64,000 nt of DNA from contig DVED01000049.1 of NCBI GenBank assembly GCA_015295945.1, positions 1 to 64,000 of the forward strand, in the 5' to 3' direction. Of the stretch, positions 1-64,000 are shown piece by piece. Numbering within the stretch: the first letter of the stretch is position 1; each line of letters begins with the position of its first letter. The notes beneath the pieces were generated by a model. That model was not told the origin of the DNA. It did no database searches and worked only from the letters and a program-made list of their open reading frames with translations. The stretch comes from Oscillatoriales cyanobacterium M59_W2019_021 (lineage in GTDB: Bacteria > Cyanobacteriota > Cyanobacteriia > Cyanobacteriales > Geitlerinemataceae). The position numbers and the translations under genes were made by a program.

Positions 1-310
1 GAATTGGCAAGCAGGGAAAGTAAAGCATAAGAAAGTTTTATTCTTTTTTTTTTTGAATAAATAAAACTAAACTTTTGTTAGGCAGGATAGGCAACTCTTG
101 CGACTCTAACAATATCTTTGAAATCCTTACAGCGTTTAACCTTCAGCCGATTCAGTTTGTCAAAATCGTCCGGATTGCATACCTTTTTTCGGGTCGATTT
201 TCTCCACCTTCCCCGTAAGCTATATCCACAGAAAAAAATAATTGTGCAATTTACTTGACTCTGAGATAAACCTGAAATAGCATCAGTTTAGAGTTTCAGG
301 ATAAAGGTAT

Positions 311-1612
311 ATGGGTTACATAGTAGGAACACCAGGTAATGACAATATTTCAGGTACTCCCCAAAATGACACACTTGTTGGATTGAGTGGAAACGATATC
401 CTTAATAATAATTCAACACAAGCCGGAGGATTTGATATTTTATTTGGAAATGATGGTTTTGACTCTCTAAATCTTGGATTTTCAGTTTCTGGCATTGCTT
501 ATGGGGGTAAAGATAACGATCAAATTTCCGGTAGTAATGGTGCTGATACTGTATATGGAGACAATGGAGCCGATATAATTCAAGGATTTGGTTCTAACGA
601 CATTTTGGTTGGAACAAATGTTCAAAATGACCCTCTCAACGATCTGGCAGATATAATCGTTGGTAATCTTGGAAATGACACTATCTATGGAAATTCAGGA
701 AACGACTCGGTTTCTGGCAGCGAAGGAAATGACATTGTTTTCGGAGGTCAGGGAGACGATCGAGTTAATGGTCTTAATGACACTGATATTTTAAATGGCG
801 ATCTTGGAAACGACACTCTGGTTGGAGGATTGGGAGTAGACACAGTAACAGGTGGATCTGGTAATGACGCATTTTTAGGAACATTTGGCACGGGTTCTTT
901 TGCTCAGAATACAGATGTCATTACTGATTTTAATACAGGAGATAGCTGGAACTTTATTAACAGTCCAAACCCAACTATTTTTACTGACATTTATAGTTTA
1001 AATGGAGATTTGTATATTGATGCAACTCCTCTTTCTTCTTCTTTAGTTTCGCGCCTCATTCTGAAAGGGCGTGGTACGATGAGTCTAAGCGATGCACTCC
1101 TAGCAGCAGATACATTTTCGACATCAAGTTCACAGATAACGCTGACCGTTCAAGCTTTAGATTCTAGTAAGCTATCTCCATTCTTGACTGATTCAAACTT
1201 TGACAGTAAACTGTCGCAACAAACACGTCGCGCTTTTCAGGAAGCAGAAAAATTACCTTTTACTGAGGCCACAGTTATTGATTTACCACCCGGAACGACC
1301 CCCAAAGATTGGCTAGTAAAGTCAATTCAATCTCTCGAAAAAGGTATTTCTCCAGAACAGCTTGGGCTTCAAAAAGGAACAACATCTAAAGAGCTAAAAG
1401 CTGCATTATCCGATATTGTTGCTGCTGATTTTGCCAATGCTCTTTTGGAAAAACGTCATAAGGGGCTACTTTCTCCGGGTAGTATCGATCCTTTTACTGG
1501 AAATACCGTACCTGTCAATTTCGATCCCATTTTCAACACAGGTGGTGCAGATACAAGCTTTTCAGGTTTTCAGTCATTTCAATCTGGCAGCTTGATTTCA
1601 TTTGAAATTTAG
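311..1612 (+). CDS. RTX (hemolysin-type) calcium-binding repeat protein
   Basis: The N-terminal ~190 residues are a run of glycine/aspartate-rich nonapeptides of the GGxGNDxhx type (for example GNDNISG, GNDTLVG, GNDTIYG, GNDIVFG). These form the calcium-binding parallel beta-roll of RTX proteins. The DVITDFN stretch near residue 200 matches the end of the roll in the serralysin C-terminal type. Residues ~270-433 have no motif I recognise. No signal peptide is visible, as expected for type I secretion through a C-terminal signal, and no ABC/HlyD exporter genes lie nearby. ATG start. The gene is visibly AT-richer than most of the window, which hints at transfer. Extracellular location is inferred from the family; the function is unknown. 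Confidence 0.85.
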   Translation: MGYIVGTPGNDNISGTPQNDTLVGLSGNDILNNNSTQAGGFDILFGNDGFDSLNLGFSVSGIAYGGKDNDQISGSNGADTVYGDNGADIIQGFGSNDILVGTNVQNDPLNDLADIIVGNLGNDTIYGNSGNDSVSGSEGNDIVFGGQGDDRVNGLNDTDILNGDLGNDTLVGGLGVDTVTGGSGNDAFLGTFGTGSFAQNTDVITDFNTGDSWNFINSPNPTIFTDIYSLNGDLYIDATPLSSSLVSRLILKGRGTMSLSDALLAADTFSTSSSQITLTVQALDSSKLSPFLTDSNFDSKLSQQTRRAFQEAEKLPFTEATVIDLPPGTTPKDWLVKSIQSLEKGISPEQLGLQKGTTSKELKAALSDIVAADFANALLEKRHKGLLSPGSIDPFTGNTVPVNFDPIFNTGGADTSFSGFQSFQSGSLISFEI

Positions 1613-1668
1613 AAACTAGATCGATATTAATTACGTATTTTTTAATCTGCACGTAATTAGTTAGCAAT

Positions 1669-1706
1669 AAAAAAATGCTTGTAATGTAAATTGTAAGCAT
1701 TTTTTT
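1669..1706. terminator. Rho-independent terminator, probably bidirectional
   Basis: A 12-bp stem with arms AAAAAAATGCTT (1669-1680) and AAGCATTTTTTT (1695-1706) surrounds a 14-nt loop. It lies between the RTX gene on the plus strand and the end of the methyltransferase remnant on the minus strand. The A-run and T-run would serve transcripts from both sides. A second perfect 9-bp inverted repeat, TAATTACGT/ACGTAATTA, lies just before it at about 1628-1660. Confidence 0.75.
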
Positions 1707-1727
1707 ATGATATAAGCGGTAAATAAA

Positions 1728-2862
1728 TTAAGCTTTCTTCCTAATTTTCGCCCACTCCGATCGCCGATCGAGAATCTGCAACACCGATAAATTTTGCACC
1801 TTAATCATCGCCGTCACCGCACTTTCTTTCCCCGCTTGAATTTGAATACTCGGTGTTTTCACCAGCTTGCCCTTTTCCCAAATTTCGTATCGGTAGTAAA
1901 AATAAGAATACGCTTTATCCCCAGATTTCAACCGAACGACTTTCGTTTGGCGTTCCACCCAACCATTAGTCGATCGATGGGACTTAGAAAAGTCTAGATC
2001 CAGGCTATCTTTCGACCAGGGAATTGAGGTAGAGGACTCGGCGGAGGGCAACGGCGGCAACTCTAGGGTCGAGGATATTTTTGACGACTTTTTTAGAGTA
2101 TCGATAAGTGCGATCGCCCGACGAAACTCCAACGGATCTGTCCACCCTACGGGCAAACTGAAGCAATCCTCCAGCAGGGTTGGATTGGGACACTCCTCTT
2201 CGCTCAGAACTTCCAATCGTTTCAAGTTCGTTTCTATATTGCTCCATCCAGTTGCGAGGTGGGAATTTGGGATCGAAGAATTCTCGGGAATATCCAACCA
2301 AAAGCAACCGTTCTCGGCAGAAGGGCGAACCCAATTCTCCGCTAGAAATAACCAACCATTCTGCATCGTACCCGAGGCGATCGATCTCTCGAAAAAGATA
2401 GTAGGCGTAAGCCGTTTTTGCTCTAACCGCATAGGGACATTTGAGGAGTTCGGGAACTGTGTTGAGGACGAAGAATTTAGGTTGAAGTCTCCCCACAATT
2501 TTTAGGATATCAAATAAACAATCTCGCGGGTGGGAAATACCGCGAAGTTTGAGGAAAGGTTGGCTTGGGGGTGCGGCCGAAATCAAGTCGAGATCGTCGG
2601 TAATTTCCAGGGTTTCTCGTTCCGAAAGTTCCCGCAGATTGCCGTAGTTGCGAACTTCCGGAAATCGCTGGCGTAAAATGTGGCTGCAATATCGATCGAT
2701 CTCTGCCAGTCCGCAAAGTGTAAACCCCATCAGTTGCAATCCCGCCAAAGGAAATCCCGTTCCCATACGGCTGCATAAGTCAAGCTGCCTTAGCATAAAT
2801 ATGTCAAAAAGTATGGTAGTCGATCGCCCATTTCCGAGTCTCCGATTCTCAATTTTTGACAA
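1728..2862 (-). pseudogene. Degenerate C5-cytosine DNA methyltransferase, frameshifted and lacking catalytic residues
   Basis: Read on the minus strand, residues ~24-170 align by eye with the catalytic domain of cytosine-5 DNA methyltransferases: LDLCSRMGTGFPLAGLQL (SAM-binding motif I), AEIDRYC (motif II), SAAPPSQPF (motif IV region) and a GYDAEWLVIS...RERLLLVGYS block (motif VIII region). Motif IV should read PPC/PCQ, but the codon at 2563-2565 is AGC, so Ser100 replaces the nucleophilic Cys. Motif VI ENV is NTV. Near 2215-2250 the frame changes by one base. The continuation in the other frame contains NPTLLEDCF and LPVGWTDP, the usual C-terminal PxGWTDL signature, and ends at 1728 with a Lys/Arg-rich YFYYRYEIWEKGK tail. 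The best start is ATG at 2796. It could still make two proteins or a dead DNA-binding protein, but a decaying gene is the simplest reading. Confidence 0.7.
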
Positions 2863-3447
2863 GCCAAGCGAAGCCGCTCGATCGAGAATTTGGGGCGATC
2901 TCCCGGAACCTTTTTACACGCAGTTCGATAAGCTCACCTGCGATCGATGCGATTGTAGGTGAGGCTATCGAAAAATCTTATGTTTTTGAGGCATAGATTT
3001 ATTTTTGTCTATAGCTCAAAATTTGTAAAAACGCAGATTATTTAAGTTTAAAGCCATTTTTTCTTCTTGACAATTGACATATTGTCAAATGTAGAGATAA
3101 AAATAACCCCTTATGGGCTTCGGAAAAATGGCGAGTTTTTTTCGGTTTTCCCTGTAAATTTATGTTAAGGTAATCGCCAGAGTCCGATACTCTAGAGGCG
3201 ATCGAACACACTTTTGCCCAAACCGCAAATCTCTCTCCGGGTCTTCGGATCTCCGTGTCTCCCCATCAGCCTCAATTCACAATTTGAATGCGTGATAGCT
3301 TAGCAAGGGAACCGATCGCCCGAGAATCTGTGGCTAGAAGACTTGGCGATCGAAAAATACGGTATTATAGTTGCGCCGTTGGGGCGCAGGTTTCCTCGCC
3401 GGATACCGAAACGACTGCTGTTCCCCGCTACCCCAGTAAGAACGATC
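2863..3447. other. Intergenic region without a convincing gene
   Basis: Short open frames here look like chance: composition is mixed, there is no ribosome-binding site and no recognisable motif. The only conspicuous element is the perfect dyad at 3074-3088, listed separately. The stretch just before 3448 is open in the glycosyltransferase frame but does not resemble protein-coding sequence. Confidence 0.5.
3074..3088. promoter_or_regulatory. Operator-like dyad TTGACA-N3-TGTCAA
   Basis: The sequence TTGACATATTGTCAA is a perfect 6-bp inverted repeat with a 3-bp spacer. The same architecture, with the same arms, occurs twice in front of petE at 28272-28304. It lies about 360 bp upstream of the glycosyltransferase start and about 210 bp upstream of the methyltransferase remnant. 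It is probably a transcription-factor site; the factor and the regulated gene are unknown. Confidence 0.4.
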
Positions 3448-4686
3448 GTGCGCGTTTTATTTCTCCATCCGAACTTTCCCGCCCAGTTCCGACACGTCGC
3501 CACCGTCCTCGGTGCCAACCCGGACGACGAAGTGGTTTACGGCACGAAGAACGAACGTCCGGAATGGACGATACCGGGGGTACGCAAAGCCCTGTTCGCC
3601 CCCAGTCGCGACCCCCGCCCGGAAACTCACCACTACATTCGTCCCCTGGAAAGTGCCGTTCTCTACGGGCAAGCGGTGTATCGGATGGCGGAAAAACTCA
3701 AATCAGAAGGTTTTGTTCCTGATTTGATTTACGGTCACTCCGGTTGGGGGCCAACCTTATTTATGAAAGACGTATTCCCCAATACGCCGTTGATGTGTTA
3801 TTTCGAGTGGTTTTATCGATCGAAAGGGGCAGATGCCGACTTCGATCCTGCCGACCCCCTAACGCCGGACGAAGAAGCCAAAATTCGAGTGAAAAATTCG
3901 CCGATTTTGCTGGATTTATACAGTTGCGATTGGGGCGTTTCTCCCACCCACTGGCAAAAATCCCAGTTTCCTAAAGAGTTTAAATCCAAACTTTCCGTTC
4001 TGCACGATGGGGTAGATCCGGAGTATTTCCAACCCAGTCCGGGGGCGAAATTGGTATTGCCTAATTTGGATTTATCCCACGTCGATGAAATCGTCACTTA
4101 TGTAGCGCGGGGGATGGAACCCTATCGCGGTTTCCCGGAATTTATCGAATCCGTAGCTTATTTGCAGGAAAAGCGACCGAATGCCCACGTGGTCGTCGTT
4201 GCTTCAGAACGGGTTTGTTATGGCAAATCGCTGCCCAACGGCAAGAGTTATAAAGAGCACATGCTGGAAAAAGTGCCGTTAGATTTGTCGCGAATTCACT
4301 TTGTGGGAACGCTGCCTTATGGGTTGTATTTGAAAGTGTTGCAAGCGTCCAGCGTGCATATTTATTTGACTCGACCGTTTGTGTTATCGTGGTCGTCGAT
4401 CGAAGCTTTATCGACGGGTTGTTTGGTGGTGGGTTCCGATACGCCTCCAGTTCGGGAAGTCATAAAAGATGGTTATAACGGTTTGCTGGTAGACTATTTC
4501 TCACCGAAAGATATTGCCGATCGGGTTTGCGAGGTGTTGAGCCACCCCACCCGTATGGCACAGTTGCGCGAAAATGCCCGAAAAACGGTACTGGAACGGT
4601 ATTCTCACGCCAAGCTGCTGCCCCAACACATTCAATTGATGCGGAATGTCGCTGCGGGACAGTTTCCGCCAGATACGCATCTTTGA
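3448..4686 (+). CDS. Glycosyltransferase, family 4-like (GT-B fold)
   Basis: The protein of about 412 residues begins RVLFLHPNFPAQFRH, a typical GT-B first strand and loop. It has a C-terminal GT4-type nucleotide-sugar site: YVARGMEPYRGFPEFIES, then SSIEALSTGCLVVGSDTPPVRE with the family E-x7 pattern. It probably transfers a sugar to a polysaccharide or a glycan-linked acceptor in the cytoplasm; donor and acceptor cannot be told. I chose the GTG at 3448 because the open frame upstream has no homologous-looking sequence and the typical N-terminus starts exactly there. The ribosome-binding site is weak. The next gene downstream is another glycosyltransferase (GT41 type), so the two may act together on protein or envelope glycosylation (inference). 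Confidence 0.85.
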   Translation: MRVLFLHPNFPAQFRHVATVLGANPDDEVVYGTKNERPEWTIPGVRKALFAPSRDPRPETHHYIRPLESAVLYGQAVYRMAEKLKSEGFVPDLIYGHSGWGPTLFMKDVFPNTPLMCYFEWFYRSKGADADFDPADPLTPDEEAKIRVKNSPILLDLYSCDWGVSPTHWQKSQFPKEFKSKLSVLHDGVDPEYFQPSPGAKLVLPNLDLSHVDEIVTYVARGMEPYRGFPEFIESVAYLQEKRPNAHVVVVASERVCYGKSLPNGKSYKEHMLEKVPLDLSRIHFVGTLPYGLYLKVLQASSVHIYLTRPFVLSWSSIEALSTGCLVVGSDTPPVREVIKDGYNGLLVDYFSPKDIADRVCEVLSHPTRMAQLRENARKTVLERYSHAKLLPQHIQLMRNVAAGQFPPDTHL

Positions 4687-4785
4687 TAGTTGATAGTTGT
4701 TAGTTGTTAGTTGTTAACAACCAATTCCCAAATGACCAATGACCAATCCCAAACCCCAAACCCCAAACCCCAAACTCCATCATTC
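4687..4785. repeat. Heptanucleotide tandem repeats (TTAGTTG)n and (CCCCAAA)n
   Basis: The spacer between the two glycosyltransferase genes consists almost wholly of short tandem repeats: three copies of TTGTTAG, then ATGACCA, then four copies of AACCCCA. The same motifs recur at many gene borders in this window. They are like the short tandemly repeated repetitive (STRR) sequences of filamentous cyanobacteria. Confidence 0.7.
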
Positions 4786-7700
4786 ATGACCTCTAAGGTT
4801 TTGCTGGGCAAGGCTATCGACTATCAGAAGGCGGGGAATTTATCCCAGGCGGAATTGTTGTACCGACAGATGTTGCAGGAGAATCCGGAGGATGCGGAGG
4901 CGCTGCATGGGGTGGGGGCGGTGGCATATCAGATGGGGGCGTACGATCGCGCGTTAGAATCCGTCAGAAAGGCGATCGCCTTGAGTCCCAACAATCCGGT
5001 GTTTTACAATACGGCGGGGATGGCGTACCGGGCGCTGGGCAAGTCCCAGGCAGCAGCGCAGAATTACGCGCGGGCGATTGCACTCAATCCAGAAAATCCT
5101 GACTTGCAACGCAATTTTAACCGGGCGATCGCCGATTTACTGACTTGCGATCTTCCGGCGGCGATCGCCAACTTAGCTAGCGTTGCCAATACCTTCCACC
5201 AAGCAGAAAATCTGGCGCAAGCCCAACACCTGTACCGCCAAATTTTACAATACGATCCGGGTCATGCCGACGCGCTGCACCATTTGGGGATTATCGCCTA
5301 CCAGCAGGAACGGTATCCGGAGGCGATCGATCTCATTCGTCGCGCCATCGATCGCTCGCCCGCAAACGCCTACTACCACCACAACCTCGGCTTAGCCTAC
5401 GAAGCCCTCAACCAGTACCAACTCGCCTGCAATGCCTATCGCCGCGCCTTAGAACTCGATCCCCAAAATTCCGTGATTCTCGAAAGCGTCGATCGCGCCT
5501 TTTCTGCACTGATTCGAGCCAATCCCGACACGGGGAAAGCCGAACTGTTCAAAGCCGCCCGAGAAGCCCATTTTGGCGGGCATTTGGATGTGGCGAAGCA
5601 TCTGTATACCGAACTGTTCAAACGGGATAATCGCTATGTCGAAGCCCTGCACGGTTTGGGGGTGGTGCTGCACCAACAAAGCCAACACGAAACCGCGATT
5701 TCCTACCTCCAGCAAGTTTTGAAACTCGCTCCCGACAACTACCGCGCTCACAATAATCTGGGTTTAGTTTATCAAGACGACGGACAATATCTAGAGGCGA
5801 TCGCTTCTTACAAACAAGCCCTGAAACTGCAACCGGGACACGAAGCGATCGCTGCTAACTTGAAAAAGGCGATCGAAAAAGCCCAAGATTACTACAACGA
5901 AATCGCCCAGATTTACATCAGCTTAGGCAATCCAGAACGGGCGGCGCAACTGGATTTTGCAGCGGGACAGTTCGTTAAAGAACATTCTGGGGACGTGCAA
6001 ATCCAAATGCGGTACTACCAACGGGCGATCGAAGCCGATCCGAACCACGCCGAAGCCCACAATGCCCTCGCAGAATTGTACCTGTTGCAACGACAACCCG
6101 ACAAGGCGATCGCCGCCTGCCGCCAAGCCATCCAAAGTCGATCGAATTTTGCCCTCGCCTACAAAACCCTCGGCAATGCCTTTGTCTCCCAGCAAAACTA
6201 CGACGCCGCACTGCGAGCCTATTCCCAAGCTTTAACCCATCAGCCCAACTTTGCCGAAGTTTACTCCAACATTGCCGGGGTTTATTTCCTGCAAAATCAA
6301 CTGGATAACGCCGTTTCCACCTACCAAAAAGCCCTCTCCCTCGACAGCACCCTTCCGGCAATTTACTGGAATTTAGGCAAAGTTTTCGAGCGTCAAGGCA
6401 AACTCAACGAAACCATCGCCTGCTGGCAAAAAGCCCTCGAATTGCAAAGCGACTACGGTGGCGCCATGGCACAGTATCAATTCGGCGCGAAACTCTTGGC
6501 AGCCGGAAAGCGGGATGAAGCCATCGCTCGTTACCAAAAGGCGATCGCCATGCAACCCGACTTTGTAGATGCCCACTGGGATTTGTGCGAAGTGCTGAGC
6601 TTGCAAAACTACGCCGCCGCCCGAGTTTTTTCCCAACGCTTTTGCGAGAATGTTCGCGATCCCAAACAAGTTCTAGCGTTGTTGGCGAAAGTTAAAGCTC
6701 ACCTCAGTTCCGGTATCAGTCACATTGCTCGCGATGCCTTTTTAGAGTTAGAAGCTAATGTCTATCGATATCTCTCAGAAGTCAGCGCTCGCGATACCTT
6801 GCGACTGTATTTGAACTTGATGTTCGACGCGCCCCACATCCGCGACGACATCGCCGCCAATGCCAAATTAGCCCGCACCCTCGCCCAGCGATTTGTCGCA
6901 CTGCTCGATCGCAAAGTGCAATCGGAAAACGTCCAACTGCCCGTCTACAGCTACGCCCAACCCCATTCTCCCCTGCGAATCGGCTTCATTTCCCAACATT
7001 TTCGCCGCCATTCCGTCGGTTGGTTGAGCGTGGAAATTATCGAACACCTCTCGAAAATTACCCCCCACGTTCGCCTGTACGTCACGGGAAATATGCATAC
7101 CGACGAACTGACCACTCGATTCAAAAATGCGGCAGAAAAATTCCACCACCCTCAATCCTTAGTGGCTGGAGAATTAACGAAAGAAATTCAACAAGATAAC
7201 TTAGATGTGTTAGTCGATCTCGACTCGGTAACGGTGATGATGAATGCGGAAATTATGCACCGCCGCCCCGCACCGTTATGCGTTTCCTGGTTGGGATTCG
7301 ACGCGCCCTATCTTTCCGATAAAAACTACTATCTCGGTGATTGGTACACCCATCCTCAAGGGGTCGAATCCTACTACTTAGAAAAAGTGGCGAGACTGCC
7401 CCATTCTTTCGCTGCCATTTCGACTTTACCGATTCGACCCGTAGACCGACAACTCTTAAGAAAAGCTTCCCGAATCGCCCCCAATCAAGTAGCGTACCTC
7501 TGCGTGGCGACGGGAAATAAATACTGCGAAGAAATGGTGCGAGCGCAAATTGAAATCATCAAACAGGTTCCCGATAGCATTTTATTTTATAAGGCACGGG
7601 TGGGAGATTTAGAGGCGATCGGGCAAATTTACCAGGCAGAATGCCAGCGTCAAGGGGTGCGAACCAATCGGGTGAAGATGCTCTCGCGCACGCCCACGGA

Positions 7701-8085
7701 GGAAGAACACCGATTGATCTATCAGTTTGCCGATATTTTAATCGATTCCTATCCCTATAGCGGTGCCACTCACGTCGTCGAAGCCCTGTGCTTTAATATG
7801 CCCGTCGTCGCGCGAGTTGCCCAGCAATCTTTCGGTCGTCAAGCGTATTCCTTAATGAAAAATGCGGGGACGGATATGGGCATTGCTTGGACGTGGGATG
7901 AGTATGTAGATTGGGCGGTTCGGTTGGGGAAAGATGCCCGGTTGCGCCAAGAAATGCGATCGCAACTCGAACGGGGAAAACACCTCAATTCCCTCTCGCC
8001 CTTGTGGAATCCGCAACAATTCGCGCGAGAAATGTACGAGATTTTAAAAGATTTACCTGGAACAGCAAGAAGGCTCACACCGTAA
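4786..8085 (+). CDS. TPR protein with C-terminal O-GlcNAc transferase (GT41/SPINDLY-like) domain
   Basis: This 1099-residue protein starts at the ATG of MTSKVLLGKAIDYQ; the upstream in-frame ATGs sit in repeat DNA. Residues ~1-620 are tetratricopeptide units in clusters, with signatures such as EALHGVGAVAYQ, AYYHHNLGLAYEALNQY and ALAYKTLGNAF. A helical linker follows, and the last ~370 residues match the GT41 catalytic domain: IGFISQHFRRHSVGWL, DVLVDLDSVT, PLCVSWLGFDAPYL, YLCVATGNKYCEE, and DSYPYSGATHVVEALCFNMPVV for the UDP-sugar site. It most likely glycosylates proteins bound through the TPR superhelix. A TnpB remnant begins immediately after the stop codon, so the last residues may have been altered by that insertion. 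Confidence 0.88.
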   Translation: MTSKVLLGKAIDYQKAGNLSQAELLYRQMLQENPEDAEALHGVGAVAYQMGAYDRALESVRKAIALSPNNPVFYNTAGMAYRALGKSQAAAQNYARAIALNPENPDLQRNFNRAIADLLTCDLPAAIANLASVANTFHQAENLAQAQHLYRQILQYDPGHADALHHLGIIAYQQERYPEAIDLIRRAIDRSPANAYYHHNLGLAYEALNQYQLACNAYRRALELDPQNSVILESVDRAFSALIRANPDTGKAELFKAAREAHFGGHLDVAKHLYTELFKRDNRYVEALHGLGVVLHQQSQHETAISYLQQVLKLAPDNYRAHNNLGLVYQDDGQYLEAIASYKQALKLQPGHEAIAANLKKAIEKAQDYYNEIAQIYISLGNPERAAQLDFAAGQFVKEHSGDVQIQMRYYQRAIEADPNHAEAHNALAELYLLQRQPDKAIAACRQAIQSRSNFALAYKTLGNAFVSQQNYDAALRAYSQALTHQPNFAEVYSNIAGVYFLQNQLDNAVSTYQKALSLDSTLPAIYWNLGKVFERQGKLNETIACWQKALELQSDYGGAMAQYQFGAKLLAAGKRDEAIARYQKAIAMQPDFVDAHWDLCEVLSLQNYAAARVFSQRFCENVRDPKQVLALLAKVKAHLSSGISHIARDAFLELEANVYRYLSEVSARDTLRLYLNLMFDAPHIRDDIAANAKLARTLAQRFVALLDRKVQSENVQLPVYSYAQPHSPLRIGFISQHFRRHSVGWLSVEIIEHLSKITPHVRLYVTGNMHTDELTTRFKNAAEKFHHPQSLVAGELTKEIQQDNLDVLVDLDSVTVMMNAEIMHRRPAPLCVSWLGFDAPYLSDKNYYLGDWYTHPQGVESYYLEKVARLPHSFAAISTLPIRPVDRQLLRKASRIAPNQVAYLCVATGNKYCEEMVRAQIEIIKQVPDSILFYKARVGDLEAIGQIYQAECQRQGVRTNRVKMLSRTPTEEEHRLIYQFADILIDSYPYSGATHVVEALCFNMPVVARVAQQSFGRQAYSLMKNAGTDMGIAWTWDEYVDWAVRLGKDARLRQEMRSQLERGKHLNSLSPLWNPQQFAREMYEILKDLPGTARRLTP

Positions 8086-8086
8086 T

Positions 8087-8778
8087 CTCTGATTCGGTTT
8101 TCCTAAAAAGCAGTTAGCAAAATTAGAAAAGAATAGAAAACGCAAGCAGCGTAAACTAGCCAAAAAGACAGATAAAACTTCTAAGTCGCAGAAGCTTCTG
8201 GCAAAATAGCTAGAGTTCGTGCAGACTTTCTACACAAGCTATCTCGCAAAATAGCCTACGAAAACCAAGTGATTTGTGTAGAAGATTTGGCAGTTAAAAA
8301 CATGGTTAAAAATCCCAACTTGGCGAAATCAATATCAGACCAAGGATGGGGAATGTTTCTAACCCTGCTCAAATATAAAGCTGAGAAGTTTGGTCATACC
8401 TATCAAGAAATAGGTCGTTTCTTCCCCTCATCACAGCTTTGTAGTGAGACTCTACTACCAATCCCAATACTGCAACATGGTTATGATTCATTGGGTGTAA
8501 GGTTTGTAGACTGCCCGTACTGTCAGAAACAGCACGATCGAGACATCAATGCTGCAATCAATATTAAAAATGAAGGATTGCGACTTTTGGTGAGCCAGTA
8601 CGGTCTTGGGGTCTCCCCAAGTGAAGTAACTGGCGAACTCGTAAGAGAGTTAGGAACTAGCTCTTCTGCCCTTGGAGGGGATGTAAGACCAAAGTCATCA
8701 GGACATAAAAAATCTATGAAGACCGAGGCAATCCCCATTGAATTGGGAAGCCTACACGGTCCCGAAGGGTCAGTGTAG
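8087..8778 (+). pseudogene. IS200/IS605-type TnpB remnant, 5' truncated and frameshifted
   Basis: The fragment carries the C-terminal half of a TnpB RNA-guided nuclease. A basic helix KKQLAKLEKNRKRKQRKLAKK is read in one frame from about 8099. The frame breaks near 8206, where one A appears to be missing (GCAAAATAG), and continues as RADFLHKLSRKIAYENQVICVEDLAVKNM. The RuvC Glu (VEDL) and the final RuvC Asp (HDRDINAA) survive. The zinc finger keeps only its second pair (CPYC); the first CxxC has been lost. The whole N-terminus with the first RuvC Asp is missing, and no TnpA is present. The open part from 8269 codes for 169 residues, but it cannot be an active nuclease. Confidence 0.8.
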
Positions 8779-8787
8779 GTAGTTCAC
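8721..8787 (+). ncRNA. Probable omega-RNA 3' region / right end of the IS605-type element
   Basis: TnpB guide RNAs overlap the 3' end of tnpB and end at the transposon right end. Here a hairpin with arms CCTACAC (8751-8757) and GTGTAGG (8773-8779) and an inner CCC-GAA-GGG is followed by TAGTTCAC. This layout matches the right-end structures of cyanobacterial IS605-group elements as I remember them. The exact boundary of the element (about 8787) is a guess. With tnpB broken, the RNA may be non-functional. Confidence 0.4.
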
Positions 8788-8818
8788 GACATCAAATCGT
8801 GTAAAACAACGACCTCGG

Positions 8819-9445
8819 TCACTCTTCCATCGATCGCAACGTCTCCCACCACCGCTCGAGGGGAAAATAGAGAACGGGCGCCCACAGGCTGCTGAGCAGG
8901 GCAGAGGCGAGAGTAATGCGTTGGTGGTACGTCCAAATGTAAGACAGCGAGGGGAACGTCCCGTCCCCAGCCCCGCGCAAACTGGCAAGGCTAAACTGAA
9001 GCGCCATCACCGTTTCGGCAATGGCAGTCATCCCAAAGACGATCAGGGCAACGGAGATAAAATCTTCTTGAATGTACCGTTGTTTCTGCAACAGTGCCGT
9101 CAGCACGCCCACGACAATCAAGCCCAGAGCGTGGGTGGGATGGGGGGAACTCATGCCATCTTGCAACAATCCTAAAACCAATCCGGCGATCGCCCCTTGT
9201 AGCGGAGAACGCTTGACGCTCCACGCCACCACCCAAATCAGCAACCAATTCGGACCGATCCCGAGCAATTCCATCCCCGGTAAGCGCACGGGCAACGCCA
9301 GCAAGCACAGGAAGACCGAGGCGATCGTCACCCCCCAATTGACGATGCGACTGGTTTTGGCAGACCACCGCCACAGCGGCAGAAACGGGCTAGTGTTCCG
9401 ATAGCCCCTCGTCATTTGACTCGGTAGAAAATTCGGGTTCGGCAT
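8819..9445 (-). CDS. mreD: Rod shape-determining protein MreD
   Basis: A small integral membrane protein of up to 208 residues with five hydrophobic segments, starting around SRIVNWGVTIASVFLCLLALP. It has the family pattern GIGPNWLLIWVVAWSV and GAIAGLVLGLLQDGMSS typical of MreD. It belongs to the elongasome that couples MreB filaments to peptidoglycan synthesis in the inner membrane. Two in-frame ATGs, at 9445 and 9415, both overlap the end of mreC. Gene order mreB-mreC-mreD and tight spacing indicate one operon read on the minus strand. Confidence 0.9.
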   Translation of the reverse strand: MPNPNFLPSQMTRGYRNTSPFLPLWRWSAKTSRIVNWGVTIASVFLCLLALPVRLPGMELLGIGPNWLLIWVVAWSVKRSPLQGAIAGLVLGLLQDGMSSPHPTHALGLIVVGVLTALLQKQRYIQEDFISVALIVFGMTAIAETVMALQFSLASLRGAGDGTFPSLSYIWTYHQRITLASALLSSLWAPVLYFPLERWWETLRSMEE

Positions 9446-10205
9446 GGGGGATATTGGGTTGAGGATAAATGCTCGTCCACTCGAGAGAGCTTAAAGAAGC
9501 ATCAAATTTCACGGTTGCTTGGGGGGCGGGACTGGCATCCAACTTCACCGCCACCACTTCGCCTACGGGGTATCCGGGATGAAAGAGCTGACTGAATGAG
9601 GAGGTGAATACCCGATCGCCCTTTTTCACATCAGGGACTTTATCGAAGAACTCGATCGTCCCCTGCTTCTCATTTTCACCCCGCATGAATCCCATAGCGC
9701 GACTGCGACCGAGGGTGACGCCGACGCGGCTAGTGGGATCGCTGAGCAACAACACGCGACTGGTGCGATCGGATACGCTGGTAATGCGACCGACCAAACC
9801 CCCCGGTGCGGTAACGATATCGCCTTCTTTGACGCCATCTCGACGACCCCGACCCAACGTCACTTGTTGCCACCAATGGTGGGCGCTGCGACCCACGACG
9901 GGCGCGAAAATCGGGTTTTTCTGGCTTTTTTTGGCTTCTTCGCTCAGTTTCCCCACCAGTTGATATTGATGTTCCAGTTCTGCCAATCGCTGTTCCAATT
10001 CGCGAACGCGGGCGGTTTCCAATTCTTCCTGACTGGTGGGATCGGCAGCAAAGGGACTGGCTAACCGTTGATAGATATCAAAGACCAAACCCCCTTGGGT
10101 TTGCCGAACCAACAATGCCAAACTCAGAGCTAAGCCGACTCCTAATGCTTGCAGTCCGTGGCGTTCCCACCAACGACGAAATAAATACACTGAATTTCCT
10201 TTCAT
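9390..10205 (-). CDS. mreC: Rod shape-determining protein MreC
   Basis: A 271-residue protein with one N-terminal transmembrane helix (ALGVGLALSLALLV), a coiled coil (EELETARVRELEQRLAELEHQYQLV), and the periplasmic beta-domain with APVVGRSAHHWWQQVTLGRGRRDGVKEGD and GLVGRITSVSDRTSRVLLLSDP, as in MreC. The ATG at 10205 is chosen because it lies 4 nt after the mreB stop and puts the membrane helix at the usual distance from the N-terminus; the longer open frame upstream lies inside mreB. It links cytoskeletal MreB to periplasmic wall synthases. Confidence 0.92.
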   Translation of the reverse strand: MKGNSVYLFRRWWERHGLQALGVGLALSLALLVRQTQGGLVFDIYQRLASPFAADPTSQEELETARVRELEQRLAELEHQYQLVGKLSEEAKKSQKNPIFAPVVGRSAHHWWQQVTLGRGRRDGVKEGDIVTAPGGLVGRITSVSDRTSRVLLLSDPTSRVGVTLGRSRAMGFMRGENEKQGTIEFFDKVPDVKKGDRVFTSSFSQLFHPGYPVGEVVAVKLDASPAPQATVKFDASLSSLEWTSIYPQPNIPHAEPEFSTESNDEGLSEH

Positions 10206-10209
10206 GGTG

Positions 10210-11250
10210 CTACACCGCGCGCGATCGACCGCTGAAGACCCGCTCCAGTTGTTTGAAATTTTCCAGAACGCGACCGGTTCCCAAAACCACGCAACTGAGG
10301 GGATCGGCAGCAATATGGGTAACAATTCCGGTTTCGTGACCGATCAGGGTATCGAGACCTTTGAGGAGGGCGCCGCCGCCTGCTAAGACGATCCCGCGAT
10401 CGACGATATCGGCTGCCAATTCCGGCGGCGTCCGTTCCAGAGTGCGTTTGACCGCTTCGACGATCACCGATAGGGGTTCGGACATACTTTCCCGAATTTC
10501 CGCACTTTTGATGCTGACCGTGCGCGGCAAACCCGACAGCAGGTGCATCCCCCGAACGTCCATCGTGTCGTCGTCCTCTTCGGTGGGATACGCCGACCCC
10601 AGTTGAATTTTAATGTCTTCGGCAGTACGCTCGCCGATCGCCAAATTGTGAATTTTCTTCAAATACTGGACGATGGCTTCGTTCAACTCGTCCCCAGCAA
10701 CCCGCACCGATTCGCTCAGCACGATGCCCTGCAAGCTGAGTACGGCAACTTCGGTGGTGCCGCCGCCGATATCGATAATCATGTTGCCCGTGGGTTCGGA
10801 AACGGGCAATCCCGCTCCCAGAGCAGCGGCAACGGGTTCGTCGATCAGGCGGACGTCGCTGGCACCCGCTTGAATGGCGGCATCCATGACGGCGCGACGC
10901 TCGACCCCCGTGACGCCGGAGGGGATGCCGATGACGATGCGGGGGCGCACCAGGCTATTGCCTTCGTTGACGCGGCGGATAAAGTGTTTGAGCATCAGTT
11001 CGGCGGTGTCGAAATCGGCAATCACGCCGTCTCGTAGGGGTCTGAGGGCAACGACGTTTCCTGGCGTCCGTCCCAGCATTTTTTTAGCGTCTTCGCCCAC
11101 GGCTAGGGGCGTTTTCGTTTCGCGATCGATCGCCACCACCGACGGTTCTTGTAAAACGATGCCCTTTCCCGAAATGTAAACCAATGTATTAGCCGTTCCG
11201 AGATCGATTCCCATGTCTCTCGAAAGCGAAAAGCGACTGAAAAATCCCAC
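10210..11250 (-). CDS. mreB: Rod shape-determining protein MreB (actin homolog)
   Basis: The 346-residue protein has all actin-fold signatures: MGIDLGTANTLVY (phosphate 1), GIPSGVTGVERRAV, IDEPVAAALGAGLPV, MIIDIGGGTTEVAVLSL (phosphate 2) and VLAGGGALLKGLDTLI (adenosine). The N-terminal GFFSRFSLSR resembles the amphipathic membrane-binding leader of MreB. ATP-dependent filaments under the inner membrane organise lateral wall synthesis. It is the first gene of mreBCD. A promoter should lie in the 450-bp divergent region shared with ssb. Confidence 0.97.
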   Translation of the reverse strand: MGFFSRFSLSRDMGIDLGTANTLVYISGKGIVLQEPSVVAIDRETKTPLAVGEDAKKMLGRTPGNVVALRPLRDGVIADFDTAELMLKHFIRRVNEGNSLVRPRIVIGIPSGVTGVERRAVMDAAIQAGASDVRLIDEPVAAALGAGLPVSEPTGNMIIDIGGGTTEVAVLSLQGIVLSESVRVAGDELNEAIVQYLKKIHNLAIGERTAEDIKIQLGSAYPTEEDDDTMDVRGMHLLSGLPRTVSIKSAEIRESMSEPLSVIVEAVKRTLERTPPELAADIVDRGIVLAGGGALLKGLDTLIGHETGIVTHIAADPLSCVVLGTGRVLENFKQLERVFSGRSRAV

Positions 11251-11704
11251 TGTTGTTAGCGTCTCCCTCTATAAAAGTTTGGTTTTAGGATGGATATCGT
11301 TCCAGGCAAACAAATAGAAAATCTCTCGCTCGATGGGACTATCCAGGGATTCGACTCGCCAGAGGATCGCTCTTCCCCAGGATAACGATAACGATCGCCA
11401 GAGATCCGACCGCGCCAACGCCGATCCCCGACTGGGGAATTGACGACTTGCATCGCTCCGAGTCTACGGCTTCTTCCCAACGGTTTTTGCTTCCGATTTT
11501 TTATAAAGTATTGTATAAGCGACCGTGCCAAATTGTATTACGTTTTTTATCGTTAGTCTAGTCAAGACCTCGATCGGTGGAGTCATGCCGCCTCCCACAC
11601 CCGACCCCATGCCGAACAACTCGCGCGGATTTCTGTCACTTCCGGTCTCTAACGACGGGCGCGATCGGCGATAATTTAAGTTGAACTGTACTTCAACTTG
11701 AGAT
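11251..11704. other. Divergent intergenic region between mreB and ssb
   Basis: No gene is supported. The region must hold promoters for mreB (minus) and ssb (plus). On the minus strand an AT-rich block near 11505-11550 contains TTGGCA and TATAC/TTATAAA-like hexamers, but the spacing is not convincing, so I do not name a promoter. ssb is preceded by TGTACTTCAACTTGAG, with only a weak Shine-Dalgarno sequence. Confidence 0.4.
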
Positions 11705-12070
11705 ATGAGCCTGAATGTCGTGACATTAGTGGGACGGGTCGGGGGCGATCCGGACGTGAAGTATTTTGAATCGGGGACCGTCAAATGTCGGTTGACCCTG
11801 GCAGTGAACCGTCGCACGCGCAATAGCGACGAACCCGATTGGTTTAACTTGGAATTATGGGGCAAAACGGCTGAGGTAGCGGCGAATTACGTTCGCAAAG
11901 GCAGTTTGATCGGCGTTAAAGGGTCGCTGAAAGTCGATACGTGGAGCGATCGCACCACAGGCGCCCCGCGCTCGTCGCCCGTCATCAAGGTCGATCGGTT
12001 GGAATTATTAGGCTCGAAGCGCGATAGTGCCGAAAGTGGCGGTGGCGGCTACGCGCCCGACGAGTTTTAA
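11705..12070 (+). CDS. ssb: Single-stranded DNA-binding protein
   Basis: The 121-residue protein has an OB fold of the bacterial SSB type: MSLNVVTLVGRVGGDPDVKYF, CRLTLAVNRRT, DWFNLELWGKTAEVAANYVRKGSLIGVKGSLKVDTW. The C-terminus is short and ends GGGGYAPDEF. It has acidic residues but not the canonical DDDIPF tip, which is usual for short cyanobacterial SSBs. It protects ssDNA in replication and repair. A stem-loop lies about 90 bp after the stop. Confidence 0.93.
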   Translation: MSLNVVTLVGRVGGDPDVKYFESGTVKCRLTLAVNRRTRNSDEPDWFNLELWGKTAEVAANYVRKGSLIGVKGSLKVDTWSDRTTGAPRSSPVIKVDRLELLGSKRDSAESGGGGYAPDEF

Positions 12071-12160
12071 ATGCTGGCGATCCTCGCCGATGGTGCGGGG
12101 GAACGCGGGAATCGACAGCCACATGAAGTGCTGAGTCCTCGAGCGGAACGTTCCCCCGTT

Positions 12161-12190
12161 CTCGTTTCCCGAGAATAGGAAACGAGATTT
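12161..12190. terminator. Stem-loop between convergent ssb and the small minus-strand gene
   Basis: A perfect 9-bp stem, CTCGTTTCC (12161-12169) with GGAAACGAG (12178-12186) and an 8-nt loop, is followed by ATTTTAGGG on the plus strand. The T-run is short, so termination is probable rather than certain. It sits between two convergent gene ends. Confidence 0.5.
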
Positions 12191-12196
12191 TAGGGT

Positions 12197-12529
12197 TTAA
12201 CAGGGGGAATGAACCCACGAGCGCCCGCTCTTGGAGATCTCGGAAACCCGCTCGGATGCGGGATGGGCGCTCCGTTGCGATCCGTCGGTCAAGATAAACG
12301 TCCGATCTCCAGAGCCAATCGTTGCCGCACCGCGATCGTGAGCTTGACGCAGTTGGCGTCCGGTTTTCCAAGCTTGGAACTTGAGGGCGCTCCAGCGCGG
12401 GTTAGCGGGGTATTGGGCAAAGCCCGATCTCAGAGCGGGAATGTAAGCTTGGGGAAGTCCCGTTTGCACGTAAATTCCCGGTGTCAGTTCGATCGCTCGG
12501 ATCGGATGTTGAGATTGCGAAATCAGCAC
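12197..12529 (-). CDS. Small hypothetical protein
   Basis: A 110-residue protein starting with GTG. It has an excellent Shine-Dalgarno sequence, GGAGGTG, 7 nt before the start; this decides both the start and the reality of the gene. The N-terminal half, LISQSQHPIRAIELTPGIYVQTGLPQ and AYIPALRSGFAQYPANPRWSALKFQAWKTGRQL, looks like a compact conserved domain, followed by a polar, probably flexible tail. I recognise no family, membrane helix or signal peptide. It converges with ssb. Confidence 0.65.
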   Translation of the reverse strand: MLISQSQHPIRAIELTPGIYVQTGLPQAYIPALRSGFAQYPANPRWSALKFQAWKTGRQLRQAHDRGAATIGSGDRTFILTDGSQRSAHPASERVSEISKSGRSWVHSPC

Positions 12530-12934
12530 GATGTTTCACCTCCGGCTCAGACTAACCGTAGCGCCCCAGGCTAATTTCCGTCACACCCACAGTTGGCGGC
12601 TCAGCCCGAGTATGCTACATTCTACTACGCTCCGATCGCTTGGAAAATGCAAATGGCTAAACTTGCTTAACTCTTCTTACAGGCGAAATTGAGTTCGATC
12701 CGACTGATTTGCGGTTATTTTCCCCAACTCGGCTCGAGATCGCTATCTCAACCCGCCATCTCGGCGATCGAATTCGGTAAAGTCGATCCTCTCTCGAGGC
12801 CAACGGGACTATAACGGAGTTAGAACTGTCATCATTTCCCCAAGACTCCCCTTGACCCAACCGTGACAGCAGCCATCCTCATGCCGATCGAGACTCGCGG
12901 CTAAACCCTTTCTATCGGAACGCATCTACAGACA
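12530..12934. other. Divergent intergenic region
   Basis: I see no gene here. The short open frame on the minus strand at 12657-12860 is Arg/Ser-rich and looks like antisense noise. The region should contain promoters for the small gene at 12529 (minus) and the histidine kinase at 12935 (plus). Confidence 0.4.
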
Positions 12935-15094
12935 ATGCACGACTCCCCTTCCTCCGAGCCCATTCGCCCCAGTCTGTTAAGCGCCGATCGCCTGAAGCGA
13001 CTGATCGACAGCATTTCCGGTGTGGTGTTTCAGTGCTGTCAAAGTGAAGATGGCTCCCTGAGATTTTCGTTCCTCAGTTCCAGTTGCCAGCAGATGCTCG
13101 AACTCGATCCCGACGCGGTTTGTGCGGATGTGAGTTTGTTGCTGAAAACGATTTGTCCCGAATCGCGCGATCGATTTGAGACCACGCGAGCGGCGTCTGC
13201 CGCCACCCTACAGATCTGGGAATGGGAAGGACTGTGGCGCTTGCCTTCGGGACGCATTAAGTGGCTGCGGTGGCGGGCGATCCCAGTCCGGCAAGACCAT
13301 GGCGAGATCCTTTGGGATGGGGTGATGGTGGATATCACGGTGTATGTCTCGGCAGAGGGGATTTTGCAGCAAGCCTGGGAAGATGCGGGACGGCAAGACG
13401 AGCGACGCACCCGCCAGTTGCAACAAACCCTGGAACAACTGCAATTGATGCAATTTTTGGTCGATCGGGCTCCGGATGCAATTTTGTGGATGGATCGTCA
13501 GGCGCGGTTGTCTTATGTCAACCCTTCAGCGTGCCGAATGTTCGGCTACGAGGCTGCCGAACTGTTAACCTTGAGCCTTTACGATCTCGATGCCAACTTG
13601 AGTGCTGACGCTTGGCAAGAGCGCTGGACGCACTTGCAATCGGAAGAAGTATCGAGCTTTCAAGCCGTTTACCGCCACCAAGACGGACGCATGTTTCCCG
13701 TGGAAGCCAATTTAATTCGCCTTCAGTTCGGGCAGCGTTTGGAGTGTTGTGCCTTCGTCCGCGATATTAGCGAACGCACTGCCGCCGAACAAGCGATGCG
13801 GGAAAGCGAAGCCAAGTTTCGATCGATGGTGGAAAATGCTAACGACATCATCTACCTGCTGACCCCCGAAGGATTGTTTTCTTACGTAGCCCCGAACTGC
13901 GCTCGATTTTGGGGATACCATCCCGCCGAACTCCAGGGAACGTCGTACGATCGCCTCGTCCATCCCGAAGACCTTCCGGCGTATCAAAAAGCCCTCGACC
14001 ACCCGATCGAAACCGACGGACAACAAGAGGAGATTGAATATCGCATTCGCCATAAAGATGGCAGTTGGCGCTGGCACGCCTCCAAATTATCCGCCGTTCG
14101 GAATTCCCGCGGTCGCGTGCTGTCGGTGGTCGGCATCGCCCACGATATCACCGCCCGCGTTTTAGCCGAACAAGCCCAACAGCAAGCCAACCAAGATCTC
14201 GAACGCGCGCTTCAGAAACTCCAACAGACACAAGCCCAATTGGTGCAAAGCGAGAAAATGTCGTCCCTGGGGCAAATGGTTGCCGGAATCGCCCACGAAA
14301 TCAACAATCCCGTCGGCTTCATCCACGGGAATTTAAAACACGCCAGCGACTACATCGAGGATATGCTCGAACTGCTCGAGTTGTACCAACGCGACTTTCC
14401 CCAAGCCACGCCGGAGATTCAAACACACATCGAGGATATCGATTTGGAGTTTATTCGAGAGGATTTACCCAAATTACTCTCTTCGATGGAAGTGGGGACG
14501 ACGCGCATCCGAGAAATCGTGCGATCGTTGCGCAACTTTTCGCGGTTGGACGAAGCCGAACGCAAACCCGTAGATCTCCACTCCGGACTGGACAGCACGC
14601 TGATGATTTTAGGCAATCGCCTTAAAAGTACGCCCCAACGTCCGGAGATTGTTGCGATTAAAGAATACGGAGATTTACCGCGCGTCGATTGTTTTGCCGG
14701 ACAACTCAATCAGGTGTTCGTGAATATTTTTGCCAATGCCATCGATGCCATTGACGAAGCGTGGGCGGAACCATCCACTCAGAAACCGTCCGCCCCCCCT
14801 CAAATTCGCATCGTTACCGAAGTTCTCCACTGCGGCGATTTCCAACGCACCGAGTGCGTCTCGATTCGGATTGCCGATAACGGGTTGGGAATGTCGGAGT
14901 CGGTACGCCAGCGCTTGTTCGATCCGTTTTTTACGACCAAACCCGTGGGTAAAGGGACGGGTTTGGGGATGTCAATTAGCTATCAAATCGTCACCCAAAC
15001 CCACGGCGGGCAATTGTACTGTACCTCCGAACTGGGGCGGGGCAGCGAGTTTACCATCGAAATTCCCATCGCCGCTGAATTGGGGAACGACTAG
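12935..15094 (+). CDS. Multi-PAS sensor histidine kinase
   Basis: A 719-residue protein without membrane helices. There are three PAS-type modules: ~20-140 (SISGVVFQCCQ), ~165-285 (VDRAPDAILWMDRQARLSYVN) and ~290-410 (ENANDIIYLLTPEGLFSYVAPN), the last two with PAC motifs. A glutamine-rich coiled coil leads to the dimerisation/phosphoacceptor helix QSEKMSSLGQMVAGIAHEINNPV with His454. The ATPase domain has the N box NIFANAIDAID, G1 IRIADNGLGM, F box FDPFFTTK and G2 GKGTGLGMS. It is a cytoplasmic two-component kinase. No response regulator is adjacent, so its partner is unknown. The short kinase at 25255 shares the same catalytic module. Confidence 0.93.
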   Translation: MHDSPSSEPIRPSLLSADRLKRLIDSISGVVFQCCQSEDGSLRFSFLSSSCQQMLELDPDAVCADVSLLLKTICPESRDRFETTRAASAATLQIWEWEGLWRLPSGRIKWLRWRAIPVRQDHGEILWDGVMVDITVYVSAEGILQQAWEDAGRQDERRTRQLQQTLEQLQLMQFLVDRAPDAILWMDRQARLSYVNPSACRMFGYEAAELLTLSLYDLDANLSADAWQERWTHLQSEEVSSFQAVYRHQDGRMFPVEANLIRLQFGQRLECCAFVRDISERTAAEQAMRESEAKFRSMVENANDIIYLLTPEGLFSYVAPNCARFWGYHPAELQGTSYDRLVHPEDLPAYQKALDHPIETDGQQEEIEYRIRHKDGSWRWHASKLSAVRNSRGRVLSVVGIAHDITARVLAEQAQQQANQDLERALQKLQQTQAQLVQSEKMSSLGQMVAGIAHEINNPVGFIHGNLKHASDYIEDMLELLELYQRDFPQATPEIQTHIEDIDLEFIREDLPKLLSSMEVGTTRIREIVRSLRNFSRLDEAERKPVDLHSGLDSTLMILGNRLKSTPQRPEIVAIKEYGDLPRVDCFAGQLNQVFVNIFANAIDAIDEAWAEPSTQKPSAPPQIRIVTEVLHCGDFQRTECVSIRIADNGLGMSESVRQRLFDPFFTTKPVGKGTGLGMSISYQIVTQTHGGQLYCTSELGRGSEFTIEIPIAAELGND

Positions 15095-15224
15095 TCTCGG
15101 GATCTTCGGGGAGTCCGTCTCAACTCCAGGTAAGATAACCTCAGTACGGGTTAACCCAGTTTCCAATGAAGGGGAGCTTTCTCGAGCCGGGGGAGCCGGG
15201 GGAGAAAACAGTGACCAGTGACCT

Positions 15225-15310
15225 CCAAGCAACTAACTACTAACCACTAACCACTAACAAACCCCAAACCCCAAACCCCAAACCCCAAATGACCAATGAC
15301 GAATGACATT
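15225..15310. repeat. Heptanucleotide repeats (ACTAACC)n and (AACCCCA)n
   Basis: Three ACTAACC-like units are followed by four AACCCCA units and ATGACCA/ATGACGA units, ending exactly at the start codon of the next gene. They are the same repeat families as at other gene borders in the window. Confidence 0.7.
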
Positions 15311-15787
15311 ATGGACTTAGACGCACAGATCCGAGTATTAATCGACAACGCCCCTCAAGATGGCACGACACCGGAGGTTGTAGCCACGATCGCACCCGTG
15401 CTGAAGGTATTTGCCGAGCGCCTTCGCCACCGCCAATACTACATTCTGCAAACCACAAACCAAGAATGGATGATGACGACGCTCAGCAATCGCGCTCGTC
15501 CCGACGTAGAAAAACGGGTTATCTATGGGTTTCCCACCCTCGAAGATGCTCGATCGAGTCTCAATGCTTCCCGACCCGCCAATCTAGTGGCGATCGCCCT
15601 TCCGGTGATTCATATTTTATTCCAAGTGGTGGCGCTGCATACCCTTGACAGTTTGATTTTTTTTGAAACGTCCGGCAACTTGGAAAAAGGAGTAGAAATT
15701 CCCGGTGCGGACGTGCGCAAAGCCATCCAACTGCAACTCCAACAAAAACTATCGACGCCCCCTCCCATTCCGCCGAATTTGGCATAA
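15311..15787 (+). CDS. Hypothetical protein, probably conserved in cyanobacteria
   Basis: A 158-residue soluble protein with mixed alpha/beta character. It begins MDLDAQIRVLIDNAPQDG; the ATG at 15311 is preferred because the upstream ATG lies in the repeat tract. The central part has QYYILQTTNQEWMMTTL and FPTLEDARSSL; the C-terminus ends in a proline-rich tail. No enzyme motif is recognised. Codon use and regular length argue for a real gene. It converges with the protease gene, whose stop is 4 bp away. Confidence 0.7.
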   Translation: MDLDAQIRVLIDNAPQDGTTPEVVATIAPVLKVFAERLRHRQYYILQTTNQEWMMTTLSNRARPDVEKRVIYGFPTLEDARSSLNASRPANLVAIALPVIHILFQVVALHTLDSLIFFETSGNLEKGVEIPGADVRKAIQLQLQQKLSTPPPIPPNLA

Positions 15788-15791
15788 CACT

Positions 15792-17219
15792 TTACTCCAC
15801 CACCAGGGTATACCGACCCGACCCCGTACTGTCGTAGGAGTTGACGATGATGCCGTAAGTCCCCGTGTAGGGTAGCCTCAACCGAATCAGAGAGTTGGTA
15901 TTGCCGTTGCTGGCATCGTCATTGCGAGCCAGGGGAGATCCATCGGCACCGACTAAAATCAGGTAGGTATCGAAATCCGGACTTTCCAGGATAATCGTTA
16001 CCGTTTGCCCTTCCTGCCCTTCAAAGGAATAGGCATCGAACAAACTACCATCATCCGAGAGCGTAGCGTCGCCCGCTTGCAATTCTCCGTTTTCCCGCAA
16101 GATCGTCGTTCTCGTCCGTTCCGCAGGAATCGTTTCCCCCATCGCCGTTTTAACACTTAAACGGTAAGCACCGGATTCTCCCCCGGCATAGGAGTTGGCA
16201 ATCAGAGTATAGGTTCCCGACTCGGGCAACTGGACGACGAGTCTCGCATTTTTGTCGCCGCCGCTATCGTCGTCCTGGGCGACTTCCGCACCGCTAGGAG
16301 ACAGCAAAATCAAATAGGGATCGATTTCTTGGCTGCTCATTTCGATCTCCACTTGCTGACCCGCTTTCCCTTCAAAGGTGTAGGCATCGAACAAGCTGTT
16401 ATCCATAGCCAACACGTTATCTCCCCGTTCCAAGGCAGCAACCAGTGGGGGATCGTCGAGGGCGATGGTTTGGGGTGCTTGGAAGCCACCCAGTCCCGCC
16501 TGTCGCTGTGCCGTCCGGGGAGCGGTTCCGTCTCGCACGGCAGCGAGAAAGGGTTCCACCTCTTCGACGCCGATGGCAAAGCCAATACCGATATTCCCAG
16601 CATTCGCACTGGGACTGAAAATGGCGGTGTTGACGCCGATGAGTTCGCCTTGGGAGTTGAGCAACGGTCCGCCGGAGTTGCCGGGATTGATGGCTGCGTC
16701 GGTTTGAATGACGCCGCGTTCGTCGTCAATGCGGCTGACGATGCCCGTGGTGAAGGTGTTGCGAAAGCCGAAGGGACTGCCGATGGCAAAAGCTCGCTGA
16801 CCGACGCGCACGGAGTTGGGAGCGGCGATGGGGATGGTGGGTAAATCGGTTTCGCCGCGAATTTGGACGGCGGCTAAATCGAGTCCCCCGGCGTCGAAGG
16901 CAACAACTTCGCCGTTGACTTCTCGTCCGTCGGCAAGGGTGACTTTCACCGTGGTTCCCGCTTCGGCGAGGACGTGAGCGTTGGTCAATACCAAACCGTC
17001 GGGTGTGACGATACTGCCGCTTCCGGTGCTGCTGTCCGTTTCGATCGCTACCACTGCCGGACTGGCTTTCTCGTATACCCGAATGTTGGTTTCTTCATCG
17101 ACATCTTGCGCTGTGGCGGGGCGTAACGACCAAGGGGCGATGGCTTGGGGAACGAACCCGACAGTCAGGGCAAGGGTGAAAATGCTGAGGGTGGCTAAAC
17201 GGATGGGGTGAACGGTCAT
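15792..17219 (-). CDS. Secreted HtrA/trypsin-like serine protease with two C-terminal pre-peptidase domains
   Basis: The 475-residue protein starts at ATG 17219 with a hydrophobic signal sequence ending near PATAQD. The S1C-type protease domain (~35-235) has a complete triad: His82 in LTNAHVL, Asp114 in GGLDLAAVQ and Ser182 in NPGNSGGPLL. No PDZ domain follows. Instead residues ~255-365 and ~375-475 are two similar beta-domains of the bacterial pre-peptidase (PPC) type (DAYTFEGKAGQQVEIEMSS and DAYSFEGQEGQTVTIILES; SGAYRLSV and SGRYTLVV). It is probably a periplasmic or extracellular housekeeping or quality-control protease. The longer open frame upstream lies in repeat DNA. Confidence 0.88.
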   Translation of the reverse strand: MTVHPIRLATLSIFTLALTVGFVPQAIAPWSLRPATAQDVDEETNIRVYEKASPAVVAIETDSSTGSGSIVTPDGLVLTNAHVLAEAGTTVKVTLADGREVNGEVVAFDAGGLDLAAVQIRGETDLPTIPIAAPNSVRVGQRAFAIGSPFGFRNTFTTGIVSRIDDERGVIQTDAAINPGNSGGPLLNSQGELIGVNTAIFSPSANAGNIGIGFAIGVEEVEPFLAAVRDGTAPRTAQRQAGLGGFQAPQTIALDDPPLVAALERGDNVLAMDNSLFDAYTFEGKAGQQVEIEMSSQEIDPYLILLSPSGAEVAQDDDSGGDKNARLVVQLPESGTYTLIANSYAGGESGAYRLSVKTAMGETIPAERTRTTILRENGELQAGDATLSDDGSLFDAYSFEGQEGQTVTIILESPDFDTYLILVGADGSPLARNDDASNGNTNSLIRLRLPYTGTYGIIVNSYDSTGSGRYTLVVE

Positions 17220-17426
17220 AAGAGGGCAGAGGGCAGAAGAGGGCACAAGGAAGAGGGCAGAAGCTCGCCCTCCTAACACGCACGATTTCTCATTCAGGGG
17301 GAGACCTGTACCGTTGGTTTTCGGTCATGGTTCTAGGAGTTGATTTGTTGCTCTCTCTAGGTTGACGATCGATCGGGGTGGCAAGTTGCGTTATGGGTTA
17401 AGGTTCATCATTTGCTCAGATCCAGC

Positions 17427-18062
17427 TTACTGAGGATTGAGGGGAACGTCCAACGGTTGACCCGATCGGTCGTACACTAGGATATCCCACTGACCGTTAG
17501 CGCTCGATTCAAAAGCGATCGTGTTGCCATCAGCGCTGAGGGTGGGGTTGCGTACTTCGGCGGGAAGATCTGCGGTTAAGTTTCGCAGTTGGCGGGTTTG
17601 GCGATCGTAAAAATAGATACCGGATTTTCCCTGACGAATGGCAGCAAAGACGATATACCGTCCGTCGGCAGATACATCCGGGTCGCTGGCAATGGAGTCG
17701 ATGGCGTTTAACCCCGGTATATCCACCAGATGCCGAGTTTGGAAATCGTAGAGATAGATATTTTGTCGCTGTTGCCGTTCGGAAACGAAAGCGATGTACT
17801 GACCCGCAATTTCCGGCGCCACCTCCGCCGCCAGACTGTTCAAGCTGCGTCCGCCGGGATCGAAAGGAACGTTCAGCAGTCCGGGATTGCCCCCACAACC
17901 GCTCAAGAGGAGAAGGCAGAGGACAGAGGCTAGGGTAAAGACGGGCGAAGCCTTTGCAGGTTTGTTGTCGGTTCGGACGGGAGATAGTCGAGCAAAGGCT
18001 TCGCCCCTACTCACATTCCAATGGGGAATCCAACGCAGGATACGCACCAAGATTGCCAACAC
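17427..18062 (-). CDS. TolB-like beta-propeller lipoprotein, leader interrupted by a palindromic element
   Basis: This 211-residue protein has a lipobox LLLLSGCGG and three PD40/TolB-type propeller repeats (GQYIAFVSERQQRQNIYLYD, DGRYIVFAAIRQGKSGIYFYD, DGNTIAFESSANGQWDILVYD). It is a likely outer- or inner-membrane lipoprotein. The GTG start at 18062 lies 3 nt after the stop of the upstream paralog, so translation is probably coupled. The leader is odd: between a short basic/hydrophobic start (LAILVRILRWIPHW) and the lipobox helix, about 22 residues are encoded by a 64-bp fold-back repeat (17943-18006). Whether export still works is uncertain. Confidence 0.75.
   Translation of the reverse strand: MLAILVRILRWIPHWNVSRGEAFARLSPVRTDNKPAKASPVFTLASVLCLLLLSGCGGNPGLLNVPFDPGGRSLNSLAAEVAPEIAGQYIAFVSERQQRQNIYLYDFQTRHLVDIPGLNAIDSIASDPDVSADGRYIVFAAIRQGKSGIYFYDRQTRQLRNLTADLPAEVRNPTLSADGNTIAFESSANGQWDILVYDRSGQPLDVPLNPQ
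17943..18006. repeat. Fold-back (MITE-like) repeat inside a lipoprotein leader
   Basis: Perfect 15-bp inverted repeats, GGGCGAAGCCTTTGC (17943-17957) and its complement (17992-18006), flank a 34-bp centre. A relative with the same GGGCGAAGC terminus lies at 18661-18719. The element is read through in frame by the lipoprotein gene. Confidence 0.75.
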
Positions 18063-18065
18063 GAT

Positions 18066-18602
18066 CTAATCCTCCTGACGATCGATCTCGATCCGGGAAC
18101 CGCGATCGAGAATGGCAATATCTAACTGACCGTTCTCTCCGGTTTCAAAGGCAATGTATCGACCGTCTTCGCTGAGGCTGGGGTGTCCGATCCAACCGCG
18201 ATATCCCCAGTTCAAGACTTGCGTTTGTCCGACGAGGCGATCGTACAGCTTGAGGGTTCGGCGATCTCCATCTTCTGCTAAATACGCGAGGTAGCGCCCC
18301 GTATAGCTGAGGCTGGGAGATTGGGCGATCGTTCCTCGCAAATCCAGTCCCGGTAACGCCACAAATTGCCGTTCTTGGAGATCGTACATCAAAATGCGCC
18401 GCCGACCGTCCCGGTGGGAAAGATACGCCAAAAAGCGACCGTTTCCGCTTAAGGAGGGTTGCTCCTCTGCATAATAACTATTGAGTGCCAGGGGATTGGG
18501 AGGTAACTCCTCTGTCCCGCAGGCACTCAATAAAATGATGCTAACTAGACCCATTGCCCATCGCAGGCAATGACGAATGAAAGAAGGCAATCTCTCAACC
18601 AT
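18066..18602 (-). CDS. TolB-like beta-propeller lipoprotein (paralog)
   Basis: A 178-residue protein with an N-terminal membrane segment and lipobox ILLSACG, followed by three PD40-type repeats (NGRFLAYLSHRDGRRRILMYD, TGRYLAYLAEDGDRRTLKLYD, DGRYIAFETGENGQLDIAILD). Three blades cannot close a propeller alone, so it may pair with the downstream paralog that also has three (inference). It is the first gene of the two-gene unit and keeps an intact leader, unlike its neighbour. Confidence 0.8.
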   Translation of the reverse strand: MVERLPSFIRHCLRWAMGLVSIILLSACGTEELPPNPLALNSYYAEEQPSLSGNGRFLAYLSHRDGRRRILMYDLQERQFVALPGLDLRGTIAQSPSLSYTGRYLAYLAEDGDRRTLKLYDRLVGQTQVLNWGYRGWIGHPSLSEDGRYIAFETGENGQLDIAILDRGSRIEIDRQED

Positions 18603-18660
18603 TCCACACTCGGATAACAGATCCCCAAAGGTTCAGAAAAATTGGGTTTCTTAGCAAAGA

Positions 18661-18789
18661 GGGCGAAGCATTTGGACTACAGATCCTGGATTTTACCAAG
18701 AATTGACCGTCCAAATGCTAAGTGCTTGTCGCGCTGGCTGCGCCTACGCTCCTACAACTAGATGGTGCGTTTCGTACCTCAACACACCC
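18661..18789. repeat. Fold-back repeat and dispersed GGTGCGTTTCGTACC repeat
   Basis: Perfect 11-bp inverted repeats AGCATTTGGAC (18667-18677) and GTCCAAATGCT (18709-18719) lie behind a GGGCGAAGC terminus shared with the element at 17943. From 18764 follows the dispersed motif GGTGCGTTTCGTACCTCAAC, which recurs at 37606, 53526 and 53575. Both lie between convergent or tail-to-head genes and code for nothing. Confidence 0.6.
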
Positions 18790-18802
18790 GATCCACGAAC
18801 CA

Positions 18803-19777
18803 CTAATAATCAAAATCGGAGCGGTTGTCTTCCTCTTCGGAATAGTTCGGCGATCGATCGGTTTCGTAGTCTAACGGCGGCGCTTTCACGTCGAAATCCG
18901 GTTTGGATTTGGGTCGCGATCCTCGCGGCGGACGGGAATTTTCCGAACGGCTGCTGGGGAAATCAGCGTCGATATCGTTCCCCGCATCCGAGGATTGCGG
19001 CGGACGGTAATCGAAATAATCGACGGGAGTGGCATCGATGGGGGGAGTATTGTTCGATCGCTCTGCGGAAGCGTCACTCGGATAGGAACGCCGGGATTTG
19101 GGAGTGGGTCGCGAAGAACTCCGAGACGAACGGGACGACCCGGAAGAAGTCGATCGATCGCGGCGGTAGGGATCTTCGGTTCGCGACGATCCCGCATCGG
19201 TTGTGAAGTTATCGTCCCAATCATCGTAGCGCGTTGGCGGGCGATCATCCCGACGGGGACGGCGCGTGGGTTTGGGAGTCGATCGAGAACTGCTCGAACG
19301 GCGACTGGAGGGACGGCGTGACTCGTCCTCGTAGGCATCTCGGGTGGGACGACGACTTTCGCGAGTTCCGGGAATGCGGCGCGTGGGAGGATACGGTTCT
19401 ACGGGTTCGAGTTCCTCCAGTTCCGCTTCGTAGCTGTCTTCGTAAGTGCGGTATGACGAACTGACGGGACGGTCTTCATCGACAATCGGCGTGCTGCGTT
19501 TGGCTTGTTGGGTGACGATTCCCCGCAGGCGAATGCTGTCGTAGGCAAAGAAAATTGCCGACCCCGCCAAGAGAAACTGACCGAACTGCAAAATCGGATC
19601 TTGCCGCCAGCCGTTGAAAAAGAGGATGCCGCCGCAGACCAAAGCCACGGCAGAAAAGAAAATATCGTGGTCGCGCGCTAAATTGGGACGCAGCGATCGC
19701 AAGGCGTACAACCCGACACCCGCCACCACTAAACAAATCCCAACAAAGCTGCTCCAGCCTAAGCCTACGTTTACCAT
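18803..19777 (-). CDS. Ycf66 family membrane protein
   Basis: The first ~85 residues carry three hydrophobic segments (FVGICLVVAGVGLYAL, FFSAVALVCGGILFF, FGQFLLAGSAIFFAY) and match the Ycf66 family, found in cyanobacteria and some plastids. The remaining ~235 residues form a low-complexity Ser/Arg/Asp/Pro-rich tail (many RRSSSSRS-like stretches), which is very likely disordered. Function of the family is unknown. ATG start with the first membrane helix close behind. It is 324 residues long, longer than the conserved domain because of the tail. Confidence 0.85.
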   Translation of the reverse strand: MVNVGLGWSSFVGICLVVAGVGLYALRSLRPNLARDHDIFFSAVALVCGGILFFNGWRQDPILQFGQFLLAGSAIFFAYDSIRLRGIVTQQAKRSTPIVDEDRPVSSSYRTYEDSYEAELEELEPVEPYPPTRRIPGTRESRRPTRDAYEDESRRPSSRRSSSSRSTPKPTRRPRRDDRPPTRYDDWDDNFTTDAGSSRTEDPYRRDRSTSSGSSRSSRSSSRPTPKSRRSYPSDASAERSNNTPPIDATPVDYFDYRPPQSSDAGNDIDADFPSSRSENSRPPRGSRPKSKPDFDVKAPPLDYETDRSPNYSEEEDNRSDFDY

Positions 19778-19904
19778 GAGCGTTTGTTATTTCCAGCGAT
19801 CGGTTCTATCTTAGCGAGTTACCGAGCAAAGATCCATGGAGGGGACGCTGTCTCGAGCGCAGGGAGTAGAGGTAAGGGGGGACACGGAGACACGGGGATT
19901 AGTG

Positions 19905-19965
19905 AATACGAAAGCGCAATTACAAACCCCAAACCCCAAACCCCGAATGACAAATGATAGAATTT
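19905..19965. repeat. (AACCCCA)n repeat tract
   Basis: Three AACCCCA units and an ATGACAA unit precede the Uma2 gene. It is the same heptamer family as elsewhere in the window. Confidence 0.6.
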
Positions 19966-19990
19966 AATTCATTGCGAAAATAGTTTTCCC

Positions 19991-20575
19991 ATGACGACGA
20001 TCGCCGCTAAACGATTTACCATCGACGAATACCATCGCCTCATCGATTTGGGATTCTTTGCCGAAGACGATCGTATCGAATTAATTCGCGGAGAACTCAT
20101 CCCTATGGTTTCTAAAAGTGCGGCTCATTCGGTTTGCAATACTCGCTTAGGGCGAAAACTCTTGATTTTATTGGGAGATCGGGCAATCTGCCGGATACAG
20201 GAACCGATTTTGCTGCCGTCTGATAGCGAACCCGAACCTGATGTGGCGATCGTCCGCAATTGCGACGATGACTACCTATCCGGACATCCCACCCCAGAAG
20301 ATATCCTTTTAGTTATTGAAGTTTCCAACCGCACCCTGGCTTTCGATCGCGAAGTAAAGTTATCGGTGTATGCCGAAGCAGGAATTGGCGATTATTGGAT
20401 CTTTAATTTAGTTGATCGGGTTTTGGAATGCTACAGCCAACCCTATCGAGGCGATCGCGGTCAATTTAGCTACCGAAAAACTCTGATTTTTCTCCCCGAC
20501 GAATCGGTCAATTTGCCTCATTTTTCCGATTTGGATCTCGATTTATCGGCTATTTTTCCAGAGGTTGTGTCTTAA
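19991..20575 (+). CDS. Uma2 family (DUF820) putative restriction-fold endonuclease
   Basis: The 194-residue protein has the Uma2 pattern: FTIDEYHRLIDLGFFAEDDRIELIRGELIPM at the start, LLPSDSEPEPDVAIVR with the conserved PDxxxV, DILLVIEVSNRTLAFDREVKLSVYAEAGIGDYWIFNL with the E-x-S...K core. These residues form a PD-(D/E)XK nuclease-like active site. The family is greatly expanded in cyanobacteria, and its physiological role is not established. Its stop codon overlaps by 4 bp the stop of the convergent ABC permease gene. Confidence 0.85.
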   Translation: MTTIAAKRFTIDEYHRLIDLGFFAEDDRIELIRGELIPMVSKSAAHSVCNTRLGRKLLILLGDRAICRIQEPILLPSDSEPEPDVAIVRNCDDDYLSGHPTPEDILLVIEVSNRTLAFDREVKLSVYAEAGIGDYWIFNLVDRVLECYSQPYRGDRGQFSYRKTLIFLPDESVNLPHFSDLDLDLSAIFPEVVS

Positions 20576-21543
20576 CGATCGCCGTAGCGAACGCGCGGAT
20601 CTAAGACACTGTAAATTAGATCGGCAAGCAAGTTAAAAACAACGATTAAAATGGCATAGACGATCGTAATTCCCATCACCACGGGGGTATCGCTGCGGTA
20701 GATGGAATCCACTAGCAGGGAACCGATCCCCGGCACGCGAAATACCTGTTCGGTGACTAACGCTCCGGTAAACACCGTGGGAATATCCAACGCCACCAGC
20801 GTCACCACGGGAATGGCGGCATTGCGCAAGACGTGGCGAACGATGACGGCGATTTCGGAGAGACCTTTGGCATAGGCGGTGCGAACGTAGGGGCGATCGA
20901 GTCGATCTAAAATGGAAGAGCGGACAAATCGTACCAGCAGTGCCGATTGATAGAGTCCCAAGACGCAAACGGGCATGATGGATTGTTTGACCTGTTCGAC
21001 GAGGGTTGACCCATTCGTCACTTGGAGGGTGCTGTTGTAGATGGAGGGAAACCACTGCAAGCGAGCGCTAAAGACGATAATAAACAACAGTCCGGTAAAA
21101 AACGTCGGCAGGGAAAACCAGAAAAAGGCAAAAGTGGTGGCAAGGCGATCGAACACCGAGTAGCGTTTGAGTGCCGAGATCGTCCCTAGGGGGAGTGCCA
21201 GAGAGACGGCGAACAAATACGCCGAACCCACCACCCACAGAGTCGTCGGCAAGCGTTGCAGCAGCAGTTGGCTGACGGGGGTGCGACTGACGAAAGAGTA
21301 GCCCAAATCGCCTCGCAAAAAGGCGATCGCCCATTTAAAATAGCGAATATAAATCGGCTGGTCTAACCCCAGCGATCGCCGCAAGTTTTCGCGGACTTCG
21401 GCAGTAATCGCCGGATTAGTTGCCAACTCTCCCAGAGGATCGCCGGGTGCGAGGGCTAAAATTGTAAAAACGACGAGACTAATCGCTATCAGGGTGGGAA
21501 TTGAGATGGCAACTCGTCGCCAGAAATATCGCAGCATTACCAA
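20572..21543 (-). CDS. ABC transporter permease, DppB/OppB type
   Basis: A 323-residue membrane protein with the N-terminal helix RVAISIPTLIAISLVVFTIL, the GDPLGELA segment, and a BPD_transp_1 domain with five further helices, all typical of the first permease of peptide/nickel-type importers. The EAA-like loop is near SEIAVIVRHVLRNAAIPVVTLVALDIP. It brings peptide- or oligosaccharide-type solutes through the inner membrane together with a second permease, ATPases and a binding protein. None of those is next to it, so it is an orphan gene, as is common in cyanobacteria. Confidence 0.9.
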   Translation of the reverse strand: MVMLRYFWRRVAISIPTLIAISLVVFTILALAPGDPLGELATNPAITAEVRENLRRSLGLDQPIYIRYFKWAIAFLRGDLGYSFVSRTPVSQLLLQRLPTTLWVVGSAYLFAVSLALPLGTISALKRYSVFDRLATTFAFFWFSLPTFFTGLLFIIVFSARLQWFPSIYNSTLQVTNGSTLVEQVKQSIMPVCVLGLYQSALLVRFVRSSILDRLDRPYVRTAYAKGLSEIAVIVRHVLRNAAIPVVTLVALDIPTVFTGALVTEQVFRVPGIGSLLVDSIYRSDTPVVMGITIVYAILIVVFNLLADLIYSVLDPRVRYGDR

Positions 21544-21909
21544 TTTGAATTTGAGGCTTGACGTTCGGGACGATTTCCGGTAGGTTGTCCCCTATCATCG
21601 GGGGCGTCGCTAACGAAAATCGGGACTTAAGATAGACCGATCAAATTTGAGTTATCGCCGATGGAGATCGCGGGATCGCCCGTCGATCGAGGACAGAAAA
21701 CCGGACTTTTCGCCCATTCCCGTCGGGCTGGAGAGCGTCCTCCATGGGGATAAATAACTCGGTTGACGATCGCCCATTATCCAACGCTCGATCGTCGGTC
21801 AATTGTTAAAATTTGCTGATGTTCGGACTTGGGTTGTACGGACAATCGCTTCAACTTTTCCCCGTTGGGTTCGATCGTTTTTACTCTCATTCTCTCATCT
21901 CATCCAGTT
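21544..21909. other. Divergent intergenic region
   Basis: I see no gene here. It contains the promoters for the permease (minus) and the sugar phosphorylase (plus). An imperfect dyad TTGACGATCG...CGATCGTC at about 21762-21798 is notable but partly HIP1-like sequence, so I do not call a site. In-frame open sequence before 21910 is unlikely to be translated. Confidence 0.4.
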
Positions 21910-23664
21910 ATGACAGCCACTCAATCTATCGATCGATTTAACCATTTTGCCTTACGAGTGAAGCCCCTGCTAGAGGCGATTTACGATCGCCCGACGGTTG
22001 ACAGTTTGCTCGATCGGTTGTTTGCCTTGGTGCGCGATCGGTTTGCCGAGTCCGTGGAAGAAAACCCGCACAAATGGAGCGAAAACAATACGATCGTCAT
22101 TACCTACGGGGATAGCGTCTATAACCCCAATGGGGAAAAACCCCTAGTGACTTTGGGTCGCTTTCTCAAACAACACCTTCAAGATACAATAACGGGCGTT
22201 CACATTCTTCCCTTCTTTCCCTACAGTTCCGACGATGGCTTTGCCGTCATCGACTATCGATCAGTCAACCCCGAATTAGGGGATTGGGAAGAGATCGAGG
22301 CGATCGCCCGCGATTTCGAGTTAATGGTCGATGTCGTCCTCAATCACGCCTCCAGCCACAGCGAATGGTTCGTACAGTTTAAAGCAGGACGCTCCCCCGG
22401 ATGCGACTATTTTATCGAAGTCGATCCCGCCACCGACGTTTCCGCCGTCGTCCGTCCCCGCAGTACCCCGTTACTCGTTCCCGTGACCACCGTCAACGGC
22501 GAAAAGCACGTTTGGGCAACCTTTAGCGACGATCAAATCGATCTCAATTTTGCTAACCCCGACGTGCTGGTTGAATTTGTCGAAATTCTCTTCTTTTACT
22601 TAGATCGGGGGGCGAAGTATTTCCGACTGGATGCTGTCGGTTTTTTGTGGAAAGAAATCGGCACGCCTTGCATTCACCTTCCTCAAACTCATGCGGCAAT
22701 TAAATTGCTGAGGGAACTGTTGCAAATGGTCGATCCCGATGCCGCTTTGGTGACCGAAACCAACGTCCCCAACCGAGAAAATTTAAGTTACTTTGGAAAT
22801 CGTAACGAAGCTCATATTATCTATAACTTCAGCTTGCCGCCCTTACTGTTAAATGCCTTGATTCAAGGGCGTTCCGATCACCTAAAAACCTGGATGATGA
22901 GTATGCCACCCGCCCCGTTTGGCTGTGCTTACCTCAATTTTACGGCATCTCACGATGGGATCGGCTTGCGTCCGGCAGAAGGATTGCTCGCCCCCGACGA
23001 GTACGAAACGCTGTTAGCGACGATGCAGCAATTTGGGGGTAAAATTAGTATGAGGCGCCAGCCAGACGGCACCCAAAGCCCTTATGAAATCAATATTTCC
23101 CTATTTGATGCTCTCAAAGGAACGGCAAAAGGAGAAGATAAATGGCAAATTGATCGCTTTTTGTGTTCGCAAACCATTATGATGGCACTGGAGGGAATTC
23201 CCGCATTTTACATTCACAGTTTACTCGCCACTCACAATGACGAGGAGAATTTGAAAAAAACGGGAAGAAATCGATCGATCAACCGCCATCGATGGAATGA
23301 GGAACTGTTAGAACGCCAACTCGCCAATCCGAACTCTGCCCATGCGATCGTCTTAAAAGAACTGTGTCGGCGCATTCAAATTCGCCGCCGTCAAGCCGCT
23401 TTTCATCCCAATGCGACGCAGTATACCTTGCATCCCGGCAATAAATATTTGTTTGCATTTTGGCGGCAAAGTATGACCCGAGATCAGAGTATTTTTTGCA
23501 TCCACAATTTGAGCGATCGCACCCAACAATTGAGCTTATCCGATCTCAATTTGATCGGAATCGATCCCTGGTGCGATCTCCTAGGTGGCGAACTCATCGA
23601 AGATTTGTATGCAAAATTCACTCTAAAACCCTACCAATGTGCCTGGATTACTAACAAGTTTTAG
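21910..23664 (+). CDS. GH13_18 sugar phosphorylase, probably glucosylglycerate phosphorylase
   Basis: The 584-residue protein is a GH13 barrel of the sucrose phosphorylase type: YGDSVYNPNGEKPLVTLGRFL, ITGVHILPFFPYSSDDGFAVIDY, DVVLNHASSHSEWF, FRLDAVGF with nucleophile Asp241, VTETNVPN with acid/base Glu283 and FTASHDGIGL with Asp349. Such enzymes reversibly split an alpha-glucoside with phosphate to give glucose 1-phosphate. Subgroups use sucrose, glucosylglycerol or glucosylglycerate. The next gene, 98 bp downstream, resembles glucosyl-3-phosphoglycerate synthase, so glucosylglycerate is the likely substrate (inference). I chose the ATG at 21910 because the domain begins there. Confidence 0.85.
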   Translation: MTATQSIDRFNHFALRVKPLLEAIYDRPTVDSLLDRLFALVRDRFAESVEENPHKWSENNTIVITYGDSVYNPNGEKPLVTLGRFLKQHLQDTITGVHILPFFPYSSDDGFAVIDYRSVNPELGDWEEIEAIARDFELMVDVVLNHASSHSEWFVQFKAGRSPGCDYFIEVDPATDVSAVVRPRSTPLLVPVTTVNGEKHVWATFSDDQIDLNFANPDVLVEFVEILFFYLDRGAKYFRLDAVGFLWKEIGTPCIHLPQTHAAIKLLRELLQMVDPDAALVTETNVPNRENLSYFGNRNEAHIIYNFSLPPLLLNALIQGRSDHLKTWMMSMPPAPFGCAYLNFTASHDGIGLRPAEGLLAPDEYETLLATMQQFGGKISMRRQPDGTQSPYEINISLFDALKGTAKGEDKWQIDRFLCSQTIMMALEGIPAFYIHSLLATHNDEENLKKTGRNRSINRHRWNEELLERQLANPNSAHAIVLKELCRRIQIRRRQAAFHPNATQYTLHPGNKYLFAFWRQSMTRDQSIFCIHNLSDRTQQLSLSDLNLIGIDPWCDLLGGELIEDLYAKFTLKPYQCAWITNKF

Positions 23665-23762
23665 CGATCGACTTTTGTATCAATTCCCACACTTATCCCC
23701 TCGAGATCGCTTCATAATCAAGGAGTTATGAGGGAAATTCCGTAACCGATCCCAGAACTGAT

Positions 23763-25007
23763 ATGGATTACAAACAAGATCCCATTACCACGATTCACGA
23801 TTTGGGTTGTCCGATCGAATTGCTCGAAGAGCGATTGATGCAAATTCGCGATCGATCTGCCGGAGCCGTTCTCATTCCCGCTCTGTTCTCGGAACTGGAA
23901 AGACCGGCGCTGAGCCAGATTCGCGACCAGTTGCAACACTGCCCGTTCGTCAGCAGCGTAGTGGTGTGTCTGTATGCCGATACCTTCGAGGAATACGCTC
24001 GCGCCGTCAAATTTTTCGCTCCCCTGCCACAAACCACAGTAGTCATTTGGGAAAATGGCGATCGCATCCGAGGCATTTTGGAATACCTCAAAGAGCGCGG
24101 CTTGGATTTGGTGCGCCACAAAGGTAAAGGCAAAGCTGTCTGGCTGGGTTTGGGCGTAGCGTCCCTGCTTGCCGATGCCATCGCCCTGCACGACGCGGAT
24201 ATCGTCACCTACGATCGCTCCTATCCCCTCAAACTGTTGTATCCCCTCATGGAGCAAGAATTCGGGATTTCCTTCAACAAAGCCTATTACGCCCGCATCG
24301 GCAGCCATACCCGCCAACTGAACGGACGAGTGTGTCGGCTATTCGTCACGCCGCTGCTGATGGCGTTGGCGGAACTGTTCGGCGATCGCCACTATCTGCG
24401 CTACCTTAACGCCTTTCGCTATCCCCTTTCCGGCGAATTTGCCCTAACCAACGATCTTGCCCTCAACACTCGCATTCCCGGCGATTGGGGCTTAGAAATC
24501 GGGATGCTGGCAGAAGTGTATCGCAATATTTCCCCCAAGCGCATTGCTCAAGTCGATTTGGGCATTTTCGACCACAAACATCAATCCGTCGGCAATACCT
24601 GCGATGAAGGCTTACAGAAAATGTGCCGGGATATCCTCAGTTCGATTTTGCGAACGCTGACGGAAACCGAATCGGTGGTGGTGACGGCGGATGTCATCCA
24701 AGCCTTGCGCGTCAAATTTCGCCGCAAAGCTCAAGACTACACCCGCCAATATTTCGTCGATGCCGCGTTTAATAACCTGCGCTACGATCGCCACCAAGAA
24801 GAAGTGATGGCAGAAATCTTCGAGCAAGCGATCGTCGATGCGGGTGGGCGCTATCTGCGAGATCCCGCCGGAACGCAAATTCCCGACTGGACGCGGGCGC
24901 TTGCCGTCATCCCCGATTTGCGCGAACAAATCCAAGTTGCTGCCCTTGCCGACGCCAGAGAGGCGTTGGATCGTTCGTTTTGCGGATCTTTGACGATCGC
25001 CTCTTAG
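23763..25007 (+). CDS. Glucosyl-3-phosphoglycerate synthase-like glycosyltransferase (GT81/GT2-like)
   Basis: The 414-residue protein has a GT-A fold: VLIPALFSELERPALSQI, VVVCLYADTFEEYARA, KGKGKAVWLGLGVASL and the metal-binding HDADIVTYD with Asp144 and Asp146. The C-terminal half contains FRYPLSGEFAL and DWGLEIGMLAEVYRN, as in GpgS. That enzyme joins glucose from a nucleotide donor to 3-phosphoglycerate, giving the precursor of the compatible solute glucosylglycerate. The upstream phosphorylase would recycle that solute. No GpgP phosphatase is adjacent. The pair is likely co-transcribed. The closest alternative is mannosyl-3-phosphoglycerate synthase. Confidence 0.8.
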   Translation: MDYKQDPITTIHDLGCPIELLEERLMQIRDRSAGAVLIPALFSELERPALSQIRDQLQHCPFVSSVVVCLYADTFEEYARAVKFFAPLPQTTVVIWENGDRIRGILEYLKERGLDLVRHKGKGKAVWLGLGVASLLADAIALHDADIVTYDRSYPLKLLYPLMEQEFGISFNKAYYARIGSHTRQLNGRVCRLFVTPLLMALAELFGDRHYLRYLNAFRYPLSGEFALTNDLALNTRIPGDWGLEIGMLAEVYRNISPKRIAQVDLGIFDHKHQSVGNTCDEGLQKMCRDILSSILRTLTETESVVVTADVIQALRVKFRRKAQDYTRQYFVDAAFNNLRYDRHQEEVMAEIFEQAIVDAGGRYLRDPAGTQIPDWTRALAVIPDLREQIQVAALADAREALDRSFCGSLTIAS

Positions 25008-25254
25008 TTCGGGCAGGGGAAGCTGGGGGAGCTGGAGGAGAAAACAGTGACCCGTTACTACTCCCAAGCAACTAGCGACTAGCAATTACCAACCCCAAAC
25101 CCCAAATCTAAAATCTAAAATCCCAAACCTCAAACCCCAAGTACCCAGCCACTAGGGCGTGTTTTCCAAGAAGGATAAAAAGGGAACTCGGTGAGTCGAA
25201 AAGATACGATCGCCGATCGGAGTTGTACCGCCGACAAGAGAGCGGATAAGTTGG
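25008..25254. repeat. Repeat-filled spacer: (GGGGAGCT)n-like, (AACCCCA)n and related units
   Basis: After the synthase gene come GGGGGAGCTGGAGGAG units, ACTAGCGACTAGC units, AACCCCA and ATCTAAA units. Only the last ~80 bp before 25255 are unique sequence. I see no gene. Confidence 0.55.
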
Positions 25255-26175
25255 ATGATAATCTGTGACACTCCTACACCTCCGCGAAGCGCGATAGAGC
25301 GCACCCGCGAATTGCCAGCCGCGCTCGATCGTCTGAATCGGTCTCAGTTGCAATTGGTTCAAAGCGAGAAAATGTCGGCTTGGGGGAACTTAGTTGCGGG
25401 CGTCGCTCACGAAATTAACAATCCCGTTAGCTTTATCAGCGGCAACCTGCAACCTGCCGAAGATTACATTCGGGACTTATTCGGATTGCTCGATCTCTAC
25501 CCAAAAAAATATCCCGAACCCGATGCCGATATTGAGGATGAAATAGAAGCGATCGACCTCGACTACATCCGGGACGATTTACCCAAACTGCTGGTATCGA
25601 TGAAGGTTGGGGTCGATCACATCGGTCAAATTAGTACCTCGTTGCGAACTTTTTCGAGAACCGATAAAGAGTATAAAGTTTCTTTCAATTTACACGAAGG
25701 TTTGGAGAGTACGATTCTGATTCTCAAACACCGCCTGAAAGCCAACGAAAACCGTCCGGAGATCGAAGTTGTCACCCATGACGGCAACCTTCCCGAAGTG
25801 AACTGTTTTACCGGACAGTTGAATCAGGTCTTTATGAACATTTTGGCAAATGAGATCGATGCGTTAGACGAATCTAACGAAGGACGAAGTTTTGAGGAGA
25901 TTCGTGTTAATCCCAATCGCATTACGATTTTAACCGAGGCCATCGGCGAGCGCGTTGTCGTGCGCATTCGAGATAATGGCAAAGGGATGCCAGAAGCCGT
26001 CCGACAACAGATTTTCGATCGAGGATTTACCACCAAAGGCGTGGGCAAAGGCACGGGATTGGGTTTGGCGATCGCCCGACAGATTATCGCGGATAAACAC
26101 GGTGGCATCCTGGAAGTTTCCTCCACTCCTGGAGAAGGAACGGAATTTATGATCGCCCTCGCTCTCCAACCCTAA
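25255..26175 (+). CDS. Histidine kinase without a sensor domain, possibly truncated
   Basis: The 306-residue protein consists only of a coiled coil (LPAALDRLNRSQLQLVQ), the phosphoacceptor helix SEKMSAWGNLVAGVAHEINNPV with His52, and the ATPase domain (NILANEIDAL as N box, VRIRDNGKGM, FDRGFTTKGVGKGTGLGLAI). It closely parallels the C-terminal 290 residues of the multi-PAS kinase at 12935. The upstream sequence is repeat DNA, and the first ~18 residues (IICDTPTPPRSAIERTRE) look unnatural, so it may be the 3' part of a formerly longer kinase. The catalytic residues are intact, although the N box has Glu where Ala is usual. Confidence 0.8.
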   Translation: MIICDTPTPPRSAIERTRELPAALDRLNRSQLQLVQSEKMSAWGNLVAGVAHEINNPVSFISGNLQPAEDYIRDLFGLLDLYPKKYPEPDADIEDEIEAIDLDYIRDDLPKLLVSMKVGVDHIGQISTSLRTFSRTDKEYKVSFNLHEGLESTILILKHRLKANENRPEIEVVTHDGNLPEVNCFTGQLNQVFMNILANEIDALDESNEGRSFEEIRVNPNRITILTEAIGERVVVRIRDNGKGMPEAVRQQIFDRGFTTKGVGKGTGLGLAIARQIIADKHGGILEVSSTPGEGTEFMIALALQP

Positions 26176-26246
26176 AAAACCCGATCTCAATCCCCAAAAA
26201 TTGGTATCCTATCAAGAGAAGACTATTAAAACGGCGTGAGAAAAAA

Positions 26247-26783
26247 ATGTCCGATCGGATATGGGGAAAGATAGCGGTCATCGTTTCGATCTCCATCGCC
26301 ACTACCTTAGGTTTGCCCACTCGCGCCCAACTAGCGACCGACAAACTGCTATTCCAGGACATCACCCTGAGTCCGAATTTTCAACCCGATCCCAGACAAC
26401 TGCGCGGCATTAGCGGTGGAACGATTGCAGTCGGAGACTTAACGGGTGTGGCGAATACCGTTACTGGACCGTGCGTGGGATACGTCAGCGAACACCCAGA
26501 CCATCAACTGACGCTCACCGAATTTTTCGATTCCTTACGATTGATGGTCGAAAGCGAAGGAGATACCGCGATCGTCGTCCGCGGTCCTGGCGGTCTCTGG
26601 TGCAACGACGACCTCGACGGCAAAAATCCGGGGGCAATCGGTTTCTGGTTGCCAGGAACTTATGAAATTTGGGTGGCATCTTACGAAGAAAACCAATATT
26701 ATCCCTATCGAATTCGACTCTCGGAAATCGATTTACCGACTGAATCAATCGATCGTTTAGCAATAGAACGTGATGAAGGGTGA
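26247..26783 (+). CDS. Secreted hypothetical protein, peptidase-associated type
   Basis: The 178-residue protein has a signal peptide (KIAVIVSISIATTLGLPTRA then QLATD) and a mature domain with FQDITLSPNFQPDPRQLRGISGG, TGPCVGYVSEHPDHQLTL, DTAIVVRGPGGLWCNDDLDGKNPGAI and GTYEIWVASYEENQYYPY. This pattern is that of cyanobacterial periplasmic proteins of PPC-like beta-sandwich type. The two Cys probably form a disulfide. No function is known to me. It lies 71 bp after the histidine kinase on the same strand. Confidence 0.75.
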   Translation: MSDRIWGKIAVIVSISIATTLGLPTRAQLATDKLLFQDITLSPNFQPDPRQLRGISGGTIAVGDLTGVANTVTGPCVGYVSEHPDHQLTLTEFFDSLRLMVESEGDTAIVVRGPGGLWCNDDLDGKNPGAIGFWLPGTYEIWVASYEENQYYPYRIRLSEIDLPTESIDRLAIERDEG

Positions 26784-27510
26784 TGATAATTTCGCTCGCT
26801 TAAATGCCAACTAGAATCAAAGACACTTAAGAGTCTGCTCTGAGATGATACATCTGATCTTCACCCCAAAAATCGATCGGACGGTTGTCGATCCCACTTT
26901 CGAGCCTGAGTCATGCGACCAAAACCTCAATATCCGAGAGGGTTATTTTCCTAGCACTGGCTGGCTGAATCGACCCCAAACCTGTTAAAGTACGATCGTT
27001 CATCGCTGGAGAGAAAAAGGCGGACATCGATGCGGAGGTACAGCAACACGGACTTTTCCGTTAGGTTTTTTTCATATTTTTTGGCGTGCGATCTGGCAAA
27101 CAATCCGGTAAAATCCTGTAGATATACGTATTAGGTATTGTCGAAATGCAACTGGTGCATTTCCAGATTGCAGCAAGTGCAGCTTGAAATAACTTGCCAG
27201 CCAATCGGGCGATACTCCCTATGGGAGTCGTTTACGCGATCGCCCGAGATTTAGCCTGAATCACAACTAGGGTGTAACACGCGGTACAAGGGGCATCGAT
27301 CTTCGAGTTTGCGTTCGCTCGATCGTCCAAAGCCACCGCTCGATTGGGTTCTGAGTCTAAATGAGGTGGCGGTTAAATTTTAAAATTTCGGTAAAATTAC
27401 GTAAATAGAAGGATATAAATCGATCGGCTTACGGGATATTTTTGCGTATTTTTACGGATAAAATTTCATCCGCAAACCCTCGATCAACCGAGATTAACAG
27501 AAGGTGAGTC
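26784..27510. other. Long intergenic region with two stem-loops
   Basis: No gene is supported in this 727-bp stretch. It contains a perfect 8-bp hairpin (GAAATGCA, 27143-27150, with TGCATTTC, 27156-27163) and the fold-back repeat at 27205-27247. The last ~150 bp before the response regulator are AT-rich, with a GGTGAGTC-type ribosome-binding site in front of 27511. The size and the hairpins would fit a small RNA gene, but no family is recognised. Confidence 0.45.
27205..27247. repeat. Dispersed fold-back repeat, short copy
   Basis: Outer arms TCGGGCGAT (27205-27213) and ATCGCCCGA (27239-27247) enclose an inner hairpin ACTCCC-TAT-GGGAGT (27214-27228). A longer copy with the same GGCGATACTCC start and GCGATCGCC end lies at 58068-58125. 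Confidence 0.65.
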
Positions 27511-27951
27511 ATGCTCAAAGTGATGGTGGTAGAAGACAGTCTCGCTCAAAGGAAAGCAATTGCCAACTTTCTCAAGTCCGGCGGAGTCGTGGCGATCGAA
27601 GCCAAAAACGGAATCGAAGCACTGTCGTTACTCGAAGCCCAAAAGCCCCATATTATCCTGCTCGACGCGATCATGCCGGGGATGAACGGCTACGAACTCT
27701 GTCGCCGACTCAAAAGCAATCCCACAACCCAACACATCCCCATCATCATGTGTACGGGTCAAGACAACGCCAGCGATCGGTACTGGGCGATGAAGCAAGG
27801 TGCGGATGCCTATCTGGTCAAACCCTTCCGACCCGCCGAACTGATCGAACTCCTCAAACAATTTCTGCGTCCTTCATCAGCCCAGGCAACCGCCTCTGAA
27901 CCCATCCCGCAGGCGATCGCTCCCCTCTCGGCGGCTGCCAGTCCTGGCTAG
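27511..27951 (+). CDS. Single-domain response regulator (CheY/PilH-like)
   Basis: The 146-residue protein is one receiver domain plus a short Ala/Pro-rich tail. It has the acidic pocket Glu8-Asp9, phosphoacceptor Asp52 in LLDAIMPGMNGYEL, the Thr in IIMCTGQ and Lys in YLVKPF. Closest in type are the PilH/CheY regulators of cyanobacterial Pil-chemotaxis clusters, but no CheW, MCP or CheA gene follows here, so the partner kinase is unknown. A long AT-rich upstream region suggests its own promoter. Confidence 0.92.
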   Translation: MLKVMVVEDSLAQRKAIANFLKSGGVVAIEAKNGIEALSLLEAQKPHIILLDAIMPGMNGYELCRRLKSNPTTQHIPIIMCTGQDNASDRYWAMKQGADAYLVKPFRPAELIELLKQFLRPSSAQATASEPIPQAIAPLSAAASPG

Positions 27952-28271
27952 CAGATATTCCTGAAGGTTCTGAGGTCGCGCGATTCTAGCGATTCCTCTT
28001 GGAGTCGGTTTGCTTCTCGATTTATGATGAACTCCATTGTGGGAACTGCCTCTCAGCGGCAAATATTCCCGCGTGTTGCATCGATCTTTCTCCACGACCC
28101 CAAATCTCCAGCGTGAAATTCCGCGATCGCCTCTCTCCGCCGTCTTTTCAGCGTTCCGCCCTGCGTCGTCGCTCCATCCGCATCGGTCAAGTACAACTGA
28201 CGTGGAAAACTCAACTGATTTTGACCGATCTGCGCCCAAAAATAAATCCAAACGAACCATTCGCGGTAAAA
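27952..28271. other. Upstream region of petE
   Basis: No gene is supported; the open frame that runs into petE from 28037 starts at a non-ATG codon and does not look coding. The region should contain the petE promoter. It is followed by two operator-like dyads, listed separately. Confidence 0.4.
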
Positions 28272-28304
28272 TTGACACAGTGTCAAACATCGACACCGTG
28301 TCAA
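28272..28304. promoter_or_regulatory. Two tandem operator-like dyads upstream of petE
   Basis: TTGACACAGTGTCAA (28272-28286) and TCGACACCGTGTCAA (28290-28304) are two inverted repeats of form TTGACA-N3-TGTCAA whose centres are 18 bp apart. They end 26 nt before the petE start codon. In Synechocystis petE is controlled by copper through the BlaI-family repressor PetR, and BlaI/CopY-type operators are short dyads of this general kind. Assigning these sites to a PetR-like factor is inference. Confidence 0.55.
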
Positions 28305-28330
28305 ACATCACCGAACGCTTGGAGCGCACG

Positions 28331-28708
28331 ATGAATTTAAAACGCTTTGTTTCAAAAACTCTCGGCTTAGCCCTGTGTGCCGTTGTCTTAGCCGTTAGCA
28401 GTCTTTTGTTGGGAGTCTCCCCCGCCTCTGCCGCAACTGTCGAGGTGAAGATGGGAGCCGATAGCGGTTTACTGGCATTCCAACCTGCCGAAGTCAAGAT
28501 TAAAGCAGGCGATACCGTTAAATGGGTCAACAATAAGCTGGCTCCTCACAACGTCGTGGTCGAGGGTCATCCGGAACTGTCTCACAAAGCCCTGGCTTTC
28601 AGCCCCGGTGAAACCTTTGAAGCGACCTTTAGCGATCCGGGAACCTATACCTACTATTGCGAGCCGCACCGGGGTGCTGGCATGGTGGGTAAGGTCGTTG
28701 TCGAGTAA
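28331..28708 (+). CDS. petE: Plastocyanin precursor
   Basis: The 125-residue precursor has a signal peptide of about 34 residues (ending SPASA) for export to the thylakoid lumen. The mature domain of ~91 residues starts ATVEVKMG. The copper ligands are His73 in LAPHNVV, Cys110, His113 and Met118 in [13 protein letters not shown]. It carries electrons from cytochrome b6f to photosystem I. The ATG at 28331 gives the correct leader. The dyads directly upstream suggest tight, probably copper-dependent, control. A terminator follows at 28745. Confidence 0.97.
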
Positions 28709-28733
28709 GATCCGCTCGACGTTACTTAGCCAT

Positions 28734-29429
28734 TTAAGATCGACCTCCTCCTTTCTGCTGATGGGAGGAGTTGTTTTTTGAGGACGATCGATTTTGCCAC
28801 CAAGTTCTGAGAGATCGTACTGCCTCGATTTCATCCTCCTTTGCCTCCTCGAGAAACGCATACAATTTCTCTTTAGGAACATCAGGAAATGTAGGACTCG
28901 CTTCAACTTCCACGTATACCCCTTCCCGAAGTTGATAAATTCGCCAGACCTTACCATTAAACCGCCAAAATTCAGGCACGCCAATGCCAGCATAAAACTG
29001 ATTTTTGGCGATGTCGGTATGAGTAATGTCTACTTCCACCACCAAATCGGGAGGCGGGTCTTGTTGGAAATCGACTTCGCGCCCTTTGACGAGGGGTTGG
29101 TTTTGGATGTAGTAAGCATTATCGGGTTCTGCGCCTTTTTTCAGATGCGGGTAGTTCATCGTCGTCGAACCCATGGTCTTCATCCGCAGTCCCATCAGTT
29201 CAACTAAGGTCAGAATAAAACGTTCAATTAACCGACCGGAAAATTCATGAGCTTCTAGTGGCACGGTGATTTCTAACACTCCATCATCGTAAGTCAAACG
29301 GGAGCCGCGAGATTGGGGGAGTGCGTCTAAAATTTGCAGATATGCTTTCCAAGATACGCCGTGCAGAACCACCCGTTGCTCTCCAATGGGTCGTAACTCG
29401 GCTTTGGGTTCGGGTGCGGCAACAATCAT
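28734..29429 (-). CDS. Uma2 family (DUF820) putative endonuclease
   Basis: The 231-residue protein has the Uma2 core: VSWKAYLQILDALPQSRGSRLTYDDGVLEITVPLEAHE, GAEPDNAYYI for the PD motif region, PPDLVVEVDITHTDIAKNQFYAGIGVPEFWRF for the E-x-D...K-type motif. It belongs to the longer subgroup with an N-terminal GxxWxxY element and differs clearly from the Uma2 protein at 19991. The C-terminal ~20 residues (SSSKNNSSHQQKGGG) are low complexity and overlap the petE terminator. Its role is unknown. Confidence 0.85.
   Translation of the reverse strand: MIVAAPEPKAELRPIGEQRVVLHGVSWKAYLQILDALPQSRGSRLTYDDGVLEITVPLEAHEFSGRLIERFILTLVELMGLRMKTMGSTTMNYPHLKKGAEPDNAYYIQNQPLVKGREVDFQQDPPPDLVVEVDITHTDIAKNQFYAGIGVPEFWRFNGKVWRIYQLREGVYVEVEASPTFPDVPKEKLYAFLEEAKEDEIEAVRSLRTWWQNRSSSKNNSSHQQKGGGRS
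28745..28779 (+). terminator. Rho-independent terminator of petE
   Basis: The stem CTCCTCC (28745-28751) pairs with GGAGGAG (28764-28770) and is followed by TTGTTTTTT. It lies inside the 3' end of the convergent Uma2 gene, so the GGGRS tail of that protein is encoded by it. Confidence 0.75.
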
Positions 29430-29546
29430 TGAGTAACCTCCTGATTTTTGCGAATTCAGCCAGTAGTATCCCCTTACCTACCCTGGCATCCGGGGCAACC
29501 ACAGGGGGATTGCCCCTACAAATCATTATGCCGAATTATCGATCTC

Positions 29547-30875
29547 TTATGGCTGTGCGGAAGTTGCACCGTCAACGATCAGTTGTCCGGCACGATCGAT
29601 CGTTAATTTCGACTCGGGAAAATCCGTCGAACTGAGATAGCGAACTAGGGACACTGTGCGGAAATATTGATCGATATAAGGAATGCCGCGATCGTCCATC
29701 ATCACGGGAATGATGCGTCCTCCAGCGAAGTTTCCCTCGGGGGTAAGCTTCACTTCCAAAATCATCGAATACCCGGTTTCTCCAGCCGTGGAGAGCGTCC
29801 GATAGCCCAGAAAATTCCCTAACGAGTAGGCGATAATTTTACCGTTATACAATTCGATCGCCCGAGGAACGTGAGGACCGTGACCCAACACTAAATCGGC
29901 TCCGGCATCGATCGCCGTTCGCGCAAAGGCGATAGAATTTCCTCGATTTTCGCCAAAGAAAAATTCAGTTTCGTTGGTAACGTGCAGCGCTCCGGTTCCT
30001 TCCGCTCCCGAGTGCATGGAAACGATGACCAATTGCGCGTTCTTTTTCGCTTCGGCAACTAACGATTTCGTCGTTTCTAAATCTTGGATGGCGTTATAAA
30101 ACTCGTAGGGAGAAAAGCCGATCGTGGCAACTTTGATGCCTTCAATGTCTTGATAGAGAATTTGATTCTTATTGCCAATGGTTTTAATGCCAACAGAGGC
30201 AAGACTGTTTTGCGTATCTTGGAAACCCACCGGACCGAAATCCATGGCGTGGTTGTTGGCAATGTTGAAAATATCAAATCCCGCATCAGCAAACAGTTGG
30301 GCGTATTCTGGCGGAGAGCGAAACGCGAATACCAGTCCGCCGCCCACGGCTTTAGAACTATTGGGATGGTTGGTTAAGGAACTTTCAAAATTTCCGAAGA
30401 CGATCTCGGCGCGTTCCAAGTAACCGCGAACTTCAGTGGGCAACAATTCATTCATATCTCCCGGAAGGCGGTAGTCGGGATAGTTCGTGCCGGGAATCAC
30501 GTCGCCGACGGCTTTGATGGTAATGAAGGGCGGTAGGGGTTGGCTGGGCGTTGCTGGGGCAGCAGCGGGGGTTGGCGGTTGAGTTTTGGCGGCGGGTTGG
30601 GGTGTCGCGGTTGCTGTTGGGGTGACTTTCGACGCCGTGGGTGCGGCTTGTGGTTGGAGGGCGGGACTCGGTTGGACAGGAACGGGGGAGGGGACGTTGG
30701 CTACGGGAGCAACCGCTGGAGGTGCGGATACGGCTTGCGGTTCGGCTGGGGTGACGGATACCGTCGAAGCGTTGGAGGGTGCGGGGAAGAAGCGATTGAT
30801 GTAAGCTACGCCGCTACCGAAGGAAAAACCGATAATGCCGAGAGATACGAACCGTTGCAACCAGCGATCGCCCAT
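29547..30875 (-). CDS. CapA family (poly-gamma-glutamate/capsule type) metallophosphatase-fold protein
   Basis: The 442-residue protein starts at ATG 30875 with GGAG 9 nt upstream. It has one N-terminal membrane helix (FVSLGIIGFSFGSGVAYI), a long Pro/Ala/Thr-rich linker (~35-115), and a CapA/PGA_cap domain with KAVGDVIPGTNYPDY, FGNFESSLT, NIANNHAMDFG, VSMHSGAEG and LGHGPHVPRAIELY. These are the metal-ligand blocks of the calcineurin-like fold. It is anchored in the membrane facing the periplasm and probably acts in envelope polysaccharide or polyglutamate metabolism. The neighbouring rfbB fits an envelope role. Confidence 0.88.
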   Translation of the reverse strand: MGDRWLQRFVSLGIIGFSFGSGVAYINRFFPAPSNASTVSVTPAEPQAVSAPPAVAPVANVPSPVPVQPSPALQPQAAPTASKVTPTATATPQPAAKTQPPTPAAAPATPSQPLPPFITIKAVGDVIPGTNYPDYRLPGDMNELLPTEVRGYLERAEIVFGNFESSLTNHPNSSKAVGGGLVFAFRSPPEYAQLFADAGFDIFNIANNHAMDFGPVGFQDTQNSLASVGIKTIGNKNQILYQDIEGIKVATIGFSPYEFYNAIQDLETTKSLVAEAKKNAQLVIVSMHSGAEGTGALHVTNETEFFFGENRGNSIAFARTAIDAGADLVLGHGPHVPRAIELYNGKIIAYSLGNFLGYRTLSTAGETGYSMILEVKLTPEGNFAGGRIIPVMMDDRGIPYIDQYFRTVSLVRYLSSTDFPESKLTIDRAGQLIVDGATSAQP

Positions 30876-30954
30876 GAATTTTGTCTCCAAACAGCTAGAG
30901 ATTTAGTCTACCGCACAACGATCGAGACGCATATAGTAGTGAGCAGTAGCCCAC

Positions 30955-31050
30955 ATCAAACCCAAACCCCAATAACGGATGACAAATGACCAGTAACCCT
31001 CGATCGTTCCTTCTGCCTTCTGCCCTCTGCCTTCTGCCTTCTTTACGCTA
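30955..31050. repeat. (CCTTCTG)n and AACCCCAA repeat tract
   Basis: Units of CCTTCTGC/CCCTCTGC (five in a row around 31009-31040) and AACCCAAACCCC units occupy the divergent spacer between the CapA-like gene and rfbB. Confidence 0.6.
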
Positions 31051-31091
31051 TCTTGAAAAGAGTTGACTGTCTTAAGGAAAACGAATAGGGT

Positions 31092-32192
31092 ATGACCGCA
31101 AACGGGAACACTGGAAATCTGCGACAACCGCGCCGAATTTTGATTACGGGAGGGGCGGGGTTTATCGGATCGAATTTCGTCCATCACTGGTGCGATCGCT
31201 ACGAAGACGATCGCGTGGTCGTTCTCGATGCCCTCACCTACGCGGGGAATCGCGCCAATCTCGCCGCTTTGGAAGAACGGGAAAATTTCCGATTCGTGCG
31301 GGGGAATATTTGCGATCGCGCCCTCATCGATGCAATCTTACTCGAAGAACAGATCGATACGGTTGCCCATTTTGCCGCAGAATCTCACGTCGATCGATCG
31401 ATTCTCGGTCCGGATGCTTTCGTGCAAACCAACGTCATCGGTACGTTTACCCTGCTCGAAGCCTTCCGCAACCACTACCCAACGCTCGCCGATGCCGGAA
31501 AAGATGGGGTCTTTCTCCACGTTTCCACCGACGAAGTGTACGGCAGTCTCGGTGCGGACGATCCGGCATTCAGCGAAATCACGCCTTACGCGCCCAACAG
31601 TCCCTATTCTGCCTCCAAAGCCGGAAGCGATCACCTCGCGCGAGCTTATTATCACACCTACAATCTGCCCACAATTATTACCAACTGCTCTAATAATTAC
31701 GGGCCCTATCACTTCCCGGAAAAATTGATTCCCTTGATGTGCATCAACATCTTATTAGGGAAACCCCTACCCGTTTACGGAGACGGTCAAAACATTCGCG
31801 ATTGGCTGTACGTTCGCGATCATTGCAGTGCATTGGATACGGTCATTCACAAAGGCAAACCGGGAGAAACTTACAATGTTGGCGGCAACAATGAGGTCAA
31901 AAATATCGACCTGGTGAATATGCTCTGTCAGTTGATGGACGAACTGGCACCCGATCTCCCCGTTCGTCCTAGCGAAAAATTGATTACTTTCGTTAAAGAT
32001 CGTCCCGGACACGATCGCCGCTACGCGATCGATGCCACTAAAATTAAAACTGAATTGGGGTGGATGCCTTCGGTCACCGTTGAAGAAGGGTTGCGACAAA
32101 CCGTCCAATGGTTCTTAACTCACGAATCTTGGTGGAAACCGCTGTTATCGGAAGAATATCAAGCGTACTATCAAAAAGTGTACGCGCATTAA
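31092..32192 (+). CDS. rfbB: dTDP-glucose 4,6-dehydratase
   Basis: A 366-residue short-chain dehydrogenase of the extended type. The NAD site is [24 protein letters not shown] contains the catalytic Thr-Asp-Glu; Tyr172 and Lys176 form the YxxxK in [29 protein letters not shown] binds the sugar nucleotide. It converts dTDP-glucose to dTDP-4-keto-6-deoxyglucose, a precursor of rhamnose and other deoxysugars of the envelope. The other rml genes are not in the window. ATG start. Confidence 0.95.
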
Positions 32193-32301
32193 TTGGGATA
32201 AGTTTCCTAAGATTTTGGGCGTAGCAGTTACAAGATGAATGTCGGTTGGTCGGCAACATTTTGGGCAATTGCTACGCTTTTATTTTCGGGCTAACTGCTA
32301 A

Positions 32302-34374
32302 CTACCGATCGCTATATTGCCGAATTTGTTCGAGGAGTTGTTGGCGATCGATCGCCGGTTCGAGACACGATAATCCCTGGCACACCAAACCCACCGATCC
32401 TGCGGGTAATTCGGCTTCGGATTTGAAAACAACGGTAGGGAAATATTGGGGAATTAAATCCCGTAATTGGGCGGGAGTGGTGCGGACGAGAAGGGGGTGT
32501 AAATAGGCATCGAGTGCGGCGATCGAACTGGGACAGGCTTGGGGGGATTTTTCGAGAATGCTGCTAAAACTTTGTAAGGTTTGTTCGGCGCGATCGAGAT
32601 GACTTAAATCTTCGCTCAGGAGTGCCAAACGGACTAGATTTGCGATCGCAATTCCATTCGCTGCCGGAGTTGCATTATCCATATAACTGCGTTCCCGAAC
32701 GATGAGATCGCCGCTCGCATCTTTAGCAGTATTATAATAGCCTCCGCCTTCGATACTCCACAAAAATTCGTCGAATTCGGCTTGCACGTTCGAGGCTTTA
32801 TCTAGCCAGAACTCGGCTTTTTCTGCCTCAGAATCTAAGACTAAACTCGCTTGATGTAAATCTAATAAGGCTTTGATAAACAGCGCGTAATCTTCCGATT
32901 GAGCGAGAACGGATACTGTGCCGTCGTAGTTCAACCGATGCAGGCGATCGCCTTTCCACTGATGTTCTAAAATAAAGTTTGCCGCTTTTTTGGCTAACTC
33001 GAAATATTCCGAATTGCCGAAGACTGCCGCCGATCGCGCCAATCCCGAAATCGTTAAACTATTCCAAGCGACGATCGCCTTGGTATCGGTAACGCAGGGA
33101 ATGCGACCTTGCCACTTTGTGGTTTTGGCTTCATCGTTATTTCGCGCGGGGGGGAAGATTTCTAAAGAGCGCGAATCGCTACCGTATCGAGCCACAAATA
33201 ACTTGTCTAACGCCGCTTCTGCGGTCTGGCTCAATGCTCCCGGATGTCGCCGTTGAAGGACGTTCTTCCCTTCAAAATTCCCCGCTTTGCTAACAGTAAA
33301 TTGCTTCTCGAGTTCCGCATATTCGGCTTTTGTTAATAACTCTTGCAGTTCGTCAAAACTCCAGACGTAAAACGCGCCTTCTTCCGGTTCTACATCATCC
33401 GGCGTCGTAAAACTATCGGCATCTTGCGCGGCATAGAAATAGCCTTCCGGCGCGGTCATCTCCCGCTTCAGCCATTCTACCGTTTTGGCGATCGCCCTTT
33501 CAAATGCAGGTTCTCGCACCCCCGCACTCCACAAATTCGCCAGATACTCCAAAATCTGACCGTTATCGTAGAGCATTTTTTCAAAGTGGGGAACCGTCCA
33601 AGTGGGATCGACGGTGTAGCGGTGAAATCCGCCGCCAACGTGGTCGAAAATGCCTCCCAGCGCCAGATCTAAGCCTCGTTGCCGGGTAATCGCGTCAGCG
33701 TCGTACTGGGAATCCAACGCGAAGCGCGTCCCTCGCAGCGCCGTATCCGCATAGGGAATCATGGGGAAGCGAGTTCCGGGTCCTTCGGTTTTGGCGATGC
33801 GGGTACTCATGACCAACCCTTTGAACAACCACTGGATATCGAGGGTTTCGGCGATCGATCCGGGGGGAATTGCCGCCTGTTGCAGGGAATCCAACATTTC
33901 CGCTTGGATGGTTTGCAACTTCTCTTTTTCCGTATCGTAGTAGTGACGAATTTGTTGCAAGACTCGCAAAAATCCCGGTCGTCCGTAGCGCGGTTCTACT
34001 GGGAAATACGTCCCCCCGTAAAATGGAACCAAACTCTCCGGCAGCAAAAAGACGTTCAGGGGCCAACCGCCTTGTCCCACCATCATTTGCAGCGCCTGCA
34101 TATAAATGCTATCTAAATCCGGACGTTCCTCGCGATCGATCTTAATCGGCAAAAAATTCGCATTCATGTACGCCGCGATGGACTCGTCGGAAAAGGCTTC
34201 CCCCTCCATCACCGTACACCAGTGACAACTGGAATACCCGATGGACAGGAAAATGGGTTTGTCTTCCTGCCGTGCCGTAGCGATGGCGTCATCGCACCAG
34301 GGCCACCAATCGATGGGGTTTTCGGCGTGTTTGCGAAGGTACAGACTTTGGGATTGCGCGAGGCGATTGGTCAT
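32302..34374 (-). CDS. Thioredoxin-domain protein of the DUF255/YyaL family
   Basis: The 690-residue protein begins with the invariant NRLAQSQSLYLRKHAENPIDW segment and a thioredoxin-like domain with Cys50-His-Trp-Cys53 (SIGYSSCHWCTVMEGEAF) and IKIDREERPDLDSIYM. An (alpha/alpha)6 barrel of the glucosamine-epimerase type follows (LALGGIFDHVGGGFHRYTVDPTWTVPHFEKMLYDN, AWNSLTISGLARSA). The family is widespread from bacteria to humans (SPATA20) and its reaction is not established. ATG start; cytoplasmic. It is alone on its strand, with a 109-bp gap to rfbB. Confidence 0.92.
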   Translation of the reverse strand: MTNRLAQSQSLYLRKHAENPIDWWPWCDDAIATARQEDKPIFLSIGYSSCHWCTVMEGEAFSDESIAAYMNANFLPIKIDREERPDLDSIYMQALQMMVGQGGWPLNVFLLPESLVPFYGGTYFPVEPRYGRPGFLRVLQQIRHYYDTEKEKLQTIQAEMLDSLQQAAIPPGSIAETLDIQWLFKGLVMSTRIAKTEGPGTRFPMIPYADTALRGTRFALDSQYDADAITRQRGLDLALGGIFDHVGGGFHRYTVDPTWTVPHFEKMLYDNGQILEYLANLWSAGVREPAFERAIAKTVEWLKREMTAPEGYFYAAQDADSFTTPDDVEPEEGAFYVWSFDELQELLTKAEYAELEKQFTVSKAGNFEGKNVLQRRHPGALSQTAEAALDKLFVARYGSDSRSLEIFPPARNNDEAKTTKWQGRIPCVTDTKAIVAWNSLTISGLARSAAVFGNSEYFELAKKAANFILEHQWKGDRLHRLNYDGTVSVLAQSEDYALFIKALLDLHQASLVLDSEAEKAEFWLDKASNVQAEFDEFLWSIEGGGYYNTAKDASGDLIVRERSYMDNATPAANGIAIANLVRLALLSEDLSHLDRAEQTLQSFSSILEKSPQACPSSIAALDAYLHPLLVRTTPAQLRDLIPQYFPTVVFKSEAELPAGSVGLVCQGLSCLEPAIDRQQLLEQIRQYSDR

Positions 34375-34757
34375 GTTGGCAGGTTAGGAAGATCTCAAGG
34401 GGCATATCTAAGGGTATCGCGATCGGGGTGGAGGGGGGAAGGGGACGATTCCCGTTTAGTGTAATGATGCGGTTGGGTTTTCTTTGGCAAAATTGTAAAA
34501 TAATCTGAATTTTTTGGGGTTCATGTCATTATTCGGTATAGAATTCCGGCTGAGATACGCAATTAGATACCACTAAATCCTGCCAAGTTTAAACCCTTGG
34601 CTAATAGATAAAGTGATCTAAAGATAACTGAAACGCCGAAATTTTAGTCCTCTAAGCGAGGAGTTCAGCTATTAGCCCAGACCTTAAGGTTTAAGGTCTG
34701 GGCGGGTAAGTTTAACTCAATCCCAAATTTTAACTCCCAGGCAGATCGACGAAAATT
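34375..34757. other. Structured intergenic region with three consecutive hairpins
   Basis: Three perfect stem-loops follow each other on the plus strand: GCCAAG/CTTGGC (34582-34601), TCCTC/GAGGA (34648-34662) and CCCAGACCTTAA/TTAAGGTCTGGG with a 3-nt loop (34676-34702). The last lies 55 nt before the ATG of a 45-residue membrane peptide. The element could be a structured leader RNA, or a non-autonomous IS200/IS605-type end, because such ends carry similar hairpins. No T-run follows the long stem, so it is not a normal terminator. Confidence 0.5.
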
Positions 34758-34895
34758 ATGAGTTCCGAACCCAACCCAAAACCGATCGGTCAATTGCGCT
34801 CGATCTTCAGTATTACCCTATTTGTTATCTTGACGATCGGCGTGGCTTATTTAAGCTGGAATTTCATCGCGGCTTTAATCGCTAAATTTGCTTGA
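34758..34895 (+). CDS. 45-residue single-helix membrane peptide
   Basis: An ATG-started open frame encodes MSSEPNPKPIGQLRSIF followed by one clear transmembrane helix (ITLFVILTIGVAYLSWNF) and a short basic end (IAALIAKFA). The polar, proline-containing N-terminus and single helix resemble small cyanobacterial thylakoid or plasma-membrane subunits, but I cannot match a family. It is preceded by the hairpin region and a GCAGATCGACG spacer without a strong ribosome-binding site. Its last 21 bp overlap the end of the convergent histidine kinase gene. Confidence 0.6.
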   Translation: MSSEPNPKPIGQLRSIFSITLFVILTIGVAYLSWNFIAALIAKFA

Positions 34896-36107
34896 TTCCA
34901 TTTCAATTGGCAAGCAAACGGAAACCGTCGTTCCTGTTTCCAAACAAGATGTAATCGATAATTCACCCCCGTGCGCTTCGACAATGCGTTTGACGATCGC
35001 CAATCCCAGACCCGTTCCTTCGGGTTTAGTGGAAAAGAACGGTTGCGTTAGTTTGGGGATAATATCTGGCGGAATGGGATCGCCATTGTTGCCAATCCGA
35101 ATCCAGATGCAATGGGTTTGTCGATCGATTTCCCATCGGATTGTTTCTTCCGAGGGAGAAGCTTCGCAGGCATTGCGAAAAAGATTGAGGAAGACCTGTT
35201 TGAGTTTGTCGCGATCGCCCAAGACATTAGCAACCGGATGCGTTGAAGAAAATTCGATCGATCGCACTTCATTGCCATCAATAATTTCGCGACTCAACTC
35301 ATTTAATTCTACCTCCACCCATTGCAAAGCTTGGGGTTTGGCGTAGAGTAAAATTTCTCCCAGCAAGCGTTTGAGGCGATCGAGTTCGTCGAGAGCAAGA
35401 GCGAGTCTCGCTTGAGAAGAATCGGGCAATTGGAGGCGTTGAAAATGACTCAACCCCAGATCGATCGTCGCGAGTGGATTGCGAATTTCGTGGACGATAA
35501 TAGCAGCAAATTCGCCAATCGCCGCAAGGCGTTCTCGTTCGACCAATTGGATGTGAGCCAGCCGCAATTCTTCAGTGCGTTTTTCAACTTCGGCTTCTAA
35601 AATGTGATTGAATTGAAGCTGTTGTTGGTAAAGTTGATAATTATCGATCGCCGTGGCGGCACGTTCGGCAAACAGTTCGGCAATGCGAACTTCTTCGGGA
35701 CTAAAATGGCGAGAGCGGCGGTGAAAAGAACAGATCGTACCGATGGTTTTTCCCGTCGGCAAGCGTAGGGGAACGCCTAAATAGGCGCGATAGCCTTCGG
35801 GTGCGCTACCATAATTGGGACAGGCGATCGCATCTTCGACAACGAGCGATCGACCGCTGCTAACTACGGTGGAAGTGAGCGTGCCGTGCAAGGAATAAAT
35901 GGCATCGGGATCGTTGAGTTCGAGGTTGCTGGCGAGGATGCGGTCTCGATCGGGTTTGCACAACAGCGTCACCACCGACCAATCCAAACCGATTAATTGG
36001 CTGACCCCGCAGGCAATGTCTTTTAAATAGCGATCGAGTTCTCCGACTCGATAGCTGAGAGAGGAGAGTAATTCGAGGGTGCGTTGCTCTCGCTTTCCGG
36101 GATGCAC
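34875..36107 (-). CDS. GAF-domain sensor histidine kinase
   Basis: The 410-residue soluble kinase has a GAF domain (~20-155, with VVEDAIACPNYGSAPEGYRAYLGVPLRLPTGKTIGTICSFHRRSRHF), a coiled coil, the phosphoacceptor His206 in AAIGEFAAIIVHEIRNPLATI, and an ATPase domain (NLFRNACEASPSEE, IRIGNNGDPIP, FFSTKPEGTGLGLAIVKRIVEAHGG). The G1 box has Asn-Asn-Gly instead of Asp-x-Gly, seen in some NtrB-type kinases. No response regulator is adjacent. The signal could be a bound small molecule or chromophore; no conserved bilin Cys context is obvious. Confidence 0.9.
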   Translation of the reverse strand: MHPGKREQRTLELLSSLSYRVGELDRYLKDIACGVSQLIGLDWSVVTLLCKPDRDRILASNLELNDPDAIYSLHGTLTSTVVSSGRSLVVEDAIACPNYGSAPEGYRAYLGVPLRLPTGKTIGTICSFHRRSRHFSPEEVRIAELFAERAATAIDNYQLYQQQLQFNHILEAEVEKRTEELRLAHIQLVERERLAAIGEFAAIIVHEIRNPLATIDLGLSHFQRLQLPDSSQARLALALDELDRLKRLLGEILLYAKPQALQWVEVELNELSREIIDGNEVRSIEFSSTHPVANVLGDRDKLKQVFLNLFRNACEASPSEETIRWEIDRQTHCIWIRIGNNGDPIPPDIIPKLTQPFFSTKPEGTGLGLAIVKRIVEAHGGELSITSCLETGTTVSVCLPIEMESSKFSD

Positions 36108-36277
36108 GATGGGAAACTCCTCTTTTATGAAGCCAAGCTGAATGAATGCTGAAAGTTTAGCAAAAATTATAGGATTTAGGTTACTAAGGATATTAATATT
36201 AATTTCTCAGGAAACATTCATCTGAAATTGGGTACTTTGAGACAACATAGAAGTAAATTACTCTCTCAGTCACAGTG

Positions 36278-36790
36278 ATGAACAGACAACGTTCTCTATT
36301 AATCGCGATCGGTTTCCTCACTTTTCTGGCGATCGGATGTACTGCCGAAGTTTCCCAAACCGAACCCGCTGCAACTCCAGAGGCGATCGCATCTACCCCA
36401 CCCGTAACCCCATCTGCCGCCCCCACAACGGCTCAAACTTCAGAAAGTTCGGGCAGTCCGTTGGTCGTGGTTCCCAATAGCGGACATAGCCAAATTTCCG
36501 GCACTGCGAGAACGATCGCCGAAGGAGAAAAACGCTATTTGGTATTAGATAAAACCTTCGAGACCGAAAGCGGACCGGATTTAACGGTTGTTTTAGTGCG
36601 TTCCCCGGAACTGACTTCGCCCCAACTCGAAGAAGGTAGCTATTTTCTGCTCGGCGAGTTGCAAGCCAATAGCGGGGAACAACGCTACGAAATTCCCAGC
36701 AACGTTAACTTAGAAGATTTCGGGTCGGTTGCAATTTGGTGTCGTCAATTTAATACCACATTTGGATATGCCAATTTATCGAAAAGTTAA
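36278..36790 (+). CDS. DM13-domain lipoprotein
   Basis: The 170-residue protein starts at ATG 36278. It has a lipoprotein signal (RSLLIAIGFLTFLAIGC), a Pro/Ala/Thr-rich linker (to ~65) and a DM13 domain: GHSQISGTARTIAEGEKRYLVLDKTFETESGPDLTVVLVRS...SVAIWCRQFNTTFGYANL. DM13 has been proposed to serve extracellular redox or electron-transfer reactions through its conserved Cys (here in IWCRQF). It stands directly upstream of the TVP38/MerA-like pair on the same strand. Confidence 0.88.
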   Translation: MNRQRSLLIAIGFLTFLAIGCTAEVSQTEPAATPEAIASTPPVTPSAAPTTAQTSESSGSPLVVVPNSGHSQISGTARTIAEGEKRYLVLDKTFETESGPDLTVVLVRSPELTSPQLEEGSYFLLGELQANSGEQRYEIPSNVNLEDFGSVAIWCRQFNTTFGYANLSKS

Positions 36791-36846
36791 AATTTTCAAA
36801 TTAGATGTTAGGTATCGACTCTTAGTTATTTTCTCGAGCGTGCAGA

Positions 36847-37596
36847 ATGCTATACTTGCAAAAAACGAGCCAAAAATTGGTATTTCGAGTTATGAGCTTA
36901 TCAGCGATCGCCCTTTTCTCGGCAGTTACACCTGCTCTAGCTGAAGAAGTTAGCTCGAAAGCTGGATTTAATCTGCAAGTAATTTTCCAGAATGCCTTAG
37001 AGTGGGTTAACAGCCAGGGAACTGTGGGCGTTTTAGTCTTTATAGGATTATACGCGATCGCCACAGTTGCCTTGGTTCCCGGCAGTTTATTAACGCTGGG
37101 TGCGGGGGTAATTTTTGGGCTAGCTTTCGGCTCCATTTATGTTTTTGTCGGTGCAACCTTGGGCGCAACTCTTGCTTTTATTGTCGGTCGATATTTGACT
37201 AGAGATTGGGTTGCTAAGAAAATTGAAGGTAACGAAAAATTTGCAGCCATCGATCGGGCGGTGAGTAAAGAAGGCTTTAAAATCGTACTGCTCACTCGAT
37301 TATCTCCCGCCTTTCCCTTCGTTCTTTTAAACTATGCTTACGGGTTAACTGGCGTTACTTTAAAAGACTATGTTTTAGGATCTGTAGGAATGATTCCCGG
37401 TACGATTATGTACGTCTATCTCGGTTCCCTCGCCGGAGATCTCGCTCGCATTGGCATGGAAGGTTCTGCCAGTAATCCCAACGCCGAAATTGCTCAATGG
37501 GTTCTCCGCATCGTCGGCTTTATCGCCACCGTTGCTGTCACGGTATACGTGACTAAAATTGCCCGTCAAGCACTCAATGAAGAGACGGAAAATTAA
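36847..37596 (+). CDS. TVP38/TMEM64 (DedA-like) family membrane protein
   Basis: The 249-residue protein has an N-terminal leader-like helix (VMSLSAIALFSAVTPALA), then the SNARE-associated/VTT domain with TVALVPGSLLTLGAGVIFGLAFGSIYVFVGATLGATLAFIVGRYL, LLTRLSPAFPFVLLNYAYGLTGV, and YVLGSVGMIPGTIMYVYLGSLAGDL. The re-entrant loops around the conserved Pro and Gly-rich segments are typical. Family members are implicated in lipid scrambling or flipping; some sit next to or are fused with MerA-like reductases, as here, with a 50-bp gap. Confidence 0.9.
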   Translation: MLYLQKTSQKLVFRVMSLSAIALFSAVTPALAEEVSSKAGFNLQVIFQNALEWVNSQGTVGVLVFIGLYAIATVALVPGSLLTLGAGVIFGLAFGSIYVFVGATLGATLAFIVGRYLTRDWVAKKIEGNEKFAAIDRAVSKEGFKIVLLTRLSPAFPFVLLNYAYGLTGVTLKDYVLGSVGMIPGTIMYVYLGSLAGDLARIGMEGSASNPNAEIAQWVLRIVGFIATVAVTVYVTKIARQALNEETEN

Positions 37597-37605
37597 CTAT
37601 TATTA

Positions 37606-37633
37606 GTGCGTTTCGTACCTCAACACATCCTAC
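37606..37633. repeat. Dispersed GTGCGTTTCGTACC repeat
   Basis: A copy of the repeat seen at 18764, 53526 and 53575, here with CACATCC instead of CACACCC. It fills most of the 50-bp gap between the TVP38 gene and the reductase gene, up to 13 bp before the start codon. Confidence 0.6.
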
Positions 37634-37646
37634 CTAAGAACGAACG

Positions 37647-39182
37647 ATGAACGATTTTCAAACTGTAACCGTTTCCCCGATGGATGAGTACAATCAGCGT
37701 TTGGTCTCCCACGTCCATCCGCCAGATTGGGTAAATCCAAAACCCGAATCTTGGTACGATTTAGTGGTCATCGGTGCGGGAACGGCGGGATTGGTGGTGG
37801 CGGCGGGGGCTGCTGGATTGGGGATTGGCTTGAAAGTGGCGTTGGTAGAACGTCATTTAATGGGCGGAGATTGCCTGAATGTGGGATGCGTTCCGTCAAA
37901 GTGCTTAATTCGATCGTCTCGAACCGTTGCCGATATCCGAGATGCCGGATCTTTTGGCGTGAAAACATCAAATTTCCAGGTTGATTTTGCCCAAGTCATG
38001 CAGCGAATGCGAAGGCTGCGGGCGGGCATCAGTCACCACGACTCGGCGACGCGATTTCAAAACTTGGGCGTGGATGTTTTTTTAGGCGACGGGCATTTTG
38101 TGAATTCCCAATCGGTGAAGGTGGGAAATCATACGTTGCGGTTTAAAAAAGCCGTGATTGCCACGGGAGCGAGAGCCGTTCAACCCGCAATCGAAGGTAT
38201 AGAAACAGCGGGATATTTGACCAACGAAACGGTATTTTCTTTGACGGAATGTCCGCGACGGTTAGCAGTCATTGGCGGCGGACCGATCGGTTGCGAATTG
38301 GCACAAGCATTCCATCTTTTGGGTGCTAGGGTAACGCTAATTCATCGCGGATCGCACTTGTTGAATCGGGAAGATGCGGATGCGGCGGAGATCGTCCAGA
38401 ATGCGTTTTTAAGGGAAGGAATTCAGTTGGTTTTGGGAACGACGCCGAAGCGGGTTGAGTTAACAAAAACCGGAAAAAAGCTGTATTTCGATCGCGAGGG
38501 AAAAGAAGAGTCTATCGAAGTCGATGAAATTTTAGCAGGGGCGGGTCGCGCACCGAATGTGGAAGGTTTAAACTTAGAAGGAGTGGGGGTAGAATTCGAT
38601 CGTCAAGGAGTGAAAGTGAACGATTACCTGCAAACTACCAACCCCAAAATTTACGCGGCGGGTGATATTTGCTTGAATTGGCAGTTTACCCATGCCGCCG
38701 ATGCTGCCGCACGAATTGCGATTAAAAATACTCTATTTTCTCCCTTTGGATTGGGCAAATCTAAGATTAGCAATTTGGTGATGCCGTGGGTAACGTATAC
38801 CGATCCAGAAATTGCCCACGTGGGAATGTACGAACAGGAGGCACGAGAAAAAGGGATCGAAGTCAGTACGATTAAAATCGATTTTAGCAGCGTCGATCGG
38901 GCGATCGCCGATGGAGAAGAAGAAGGGTTTGTGAAAATTTTACATCAAAAAGGTAGCGATAAGATTTTGGGTGCGACGATCGTGGCTCGCCATGCCGGAG
39001 AAATGATTAGCGAAGTAACAACGGCGATCGTTGGCGGGTTGGGTTTGAGTACCCTATCAACTGTAATTCATCCCTATCCCACTCAAGCAGAAGGAATTAA
39101 GAAAGCGGCGGATGCCTATCGCCGTACGTTGTTAACTCCGCGCAGTCAAACGTTATTAGGTTTCTTGACGAAGTTATCTTAA
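37647..39182 (+). CDS. FAD-dependent pyridine nucleotide-disulfide oxidoreductase (MerA-like)
   Basis: The 511-residue flavoenzyme has FAD-binding VVIGAGTAGLVVAAGAAGLG, the redox disulfide Cys76/Cys81 in GGDCLNVGCVPSK, an NAD(P) site AVIGGGPIGCELAQAFHLLG, IYAAGDICLN, and the C-terminal dimer domain with HPYPTQAE. It resembles mercuric reductases but lacks both the N-terminal heavy-metal domain and the C-terminal Cys-Cys pair that binds Hg(II), so mercury is probably not its substrate. Pairing with TVP38 is recurrent in cyanobacteria. The reaction is unknown. Confidence 0.9.
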   Translation: MNDFQTVTVSPMDEYNQRLVSHVHPPDWVNPKPESWYDLVVIGAGTAGLVVAAGAAGLGIGLKVALVERHLMGGDCLNVGCVPSKCLIRSSRTVADIRDAGSFGVKTSNFQVDFAQVMQRMRRLRAGISHHDSATRFQNLGVDVFLGDGHFVNSQSVKVGNHTLRFKKAVIATGARAVQPAIEGIETAGYLTNETVFSLTECPRRLAVIGGGPIGCELAQAFHLLGARVTLIHRGSHLLNREDADAAEIVQNAFLREGIQLVLGTTPKRVELTKTGKKLYFDREGKEESIEVDEILAGAGRAPNVEGLNLEGVGVEFDRQGVKVNDYLQTTNPKIYAAGDICLNWQFTHAADAAARIAIKNTLFSPFGLGKSKISNLVMPWVTYTDPEIAHVGMYEQEAREKGIEVSTIKIDFSSVDRAIADGEEEGFVKILHQKGSDKILGATIVARHAGEMISEVTTAIVGGLGLSTLSTVIHPYPTQAEGIKKAADAYRRTLLTPRSQTLLGFLTKLS

Positions 39183-39220
39183 TTTTTGACTCAGTATAAG
39201 GATTCCGAGGCATCAAAAGA

Positions 39221-39261
39221 TCTCCCTAAATCCCCCCACTGAGTCAGGAGGGTTAGGGGGA
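39221..39261. repeat. CCCTAAATCCCCC fold-back repeat between convergent genes
   Basis: TCTCCCTAAATCCCCCC and GGAGGGTTAGGGGGA form a long imperfect inverted repeat (39221-39261). It belongs to a type of palindrome common between cyanobacterial genes. It may act as a bidirectional terminator. It overlaps the last codons and the stop (39253-39255) of the convergent cbiL. Confidence 0.6.
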
Positions 39262-39966
39262 AACGACCCGATTTTTATTGGAAATGACGATTAAAGACCA
39301 GTAGGGAACGGCAGCAGGATCGACTTTGGAAATCGGAATAATTTTCTGTTGCGGTTGGGTCGATCGCTCGATATAGTGCGCTCGATTTAATAAATCTAAC
39401 TCGGTTAAAATCGTCCGAACTTTGGTAAAATGCCTGCCTAATTTGATAATCACTGCTGCATCGGTAATGGTAAGTCGATCGCGCAAGGTTTCTTCATCTA
39501 ACGTGGCGGGAATAATAGTCAGGATATCGTTGCGATAGGTCATCGGGACACCGAGCATTGCCGCACTTGCCGTGATGGAAGAAATTCCCGGTACAATTTC
39601 GATGGTAAATTTTCCCGACAGTCGATCAAACAAATACATAAATGTACCGTACAACATCGGTTCGCCTTCGCAGAGAACAGCTACATCTTTCCCGGAAATT
39701 AATTGTTGGGAAATTTGCTCGGCAGCGAGATCGTAATCGGGTTGTGAAGATCGATCTATGCTAAAAGGAAATTGTAACGGCAGTTCGATACAATGATCTG
39801 GAATAAACTCAGCAACGATCGCCCGCACAATGCTTTTTCCTCGTTCCGAAATCGGATAAGCAATAACGGGAACCGAGGTTAAAATTCGATGGGCTTTTAG
39901 GGTTAAGAGTTCCGGATCGCCGGGACCAATTCCCAACCCGTACAATCGTCCTGGTGATGTTGTCAA
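39253..39966 (-). CDS. cbiL: Precorrin-2 C20-methyltransferase
   Basis: The 237-residue protein is a tetrapyrrole methyltransferase: LYGLGIGPGDPELLTLKAHRIL, VAVLCEGEPMLYGTFMYL and IVPGISSITASAAMLGVPM are the SAM-binding blocks of the CbiL/CobI group. It methylates C20 of precorrin-2 (or Co-precorrin-2) in cobalamin synthesis, in the cytoplasm. Its start overlaps the cbiC stop by 4 bp (ATGA), so the two are translationally coupled. Confidence 0.93.
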   Translation of the reverse strand: MTTSPGRLYGLGIGPGDPELLTLKAHRILTSVPVIAYPISERGKSIVRAIVAEFIPDHCIELPLQFPFSIDRSSQPDYDLAAEQISQQLISGKDVAVLCEGEPMLYGTFMYLFDRLSGKFTIEIVPGISSITASAAMLGVPMTYRNDILTIIPATLDEETLRDRLTITDAAVIIKLGRHFTKVRTILTELDLLNRAHYIERSTQPQQKIIPISKVDPAAVPYWSLIVISNKNRVVSP

Positions 39967-40595
39967 AATTCGCTCTCCTTCGCTAAAGCATTCACCGCAG
40001 CCGCCGCGATCGCGCTGCCCCCTCGCCGTCCGTGCAAGGTCATAAAAGGAACGCCACGACTGTCATTTTCTAGTTCTAACTTCGATTCCGCCGCACCAAC
40101 AAACCCGACGGGAAACCCCAAAATTAACGCGGGTTTTGCTACGCCTGTATCCAAAAGTTCCAATAAATGAAAAAGAGCAGTAGGTGCGTTGCCAATTGCC
40201 ACGATTGCACCGTTTAAATCCGGTTGCCAAAGTTCGACTGCTGCCGCCGATCGGGTATTGCTAATTTGCTTGGCTTTTTCAGGAACTTCTGGATGATTGA
40301 GCGTACAAATGACTTCGTTCTGAACAGGCAATTGATCGCGAATAATGCCGTGTAAAACCATTTGCGAATCGCACAAAATTGGCGCACCCTTGGCTAATGC
40401 CATTCGTCCGATTTTCACCGCATCCGCCGAAGCCGCTAAATCTTCAACAATATCCGTCATCCCGCAAGCGTGAATCAACCGCACGGCAATGTTTGCTAAA
40501 TCGGTCGGCAAGCGATCGAGATTGGCTTGGGAGCGGACGATTGCAAAAGATTTGCGGTAAATTTCATTGCCATCGCGAAGGTAATCGATCGTCAT
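39963..40595 (-). CDS. cbiC: Precorrin-8X methylmutase
   Basis: The 210-residue protein has the family blocks DYLRDGNEIYRKSFAIVR, AVRLIHACGMTDIVEDL with the catalytic His42, KGAPILCDSQMV, and ILGFPVGFVGAAESKLEL. It moves the methyl group from C11 to C12 to give hydrogenobyrinate or cobyrinate. It is the first gene of a cbiC-cbiL pair, divergent from the cbiET fusion. The 53-bp spacer must hold both promoters; no cobalamin riboswitch would fit there. Confidence 0.94.
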   Translation of the reverse strand: MTIDYLRDGNEIYRKSFAIVRSQANLDRLPTDLANIAVRLIHACGMTDIVEDLAASADAVKIGRMALAKGAPILCDSQMVLHGIIRDQLPVQNEVICTLNHPEVPEKAKQISNTRSAAAVELWQPDLNGAIVAIGNAPTALFHLLELLDTGVAKPALILGFPVGFVGAAESKLELENDSRGVPFMTLHGRRGGSAIAAAAVNALAKESEF

Positions 40596-40648
40596 AGCAT
40601 AGACAATAGAATCGGACGTTGTAAGTAAGATTGTAGGAGAATCGGGGT

Positions 40649-41866
40649 TTGGGAAAGTGGCTGTCGATCGTGGGGATAGGGGAGGATGGATTGGCGGGAG
40701 TGAATCCGGTGGGGCGATCGCTGGTCGATCGTGCCGAAGTCATCGTTGGGGGAGAACGCCATTTAGCCATGTTACCCCCAGGCGATCGTCGGGAACAACT
40801 GATTTGGACTTCTCCCATTGAAGAATCGGTGAACGAGATTTTGCGCCGTCGAGGGCAGGCCGTGTGCGTTCTAGCAAGCGGAGATCCCATGTGTTACGGC
40901 ATTGGCGTCACCTTCACCCGCCGCCTTCCGATAACAGAAATGACGATCGTCCCTTCGCCTTCGACCTTCAGTTTAGCCTGCGCCCGGTTGGGGTGGTCCC
41001 TGGCGGAGGTAGAAACCCTGAGTTTGTGCGGTCGCAATCCGGCACTGTTGAATGCCGTGTTGTATCCCGAGGCGCGATTGTTGGTCTTGAGTGCCGATCG
41101 CCGCACGCCGTCAACGGTGGCTCAAATCCTCACGCAGCAAGGGTTTGGCGATAGTCAGATAACCGTTCTCGAGCGCATGGGGGGGGACGCAGAACGAATT
41201 ATTGAGGGGGTGGCATCGGCTTGGCAGGCGGCGGATATTGCCGATTTGAACGCGATCGCCATTCGCTGCATCCCCAGCACTTCCCCCCGTTTCTCCCCAA
41301 CCCGCCTTCCCGGACTTCCCGACAGTGCCTACCACCACGACGGACAACTCACCAAACGCGAGGTTCGTGCCGTCACCCTGTCCGCACTCGCACCGCTCCC
41401 CGGACAACTGTTGTGGGACGTGGGTGCGGGATGCGGTTCTGTGGGGATCGAATGGATGCGAACCCATCCCAGGAATCGGGCGATCGCGATCGAACCCCAT
41501 CCCCAACGCTTACAATATATTGCCGACAATGCCACCGCCTTGGGAACGCCAAATTTACAAATTATCCCAGGAGAAGCACCTGCGGCACTGCAAGAGTTAC
41601 CGTCACCGGACGCAATTTTTATCGGTGGCGGATCGACCGTACCGGGGGTATTAGAAACCTGCTGGCAAATTTTACTGCCGGGGGGACGGTTGGTCGCCAA
41701 TGCCGTGACGATCGAAAGCGAACGCCTCCTCCTGGAATGGCGCGATCGAGTGGGGGGAGAACTCACCCGCATTGCTATCCAACGCGCCGAACCCGTGGGC
41801 AAATTTTGGGGGTGGAAAGCCATGGCTCCCGTGACGCAATGGGTTGTTGTCAAGTCTGCGCGATAG
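40649..41866 (+). CDS. cobL: Precorrin-6Y C5,15-methyltransferase (decarboxylating), CbiE-CbiT fusion
   Basis: The 405-residue fusion has an N-terminal CbiE tetrapyrrole methylase (SIVGIGEDGLAGVNP, VCVLASGDPMCYGIGVTF, IVPSPSTFSLACARLGW) and a C-terminal CbiT class I methyltransferase (LTKREVRAVTLSAL, LLWDVGAGCGSVGIEWM, DAIFIGGGSTVPGVLE). It methylates C5 and C15 with loss of CO2 in the corrin pathway. The start is TTG at 40649 with AGGAG 9 nt upstream; no ATG or GTG fits the N-terminus. Divergent from cbiC. Confidence 0.93.
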   Translation: MGKWLSIVGIGEDGLAGVNPVGRSLVDRAEVIVGGERHLAMLPPGDRREQLIWTSPIEESVNEILRRRGQAVCVLASGDPMCYGIGVTFTRRLPITEMTIVPSPSTFSLACARLGWSLAEVETLSLCGRNPALLNAVLYPEARLLVLSADRRTPSTVAQILTQQGFGDSQITVLERMGGDAERIIEGVASAWQAADIADLNAIAIRCIPSTSPRFSPTRLPGLPDSAYHHDGQLTKREVRAVTLSALAPLPGQLLWDVGAGCGSVGIEWMRTHPRNRAIAIEPHPQRLQYIADNATALGTPNLQIIPGEAPAALQELPSPDAIFIGGGSTVPGVLETCWQILLPGGRLVANAVTIESERLLLEWRDRVGGELTRIAIQRAEPVGKFWGWKAMAPVTQWVVVKSAR

Positions 41867-41930
41867 CGACTAGCCAACACCCATATAATGAGAGAATCGA
41901 TGGGGTTGCATCGCAGACAGGGAATGTAGC

Positions 41931-43142
41931 GTGCCAAAAGAAAAAACGAAAGTCGATCGAAAAGTTTCTAGCGCTCAGGCGGTTATCGGCGCGATCGTCC
42001 TGCTGGCGGGGGTCGGGGTAGCAATCGTCGGCGATCGGCTGTGGCTCGCTCGCTTCTCCCAAACGCCGGTTGAGAAAACCGATCCGGCAACTGCACCCAC
42101 CCCATCGCAGTCGATCGCACCCACATTGCCGTTGCTATCCCAGGTCGATTGGGGCAATTTCATCGTCGATGCCGTAGAGCGCGTTAAACCCGCCGTCGTC
42201 CGCATCGATTCAGTCAGGACGGTGTTACAGCGGCAAAGCCCGTTCGGCTTTTTTCCGCCCGGATTCGGACAGCCTCAAGAGCGGGTCGAACGGGGGACGG
42301 GTTCCGGTTTTATCATCAATGCCAACGGTCAAATTCTCACCAACGCTCATGTGGTTGAAGGGACGCAGCAGGTGCGCGTAGCGCTGTCCGACGGTCGCAG
42401 TTTTGAGGGTCGGGTACTGGGCAGCGATCCGCTGACCGATGTTGCCGTGGTCAAAATCGAGGCAACGGATTTACCGACAGTTGCCATCGGGGATTCGGGC
42501 GACTTGCAACCGGGAGAATGGGCGATCGCCATCGGCAACCCCCTGGGACTCGATAGTACGGTGACGGCGGGCATTATCAGCGCTACCGGGCGATCGAGTT
42601 CCGATGTCGGCGTGCCGGATAAGCGGGTGGGTTTCATTCAAACCGATGCGGCGATCAATCCCGGTAATTCCGGCGGTCCGTTACTCAATGCAGCGGGTGA
42701 AGCCATCGGCATGAATACGGCAATTATCAGTAACGCGCAGGGACTGGGCTTTGCTATTCCCATCGAAACGGCTCAGCGGGTTGCCGAACAATTGATCGCT
42801 ACGGGAAAAGCCCAACATCCCTATTTGGGCGTTCAGATGGTGACGCTGACACCGGAAACTCGAGAGCAAATTATCGGTCAGTTGGGTTTGCAAATCCAGA
42901 TCGCGGTCGATCGCGGGGTGTTGGCGATCGCCATTATTCCCAACTCCCCCGCCGCCGCCGCCGGATTTCAACCGGGGGACGTGATTCAAAAAATGGGCGA
43001 TCGCGAAGTCTTAACCACCGAAAACGTTCAGGAAATCGTGCAAGTTAGCCCCATTGGAACGCCGCTTTCCGTCGAAGTCAATCGCCAAGGAAAAACCGTC
43101 ATTCTCCAAGTCACGCCCGCAGAAATGCCAGTGCCGCAGTGA
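41931..43142 (+). CDS. HtrA/Deg-type serine protease with PDZ domain
   Basis: The 403-residue protein starts with GTG and has an N-terminal membrane anchor (AVIGAIVLLAGVGVAIVG). The protease domain has a complete triad: His140 in LTNAHVVEG, Asp170 in DPLTDVAVVK and Ser247 in NPGNSGGPLL. One C-terminal PDZ domain follows (GVLAIAIIPNSPAAAAGFQPGDVIQKMGDREVLT). It matches the cyanobacterial HhoA/HhoB/HtrA group, which degrades damaged periplasmic and envelope proteins. Which of the three paralogs it is cannot be settled by eye. Confidence 0.94.
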   Translation: MPKEKTKVDRKVSSAQAVIGAIVLLAGVGVAIVGDRLWLARFSQTPVEKTDPATAPTPSQSIAPTLPLLSQVDWGNFIVDAVERVKPAVVRIDSVRTVLQRQSPFGFFPPGFGQPQERVERGTGSGFIINANGQILTNAHVVEGTQQVRVALSDGRSFEGRVLGSDPLTDVAVVKIEATDLPTVAIGDSGDLQPGEWAIAIGNPLGLDSTVTAGIISATGRSSSDVGVPDKRVGFIQTDAAINPGNSGGPLLNAAGEAIGMNTAIISNAQGLGFAIPIETAQRVAEQLIATGKAQHPYLGVQMVTLTPETREQIIGQLGLQIQIAVDRGVLAIAIIPNSPAAAAGFQPGDVIQKMGDREVLTTENVQEIVQVSPIGTPLSVEVNRQGKTVILQVTPAEMPVPQ

Positions 43143-43164
43143 GTTTATAGCAAAAGGTAGAAGC

Positions 43165-43275
43165 TTGAGGGCAGGGGGAGCGGGGGGAGCTTTCTTGAGC
43201 AGGGGGAGAAAACAGCGACCAATTACCCATTACCCATTACCAACCCCAAATGACTAGTGACCAGTGACAAATGAC
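43165..43275. repeat. (GGGGAGC)n, (TTACCCA)n and ATGACCA repeat tract
   Basis: Units of GGGGGAGC, then ATTACCC, AACCCCAAATGAC and TGACCAGTGAC fill the space between the protease and the convergent glycosyltransferase. I see no gene. Confidence 0.6.
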
Positions 43276-43306
43276 CCATTCGCGATCGTCTGTGGCAGTC
43301 GGAGAT

Positions 43307-45016
43307 CTAGCTGCGATGCGTCAATCGTAAAATATCAAATTTCACTAAATAGACGATCGTGCGGTAAATTCGATGGGGATGGGAAGACGGCGATCGCCCT
43401 AGCTGTCGTACGATCTCTGCCACGGAACGAGAACCCCCTTCGCCGATCGCCTCGAGAATGGCTTCGAGGTCTTCCTCCCCAACGCGCAAACCTGCTCCCA
43501 CTTGATTCATCGCAAACGCGCCCAGTTGCCGTCGCGCTTCCGGTGCTGCCATTGCCCCCCAACTCACTTGCCGATCGTCGGTTAACGTGTGAGTGGGGTA
43601 ATGAGAAAAGAGCCGCAACGGATCGTCGGCTAAGGGATAGGGCGAGCGATCCTGCGGACGAGACACCGTAGGGACACCGCGCGATCTGCCTGCTGTGTCG
43701 CCGCACGAACGCACCTGCGCCAACTCCGCCCACAACGCCTCGTAAGCCGCGATAACCCCCTGCCAATCGTAAACCTCTCGCGCCCTCCGGCGTCCGTTTT
43801 CTCCCATTTGCTGCCGCAACTCGGCATTCTCCACCAACACCTTTAACGCTTGGGTACAAGCTTCCACATCCACCGCCGTCAGGCTAGCGGTGTGACCGAT
43901 ATAGGTGCTGTAATTCAGGCTGCCCTCAAAATGCTGCAAACCCAGTTCTAAGGCGCATCCCGGCGGCGGTAACAGCGTGGGAACTCTGAAGCCGTCGATG
44001 CCGTGACGCACCGATTCTTTGTACCCGTTCCAGTCGGAAACAACGACCGGAAGACCCGCCGCCATGGCTTCGATAGGAACCAATCCGAAAGTTTCTTGAA
44101 TGTTATCGGCGAGGGAGATCAAAATATCGGCAGCATACCAAATCGATCGGCGAAGATCTGGCTGTCGTCCGTCAAGAAACCCAACTCGTACCGAAGGACA
44201 AAATGCCGCCGCCGTTTGCTTAAACGCCGCTTCGTGTTCGGGAAATTCAAACCAACCCGATTGAATTAAATAGAGGGGTTGGCGGGTCGATTGCGCCACC
44301 CGTTCCAACGCCAAATACATAGGAACTGGATGCGCCTTGGCGTGAGCGATTAAGCGTCCCACAAATAAGACAACGATCGCCTCTGGAGGAATGCCCAACC
44401 GCTGCCGCCACTGATGGCGAACTCTTTGCGCCTCCTCTCCGGACAAAAACGCCTCGCAGTCTACTCCCAACGGAATCACGGGTAATTGGATCTCGGTATG
44501 CGGCGTTCCCCCGATACGCTGAGCTAAATAGTCTCCCCAACGCTCTAACAGCGATTCCATCCAGGTTTTCACCGCATTGGAGGTACAGACGATCGCATCC
44601 CACGGCTGAAACGGCGCGATAAAGAGATCCCCCACCGCCTGCATCACCGCCGTACTCGCCGTGGTGTGGGTAACGCCGCACAAACTGTACGATCGCGGAT
44701 CGCCGTACTGACGCTGCCACGCCAACGGCGATAATCCCGGACTGGGAAAATACAGCGTCCCCGCCTCGGTTAACGCTTGGGGTTGGTGTAACGGCAACCA
44801 CCGCACCGCACGGGGACGAGGCATCCACGGTTCGATCCGACGGCAAAAATCCTGAAACTCTCCCCGAGTAGCCGCTTGGCAATACAAATGCTCCGCCGTC
44901 CCGTAGCGAACCAACCCCTTCAGGAATCCTTCCCCAGCCGCCTGACGACCGAGCAAACGTTGCCCTCCGGTATCGTAACCCTCTCGGTTGTAGTAAATCG
45001 CCGCCGTCGTTCCCAT
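43307..45016 (-). CDS. Glycosyltransferase, family 4, with a C-terminal winged-helix-like extension
   Basis: The 569-residue protein has GT-B signatures: an N-terminal domain with YNREGYDTGGQRLLGRQAAGEGFLKGL, and a GT4 donor site with VVLFVGRLIAHAKAHPVPM, NIQETFGLVPIEAMAAGLPVVVSDWNGYKESV (the E-x7-E motif). Residues ~490-569 form an extra helical domain (EEDLEAILEAIGEGGSRSVAEIVRQLG, IYRTIVYLVKFDILRL) that looks like a winged helix. It probably acts on envelope polysaccharides; sugar and acceptor are unknown. It lies 42 bp downstream of the sucD-like gene on the same strand. Confidence 0.85.
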   Translation of the reverse strand: MGTTAAIYYNREGYDTGGQRLLGRQAAGEGFLKGLVRYGTAEHLYCQAATRGEFQDFCRRIEPWMPRPRAVRWLPLHQPQALTEAGTLYFPSPGLSPLAWQRQYGDPRSYSLCGVTHTTASTAVMQAVGDLFIAPFQPWDAIVCTSNAVKTWMESLLERWGDYLAQRIGGTPHTEIQLPVIPLGVDCEAFLSGEEAQRVRHQWRQRLGIPPEAIVVLFVGRLIAHAKAHPVPMYLALERVAQSTRQPLYLIQSGWFEFPEHEAAFKQTAAAFCPSVRVGFLDGRQPDLRRSIWYAADILISLADNIQETFGLVPIEAMAAGLPVVVSDWNGYKESVRHGIDGFRVPTLLPPPGCALELGLQHFEGSLNYSTYIGHTASLTAVDVEACTQALKVLVENAELRQQMGENGRRRAREVYDWQGVIAAYEALWAELAQVRSCGDTAGRSRGVPTVSRPQDRSPYPLADDPLRLFSHYPTHTLTDDRQVSWGAMAAPEARRQLGAFAMNQVGAGLRVGEEDLEAILEAIGEGGSRSVAEIVRQLGRSPSSHPHRIYRTIVYLVKFDILRLTHRS

Positions 45017-45062
45017 GTTTCAGTATTCAGTGACCCATTACCCATTACCCATTACCCATTAC
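45017..45062. repeat. (TTACCCA)n repeat
   Basis: Four CCATTAC units lie between the sucD stop and the glycosyltransferase start codon and fill the whole spacer. Confidence 0.65.
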
Positions 45063-45976
45063 TTAATGACCTTCTTCAATAATTTCGGAATATCCCAAGG
45101 TCGTTCGGCAATGGGGATGTTGGCTTTTCGCAAAGCTTCGATTTTACGTTGGGCGGTTCCGGTATCGATATCCAGGAGGGGATCGCTGGGATCGTTCTGC
45201 GTGCCGCTGATGTGGGCGGTGACGATCGCTCCGGCGTGTCCCAGTCGTTTGCCTTTGGGAGCAAAACAGCCAGCCACGTAAGCAATAACGGGTTTGTCGA
45301 TCGCCTCGTCGATGTATTGGGCGGCAATTTCTTCGCTGTCGCCGCCAATTTCACCCACCAATACGATCGCCTCCGTTTCCTCATCTTCGTCTAAAATTTG
45401 CAACCACTGGGGAAACGAGGAACCCACGATCGCATCGCTGCCGATGCCGACGACGATCGACTGTCCGAACCCGTCCAGAGTGAGAGATCGGGCTATTTCG
45501 TAGGTGAGCGTCCCGCTGCGACTGATGATACCCACCTTCCCCGGCGTGCAAAATTCGGGGGGGTACGTTCCTAGTAAAGCTTTGCCGGGAAAGATAATTC
45601 CCGGCGTATTCGGACCGACCACCAACACGTCCTTATCTTCCGCCTTGCGCAGCAATTGCACGACATCGAGAGGGGGTACGCCTTCGGTGAGGAGAATCAG
45701 TTGGCGAATCCCGGCATCGATCGACTCTAGTGCCGCATCTAGCACCAGATACGGATGCACGCAAATTATCGCCACCTCGATCGTTCCGACCGCCTTTTGG
45801 GCTAATTCCACCATATCGAAAATGGGGATATCGTCGAGCTTTTGTCCTCCTTTGCCGGGACTGACACCCGCGACGATGTTGGTTCCGCATTGCTTCATTA
45901 AAGGTGCGTAGGTAGACCCTAACGGTTGGGTAATCCCGTAGATTAAAACTTTGGTCTTTGACGTAAAATTTGGCAT
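45059..45976 (-). CDS. sucD: Succinyl-CoA synthetase alpha-subunit-like CoA-binding protein
   Basis: The 305-residue protein has the SucD fold: KVLIYGITQPLGSTYAPLMKQCGTNIVAGVSPGKGG (CoA binding), VVGPNTPGIIFPGKALLGTYP, GKVGIISRSGTLTYEIARSL, and KRLGHAGAIV with the phosphorylated His247. Succinyl-CoA synthetase makes succinate and ATP from succinyl-CoA; the beta subunit (sucC) is not in the window, although the two are often adjacent. It could serve another acyl-CoA if no sucC exists. ATG start. Confidence 0.88.
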   Translation of the reverse strand: MPNFTSKTKVLIYGITQPLGSTYAPLMKQCGTNIVAGVSPGKGGQKLDDIPIFDMVELAQKAVGTIEVAIICVHPYLVLDAALESIDAGIRQLILLTEGVPPLDVVQLLRKAEDKDVLVVGPNTPGIIFPGKALLGTYPPEFCTPGKVGIISRSGTLTYEIARSLTLDGFGQSIVVGIGSDAIVGSSFPQWLQILDEDEETEAIVLVGEIGGDSEEIAAQYIDEAIDKPVIAYVAGCFAPKGKRLGHAGAIVTAHISGTQNDPSDPLLDIDTGTAQRKIEALRKANIPIAERPWDIPKLLKKVIK

Positions 45977-46084
45977 GGGAGATGGTCGATCGGGTCAAAA
46001 GATCTCATCTTAGCTTAACCCGATCTCAGCCCCGCGCTCTATTGGATAGCCCGAAAAATCATTTGCTATCCTACTCCTGGAATG

Positions 46085-46190
46085 CTTGAGGAGACGAGGG
46101 TGAGGCGGTGAGGGGAAGGGAGCAGGGGGAGCAGGGGAGGCAGGGGGAGCAGGGGAAGAAGAAGTTTGCTAATGACGAATGACACATTCC
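46085..46190. repeat. (GGGAGCA)n repeat tract
   Basis: Units of GGGAGCAGG and GGGAGGCAG, six or more, run from about 46126 to 46160, with ATGACGA units just before the aldo/keto reductase start. They are the same family as at 55970. Confidence 0.6.
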
Positions 46191-47228
46191 ATGCAATACA
46201 AACAACTCGGTAACAGCGATTTAACAGTTTCGGAAATCTGCTTGGGAACGATGACGTTCGGGCAGCAAAATTCGTTAGAGGAAGCCTGCGGGCAACTCGA
46301 TTTTGCTGTTGATCGCGGGGTGAATTTCATCGATGCGGCGGAGATGTATCCGGTTCCGGCGCGGGCAGAAACTTACGGGAAAACGGAAGAATATATCGGT
46401 CGGTGGCTATCGGGAAAACCGCGCGATCGTTTCGTTATCGCCACCAAAATCGCCGGACCGACGCGGAGTATGCCGTGGATTCGCAGTGCCGATCGCCAAG
46501 TCGATCGCCCCAATATCGAACGTGCCGTCGAAGATAGCCTCAAACGGTTGCAAACCGATTACATCGATCTCTATCAAATTCACTGGCCCGATCGTTACGT
46601 TCCCCTCTTTGGGGGCGATAAATACGACCCCAAAAACGAACGAAAAACGGTCTCGATTCAAGAGCAGTTAATGGTTTTTGCTGAGTTAATTGAAGCGGGA
46701 AAAATTCGTTATTTAGGATTGAGTAACGAAACCCCTTGGGGAGTCTGTCAGTTTTGCCATCTAGCCGATCGATTGGGACTGCCGAGAATTGTTTCGATTC
46801 AAAATGCCTACCACCTCCTCAACCGCGAATTTGAAATTGCCCTCGCCGAAACCTGCCATTTAGAAAAAGTCGGGTTGCTGGCTTACAGTCCTCTCGCTTT
46901 TGGCTTTCTCACGGGGAAATATCAACAGGAAACCCCTCCCAATTCCAGAATTGGACTGTTTCCCATGTTTGGGGGTCGGTATAAAAAGCCTTACGTGCAA
47001 GAAACGTTGGACGCTTATCTTAACATCGCTCGGAAATATGACTTAATTCCGGCACAAATGGCTTTAGCTTTTGTGCGATCGCGCTGGTTCGTCACCAGTA
47101 CCATTATTGGGGCAACAAATTTAGAACAACTCGAAGAAAATTTGTCAAGTCTTAAGGTCGAATTAAGCGAAGAAATCCTCAAAGAGATTAATGAGATTCA
47201 CGCCCAACATCCCAACCCAACTCCTTAA
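46191..47228 (+). CDS. Aldo/keto reductase (Tas/YajO type)
   Basis: The 345-residue TIM-barrel enzyme has the catalytic set Asp/Tyr in NFIDAAEMYPVP, Lys in RFVIATKIAG, His in DLYQIHWPD, and the NADPH-binding segment SRWFVTSTIIGATNLEQLEENL. It reduces aldehydes or ketones with NADPH in the cytoplasm; the substrate is unknown. The first in-frame ATG at 46179 lies in repeat DNA, so the ATG at 46191 (MQYKQLGNSDLTVSEICLG) is preferred. Confidence 0.93.
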   Translation: MQYKQLGNSDLTVSEICLGTMTFGQQNSLEEACGQLDFAVDRGVNFIDAAEMYPVPARAETYGKTEEYIGRWLSGKPRDRFVIATKIAGPTRSMPWIRSADRQVDRPNIERAVEDSLKRLQTDYIDLYQIHWPDRYVPLFGGDKYDPKNERKTVSIQEQLMVFAELIEAGKIRYLGLSNETPWGVCQFCHLADRLGLPRIVSIQNAYHLLNREFEIALAETCHLEKVGLLAYSPLAFGFLTGKYQQETPPNSRIGLFPMFGGRYKKPYVQETLDAYLNIARKYDLIPAQMALAFVRSRWFVTSTIIGATNLEQLEENLSSLKVELSEEILKEINEIHAQHPNPTP

Positions 47229-47259
47229 TTCAAATAAGGAACAGATTTAAAATTGTGGG

Positions 47260-48506
47260 CTACAAAACGGGTGAAACTTGCATTTGGAGAATAGTTTCTT
47301 TTGCGACAGCTTTCACAACATTAATACTCACGCTATTCCCAAGCTGATAGTACGCTTTATCGTCATTTTGATGAAGTTGAAAGCGATCGGGAAATCCTTG
47401 CAATCTTGCGGCTTCGCGCGGGGTGATGCGACGCACTCGGTTGTTATGGTAAACCCCTAATCGATTGGCATCGCTGGCAACTAAAGTAACAGATATTTTA
47501 TGAGGATCTAGGAATTTGTAAACTTCAAACGAAAAATTACCCGAAACCGGTTTATAAAGATTTTCAGTTTTTTGTAAATATTTCTTGGCAACTAGTGACT
47601 CCAATATTTCATCTAAATTAGCCCGATCAAAAAAACTGGATATCTGTTCTTTGGTTAAAAGCTTGCCATCTCGATCTTTTCCAAATGCTTTATTTCTCCG
47701 TTTCAGAATAAATCGATTCATCAGTTCGATTTCTTCGGGACTACATTCACCTCGCAGTCCCAATTCCCAGGAGTGAATCGAATTCCATGCAAACGATCGA
47801 GATTGTCGTTCAATACGCACTTCAAAGCAGCCACAAATTCTGCCGAGCAATCATATTTGCGATCGGGATTATCTTCCAGAATATTTAAAACTTTAATTTC
47901 AGGTCGAGGAGAGGAAAATAAGGAAAGTTGCTGTGTATGGTGATAAGAATGAGAATCTGGGGAACCGACATCTGAAATCAGTTCGTACTGGGGTGAAAAA
48001 TTTAAAATACCGATAATATAAATTCTAACTCGATTTTGAGGTAATCCAAAATTGGTACTATTGAGTAAGAAAGCATCGAAGCTGTAACCTCTATTCTGGA
48101 TTTCGTATTGGATTGTTTCTAACGTTCTGCCGCGATCGTGACTGACTAAACCTCGAACATTTTCAAAAATAAACGCTTTGGGTTTACAGGTATCGATTAA
48201 CCTCATGATTTCAAAAAATAAGGTTCCTCTCGTATCTCCAAATCCTTCTTTTTTGCCAGCATAGGAAAAAGATTGGCAAGGAAATCCAGCCAGTAAAAGA
48301 TCGTGCGTGGGTAACGTTTCCAGTTCCCGAATATCTCCACAAGGTTGAGTTCCAAAATTTTGTTCGTACACCCAACGAGCATCTGGATCGATTTCGCTAC
48401 TGAGAACGCAATCTGTTTCAATATTTAGCGATCGAGCGGCTTCTTCAAATCCCAGTCTCATGCCGCCAATCCCTGCAAACAGATCGATAAAACGAATCTT
48501 AGTCAC
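47260..48506 (-). pseudogene. C5-cytosine DNA methyltransferase (Dcm type) with a frameshift
   Basis: The N-terminal 245 residues are a fully conserved catalytic domain: FIDLFAGIGGMRLGF, SEIDPDARWVYEQNF, AGFPCQSFSYAGKKEGF with nucleophile Cys77 and IFENVRGL with Glu115. After GIRF the frame is lost near 47784. The adjacent frame continues with HSWELGLRGECSPEEIELMNRFILKRRNKAFGKD and ends with RRITPREAARLQGFPDRFQL and YQLGNSVSINVVKAVA, the C-terminal motifs IX-X. One missing base accounts for the break. The region is AT-rich compared with its neighbours, suggesting acquisition. No restriction enzyme gene is adjacent. A sequencing error is possible. Confidence 0.85.
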
Positions 48507-48623
48507 CTGGCTACTTATACTCTAAATAGAAATATTCTAAGTTAGAGACCCTCAGTATATGCGATTCTTTACGTTCGAGTCTCCTCGATCGATTACAATA
48601 TATATAGCTATTGAAAACTCAGC
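48507..48623. other. Divergent spacer between the methyltransferase and the glutaredoxin-like gene
   Basis: This AT-rich 117-bp region must contain promoters for both genes. TATATATAGC near 48599 is a possible -10 element for the plus-strand gene, but the start lies only ~15 nt behind it, so I do not name a promoter. Confidence 0.3.
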
Positions 48624-48887
48624 ATGAATTCCTTAATTCTCTACAGCAAACCCGGATGCCATCTCTGCGAGGGACTGCAAGAAAAACTGGAACAAATTGA
48701 AGGCTTAACCTTAGAAATTCGGGATATCACCACCCGCGATGAGTGGTTCCAAGCCTACCAGTACGAAGTTCCCGTTCTCTGCCGCCTGCTCGACGAAAAG
48801 CCCCTACCTCGACCGTCTCCCCGCGCTTCTGTATCGCAGTTGCAACAAATGTTACAGAAATATTTATCTGCTTCTGAGGCAGAATAA
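48624..48887 (+). CDS. Glutaredoxin-like protein (DUF836 type)
   Basis: The 87-residue thioredoxin-fold protein has the active-site Cys12-His-Leu-Cys15 in LYSKPGCHLCEGL and the cis-Pro loop YEVPVLCRLL, plus the DITTRDEW strand. It is typical of small cyanobacterial glutaredoxin-family proteins, role unknown. It lies 33 bp upstream of murE on the same strand, and this order suggests co-transcription. Confidence 0.88.
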   Translation: MNSLILYSKPGCHLCEGLQEKLEQIEGLTLEIRDITTRDEWFQAYQYEVPVLCRLLDEKPLPRPSPRASVSQLQQMLQKYLSASEAE

Positions 48888-48920
48888 GGTCAATCCCTTC
48901 AGGTGTGAGTACGTATACTT

Positions 48921-50405
48921 ATGAAATTGCGCGAGTTAGTTGCCACCCTTCCCGAAATCGGTGCGATCGCCAATCGCCCGGAACTGGACGTGGAAGTCAA
49001 AGGCTTGAGTACCAACTCCCATGCTTGCCAACCGGGAGACTTATTTCTCGGAATGCCGGGAACGCGGGTAGACGGCGGCGATTTCTGGCAAAGTGCGATC
49101 GCCTCTGGCGCCATTGCCGCTTTGGTTTCGCCCCAAGCTGCCGCCAAACACCCCGCAACCAACGAGTTTGTCCTCCCCGTCGCCGATATGAGTGTCGCTT
49201 GCGCCCGAGTTGCCTGCGCTTTCTACGGCTATCCTACCCGCAAACTCAAACTCGTCGGCGTCACCGGAACCAACGGCAAAACCACCACCACCCACCTGAT
49301 CGAGTTTCTCCTCGCCCAAAGCCAGCAGCCTACCGCCTTATTGGGAACGCTGTACACCCGGTGGCCCGGATATCAACAGGTTGCCACCCACACCACCCCC
49401 TTTGCCGTGGACTTGCAACAACAACTTGCCTCCGCCGTCGATGCCGGGACGAAATTTGCGGTGATGGAAGTCAGTTCCCACGCCTTAGCCCAAAATCGGG
49501 TGCTGGGGTGCGAATTCGACGTAGCCGTGTTTACCAACTTGACGCAAGATCACCTGGACTATCACCGGGATATGGAAGATTACTTCCAAGCTAAAGCGTT
49601 GCTGTTTAATTCCACGTATCTGAAGGGACGGGCGATCGTTAACGCTGACGATGCCTATGGCAAGCGGTTGATCGAGTCGGTGGGATCGGAGCGCGTTTGG
49701 CGATACAGTACCACCGCTGCCGATGCCGAGTTGCGCACCAACGATTTGACCTATCGACCCGATGGCGTCTCCGGCAAGCTGCACACGCCGATGGGAGATG
49801 CGGATTTCGAGTTGCCGTTGGTGGGGCAGTACAACATCGAAAATATGCTGGCGGCAGTAGGGGCAGCTTTAACCTTGGGCGTGGATTTGGCGTCGATTGT
49901 GGCGGCATTGCCGACCTTTGGCGGCGTTCCCGGACGGATGGAACGGGTGCGGGTTCGTCCCGAGCAAGAAATTGGCGTGATTGTCGATTACGCCCACACC
50001 CCCGACAGTTTGGAGAACTTGTTGAAGGCATCTCGTCCGTTTATTTCCGGAAAGATGATTTGCGTGTTCGGTTGCGGGGGCGATCGCGATCGCACCAAAC
50101 GCCCGAAAATGGGTAAAATTGCCGCCGAACTCGCCGATGTTGCCGTCGTCACCTCCGACAATCCCCGCACGGAAGATCCCGAACGAATTTTGCAGGATAT
50201 CCTCGCCGGAATTCCCGAGTCTGTCGAGCCGATCGTCATTGCCGATCGCGCTGAAGCCATCCGCACCGCCATTTTGCAAGCCCAACCCGGCGATGGCGTC
50301 CTCATTGCCGGAAAGGGACACGAAGACTATCAAATCCTGGGAACGGAAAAAATCCACTTCGACGATCGCGAACAAGCTCAAGCGGCGTTGAAACTCAGGG
50401 GTTAG
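48921..50405 (+). CDS. murE: UDP-N-acetylmuramoyl-L-alanyl-D-glutamate--2,6-diaminopimelate ligase
   Basis: The 494-residue Mur ligase has ATP-binding GTNGKT (116-121), the HTTPF and MEVSSHAL substrate loops, FTNLTQDHLDYH, and DNPR (413-416), which selects meso-diaminopimelate. It adds the third residue of the peptidoglycan stem peptide in the cytoplasm. ATG start. The C-terminus IAGKGHEDYQILG is complete. Confidence 0.97.
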   Translation: MKLRELVATLPEIGAIANRPELDVEVKGLSTNSHACQPGDLFLGMPGTRVDGGDFWQSAIASGAIAALVSPQAAAKHPATNEFVLPVADMSVACARVACAFYGYPTRKLKLVGVTGTNGKTTTTHLIEFLLAQSQQPTALLGTLYTRWPGYQQVATHTTPFAVDLQQQLASAVDAGTKFAVMEVSSHALAQNRVLGCEFDVAVFTNLTQDHLDYHRDMEDYFQAKALLFNSTYLKGRAIVNADDAYGKRLIESVGSERVWRYSTTAADAELRTNDLTYRPDGVSGKLHTPMGDADFELPLVGQYNIENMLAAVGAALTLGVDLASIVAALPTFGGVPGRMERVRVRPEQEIGVIVDYAHTPDSLENLLKASRPFISGKMICVFGCGGDRDRTKRPKMGKIAAELADVAVVTSDNPRTEDPERILQDILAGIPESVEPIVIADRAEAIRTAILQAQPGDGVLIAGKGHEDYQILGTEKIHFDDREQAQAALKLRG

Positions 50406-50512
50406 GAGTTTGGGGTTTGGGTTTGCTAGTTGCTAGAGGCAAATCAGTGGTCACTGTTTTCTCCCCCTGCTCCTTCTGCCCTCTGCCCTCTGCCTTCTGC
50501 CTTAAGATCTCT

Positions 50513-51175
50513 TTACCGCAAAATCGCGTCCCACAGCCGGGAATCGACAACGCCATTTGCGGTGAGATTGTAGCTGAGTTGGGCAGAACGAACGGCATTT
50601 TCGGTTTCCGAGCCGAAGATGCCGTCTACGATGCCGGAAAAGAAGCCTTGCGCTTGTAAGCGTCGCTGGAGGGCAACAACTGCCGTTCCCCGCATTCCAA
50701 ACTGTAAGACGGGCAAATCGCCGGAAGAGACGCCGGGAGAGCAGTTGCAGGGAGAAGGTGGAGGAGGGGTTGGTTCGACCGCAGACGGTAACAACAGGTT
50801 CCAGGTATCCAACCCCACAACGCCATCGGGTTTCAAACCAGCCGCTTGTTGAAATTGCGTGACGGCTTGGGCGGTAAGGTTGTCGTATACGCCATTCACC
50901 ACGCCAGAATAGAAGCCTAACAGTTTGAGAATGCCCTGAAGTTGGGAGACATCTTCTCCCTGGCTGCCGACGCGCAACACCGGACGATCGAACCGAGGCA
51001 TGGGAACGGGGGAAATTTGAGCGATCGTGGGGTGGGACTCGTTCGGCGGTATCGGACGGCTGTGGGCAACCCCTGCCGAACCGACGATCGATACGGTAAG
51101 CGTTGCCACCGACACGGATAAGCGACCCGACGAATGCAGGTCGAGAACCCAGCCTAAAACCGGGTTGCTATTCAT
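50513..51175 (-). CDS. Secreted protein with two peptidoglycan-binding (PG_binding_1) domains
   Basis: From ATG 51175 the 220-residue protein has a signal-like hydrophobic stretch (VSVATLTVSIVGSAGVAHS) and two three-helix PG_binding_1 modules: LRVGSQGEDVSQLQGILKLLGFYSGVVNGVYDNLTAQAVTQFQQAAGL and LQFGMRGTAVVALQRRLQAQGFFSGIVDGIFGSETENAVRSAQL, separated by a Pro-rich linker with CNC. There is no hydrolase domain. It probably binds the periplasmic wall. It converges with murE. Confidence 0.85.
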   Translation of the reverse strand: MNSNPVLGWVLDLHSSGRLSVSVATLTVSIVGSAGVAHSRPIPPNESHPTIAQISPVPMPRFDRPVLRVGSQGEDVSQLQGILKLLGFYSGVVNGVYDNLTAQAVTQFQQAAGLKPDGVVGLDTWNLLLPSAVEPTPPPPSPCNCSPGVSSGDLPVLQFGMRGTAVVALQRRLQAQGFFSGIVDGIFGSETENAVRSAQLSYNLTANGVVDSRLWDAILR

Positions 51176-51242
51176 AGATATGCCTCTCTCCGATAACATC
51201 ATTCTCAGACCGAACGACGGGGACGACGATGCGGTATTGTAG

Positions 51243-51360
51243 CATATAGCTGTTAGCCGTTAGCTGTCAGCCCTTGGCTCTTAGGCTGTAATTGGTCATT
51301 TAGTGTTGGGGGTTTGGGGTTTGGAGTTGGTCAAACATCTTCTTCCCCTGCTCCTTCCCC
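51243..51360. repeat. (TTAGCTG)n and (GGGGTTT)n repeat tract
   Basis: TTAGCCGTTAGCTGT units and GGGGTTTGGGGTTTGGAG units precede a CCCCTGCTCC tract. The space between 51203 and 51484 holds no gene; a GAGGAG ribosome-binding site precedes 51485. Confidence 0.55.
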
Positions 51361-51484
51361 GGCTCCCCTCCACTGGAAATCGATCGCGCGCTTCGATCGT
51401 CCCGAGCTTGCCCGTCCCACAGCAAATCCCACGATCGATTACACTGTTAACTAACATACGTACGTGCTGAGGAGCCAGCGCTAG

Positions 51485-52207
51485 ATGGCTAATGCCAAAC
51501 ATCTCACGTTGCTCAAACAGAACATCGATCTGTGGAATCGGTGGAGGAAAAGCCATCGCGAAATTCAGGTGGATTTAACCAGTGCGAATTTGACGGGAGC
51601 GATCCTCAGAGGTGCGGATTTATTGGGCGTCGATTTGGCAGGAGCCAACCTGCGGGAAGCTGACTTGGGAGGTGCGTCTTTGATTGGCGCCGATCTCACC
51701 GGAGCGTATTTGAGAGGAACGAAACTCAAAGATGCGGATTTGGGAGGGGCTTATCTCAAAGATGCCAAATTTATTGCTGCCGATCTCAGCGGAGCCGAAT
51801 TAAGCGGGACGTACATGGTCGGTGCTTATTTAATTGGCTCCAATTTAAAGGAAGCGTATCTCACGGGAACCGATTTGCGGGGGGCAAATTTAGGGCAGGT
51901 CAATTTAGTCGGCGCTCATCTCAAAGGTGTCGATTTAGAAGGCGCCAATCTTCGAGATGCTAACCTGATGGGAGTCGATTTAAGCGATGCTAACTTGGTT
52001 CGATCTCACGCGATCGGGACGAACTTCATCCAAGCCACTTTGACAGGTGCTTGTATTGAGGGATGGGAAATTAATGAAACGACCAAGTTCGATCGCGTTC
52101 TTTGCGACTATGTTTACCTCCACAAAGATCGTAAAGGGCGTTTTCCCCCATCCGGTTTCTTTAAAAATGGCGATTTTCCCAAGATCTTAGTTCGATCGTC
52201 TTCATAA
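51485..52207 (+). CDS. Pentapeptide repeat protein
   Basis: The 240-residue protein has a short N-terminal module (HLTLLKQNIDLWNRWRKSHREI) and then about 30 consecutive A(D/N)LxG-type pentapeptides (residues ~30-180), giving a right-handed beta-helix. The C-terminal tail IEGWEINETTKFDRVLCDYVYL is shared in kind with the larger paralog at 59080. The ligand and role are unknown. ATG start with GAGGAG 13 nt upstream; terminator directly at the stop. Confidence 0.92.
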   Translation: MANAKHLTLLKQNIDLWNRWRKSHREIQVDLTSANLTGAILRGADLLGVDLAGANLREADLGGASLIGADLTGAYLRGTKLKDADLGGAYLKDAKFIAADLSGAELSGTYMVGAYLIGSNLKEAYLTGTDLRGANLGQVNLVGAHLKGVDLEGANLRDANLMGVDLSDANLVRSHAIGTNFIQATLTGACIEGWEINETTKFDRVLCDYVYLHKDRKGRFPPSGFFKNGDFPKILVRSSS

Positions 52208-52238
52208 AAGATCTCGGCAGTTCAGCGGGATCTTTTTT
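52206..52238 (+). terminator. Rho-independent terminator of the pentapeptide gene
   Basis: AAAAGATC (52206-52213) pairs with GATCTTTT (52229-52236), with a further TT behind it. It begins inside the stop codon of the pentapeptide gene. Confidence 0.7.
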
Positions 52239-52272
52239 AAGGCGATGATTTTTTCTCGATCGATCTAAATCT

Positions 52273-53511
52273 ATGTTTTCCCAAATTCACCGCCTCTGGA
52301 GGCAATTTTTAAACCGCTCGCGCACCCTCGATAACGAACCGCTGAATAAGTTGAGTTTAATCGTTATCGTGGCGATCAATATTTTTATCCTCGTTAATGT
52401 TTTTGCGGGATTGGACGATATCAGTCGATGGTATTTGAGTCCGTCACAGGTTTATCCTTGCTATGCCGACTGGAACCGTTATCAAACTCAAACCGATCCG
52501 GCAAAAGATGATAACATTCTCCGCACTTCGATTCGTCTTGATCGCCAAAATTTACCCAGTTTTCAAGAAACCTATCGGCAAGCAGAAGAAGGACATTTAG
52601 GCAAGGTTTCCGCCACCTGCTTGCAATATGCAGGGAATCGCGACAAAATCGATACTCCCCAAAATCAGCAAATCGTCAAAACGATCGACCTCAAACAAGA
52701 GCAAATTGCCAAGCTCGAGCAAGCCAATAACACCATTCGCAGCCAATACGATTCTACCCTCCTAGAAAAAATATCCGGACAACCTCGCGAGCAGTCGATT
52801 AACTTAGTTGGAGCCGAAAAAGCCAAACAAGAACTCGATCGAAATACCCAAGAAATTACTAAGCTCAAAACAGAAATATCTCAACTCAAAGTTCAACTGA
52901 AAGCCAAACCTGAAAGTATTGAGTTTTTGCAGCTTCTCAAAAACGAAGCGCAATTCAAAGCAGTTGAGACAGCATATAAACGCGCATCTTTTTGGTATCC
53001 AAGCATCCAACTTATTTTTCAGACGATTTTTTTAGTACCGTTAATTGCGATCGCACTTGCGGTTAACAATTTCGCACAACGTCGAGGCTACGGACTGCTG
53101 GCTTTGATTAGCTGGCATTTACTCGTCATCTTTTTAATTCCGCTGGTTTTCAAAGTTTTTGAATTTTTCCAAGTTGGCGCTCTCTTTGAATTCCTCATCA
53201 ATCTCATTCGCACCTTATTCGGCGGATTAGTTTTTCTGGTTAGCTATTTTTATATTCTGCTAATTCCAATTTTGGGATTTGGAATTATTAAATTCTTTCA
53301 AAAATTTGTTTTCAACCCTAAAGTTCAAGCTGCCAGTCGAGTGCAAAAATTGCGCTGTATCAACTGTGCTAAAAAACTGCGACAAAACGAGGCATACTGT
53401 CCCCATTGCGGATACGATCAATATCGCGAATGTCCGAACTGTCACGCACTCACGTATAAGCATTTACCCTACTGCAAGCAATGCGGAACGTCTCAAGAGG
53501 TTAATGGTTAA
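52273..53511 (+). CDS. Membrane protein with periplasmic coiled coil and C-terminal zinc ribbons
   Basis: The 412-residue protein has an N-terminal membrane helix (LSLIVIVAINIFILVNVFAGL), a soluble region with a coiled coil (~130-225; LKQEQIAKLEQANNTIRSQYD, KAKQELDRNTQEITKLKTEISQLKVQLK), four further hydrophobic helices (~240-355), and a cytoplasmic tail with two CxxC zinc ribbons (CINCAKKLRQNEAYCPHCGYDQ and CPNCHALTYKHLPYCKQCG). No family is recognised beyond the double zinc ribbon. ATG start. Confidence 0.8.
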   Translation: MFSQIHRLWRQFLNRSRTLDNEPLNKLSLIVIVAINIFILVNVFAGLDDISRWYLSPSQVYPCYADWNRYQTQTDPAKDDNILRTSIRLDRQNLPSFQETYRQAEEGHLGKVSATCLQYAGNRDKIDTPQNQQIVKTIDLKQEQIAKLEQANNTIRSQYDSTLLEKISGQPREQSINLVGAEKAKQELDRNTQEITKLKTEISQLKVQLKAKPESIEFLQLLKNEAQFKAVETAYKRASFWYPSIQLIFQTIFLVPLIAIALAVNNFAQRRGYGLLALISWHLLVIFLIPLVFKVFEFFQVGALFEFLINLIRTLFGGLVFLVSYFYILLIPILGFGIIKFFQKFVFNPKVQAASRVQKLRCINCAKKLRQNEAYCPHCGYDQYRECPNCHALTYKHLPYCKQCGTSQEVNG

Positions 53512-53525
53512 TAATAATTGATAAT

Positions 53526-53603
53526 GGTGCGTTTCGTTCCTCAACACACCCTACTGACTTTATGACTTGATAATGGTGCGTTTCGTTCCTCAACACACCC
53601 TAC
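53526..53603. repeat. Tandem pair of the dispersed GGTGCGTTTCGT repeat, 49-bp period
   Basis: Two copies (53526-53554 and 53575-53603) of the motif GGTGCGTTTCGTTCCTCAAC are separated by 49 bp start to start, together with flanking GATAAT. They lie in the spacer between convergent genes. Compare 18764 and 37606. Confidence 0.7.
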
Positions 53604-53637
53604 CCACTTATTACTTATTACTTGATAGCTCTACCCA

Positions 53638-54456
53638 CTAACTAACTTTGCATTCGGTGACTAAGGTGGTACTGACCCATCCTCCGTAGTTGTCGTAGCT
53701 GCGAATCATGCGTTGGCGAAGCGTGGGATTAATCAACCATCCCGCTTCGAGAAAAAACGATCGCTGTCGGGGAATTACCATCGGCACGGTACAAGATGCA
53801 CCGTCGGGTAATAAAATTACATTAACGGCATTTTCTCCCTCTCCAAATCGCAGAATCGATCGGTCAATTGTGGCAGTTGAGGTAAAGTCTAAATTGGGAG
53901 CGATCGCCTGTTGCCGCAGTTCGTTTCCCTGAAGGCGAAGAGATAGTTTAGTAGGATAGGGGTCGATTGATCGCCAATCGGGATACAAGGTGACGGCTTC
54001 TCCCTCCCAATCTCCTAATAATTGTTCGACTGTTAGCGGTGGATTTTCAGTTGCATTTGTACCTTGGCGATACTCTCGAATTAGCGTTACTTGAGAGAAA
54101 CGGCAAGCATTGAATAACTCAACTAAACGCATCCGTCGATCGCCCGATATAAACCCCAATTCCGCGCCAAAATCACCCAAAGTATTTAACTGCATCGATC
54201 CCGTCGAAAAAGCTCCTGTCTGGAAAAAAAGCGTCCCGCGATTGACCGATCGATATTCTAAAACTAACGGCGGCGGCGCATCTCCCGTTTTCGGAAATCG
54301 ATGCACCATTTGACGAACTGCGCCATTTTCGAGTTCTTCAAATGTTACCAAAGTTGGCGTATCTTCGACTTCTTCCCCTTGCGGAGAAAAGCGAGTAAAC
54401 GATCCTTCCCAATTACCGAGATTGAGTAAAAAGTTTTGCCATTGGTTATTAGTCAT
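53638..54456 (-). CDS. DUF3598 family protein
   Basis: The 272-residue protein starts WQNFLLNLGNWEGSFTRFSPQGEEVEDTPTLVTFE and has a second similar domain from LLGDWEGEAVTLYPDWRSIDPYPT, the two-lipocalin-like (calycin) arrangement of DUF3598. It is restricted to cyanobacteria and plastid lineages; function unknown. It is the last gene of the cluster ispE-DUF3082-DUF3598 on the minus strand, after a repeat-filled 150-bp spacer. Confidence 0.85.
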   Translation of the reverse strand: MTNNQWQNFLLNLGNWEGSFTRFSPQGEEVEDTPTLVTFEELENGAVRQMVHRFPKTGDAPPPLVLEYRSVNRGTLFFQTGAFSTGSMQLNTLGDFGAELGFISGDRRMRLVELFNACRFSQVTLIREYRQGTNATENPPLTVEQLLGDWEGEAVTLYPDWRSIDPYPTKLSLRLQGNELRQQAIAPNLDFTSTATIDRSILRFGEGENAVNVILLPDGASCTVPMVIPRQRSFFLEAGWLINPTLRQRMIRSYDNYGGWVSTTLVTECKVS

Positions 54457-54590
54457 TTTAGGTTTGTTAGTGGTTAGTGGTTAGTGGTTAGTGGTCTTTT
54501 GGGGTTTGGGGTTTGGGGTTGGTAAATGACCCATTACCCATGACCGATCTCCGAACACTAAACACTGCTCATTTGGGTTTTGCCACTAGC
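54457..54590. repeat. (GTTAGTG)n, (GGGGTTT)n and (ACTAGCG)n repeat tract
   Basis: Three GTTAGTG units, GGGGTTTGGGGTTTGGGG and CCATTACCCATGACC units run from 54462 to about 54600. I see no gene. Confidence 0.65.
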
Positions 54591-54606
54591 AACTAGCGAC
54601 TCGCCA

Positions 54607-54891
54607 CTAGCTACTCTTTTTTTGTAATACGCTTTGAATGCCGAAAGCGATTAAGCCAATGGCGGCGAGCGCGAAAACAAACGTCGCCAAAGAACAAATT
54701 CCCACCACCAAAGTACGAACGGCGATCGAAATATTGATTGCCGTTGCATTGTCCGAAAAAATGGGTTTAGCGGCGAACGTGGTAGCGATCGATCGCGTTA
54801 GTAAATACGCCCCTGTCGCCAAAACTCCGGCGATCGCCGCCCCGCTAAAACTCCGAAGAAGCGTATTAGAATTTTCTGGTTCTGGATTCAT
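54607..54891 (-). CDS. DUF3082 family membrane protein
   Basis: From ATG 54891 the 94-residue protein has two membrane helices: SGAAIAGVLATGAYLLTRSIATTFA and LVVGICSLATFVFALAAIGLIAFGI, with a KPIFSDNATAINISIAVRTLV link. This is DUF3082, often found just downstream of ispE in cyanobacteria. The role is unknown. It is 40 bp behind the ispE stop and probably co-transcribed. Confidence 0.88.
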   Translation of the reverse strand: MNPEPENSNTLLRSFSGAAIAGVLATGAYLLTRSIATTFAAKPIFSDNATAINISIAVRTLVVGICSLATFVFALAAIGLIAFGIQSVLQKKSS

Positions 54892-54931
54892 AGTTTCTAA
54901 TCGATAAACATTGACAAACACTTATTACTTA

Positions 54932-55885
54932 TTACTTATTACTTACTACCTGAATTCCCGTCGTAGTGAATTGGGTAATCCAAAGATCTAAATCCGGGTC
55001 GGGAATAGCCGATCGCGCGGCGTCTCGAATTTTTGTCGCTTCCAGTTCCGATTCGGCAAGGGCAAAAACGCTCGGACCCGATCCCGACATCATACCACCC
55101 AATCCCCCCGCAGAGCGGAAAACCTCGCGTAATTGTGCCACTTGAGGGTAGGCAGGTAACACCACCCGTTCGAGATCGTTGTATAAGCGCTGACCGATTT
55201 GGCGATCGTCGTGGTGTAAAATTGCTGAAACCATCGGTCCGGAATGCACGCGCTGCCGACGCTCTTCCAAACCCGCCGCATCGGACACGTATTGGTGACC
55301 GAATTCCTGGCGAAAGGTTTTGTACGCCCAAGGGGTGGAAACCTGCAAGCTGCGGAATTTGCCCAAGACAAGGTACGAACGATCAAGGTTGGACAGGGGA
55401 GAAATTTTTTCGCCCCGACCCGTTGCCAGTGCCGTTCCGCCGCCGATACAAAAGGGAACGTCCGAACCTAGTTTAGCGCCCAACTCTTGCAGTTGGGGCA
55501 GCGTCAGCCCCAAGTTCCACATCAAATCCAACCCCACCAACACCGCTGCGGCATTGGTCGAACCCCCTGCCAACCCAGCAGCGACGGGAATGCGCTTGTC
55601 GATGGTAATCTCTGCGCCACCCCAACGGCTAAACGCTTCGGGAAATTCGTCTGCCATCAACTGTGCCGCGCGATATGCCAGGTTGCTGCTGTCTGTCGGC
55701 ACGAGGGGATGGGAACAGCGGACGCGAAACGCATCCATCCCGATCGCCTTTAATTCTACAAGATCGGCAAGGGCGATACTCTGCATCACCATCACCAACT
55801 CGTGATACCCATCCGGGCGATCGCCGATAATCTCCAAATACAGGTTAATTTTAGCCGAGGCGAGCAGGGAACAACTATCCATCAT
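54932..55885 (-). CDS. ispE: 4-diphosphocytidyl-2-C-methyl-D-erythritol kinase
   Basis: The 317-residue GHMP kinase has ASAKINLYLEIIGDRPDGYHEL (CDP-ME binding), PVAAGLAGGSTNAAA (ATP phosphate loop, about residues 100-113) and GLGGMMSGSGPSVFAL (motif 3). It phosphorylates CDP-ME in the MEP pathway for isoprenoids such as carotenoids and the phytyl chain of chlorophyll. Two adjacent ATGs (55885 and 55882) are possible starts. Followed by DUF3082. Confidence 0.95.
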   Translation of the reverse strand: MMDSCSLLASAKINLYLEIIGDRPDGYHELVMVMQSIALADLVELKAIGMDAFRVRCSHPLVPTDSSNLAYRAAQLMADEFPEAFSRWGGAEITIDKRIPVAAGLAGGSTNAAAVLVGLDLMWNLGLTLPQLQELGAKLGSDVPFCIGGGTALATGRGEKISPLSNLDRSYLVLGKFRSLQVSTPWAYKTFRQEFGHQYVSDAAGLEERRQRVHSGPMVSAILHHDDRQIGQRLYNDLERVVLPAYPQVAQLREVFRSAGGLGGMMSGSGPSVFALAESELEATKIRDAARSAIPDPDLDLWITQFTTTGIQVVSNK

Positions 55886-55939
55886 CGTTACAAAGTCGAT
55901 CGAAAGCCTCTTTCATTAAGACAGACAACGGAAGCCGTG

Positions 55940-56060
55940 ACTAGTGGTTACAGGAGTTCGGGAGTAAGAGAGCAGGGGGAGCAGGGGAAGCAGAGGGAGC
56001 AGGGGGAGAAAAGCGACTAACCACTAACCTCAAACCCCAAACCCCAAACCCCAAATCAAA
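55940..56060. repeat. (GGGAGCA)n and (AACCCCA)n repeat tract
   Basis: GGGAGCAGGGGGAGCAGGGG units (about 55974-56010) and four AACCCCA units (about 56030-56055) fill most of the divergent spacer before the lipoprotein gene. Confidence 0.65.
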
Positions 56061-56147
56061 TCAAAATATTCCGTAATGGATGGCGCACAAGGACGCCGAT
56101 CGAGTTATCTTGTAAGAAAAGTGTTAAGGGAGTGATAGGGGAGTACC

Positions 56148-57272
56148 ATGTCTCATCGCTTATTTGCTGTGATGCTGGCATCGCTAGCTTTGATTGCTGG
56201 GGGCTGCGGCTCGGGAGAGTCGGAAAGTCCCGAAGGAGAAACCGTCGCTCCGGAACCGACCCAAGGAGAGGCTTCCCCCGTCCCCAGCGAGCCGTTGGCA
56301 GCGAAACCCCAGGAAGAAACGAAAGCTCCCAAAAAAGCGCCTTCCGCTACGGCGGGTTTGATCGGCTCCACCGATTCCGACGAACGCGCTCAACAAATCC
56401 AACAGAAAATTAATGCCGAACGCAATGTCGGCACGCCAGCCACCAGTCAAGGCGATCCCTTTGGATTGCTTCCCGTCCCCCCTGCAAGAGTGAAGTTGCC
56501 GGAAGCTGAAGGCGGCGGTACCGTCTTGGCGAACGGAGATGGGACGACGACAACCACGGGTGGCGGCACGGCAGGCGGCGGCACGGCAGGCGGTGGTACT
56601 GGGACTCCAGGTTCTCCAGGATCGGCAACGGTTGCCTCCTTGCCCCCCCTTCCCCCCGTTACCGCTCAAGTAGCCAATCCTGTCTCGGATATCCCAACTC
56701 TCTTCACTCCGCCCGTTATTTCTCTCTCTGGGGGAGAAACTGTTTCGGCATCGTCGGGTGGCGGTGGCGGCGGTTCGGGTTCACCCTCATTAGGAAGCGA
56801 TGGTGGCGGTTCGGGTTCGCCCTTTCCAGAAGCTCAACCTGTAGCCTCATTGCCCCCACTTCCTCCGTTACCCGTGGAAATTGGTCCAGCGCTTCCTTCA
56901 GACGAACCGGTGGCTGCGATACCACCTTTGGATGGCGAATCGGTTGGAACTCTTCCTCCGTTACCAGTAGACATCGGTCCAGCTCTTCCACCTCCCTCCG
57001 TAGAACCGCCAGCTATTGCTGAAGGCATTATTATTTCTGGGGTCGTGCAAGTGGGGAACGAAATTCAGGTAATCGTGCAGTTACCTGGAAGTTCGAGCGG
57101 TCGCTACGTCAAAGTGGGAGATCTGATCGCCGATGGTCGAGTGCGCGTCAAGCGAGTGGAAGGCATCCAAAGCAGCAGCCCGATCGTCATTTTAGAGGAA
57201 GAAGGGGTTGAATATGCCCGAGGCGTGGGGGATTTACCGGCAATCGCGATGGAAGAACCCGATCGGGGTTAG
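56148..57272 (+). CDS. Proline/glycine-rich lipoprotein of unknown function
   Basis: The 374-residue protein has a lipobox (LASLALIAGGCGSG), an acidic Pro/Glu-rich segment, a middle region with Gly/Thr runs (GGGTAGGGTAGGG) and repeated SLPPLPPLPVEIGPALP blocks, and a folded C-terminal domain (~295-360): IIISGVVQVGNEIQVIVQLPG, GRYVKVGDLIADGRVRVKRVEG, SSPIVILEEEGVEYARGVG. This last part looks like a small beta domain, faintly like PilP/GspC-type proteins. It is anchored in the envelope; its role is unknown. GGGGAG lies 6-7 nt before the ATG. The two MORN genes follow. Confidence 0.8.
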   Translation: MSHRLFAVMLASLALIAGGCGSGESESPEGETVAPEPTQGEASPVPSEPLAAKPQEETKAPKKAPSATAGLIGSTDSDERAQQIQQKINAERNVGTPATSQGDPFGLLPVPPARVKLPEAEGGGTVLANGDGTTTTTGGGTAGGGTAGGGTGTPGSPGSATVASLPPLPPVTAQVANPVSDIPTLFTPPVISLSGGETVSASSGGGGGGSGSPSLGSDGGGSGSPFPEAQPVASLPPLPPLPVEIGPALPSDEPVAAIPPLDGESVGTLPPLPVDIGPALPPPSVEPPAIAEGIIISGVVQVGNEIQVIVQLPGSSSGRYVKVGDLIADGRVRVKRVEGIQSSSPIVILEEEGVEYARGVGDLPAIAMEEPDRG

Positions 57273-57318
57273 CTAATATTTAAGTTGCTGTTGGATCGAA
57301 AAAAGAGAAACATAAAAT

Positions 57319-58062
57319 ATGAACGCACGAGCTATGACGATCGCCACAGCCGTATTCTTGGGTTTGGCCGGTATGGCGATCGAACCTCAATCTGCGGTTG
57401 CTCAAGAGGAATCTGAGAACGAGTACGTTCCTCCTGTTTGCGAGCCAGCTATTACATCTGGGTTTACTCGGTGTAATTATCGAGGGGGAGATAACTATAT
57501 TGGCTACTTAGAAAACGGTCTTCCTCACGGTCGAGGAACGTATGTTTACGGCGATGGAAATCGCTATGAAGGCGAGTTCCTCAATGGTAGACCGAATGGT
57601 CGAGGGCGATTTATCTTTGAAGATGATTCTCGCTATGAGGGCATTTTTCGCGATGGAGTTATTATCTCTGGAAAAGCGATCTTTGCCAGTGGCGATTATT
57701 ACGAAGGAACTTTTGAGGTCGTTCGCAATGTAGAGTCGGGCGAGATTAGCTCTCAACCCCAGGGACAGGGAAAATTTGTGTTTGCCAACGGCAGTCGCTA
57801 CGAAGGCGAATTCTTTGCGGGTCAGCCTTTGGGACGCGGGGTTTTCATCCACACGAACGGAGCTCGCTGTAGCGGACAGTTTTTCGATGAAAGTCTAGCT
57901 GGAAAGGGAACTTGCACGTTTCCTAGTGGCGCTCGTTATGAAGGAGAATTTGAGTTGGGCAGACCTCACGGGACGGGAACGCTCTATCGACCGGATGGAT
58001 CGGTTTTTTCGGGGTTATTCCGCGACGGTCAACCTTTTACCCCATCGTCTGCAACCAACTAG
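57319..58062 (+). CDS. Secreted MORN-repeat protein
   Basis: The 247-residue protein has a signal peptide (ATAVFLGLAGMAIEPQSAVAQ), a short Cys-containing head (PPVCEPAITSGFTRCNY), and about seven MORN units of the type YIGYLENGLPHGRGTYVY, YEGEFLNGRPNGRGRFIF, YEGEFFAGQPLGRGVFIH and YEGEFELGRPHGTGTLYR. MORN strips form elongated beta-sheets that can bind lipids or proteins. Location is periplasmic or extracellular. A paralog follows 104 bp downstream. Confidence 0.9.
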   Translation: MNARAMTIATAVFLGLAGMAIEPQSAVAQEESENEYVPPVCEPAITSGFTRCNYRGGDNYIGYLENGLPHGRGTYVYGDGNRYEGEFLNGRPNGRGRFIFEDDSRYEGIFRDGVIISGKAIFASGDYYEGTFEVVRNVESGEISSQPQGQGKFVFANGSRYEGEFFAGQPLGRGVFIHTNGARCSGQFFDESLAGKGTCTFPSGARYEGEFELGRPHGTGTLYRPDGSVFSGLFRDGQPFTPSSATN

Positions 58063-58067
58063 TCAGC

Positions 58068-58125
58068 GGCGATACTCCTTGGGAGTCGCTACGTCCGAAG
58101 GACGGGCTACGCCAATGCGATCGCC
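58068..58125. repeat. Dispersed fold-back repeat, long copy with two hairpins
   Basis: Outer arms GGCGAT (58068-58073) and ATCGCC (58120-58125) enclose ACTCC-TT-GGGAGT (58074-58086) and CGTCC-GAA-GGACG (58092-58104). It is a larger version of the element at 27205-27247. It lies between the two MORN genes, 5 bp after the first stop codon. Confidence 0.65.
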
Positions 58126-58166
58126 ACTAAAAAAGCAGGAAGATTGAGGAGGCACGGTAATTTCGC

Positions 58167-58964
58167 ATGAACAAACTGAGTCTATTGGCGTTATTAGCTG
58201 CGGGTTTGGGAGCGATCGCACCATCTGAGGCGATCGCGCAAGATACTAGCACTCGAGAACCTCAGTGCGATCCTCCCAACTTGGTCAATGGTTTCGGTCA
58301 GTGTAACTACGGCGAGGGTTTCAGTTACATTGGCAATTTTCAGAATGGGTCGCCCAATGGTCGGGGAACTTTAACAAAAGATGGTGTTCGTTACGATGGA
58401 GAGTTTGTTAATGGTCTTCCCGAAGGTGAAGGTAGGTTGATTTTACCAGACGATTCTCGCTATGAAGGAGAGTTTAGTCGTGGGGCAATTATTTTCGGTG
58501 CGGCGATTTATGCAAATGGAGATCGCTATGAAGGTGGATTTACTCAGATTAGTCGAACGGAGCAAGTAACAACTACAGTTCGAGTTGGTACGACTCTAGA
58601 TGGCGAGCCCCTATTAGATCAAGCACAGGTCGAGCGGACGTTCTATAGCAGCCAACCTGACGGTTCGGGACGGTATATCTTCGCTAATGGCAATCGCTTC
58701 GAGGGAGAATTTTTTGCCGGAGAACCCTATGGTGGGGGGACGTTTTATCATACTACAGGTACGACCTGTACTGGCTATTTCTTCACGCGAAATTTCGATG
58801 GAAAAAACTGTACTTGTATTTATCCAAACGGCGATCGCTACGAAGGCGAATTGCGGCAAGCCAGACCCCACGGGACGGGAACGATGATCAAAGCTGACGG
58901 TACGCGAATTTCTGGAGCGTTCCGCAACGGTCAACCTGTCAGTTATAGCGGTTACGGGAATTAG
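58167..58964 (+). CDS. Secreted MORN-repeat protein (paralog)
   Basis: The 265-residue protein has a signal peptide (LSLLALLAAGLGAIAPSEAIA then QDTS), a head with two Cys (PQCDPPNLVNGFGQCNY) as in its neighbour, and about seven MORN units (YIGNFQNGSPNGRGTLTK, YDGEFVNGLPEGEGRLIL, FEGEFFAGEPYGGGTFYH, YEGELRQARPHGTGTMIK). One long loop (residues ~130-165) interrupts the repeats, again as in the paralog. The pair arose by tandem duplication. GAGG ribosome-binding site upstream. Confidence 0.9.
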   Translation: MNKLSLLALLAAGLGAIAPSEAIAQDTSTREPQCDPPNLVNGFGQCNYGEGFSYIGNFQNGSPNGRGTLTKDGVRYDGEFVNGLPEGEGRLILPDDSRYEGEFSRGAIIFGAAIYANGDRYEGGFTQISRTEQVTTTVRVGTTLDGEPLLDQAQVERTFYSSQPDGSGRYIFANGNRFEGEFFAGEPYGGGTFYHTTGTTCTGYFFTRNFDGKNCTCIYPNGDRYEGELRQARPHGTGTMIKADGTRISGAFRNGQPVSYSGYGN

Positions 58965-59065
58965 TCATTTGGGGTTGGGAGTTCGGGGTTTGGGGTTTGT
59001 TAGTAGTTAGTAGTTAGTGGTTAGTGGTTAGTGGTTAGTCGCTTTTCTCCCCCTGCTCCCCCTGC
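58965..59065. repeat. (GTTAGTG)n, (GGGGTTT)n and CCCCCTGCT repeat tract
   Basis: GGGGTTTGGGG and five TAGTTAGTGG-like units, then CCCCCTGCTCC twice, fill the space between the MORN gene and the convergent pentapeptide gene. Confidence 0.65.
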
Positions 59066-59079
59066 TGCACGGGTTACGG

Positions 59080-60417
59080 TCATGAAGTCGGGAACCAGTC
59101 AGAATGACGGGCAGCGAGTTTAGCCAATTCGAGTAAGTCCGTCCGGCGTTGGCGGTGGGTGGCGATTTCCTCATCGCTAGCGTTGAATCGATCGCGGTAC
59201 TGGCGATCGCACTCTGCTAGAGTGAGTTGGTAGTCGCGATCGAAGGTTTGTTGGATTTGCAGTTTATCGGCATCCGACGAAACATACAGTTGAATGACAA
59301 ACGTCCCACCCGACGATGGCAAACCGCCGCTGTGGGCGGTTCGCATTTCAAACGTTTGTAAGGACAGTTCCGCCTCGCTGTACTTAATTTGTAAATTTTG
59401 AAAGGCAATCAGAAACGCCTCCCACTCAATTCCCGCTGAAAACACTAACTCTAGGGACGATCTCACTTTCTGAAAGCGATGGGTAAACTCTCCCGGCGCA
59501 AACTCCTGCACCGGAGGGCAGCGTTGTTGCCGATCTTTTTGCAAATACACGTAGTCGCAACGAATATCATCGAGTCGAGTAGCACTATTAATCTGCCAAT
59601 CTTGAATGCACGCTCCCGTCAAGGTTGCCCCCACAAAACTCGCCCCCAATCCCACAATGGCAATCAGTTCCGCCTCGGTGAGGTTGGCTTGGGACAAATC
59701 GGCATTGCTGAGATTGGCTTGGGACAAATTTGCACGAGATAGATTGGCTTGGTTGAGAATTGCCGTCTTGAGAAATGCCCCTCTCAAATCGGCATCGCGC
59801 AGATCTGCCCCCATGAGAAATGCCTGAGAGAGAAACGCGCCGCTGAGGTCGGCATCCCGGAGATGGGTATAGCTGAGATAGGCGCCTTTGAGGTTCGCTT
59901 GAGACAGGTTGGCTTGGGACAAGTTGGCACGTCGTAAATCTTCGCCGCTGAGGTTGGCGTGAGATAAATTGGCTTGGGAGAGATTGGCTTGGGATAAGCG
60001 AACTCGGGAGAGATCTTCTCCCCGTAAATTGGCGCCGCGCAGATTCGCCCCCTGAAAGTTGGCGCCGCTTAACTTCGCTCCCGTAAAATTTGCCCCCGTT
60101 AAAATCCCGTGTTGCAGATTTGCCTGCCGGAGATCCGCTCGGGTCAGGTTGCTCCAACCCAAATTCGTCCCTACTAAATCCGCTTGCCGCAGCGATGCGC
60201 CACTCAAATTCGCTCCCGTTAAATTGGCGGCGGTGAGGTTGGCATTTTTGAAGAGGGCATTGGTCAGATCGACTTGACTGAAGTCAACCCCACGAAGATC
60301 GATCGCGCTCAAATCAACCCCACGAAGATCGATCGCCCGCTCGGCGTGCGCTTTCCTCCAAACATTCCAAGCGTCAACTCCTTGACCGAGCAGAGCGAAA
60401 TGCTCTTGATTTACCAT
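59080..60417 (-). CDS. Pentapeptide repeat protein with a C-terminal helical domain
   Basis: From ATG 60417 the 445-residue protein has an N-terminal HFALLGQGVDAWNVWRKAHAE module like that of the protein at 51485, then about 50 A(D/N)LxG/S units (residues ~25-280). After the stop motif IQDWQINSATRLDDIRCDYVYLQKD comes a ~150-residue domain with LELVFSAGIEWEAFLIAFQNLQIKYSEAELSLQTFEMR and a C-terminal helix pair; this extension occurs in several cyanobacterial pentapeptide proteins. The role is unknown. The repeats are internally so similar that they may vary in copy number. Confidence 0.9.
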   Translation of the reverse strand: MVNQEHFALLGQGVDAWNVWRKAHAERAIDLRGVDLSAIDLRGVDFSQVDLTNALFKNANLTAANLTGANLSGASLRQADLVGTNLGWSNLTRADLRQANLQHGILTGANFTGAKLSGANFQGANLRGANLRGEDLSRVRLSQANLSQANLSHANLSGEDLRRANLSQANLSQANLKGAYLSYTHLRDADLSGAFLSQAFLMGADLRDADLRGAFLKTAILNQANLSRANLSQANLSNADLSQANLTEAELIAIVGLGASFVGATLTGACIQDWQINSATRLDDIRCDYVYLQKDRQQRCPPVQEFAPGEFTHRFQKVRSSLELVFSAGIEWEAFLIAFQNLQIKYSEAELSLQTFEMRTAHSGGLPSSGGTFVIQLYVSSDADKLQIQQTFDRDYQLTLAECDRQYRDRFNASDEEIATHRQRRTDLLELAKLAARHSDWFPTS

Positions 60418-60435
60418 CGAGACAAGCCTCACCAA

Positions 60436-60828
60436 GAAAGAAGTTCAGGAGTTACGGGAGTTACAGGAGACGTAGAATTTAGAGTTTGGAGTTGGGAGCA
60501 TTCCCAACGGGTTTTACTGTATTGTTTGCAAGACCCAACTGGATTCGACTTCTAACGACCTAGCCGATCGAGATATTCCCTCCGGGGCTGATGTTGAGCA
60601 GACTCTCACTCTGTCAGGGGTTCGATCGCCTCCACGTTAGCATAATTCATTTTTTCACAACTTTTTCACATCGATCGCTCGCTGATGTCCAGTTCTTCTG
60701 TTGTCCCCATCGAGTTCGGTCAACGACCCGCGTGTAGCAGACGGCAGACGATCGACCGGTCTGGGTTTCCAGTTTACCTTTTAAGGCTAAGGGTTAAAGG
60801 CTCAGGGTTCGTGGCTAAGAGCGAATTC
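60436..60828. other. Intergenic region, nothing recognised
   Basis: About 390 bp without a supported gene. A GGGGTTCGATC at 60616-60626 resembles a tRNA T-loop, but no acceptor or anticodon stem fits around it. The 3' side before 60829 has AAGGCTAAGGGTTAAAGGCTCAGGG units, again of tandem-repeat character. Confidence 0.45.
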
Positions 60829-61710
60829 CTACAACACCGATAAGAATTTTTGAATCAAGCCAATAGTAATGGCGGGGATTTCCAGTTGGGGGGTGAGTCC
60901 GGTATCTTCTAGAACTTGAAAATAGCGAACGGCTTGCGGATTGAGGTCGGCGAGACGCTTTCCGGTTTCGGAGGGGGTAAATTGAGCTTGTTTTCCCCAA
61001 ATTATGGCAGTGGGAATGGTAAGTTGGGGTAGATATAACGCTAAGTCAAAACATTGATTGCCGCGCACGAACGATAGGGCAGAGTATTCGGCATTGGGTT
61101 GTTGTGCCGATTGCCAGTAGGCTTCGATTATTTCTGGGTAAATGCGACTGGAGTCGGCAAATTGACGCTGTTCGAGGAAGGTGGAAATGCCTTCTCGAGT
61201 GGCGATCGCGGCTTTGTAAATCAGGCGATCGACAAAAGGAGTGGCGGCGAGTTTGGCAAAAAAGTTGCGACCGTAATCTTCGCCAAAATCTGACAATCCG
61301 GCAGGATTAGTTAAGATTAAAGAGCGAAATAAATCGGGGCGATCAATGGCAATGCGAATGGTTAATGCAGCCGTTACCGAAGAGGCGATCGCCGTTACGG
61401 GTGGCTCGCAACTCTTTTCGATAAATTCTGTGATCGTTATTAAATAATCCTCAATTTGATACTCGCGTTCGGGACGATCTGATCGTCCCCAGCCGAATAA
61501 ATCCGGCGCGAAAATTCGATAATTTGGTGCAAAAGCCGGATAAACTTTCGACCATTCATATGCCGAAGAGCCACCGCCCAAACCGTGTAAAAACACCAAA
61601 TCTCGATCGCTATCTTCGCAGTTCCAAAATTCGTTATCTGTCGTATAATACGCCATTCTTCCGAGAGAAGTAACGGTTGATCGAGACTGAAATCTAATAG
61701 GAATGAGCAT
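60829..61710 (-). CDS. Alpha/beta hydrolase
   Basis: The 293-residue protein has the oxyanion-hole motif VFLHGLGGGSSAYEW, DLFGWGRSDRP, a nucleophile elbow AIASSVTAALTIRIA (Ser with Ala/Val neighbours instead of the usual GxSxG), and late IIWGKQAQFTP with the acid region. The canonical catalytic His near the C-terminus is not evident (the tail reads EDTGLTPQLEIPAITIGLIQKF), so activity is uncertain. Starts at 61710 (MLIP) or 61656 (MAYYTTDNEF). Substrate unknown; cytoplasmic. Confidence 0.85.
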   Translation of the reverse strand: MLIPIRFQSRSTVTSLGRMAYYTTDNEFWNCEDSDRDLVFLHGLGGGSSAYEWSKVYPAFAPNYRIFAPDLFGWGRSDRPEREYQIEDYLITITEFIEKSCEPPVTAIASSVTAALTIRIAIDRPDLFRSLILTNPAGLSDFGEDYGRNFFAKLAATPFVDRLIYKAAIATREGISTFLEQRQFADSSRIYPEIIEAYWQSAQQPNAEYSALSFVRGNQCFDLALYLPQLTIPTAIIWGKQAQFTPSETGKRLADLNPQAVRYFQVLEDTGLTPQLEIPAITIGLIQKFLSVL

Positions 61711-61800
61711 GATTGGTTATTAGTGGTTAGTGGTTAGTTATGAGTGGTTAGTGGTTAGTTATTCGTTGTTTATTGCAAAGATTTGATTTACAATTTTACA
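61711..61800. repeat. (GTTAGTG)n repeat tract
   Basis: Several TTAGTGG units from 61717 to 61760. The spacer holds no gene. Confidence 0.6.
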
Positions 61801-61817
61801 TCTTCACTTATTACTTA

Positions 61818-63464
61818 TTACTGATCTCCCAACATCGCCTGAACTCGACAGTCGGGATTGATTTGCAAGGCAATTTCGTAAGAGCGCATGGCATCTTCCG
61901 GGCGATCGAGTTTTTCCAAGGCTTGGGCGCGTTGCCACCAGGCGCGATCGTTAGCGGCTTGAAGTTGAATGACTTTATCGCACGCCGTTACGGTATTGTC
62001 GTATTGTTCTAAGTGATATAAAATATTGGCGAGCTTCAACCACAGTAAAGGCTGATTCGGCCAAATTGAAATGGCTTTATCGTAGGTAAAAAAGGCATCG
62101 GTATACCGCTCTAATTTTTCGAGTAATTCGGCTCGCTGCAAGCGAATTTGGAGGGTTTTCGGTTGCAATTTGATCGCCCGATCGAATGCCGAAATCGCCT
62201 CGTCATACCGCTTTAACTTTTCCAACACCGCCGCGCGATCAAGCCAAGACCGACAGGCTAACGCCGCATCGGTTCCCGCAAAGGATGCCGCTTTATCGTA
62301 AGCTAAAATTGCCGATTCGTAGCGCTCCAACTTCACCAGCGCCGAGCCGCGAGCTTCCCACGCTGCTGCCAAATCCGGGCTTAAGGCAATGGCGTTATCC
62401 AGCGCGACGATCGCCTCTTTGTACCGCTCCAACTGCGACAGGGTTTGACCGCGACCCAGCCATGCTTCCGCCGAATTGGGGGCGATTTGGGTGACGCGAT
62501 CAAAGGCGGCGAGGGCAGAAGGATAGCGCTGAAGGTCGTAGAGGACGAGTCCGCGACCGTACCATGCCGGAACGAAATTCTCTTGAATCCGGATGGAGCG
62601 ATCGAAACAGTCCAGCGCCGCATCTCCCCACTGATGCCGCATCGCCATCCCCTTACAATACCAGGCGGGAGCGTTATTCGGCTGGGCTTGAATCACCCGA
62701 TCGTAACAAGAAATCGCCTCGGTATAGCGGCGCAACTTCTCCAAGGCGCAACCGCGATCGAGCCAGGTTTCCAGCCGAGACGGCGCCAATTCCCACACCT
62801 TATCGTAGGCTTTGAGAGCGTCTTCGTATTGATGCAAATTTTCCCAAACCCGTCCCAAATTCAACCAGATCGTCCAGTCGTTGGGTTGAAGCGACAGGGC
62901 GTTTTGATACGCCGTTGCCGCTTCAAAATACTGTTGTAATTGACTGAGGATGTTGCCGCGATAGTACCAGGCTTCTAGGGAATAGGGCTTGATGCGGGTG
63001 GCTTTTTCGTAGGCTTGAGCCGCCGCTTGATACCGTTGCAGTTGCTCGCAGGCGCGACCTTGATAGTACCAGGGATCGTATTGTCGGGGTCGAATCTGCC
63101 CCGCACGCGCCAACGCGGCGATCGCCCCTTCGTATTCTTGACGATCGTACAGCAATCTGCCCCGCAACAGCCACGCCCAATAGTTGTTGGGCTGAAGTTG
63201 AATCGCCCGATCGTACGATTCTAGCGCCTCGTCTTCTCGCCCGAGTTTTTTGAGCACCTGTCCGCGTCGCAACCATGCCGATGCCACATCCGGCTGCGCT
63301 TCTAATGCCTTATCGTATCCGGCGAGTGCGGCTTCGTACTGTCCCTGCTGTTCTAAGTCTCGCGCCTGCTTCAACTCAGGGGGCGGTAGGCGAAACTGCG
63401 ATCGCAGCGAGGAAGCAGAGTTTTTGAGAAAAGAGAGCGAACGATCCACTAGCGGGTTGCTCAT
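61818..63464 (-). CDS. TPR protein
   Basis: The 548-residue protein consists of about 15 tetratricopeptide units from residue ~30 onward (AWLRRGQVLKKLGREDEALESYDRAIQLQP, AWYYRGNILSQLQQYFEAATAYQNALSLQP, AWLGRGQTLSQLERYKEAIVALDNAIALSP), preceded by a short basic N-terminus. There is no catalytic domain and no clear signal peptide; it should be a cytoplasmic adaptor. ATG 63464 is chosen for its AGGAG 9 nt upstream. The PLD-like gene upstream ends only 28 bp before, so one operon is likely. Confidence 0.9.
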   Translation of the reverse strand: MSNPLVDRSLSFLKNSASSLRSQFRLPPPELKQARDLEQQGQYEAALAGYDKALEAQPDVASAWLRRGQVLKKLGREDEALESYDRAIQLQPNNYWAWLLRGRLLYDRQEYEGAIAALARAGQIRPRQYDPWYYQGRACEQLQRYQAAAQAYEKATRIKPYSLEAWYYRGNILSQLQQYFEAATAYQNALSLQPNDWTIWLNLGRVWENLHQYEDALKAYDKVWELAPSRLETWLDRGCALEKLRRYTEAISCYDRVIQAQPNNAPAWYCKGMAMRHQWGDAALDCFDRSIRIQENFVPAWYGRGLVLYDLQRYPSALAAFDRVTQIAPNSAEAWLGRGQTLSQLERYKEAIVALDNAIALSPDLAAAWEARGSALVKLERYESAILAYDKAASFAGTDAALACRSWLDRAAVLEKLKRYDEAISAFDRAIKLQPKTLQIRLQRAELLEKLERYTDAFFTYDKAISIWPNQPLLWLKLANILYHLEQYDNTVTACDKVIQLQAANDRAWWQRAQALEKLDRPEDAMRSYEIALQINPDCRVQAMLGDQ

Positions 63465-63492
63465 AAGATTGCTCCTCACCATCGATGCGTCC

Positions 63493-64000
63493 TTAATCGT
63501 CTAACGTCATATCCTCAGCTTCGGGTTCTGCGGCAGTCTCGGGTGGAGACTCGGCGGACAACTCGATCAGCTGGGGGGATTCGGGAACGGTTTGCCGGAG
63601 GCGGCTGAAGCGCTCGAGTGCCGGAGCGAGCATCTTCTCGTCAGTGGTATACAAACCGATTTCCTTGGGATAAGTTTGAGTTTCCCAACCCAACGGAGAT
63701 TGACCGCCACTCAACATCCAGTCCTGATCGCACACCAATAGTGTATCGCTAGATCCCAGGAGTTTGAGTCGCAATTTCGGATAGCGCTGTTTGAGTTCGA
63801 GCAACTTCGGAATGGCGCTGTAGTGTTGGTGTAAATCTCGCTCTCGATGGTAGCGCCAGCCGCCGGGTTTGAGGGTAATCGGCTTGGTGGCATTGTCGGC
63901 TTTACCGATATCGGCACGATCGCCCCAACCGATACTGACGGCAATCCCGCGTTCGAGTGCCGCCTCTAACTGCTCGATCGTCCGATCGAAATCCGCAGCC
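63493..64000 (-). CDS. PLD-like (phospholipase D-fold) protein, C-terminal part only
   Basis: The frame is open to the window edge, so the gene starts beyond 64000 and only its last 168 residues are here. They begin AADFDRTIEQLEAALERGIAVSIGWGD and continue YHRERDLHQHYSAIPKLLELKQRYPKLRLKLLGSSDTLLVCDQDWMLSGG. This matches the end of a PLD-type domain, in which KLLG(T)HEKYLVCD is the usual HxKxxxxD motif. Here His and Lys are replaced (SSDTLLVCD), so this half of the active site is dead. The tail is acidic (ESPPETAAEPEAED). Function unknown. Confidence 0.6.
   Translation of the reverse strand, partial: AADFDRTIEQLEAALERGIAVSIGWGDRADIGKADNATKPITLKPGGWRYHRERDLHQHYSAIPKLLELKQRYPKLRLKLLGSSDTLLVCDQDWMLSGGQSPLGWETQTYPKEIGLYTTDEKMLAPALERFSRLRQTVPESPQLIELSAESPPETAAEPEAEDMTLDD

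Follow-up and report, generated by a model that had tools for sequence, protein, structure and literature searches.

The plastocyanin gene and its upstream dyads

The window, i.e. the whole stretch of 64,000 nucleotides analysed from contig DVED01000049.1 of Oscillatoriales cyanobacterium M59_W2019_021, contains a plastocyanin gene (petE) preceded by two inverted repeats. The features of the locus are listed below by position, strand (a dot where none applies) and description.

28267..28272, +, possible -10 element TAAAAT just 5' of operator 1 (sequence reading only)
28268..28290,., predicted PetR operator 1, 23-bp site AAAATTGACACAGTGTCAAACAT (core dyad 28272-28286; 22.8 bits, matrix from other genomes only)
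28286..28308,., predicted PetR operator 2, 23-bp site AACATCGACACCGTGTCAAACAT (core dyad 28290-28304; 21.3 bits)
28331..28708, +, petE, plastocyanin precursor, 125 aa (TIGR02656 with E=1.7e-38, above cut-off; PF00127 with E=1.9e-26)
28748..28770, +, terminator-like hairpin followed by a T run, 3' of petE (from a consensus scan alone; chance expectation 0.8)

A gene of the Uma2 family (PF05685; 28734-29429, minus strand) is convergent with petE.

As read from the window, dyad 1 is TTGACACAGTGTCAA (28272-28286), a 7-1-7 palindrome of the form TTGACAC-A-GTGTCAA. Dyad 2 is TCGACACCGTGTCAA (28290-28304). With TCGACA as the left half it reads TCGACA-N3-TGTCAA, one mismatch away from TTGACA-N3-TGTCAA. 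The initial annotation had described two operators of the latter form. Both dyads are present, but only dyad 1 matches exactly. The geometry given there, two 15-bp dyads with centres 18 bp apart and an interval of 26 nt between the end of dyad 2 and the plastocyanin start (ATG at 28331), agrees with the coordinates. The spacing had also been called close to two helical turns; 18 bp is about 1.7 turns of B-DNA, and the argument for cooperative binding drawn from two turns is weak. The 23-bp consensus sites deduced at petE (28268-28290 and 28286-28308) share 5 bp. Among the petE upstreams of relatives, a tandem spacing of 18-19 bp was seen again in two other families.

Occurrence of the motif in the genome and in the order

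In the window alone, a loose pattern with up to two mismatches gave 3 matches against 2.06 expected, which is not above chance. The genome searched comprises 4.99 Mb in 212 contigs. In it, TTGACA-N3-TGTC occurs at about a dozen distinct sites, four of which lie within the promoters of petE (two) and petJ (two); the chance of finding 4 of 12 sites inside 600 bp is p ~ 1e-13. The pattern GACA-N3-TGTCAAAC has exactly four matches in the genome (two at petE, one each at petJ and sodC) versus 0.6 expected. A scoring matrix built only from genomes other than that of the window gave 22.8 and 21.3 bits for the petE sites, 23.1 and 17.9 bits for the petJ sites and 24.4 bits for the sodC site, and random sequence is expected to yield 0.1-0.2 sites per 5 Mb above 21-22 bits. 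The distribution of the TTGACA-N3-TGTC core over the genome is thus clearly non-random. The genome scan proposed in the initial annotation, for which a random distribution would have spoken against an operator, finds the motif again before petJ, beside petR and the gene of a PetP-like protease.

Several other matches were set aside. One with a single mismatch (C112:18531) is located inside a LysR-type gene, and the TTGACA-N3-TGTC sites on C74, C143, C149, C203 and C210 score 15.6 bits at most or are below the cut-off for listing, with unrelated genes adjoining. A third strong PetR-type site in the window (3070-3092, ACAATTGACATATTGTCAAATGT, 21.8 bits, 0.2 expected per 5 Mb) lies in A+T-rich intergenic sequence; the gene downstream of it is glycosyltransferase-like, and no copper link is evident.

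The comparison covered 100 genomes of the same order, with petR detected in 78 and not in 22. Plastocyanin scored above the family cut-off in 61 genomes, 57 of them with petR. The long motif GACANNNTGTCAAACWT was present in 40 of the 78 genomes with petR (16 families) and absent from all 22 without (Fisher p 2.6e-6); the genomes are related and not independent, and such p-values are therefore too small. The contrast also holds within families f2, f18, f19 and f29. Among 58 petE upstreams from genomes with petR, exact GACA-N3-TGTC was found in 24 (0.11 in dinucleotide shuffles) and GAC-N5-GTC in 38 (1.45 in shuffles), so that petE in most relatives with petR does not lack the motif, as it might have done had the operator proposal been wrong. 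Neither form was found in five petE upstreams from four genomes without petR. When the spacer k in GACA-Nk-TGTC was varied from 0 to 10, all 24 matches in the petE upstreams fell at k=3 and none at any other value. The consensus operator is a near-palindrome, AAGTTTGACA-N3-TGTCAAACTT, with a spacer of three and arms of ten, and its right half-site is conserved as strongly as the left. This definition can be used for finding PetR targets in other genomes. Most relatives carry one short dyad at petE, and about a third of the genomes with petR have no recognisable petE operator. An exception in the other direction is G018, a fragmented assembly with undetected petR, in which one petE has a site of 21.9 bits and a decayed second tandem copy; petR may have been lost recently, or may fall in a gap of the assembly.

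PetR, PetP and the position of the operator

The genome of the window contains a single BlaI-family gene, petR, followed by a petP-like gene. The gene for cytochrome c6 (petJ) is divergent from petR, and two TTGACA-N3-TGTC sites are located in the intergenic region. An adjoining petRP and petJ is recorded in GeCoViz (PMC9252766), and the same arrangement is found here. PetR has a Penicillinase_R winged-helix domain (PF03965, E=2.3e-29, 102.5 bits, cut-off 22.6). The CopY_TcrY model scores 40.6 on it, under the cut-off of 121.95, and a Cys-X-Cys metal motif is absent from all 19 PetR sequences examined; relief is therefore expected to come from proteolysis and not from metal binding. The PetP-like protein is a membrane protease with the HExxH motif in the form HENAH, for which M48 is above cut-off and M56 only below the Pfam cut-off.

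Among the named loci, each of the eight with petJ divergent from petR carries a site. Of all 80 named loci, 13 have one no further than 350 bp from petR, versus 0.15 in shuffled sequence. Autoregulation of petR was considered and rejected: the site goes with a divergent petJ and is mostly missing at petR elsewhere, and for that reason petJ is the likely target of the site between the two genes.

PetR of Synechocystis binds and controls petE and petJ (PMC7896320; PMC13421787). Without copper it represses petE and activates petJ, and with copper it is degraded by PetP (PMC7896320, PMC13421787, PMC12292863). By analogy, PetR would bind here when copper is scarce, repress petE and activate petJ; with copper present, the membrane protease PetP would destroy PetR, and petE would be expressed. 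The control of petE by PetR is already published for Synechocystis, and the operator consensus may already be contained in published PetR work. The mechanism behind the opposite effects of PetR has been called unknown in published commentary.

The promoters of the two genes differ in where the operator lies. Each of the 27 petJ promoters has TTGAC beginning at +8, counted from the centre of the operator, and most have a -10-like hexamer at +31/+32; a -35 and a -10 at these distances place the operator near -43. TTGAC at +8 was found at none of 42 petE operators. In many petE promoters the left half-site doubles as the -35, and a -10 follows at +15 to +18; in others the operator is downstream of the -10, and several with the -10 at +28 fit the position model more poorly. 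In the genome of the window, both petJ sites have TTGAC at +8, and the petE and sodC sites do not. An operator that abuts the -35 from upstream, as at petJ, would fit an activator, and one over the -35 and spacer or past the -10, as mostly at petE, would fit a repressor. This anatomy suggests that copper shortage switches a gene on or off according to where its operator lies with respect to the promoter. The difference in position between petJ and petE would explain how PetR may activate one and repress the other. The position rule, which is new in this analysis, offers a simple and testable answer to the double role of PetR.

For petE of the window itself, the consensus scan gave no promoter at the dyads, which makes the assignment of TAAAAT as a -10 a guess; if used, it would put both operators at or just past the start point. 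A good -10 suited to operator 1 as a -35 was likewise not found in this promoter. As no -10 is recognisable at the expected place, the repressor position proposed for petE of the window is taken from its relatives.

In three genomes (G080, G097 and G043) divergent petE and petJ share two intervening operators 18 bp apart, one followed by a petJ-type -35 and the other placed for petE. The arrangement suggests a single two-way switch.

Similar inverted repeats are used by many repressors, and another regulator (e.g. TetR-, GntR- or LexA-like, with a TTGACA-N3-TGTCAA site) might bind at petE and petJ with PetR as a bystander. This is improbable given the restriction of the long motif to genomes with detectable petR, also within families, and given that its targets include petE and petJ, both published as targets of PetR; moreover, the half-sites resemble the BlaI/CopY type. 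TTGACA is also the sigma-70 -35 consensus, and the left half-site does occupy the -35 in many relatives. That dyad 1 is a mere promoter hexamer with incidental palindromy is nevertheless extremely unlikely: conservation of the right half-site matches that of the left, petJ has the dyad plus a separate -35, and the dyads of the window coincide with no promoter in the scan. The dyads could also act as RNA, in one long hairpin of the petE leader (13-nt arms, 7-nt loop) that affects the stability or translation of the message. The dyad stretch does fold at -22.9 kcal/mol (z -4.0), but any two tandem palindromes would fold alike. A single short dyad is the usual state in relatives, and it often overlaps the -35 and is therefore not transcribed; petJ carries the same site in another arrangement, and no Rfam match was obtained up to E=1. 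A role as RNA is accordingly rated highly unlikely.

The dyads are best read as a predicted tandem PetR operator at petE, forming part of a copper switch whose sign is coded by position (probability about 0.88). They are very probably a real operator pair, and PetR's. The copper-linked, PetR-like factor of the BlaI family named as a candidate in the initial annotation is well supported, in sequence comparison, by the motif at petJ and petR, by its presence at petE of relatives and by its co-occurrence with petR.

PetR/PetP of Synechocystis PCC 6803 (slr0240-slr0241) likewise has just one BlaI-type gene, with a gene for a membrane metalloprotease behind it, and targets petE and petJ; the tandem 18-bp operator at petE is a difference. 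The Gram-positive CopY/CopR operator has the consensus RNYKACANNYGTMRNY (PMC7253601). Its half-sites (K-ACA ... YGT-M) are like those of PetR, often with two operators per promoter, and the pneumococcal CopY operator ATTGACAAATGTAGAT begins like the PetR operator (PMC7253601). The CopY spacer is 2 (KACA-N2-YGTM), whereas in the 24 exact petE upstreams it is always 3 and never 2. CopY has a C-terminal Cys-X-Cys metal site that PetR lacks, and its operators are mostly 24-39 bases apart, as against 18 for the petE dyads. Staphylococcal BlaI/MecI (TACA/TGTA) has the PF03965 family and a protease partner (BlaR1-like) in common with PetR, and PMC7253601 cites a pair of operators for the bla promoter. 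The PetR system differs in its half-site (GACA, not TACA), its spacer of 3, its copper rather than beta-lactam signal, and its dual action as activator and repressor.

A wider candidate regulon

The published PetR regulon comprises four proteins, those of petE, petJ and slr0601-slr0602 (PMC7896320, PMC12382314). Extra targets predicted here, relative to the Synechocystis system, are sodC and a His-rich protein, which may or may not correspond to slr0601/slr0602. The site of sodC, encoding a Cu/Zn superoxide dismutase, is AAGTCTGACAGCTTGTCAAACTT (G000 C126:7938-7952, G000 being the genome of the window), 59 bp before the start, and is identical to the petJ site over 17 bp. It has no petJ-type -35, and sodC would accordingly be predicted to be repressed. 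The sodC-type site was not found at the sodC homologues of 17 other genomes out of 391 (two starts unreadable). It may be a lineage-specific recruitment or chance; recruitment is favoured because of the 17-bp identity and the position before a gene for a copper enzyme.

The second target has the site AGGTTTGACAGTCCGTCTTTTGAC with a petJ-type -35 (G000 C30:21237), 92 bp before the start of a His-rich secreted protein, and is predicted to be activated. The protein has 167 aa, belongs to no named family and is 47% identical to its homologue in G080. In its family (28 genomes) most members from genomes with petR have the site, usually with TTGAC at +8, and none of three readable members from genomes without petR has it; the genes are often beside petJ, petR or petE. 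In the predicted structure a disordered His-rich part is followed by a beta-sandwich modelled with confidence. PDB matches of the model were to common FN3/Ig-like folds only, and the predicted structure therefore adds nothing on function.

Sites with a petJ-type -35 were also found at the genes below, some of whose products were identified from their similarity to a scanned protein.

TonB-dependent receptors: G019, G064, G081, G052, G061
ExbB: G042
OprB porin: G098
DsbD_2/ferric-reductase-like membrane proteins: G088, G054, G001
GLTT-repeat proteins: G033, G072, G059, G076
His-rich secreted protein: G080, G097

New candidate targets from the analysis thus include the superoxide dismutase as well as genes that may serve copper uptake. 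The chances are about even that PetR governs a wider copper-starvation regulon with the sign set by operator position, in which petE and, in this genome, sodC would be switched off, and cytochrome c6 and a copper-acquisition set (the His-rich protein and, in other lineages, TonB receptors, ExbB, OprB, DsbD_2/ferric-reductase-like and GLTT-repeat proteins) would be switched on. If so, bacteria would have an equivalent of the programmes by which plants and algae spare copper. In G042 (C1:4015229) a PetR-type site lies between divergent ExbB and TonB-like genes.
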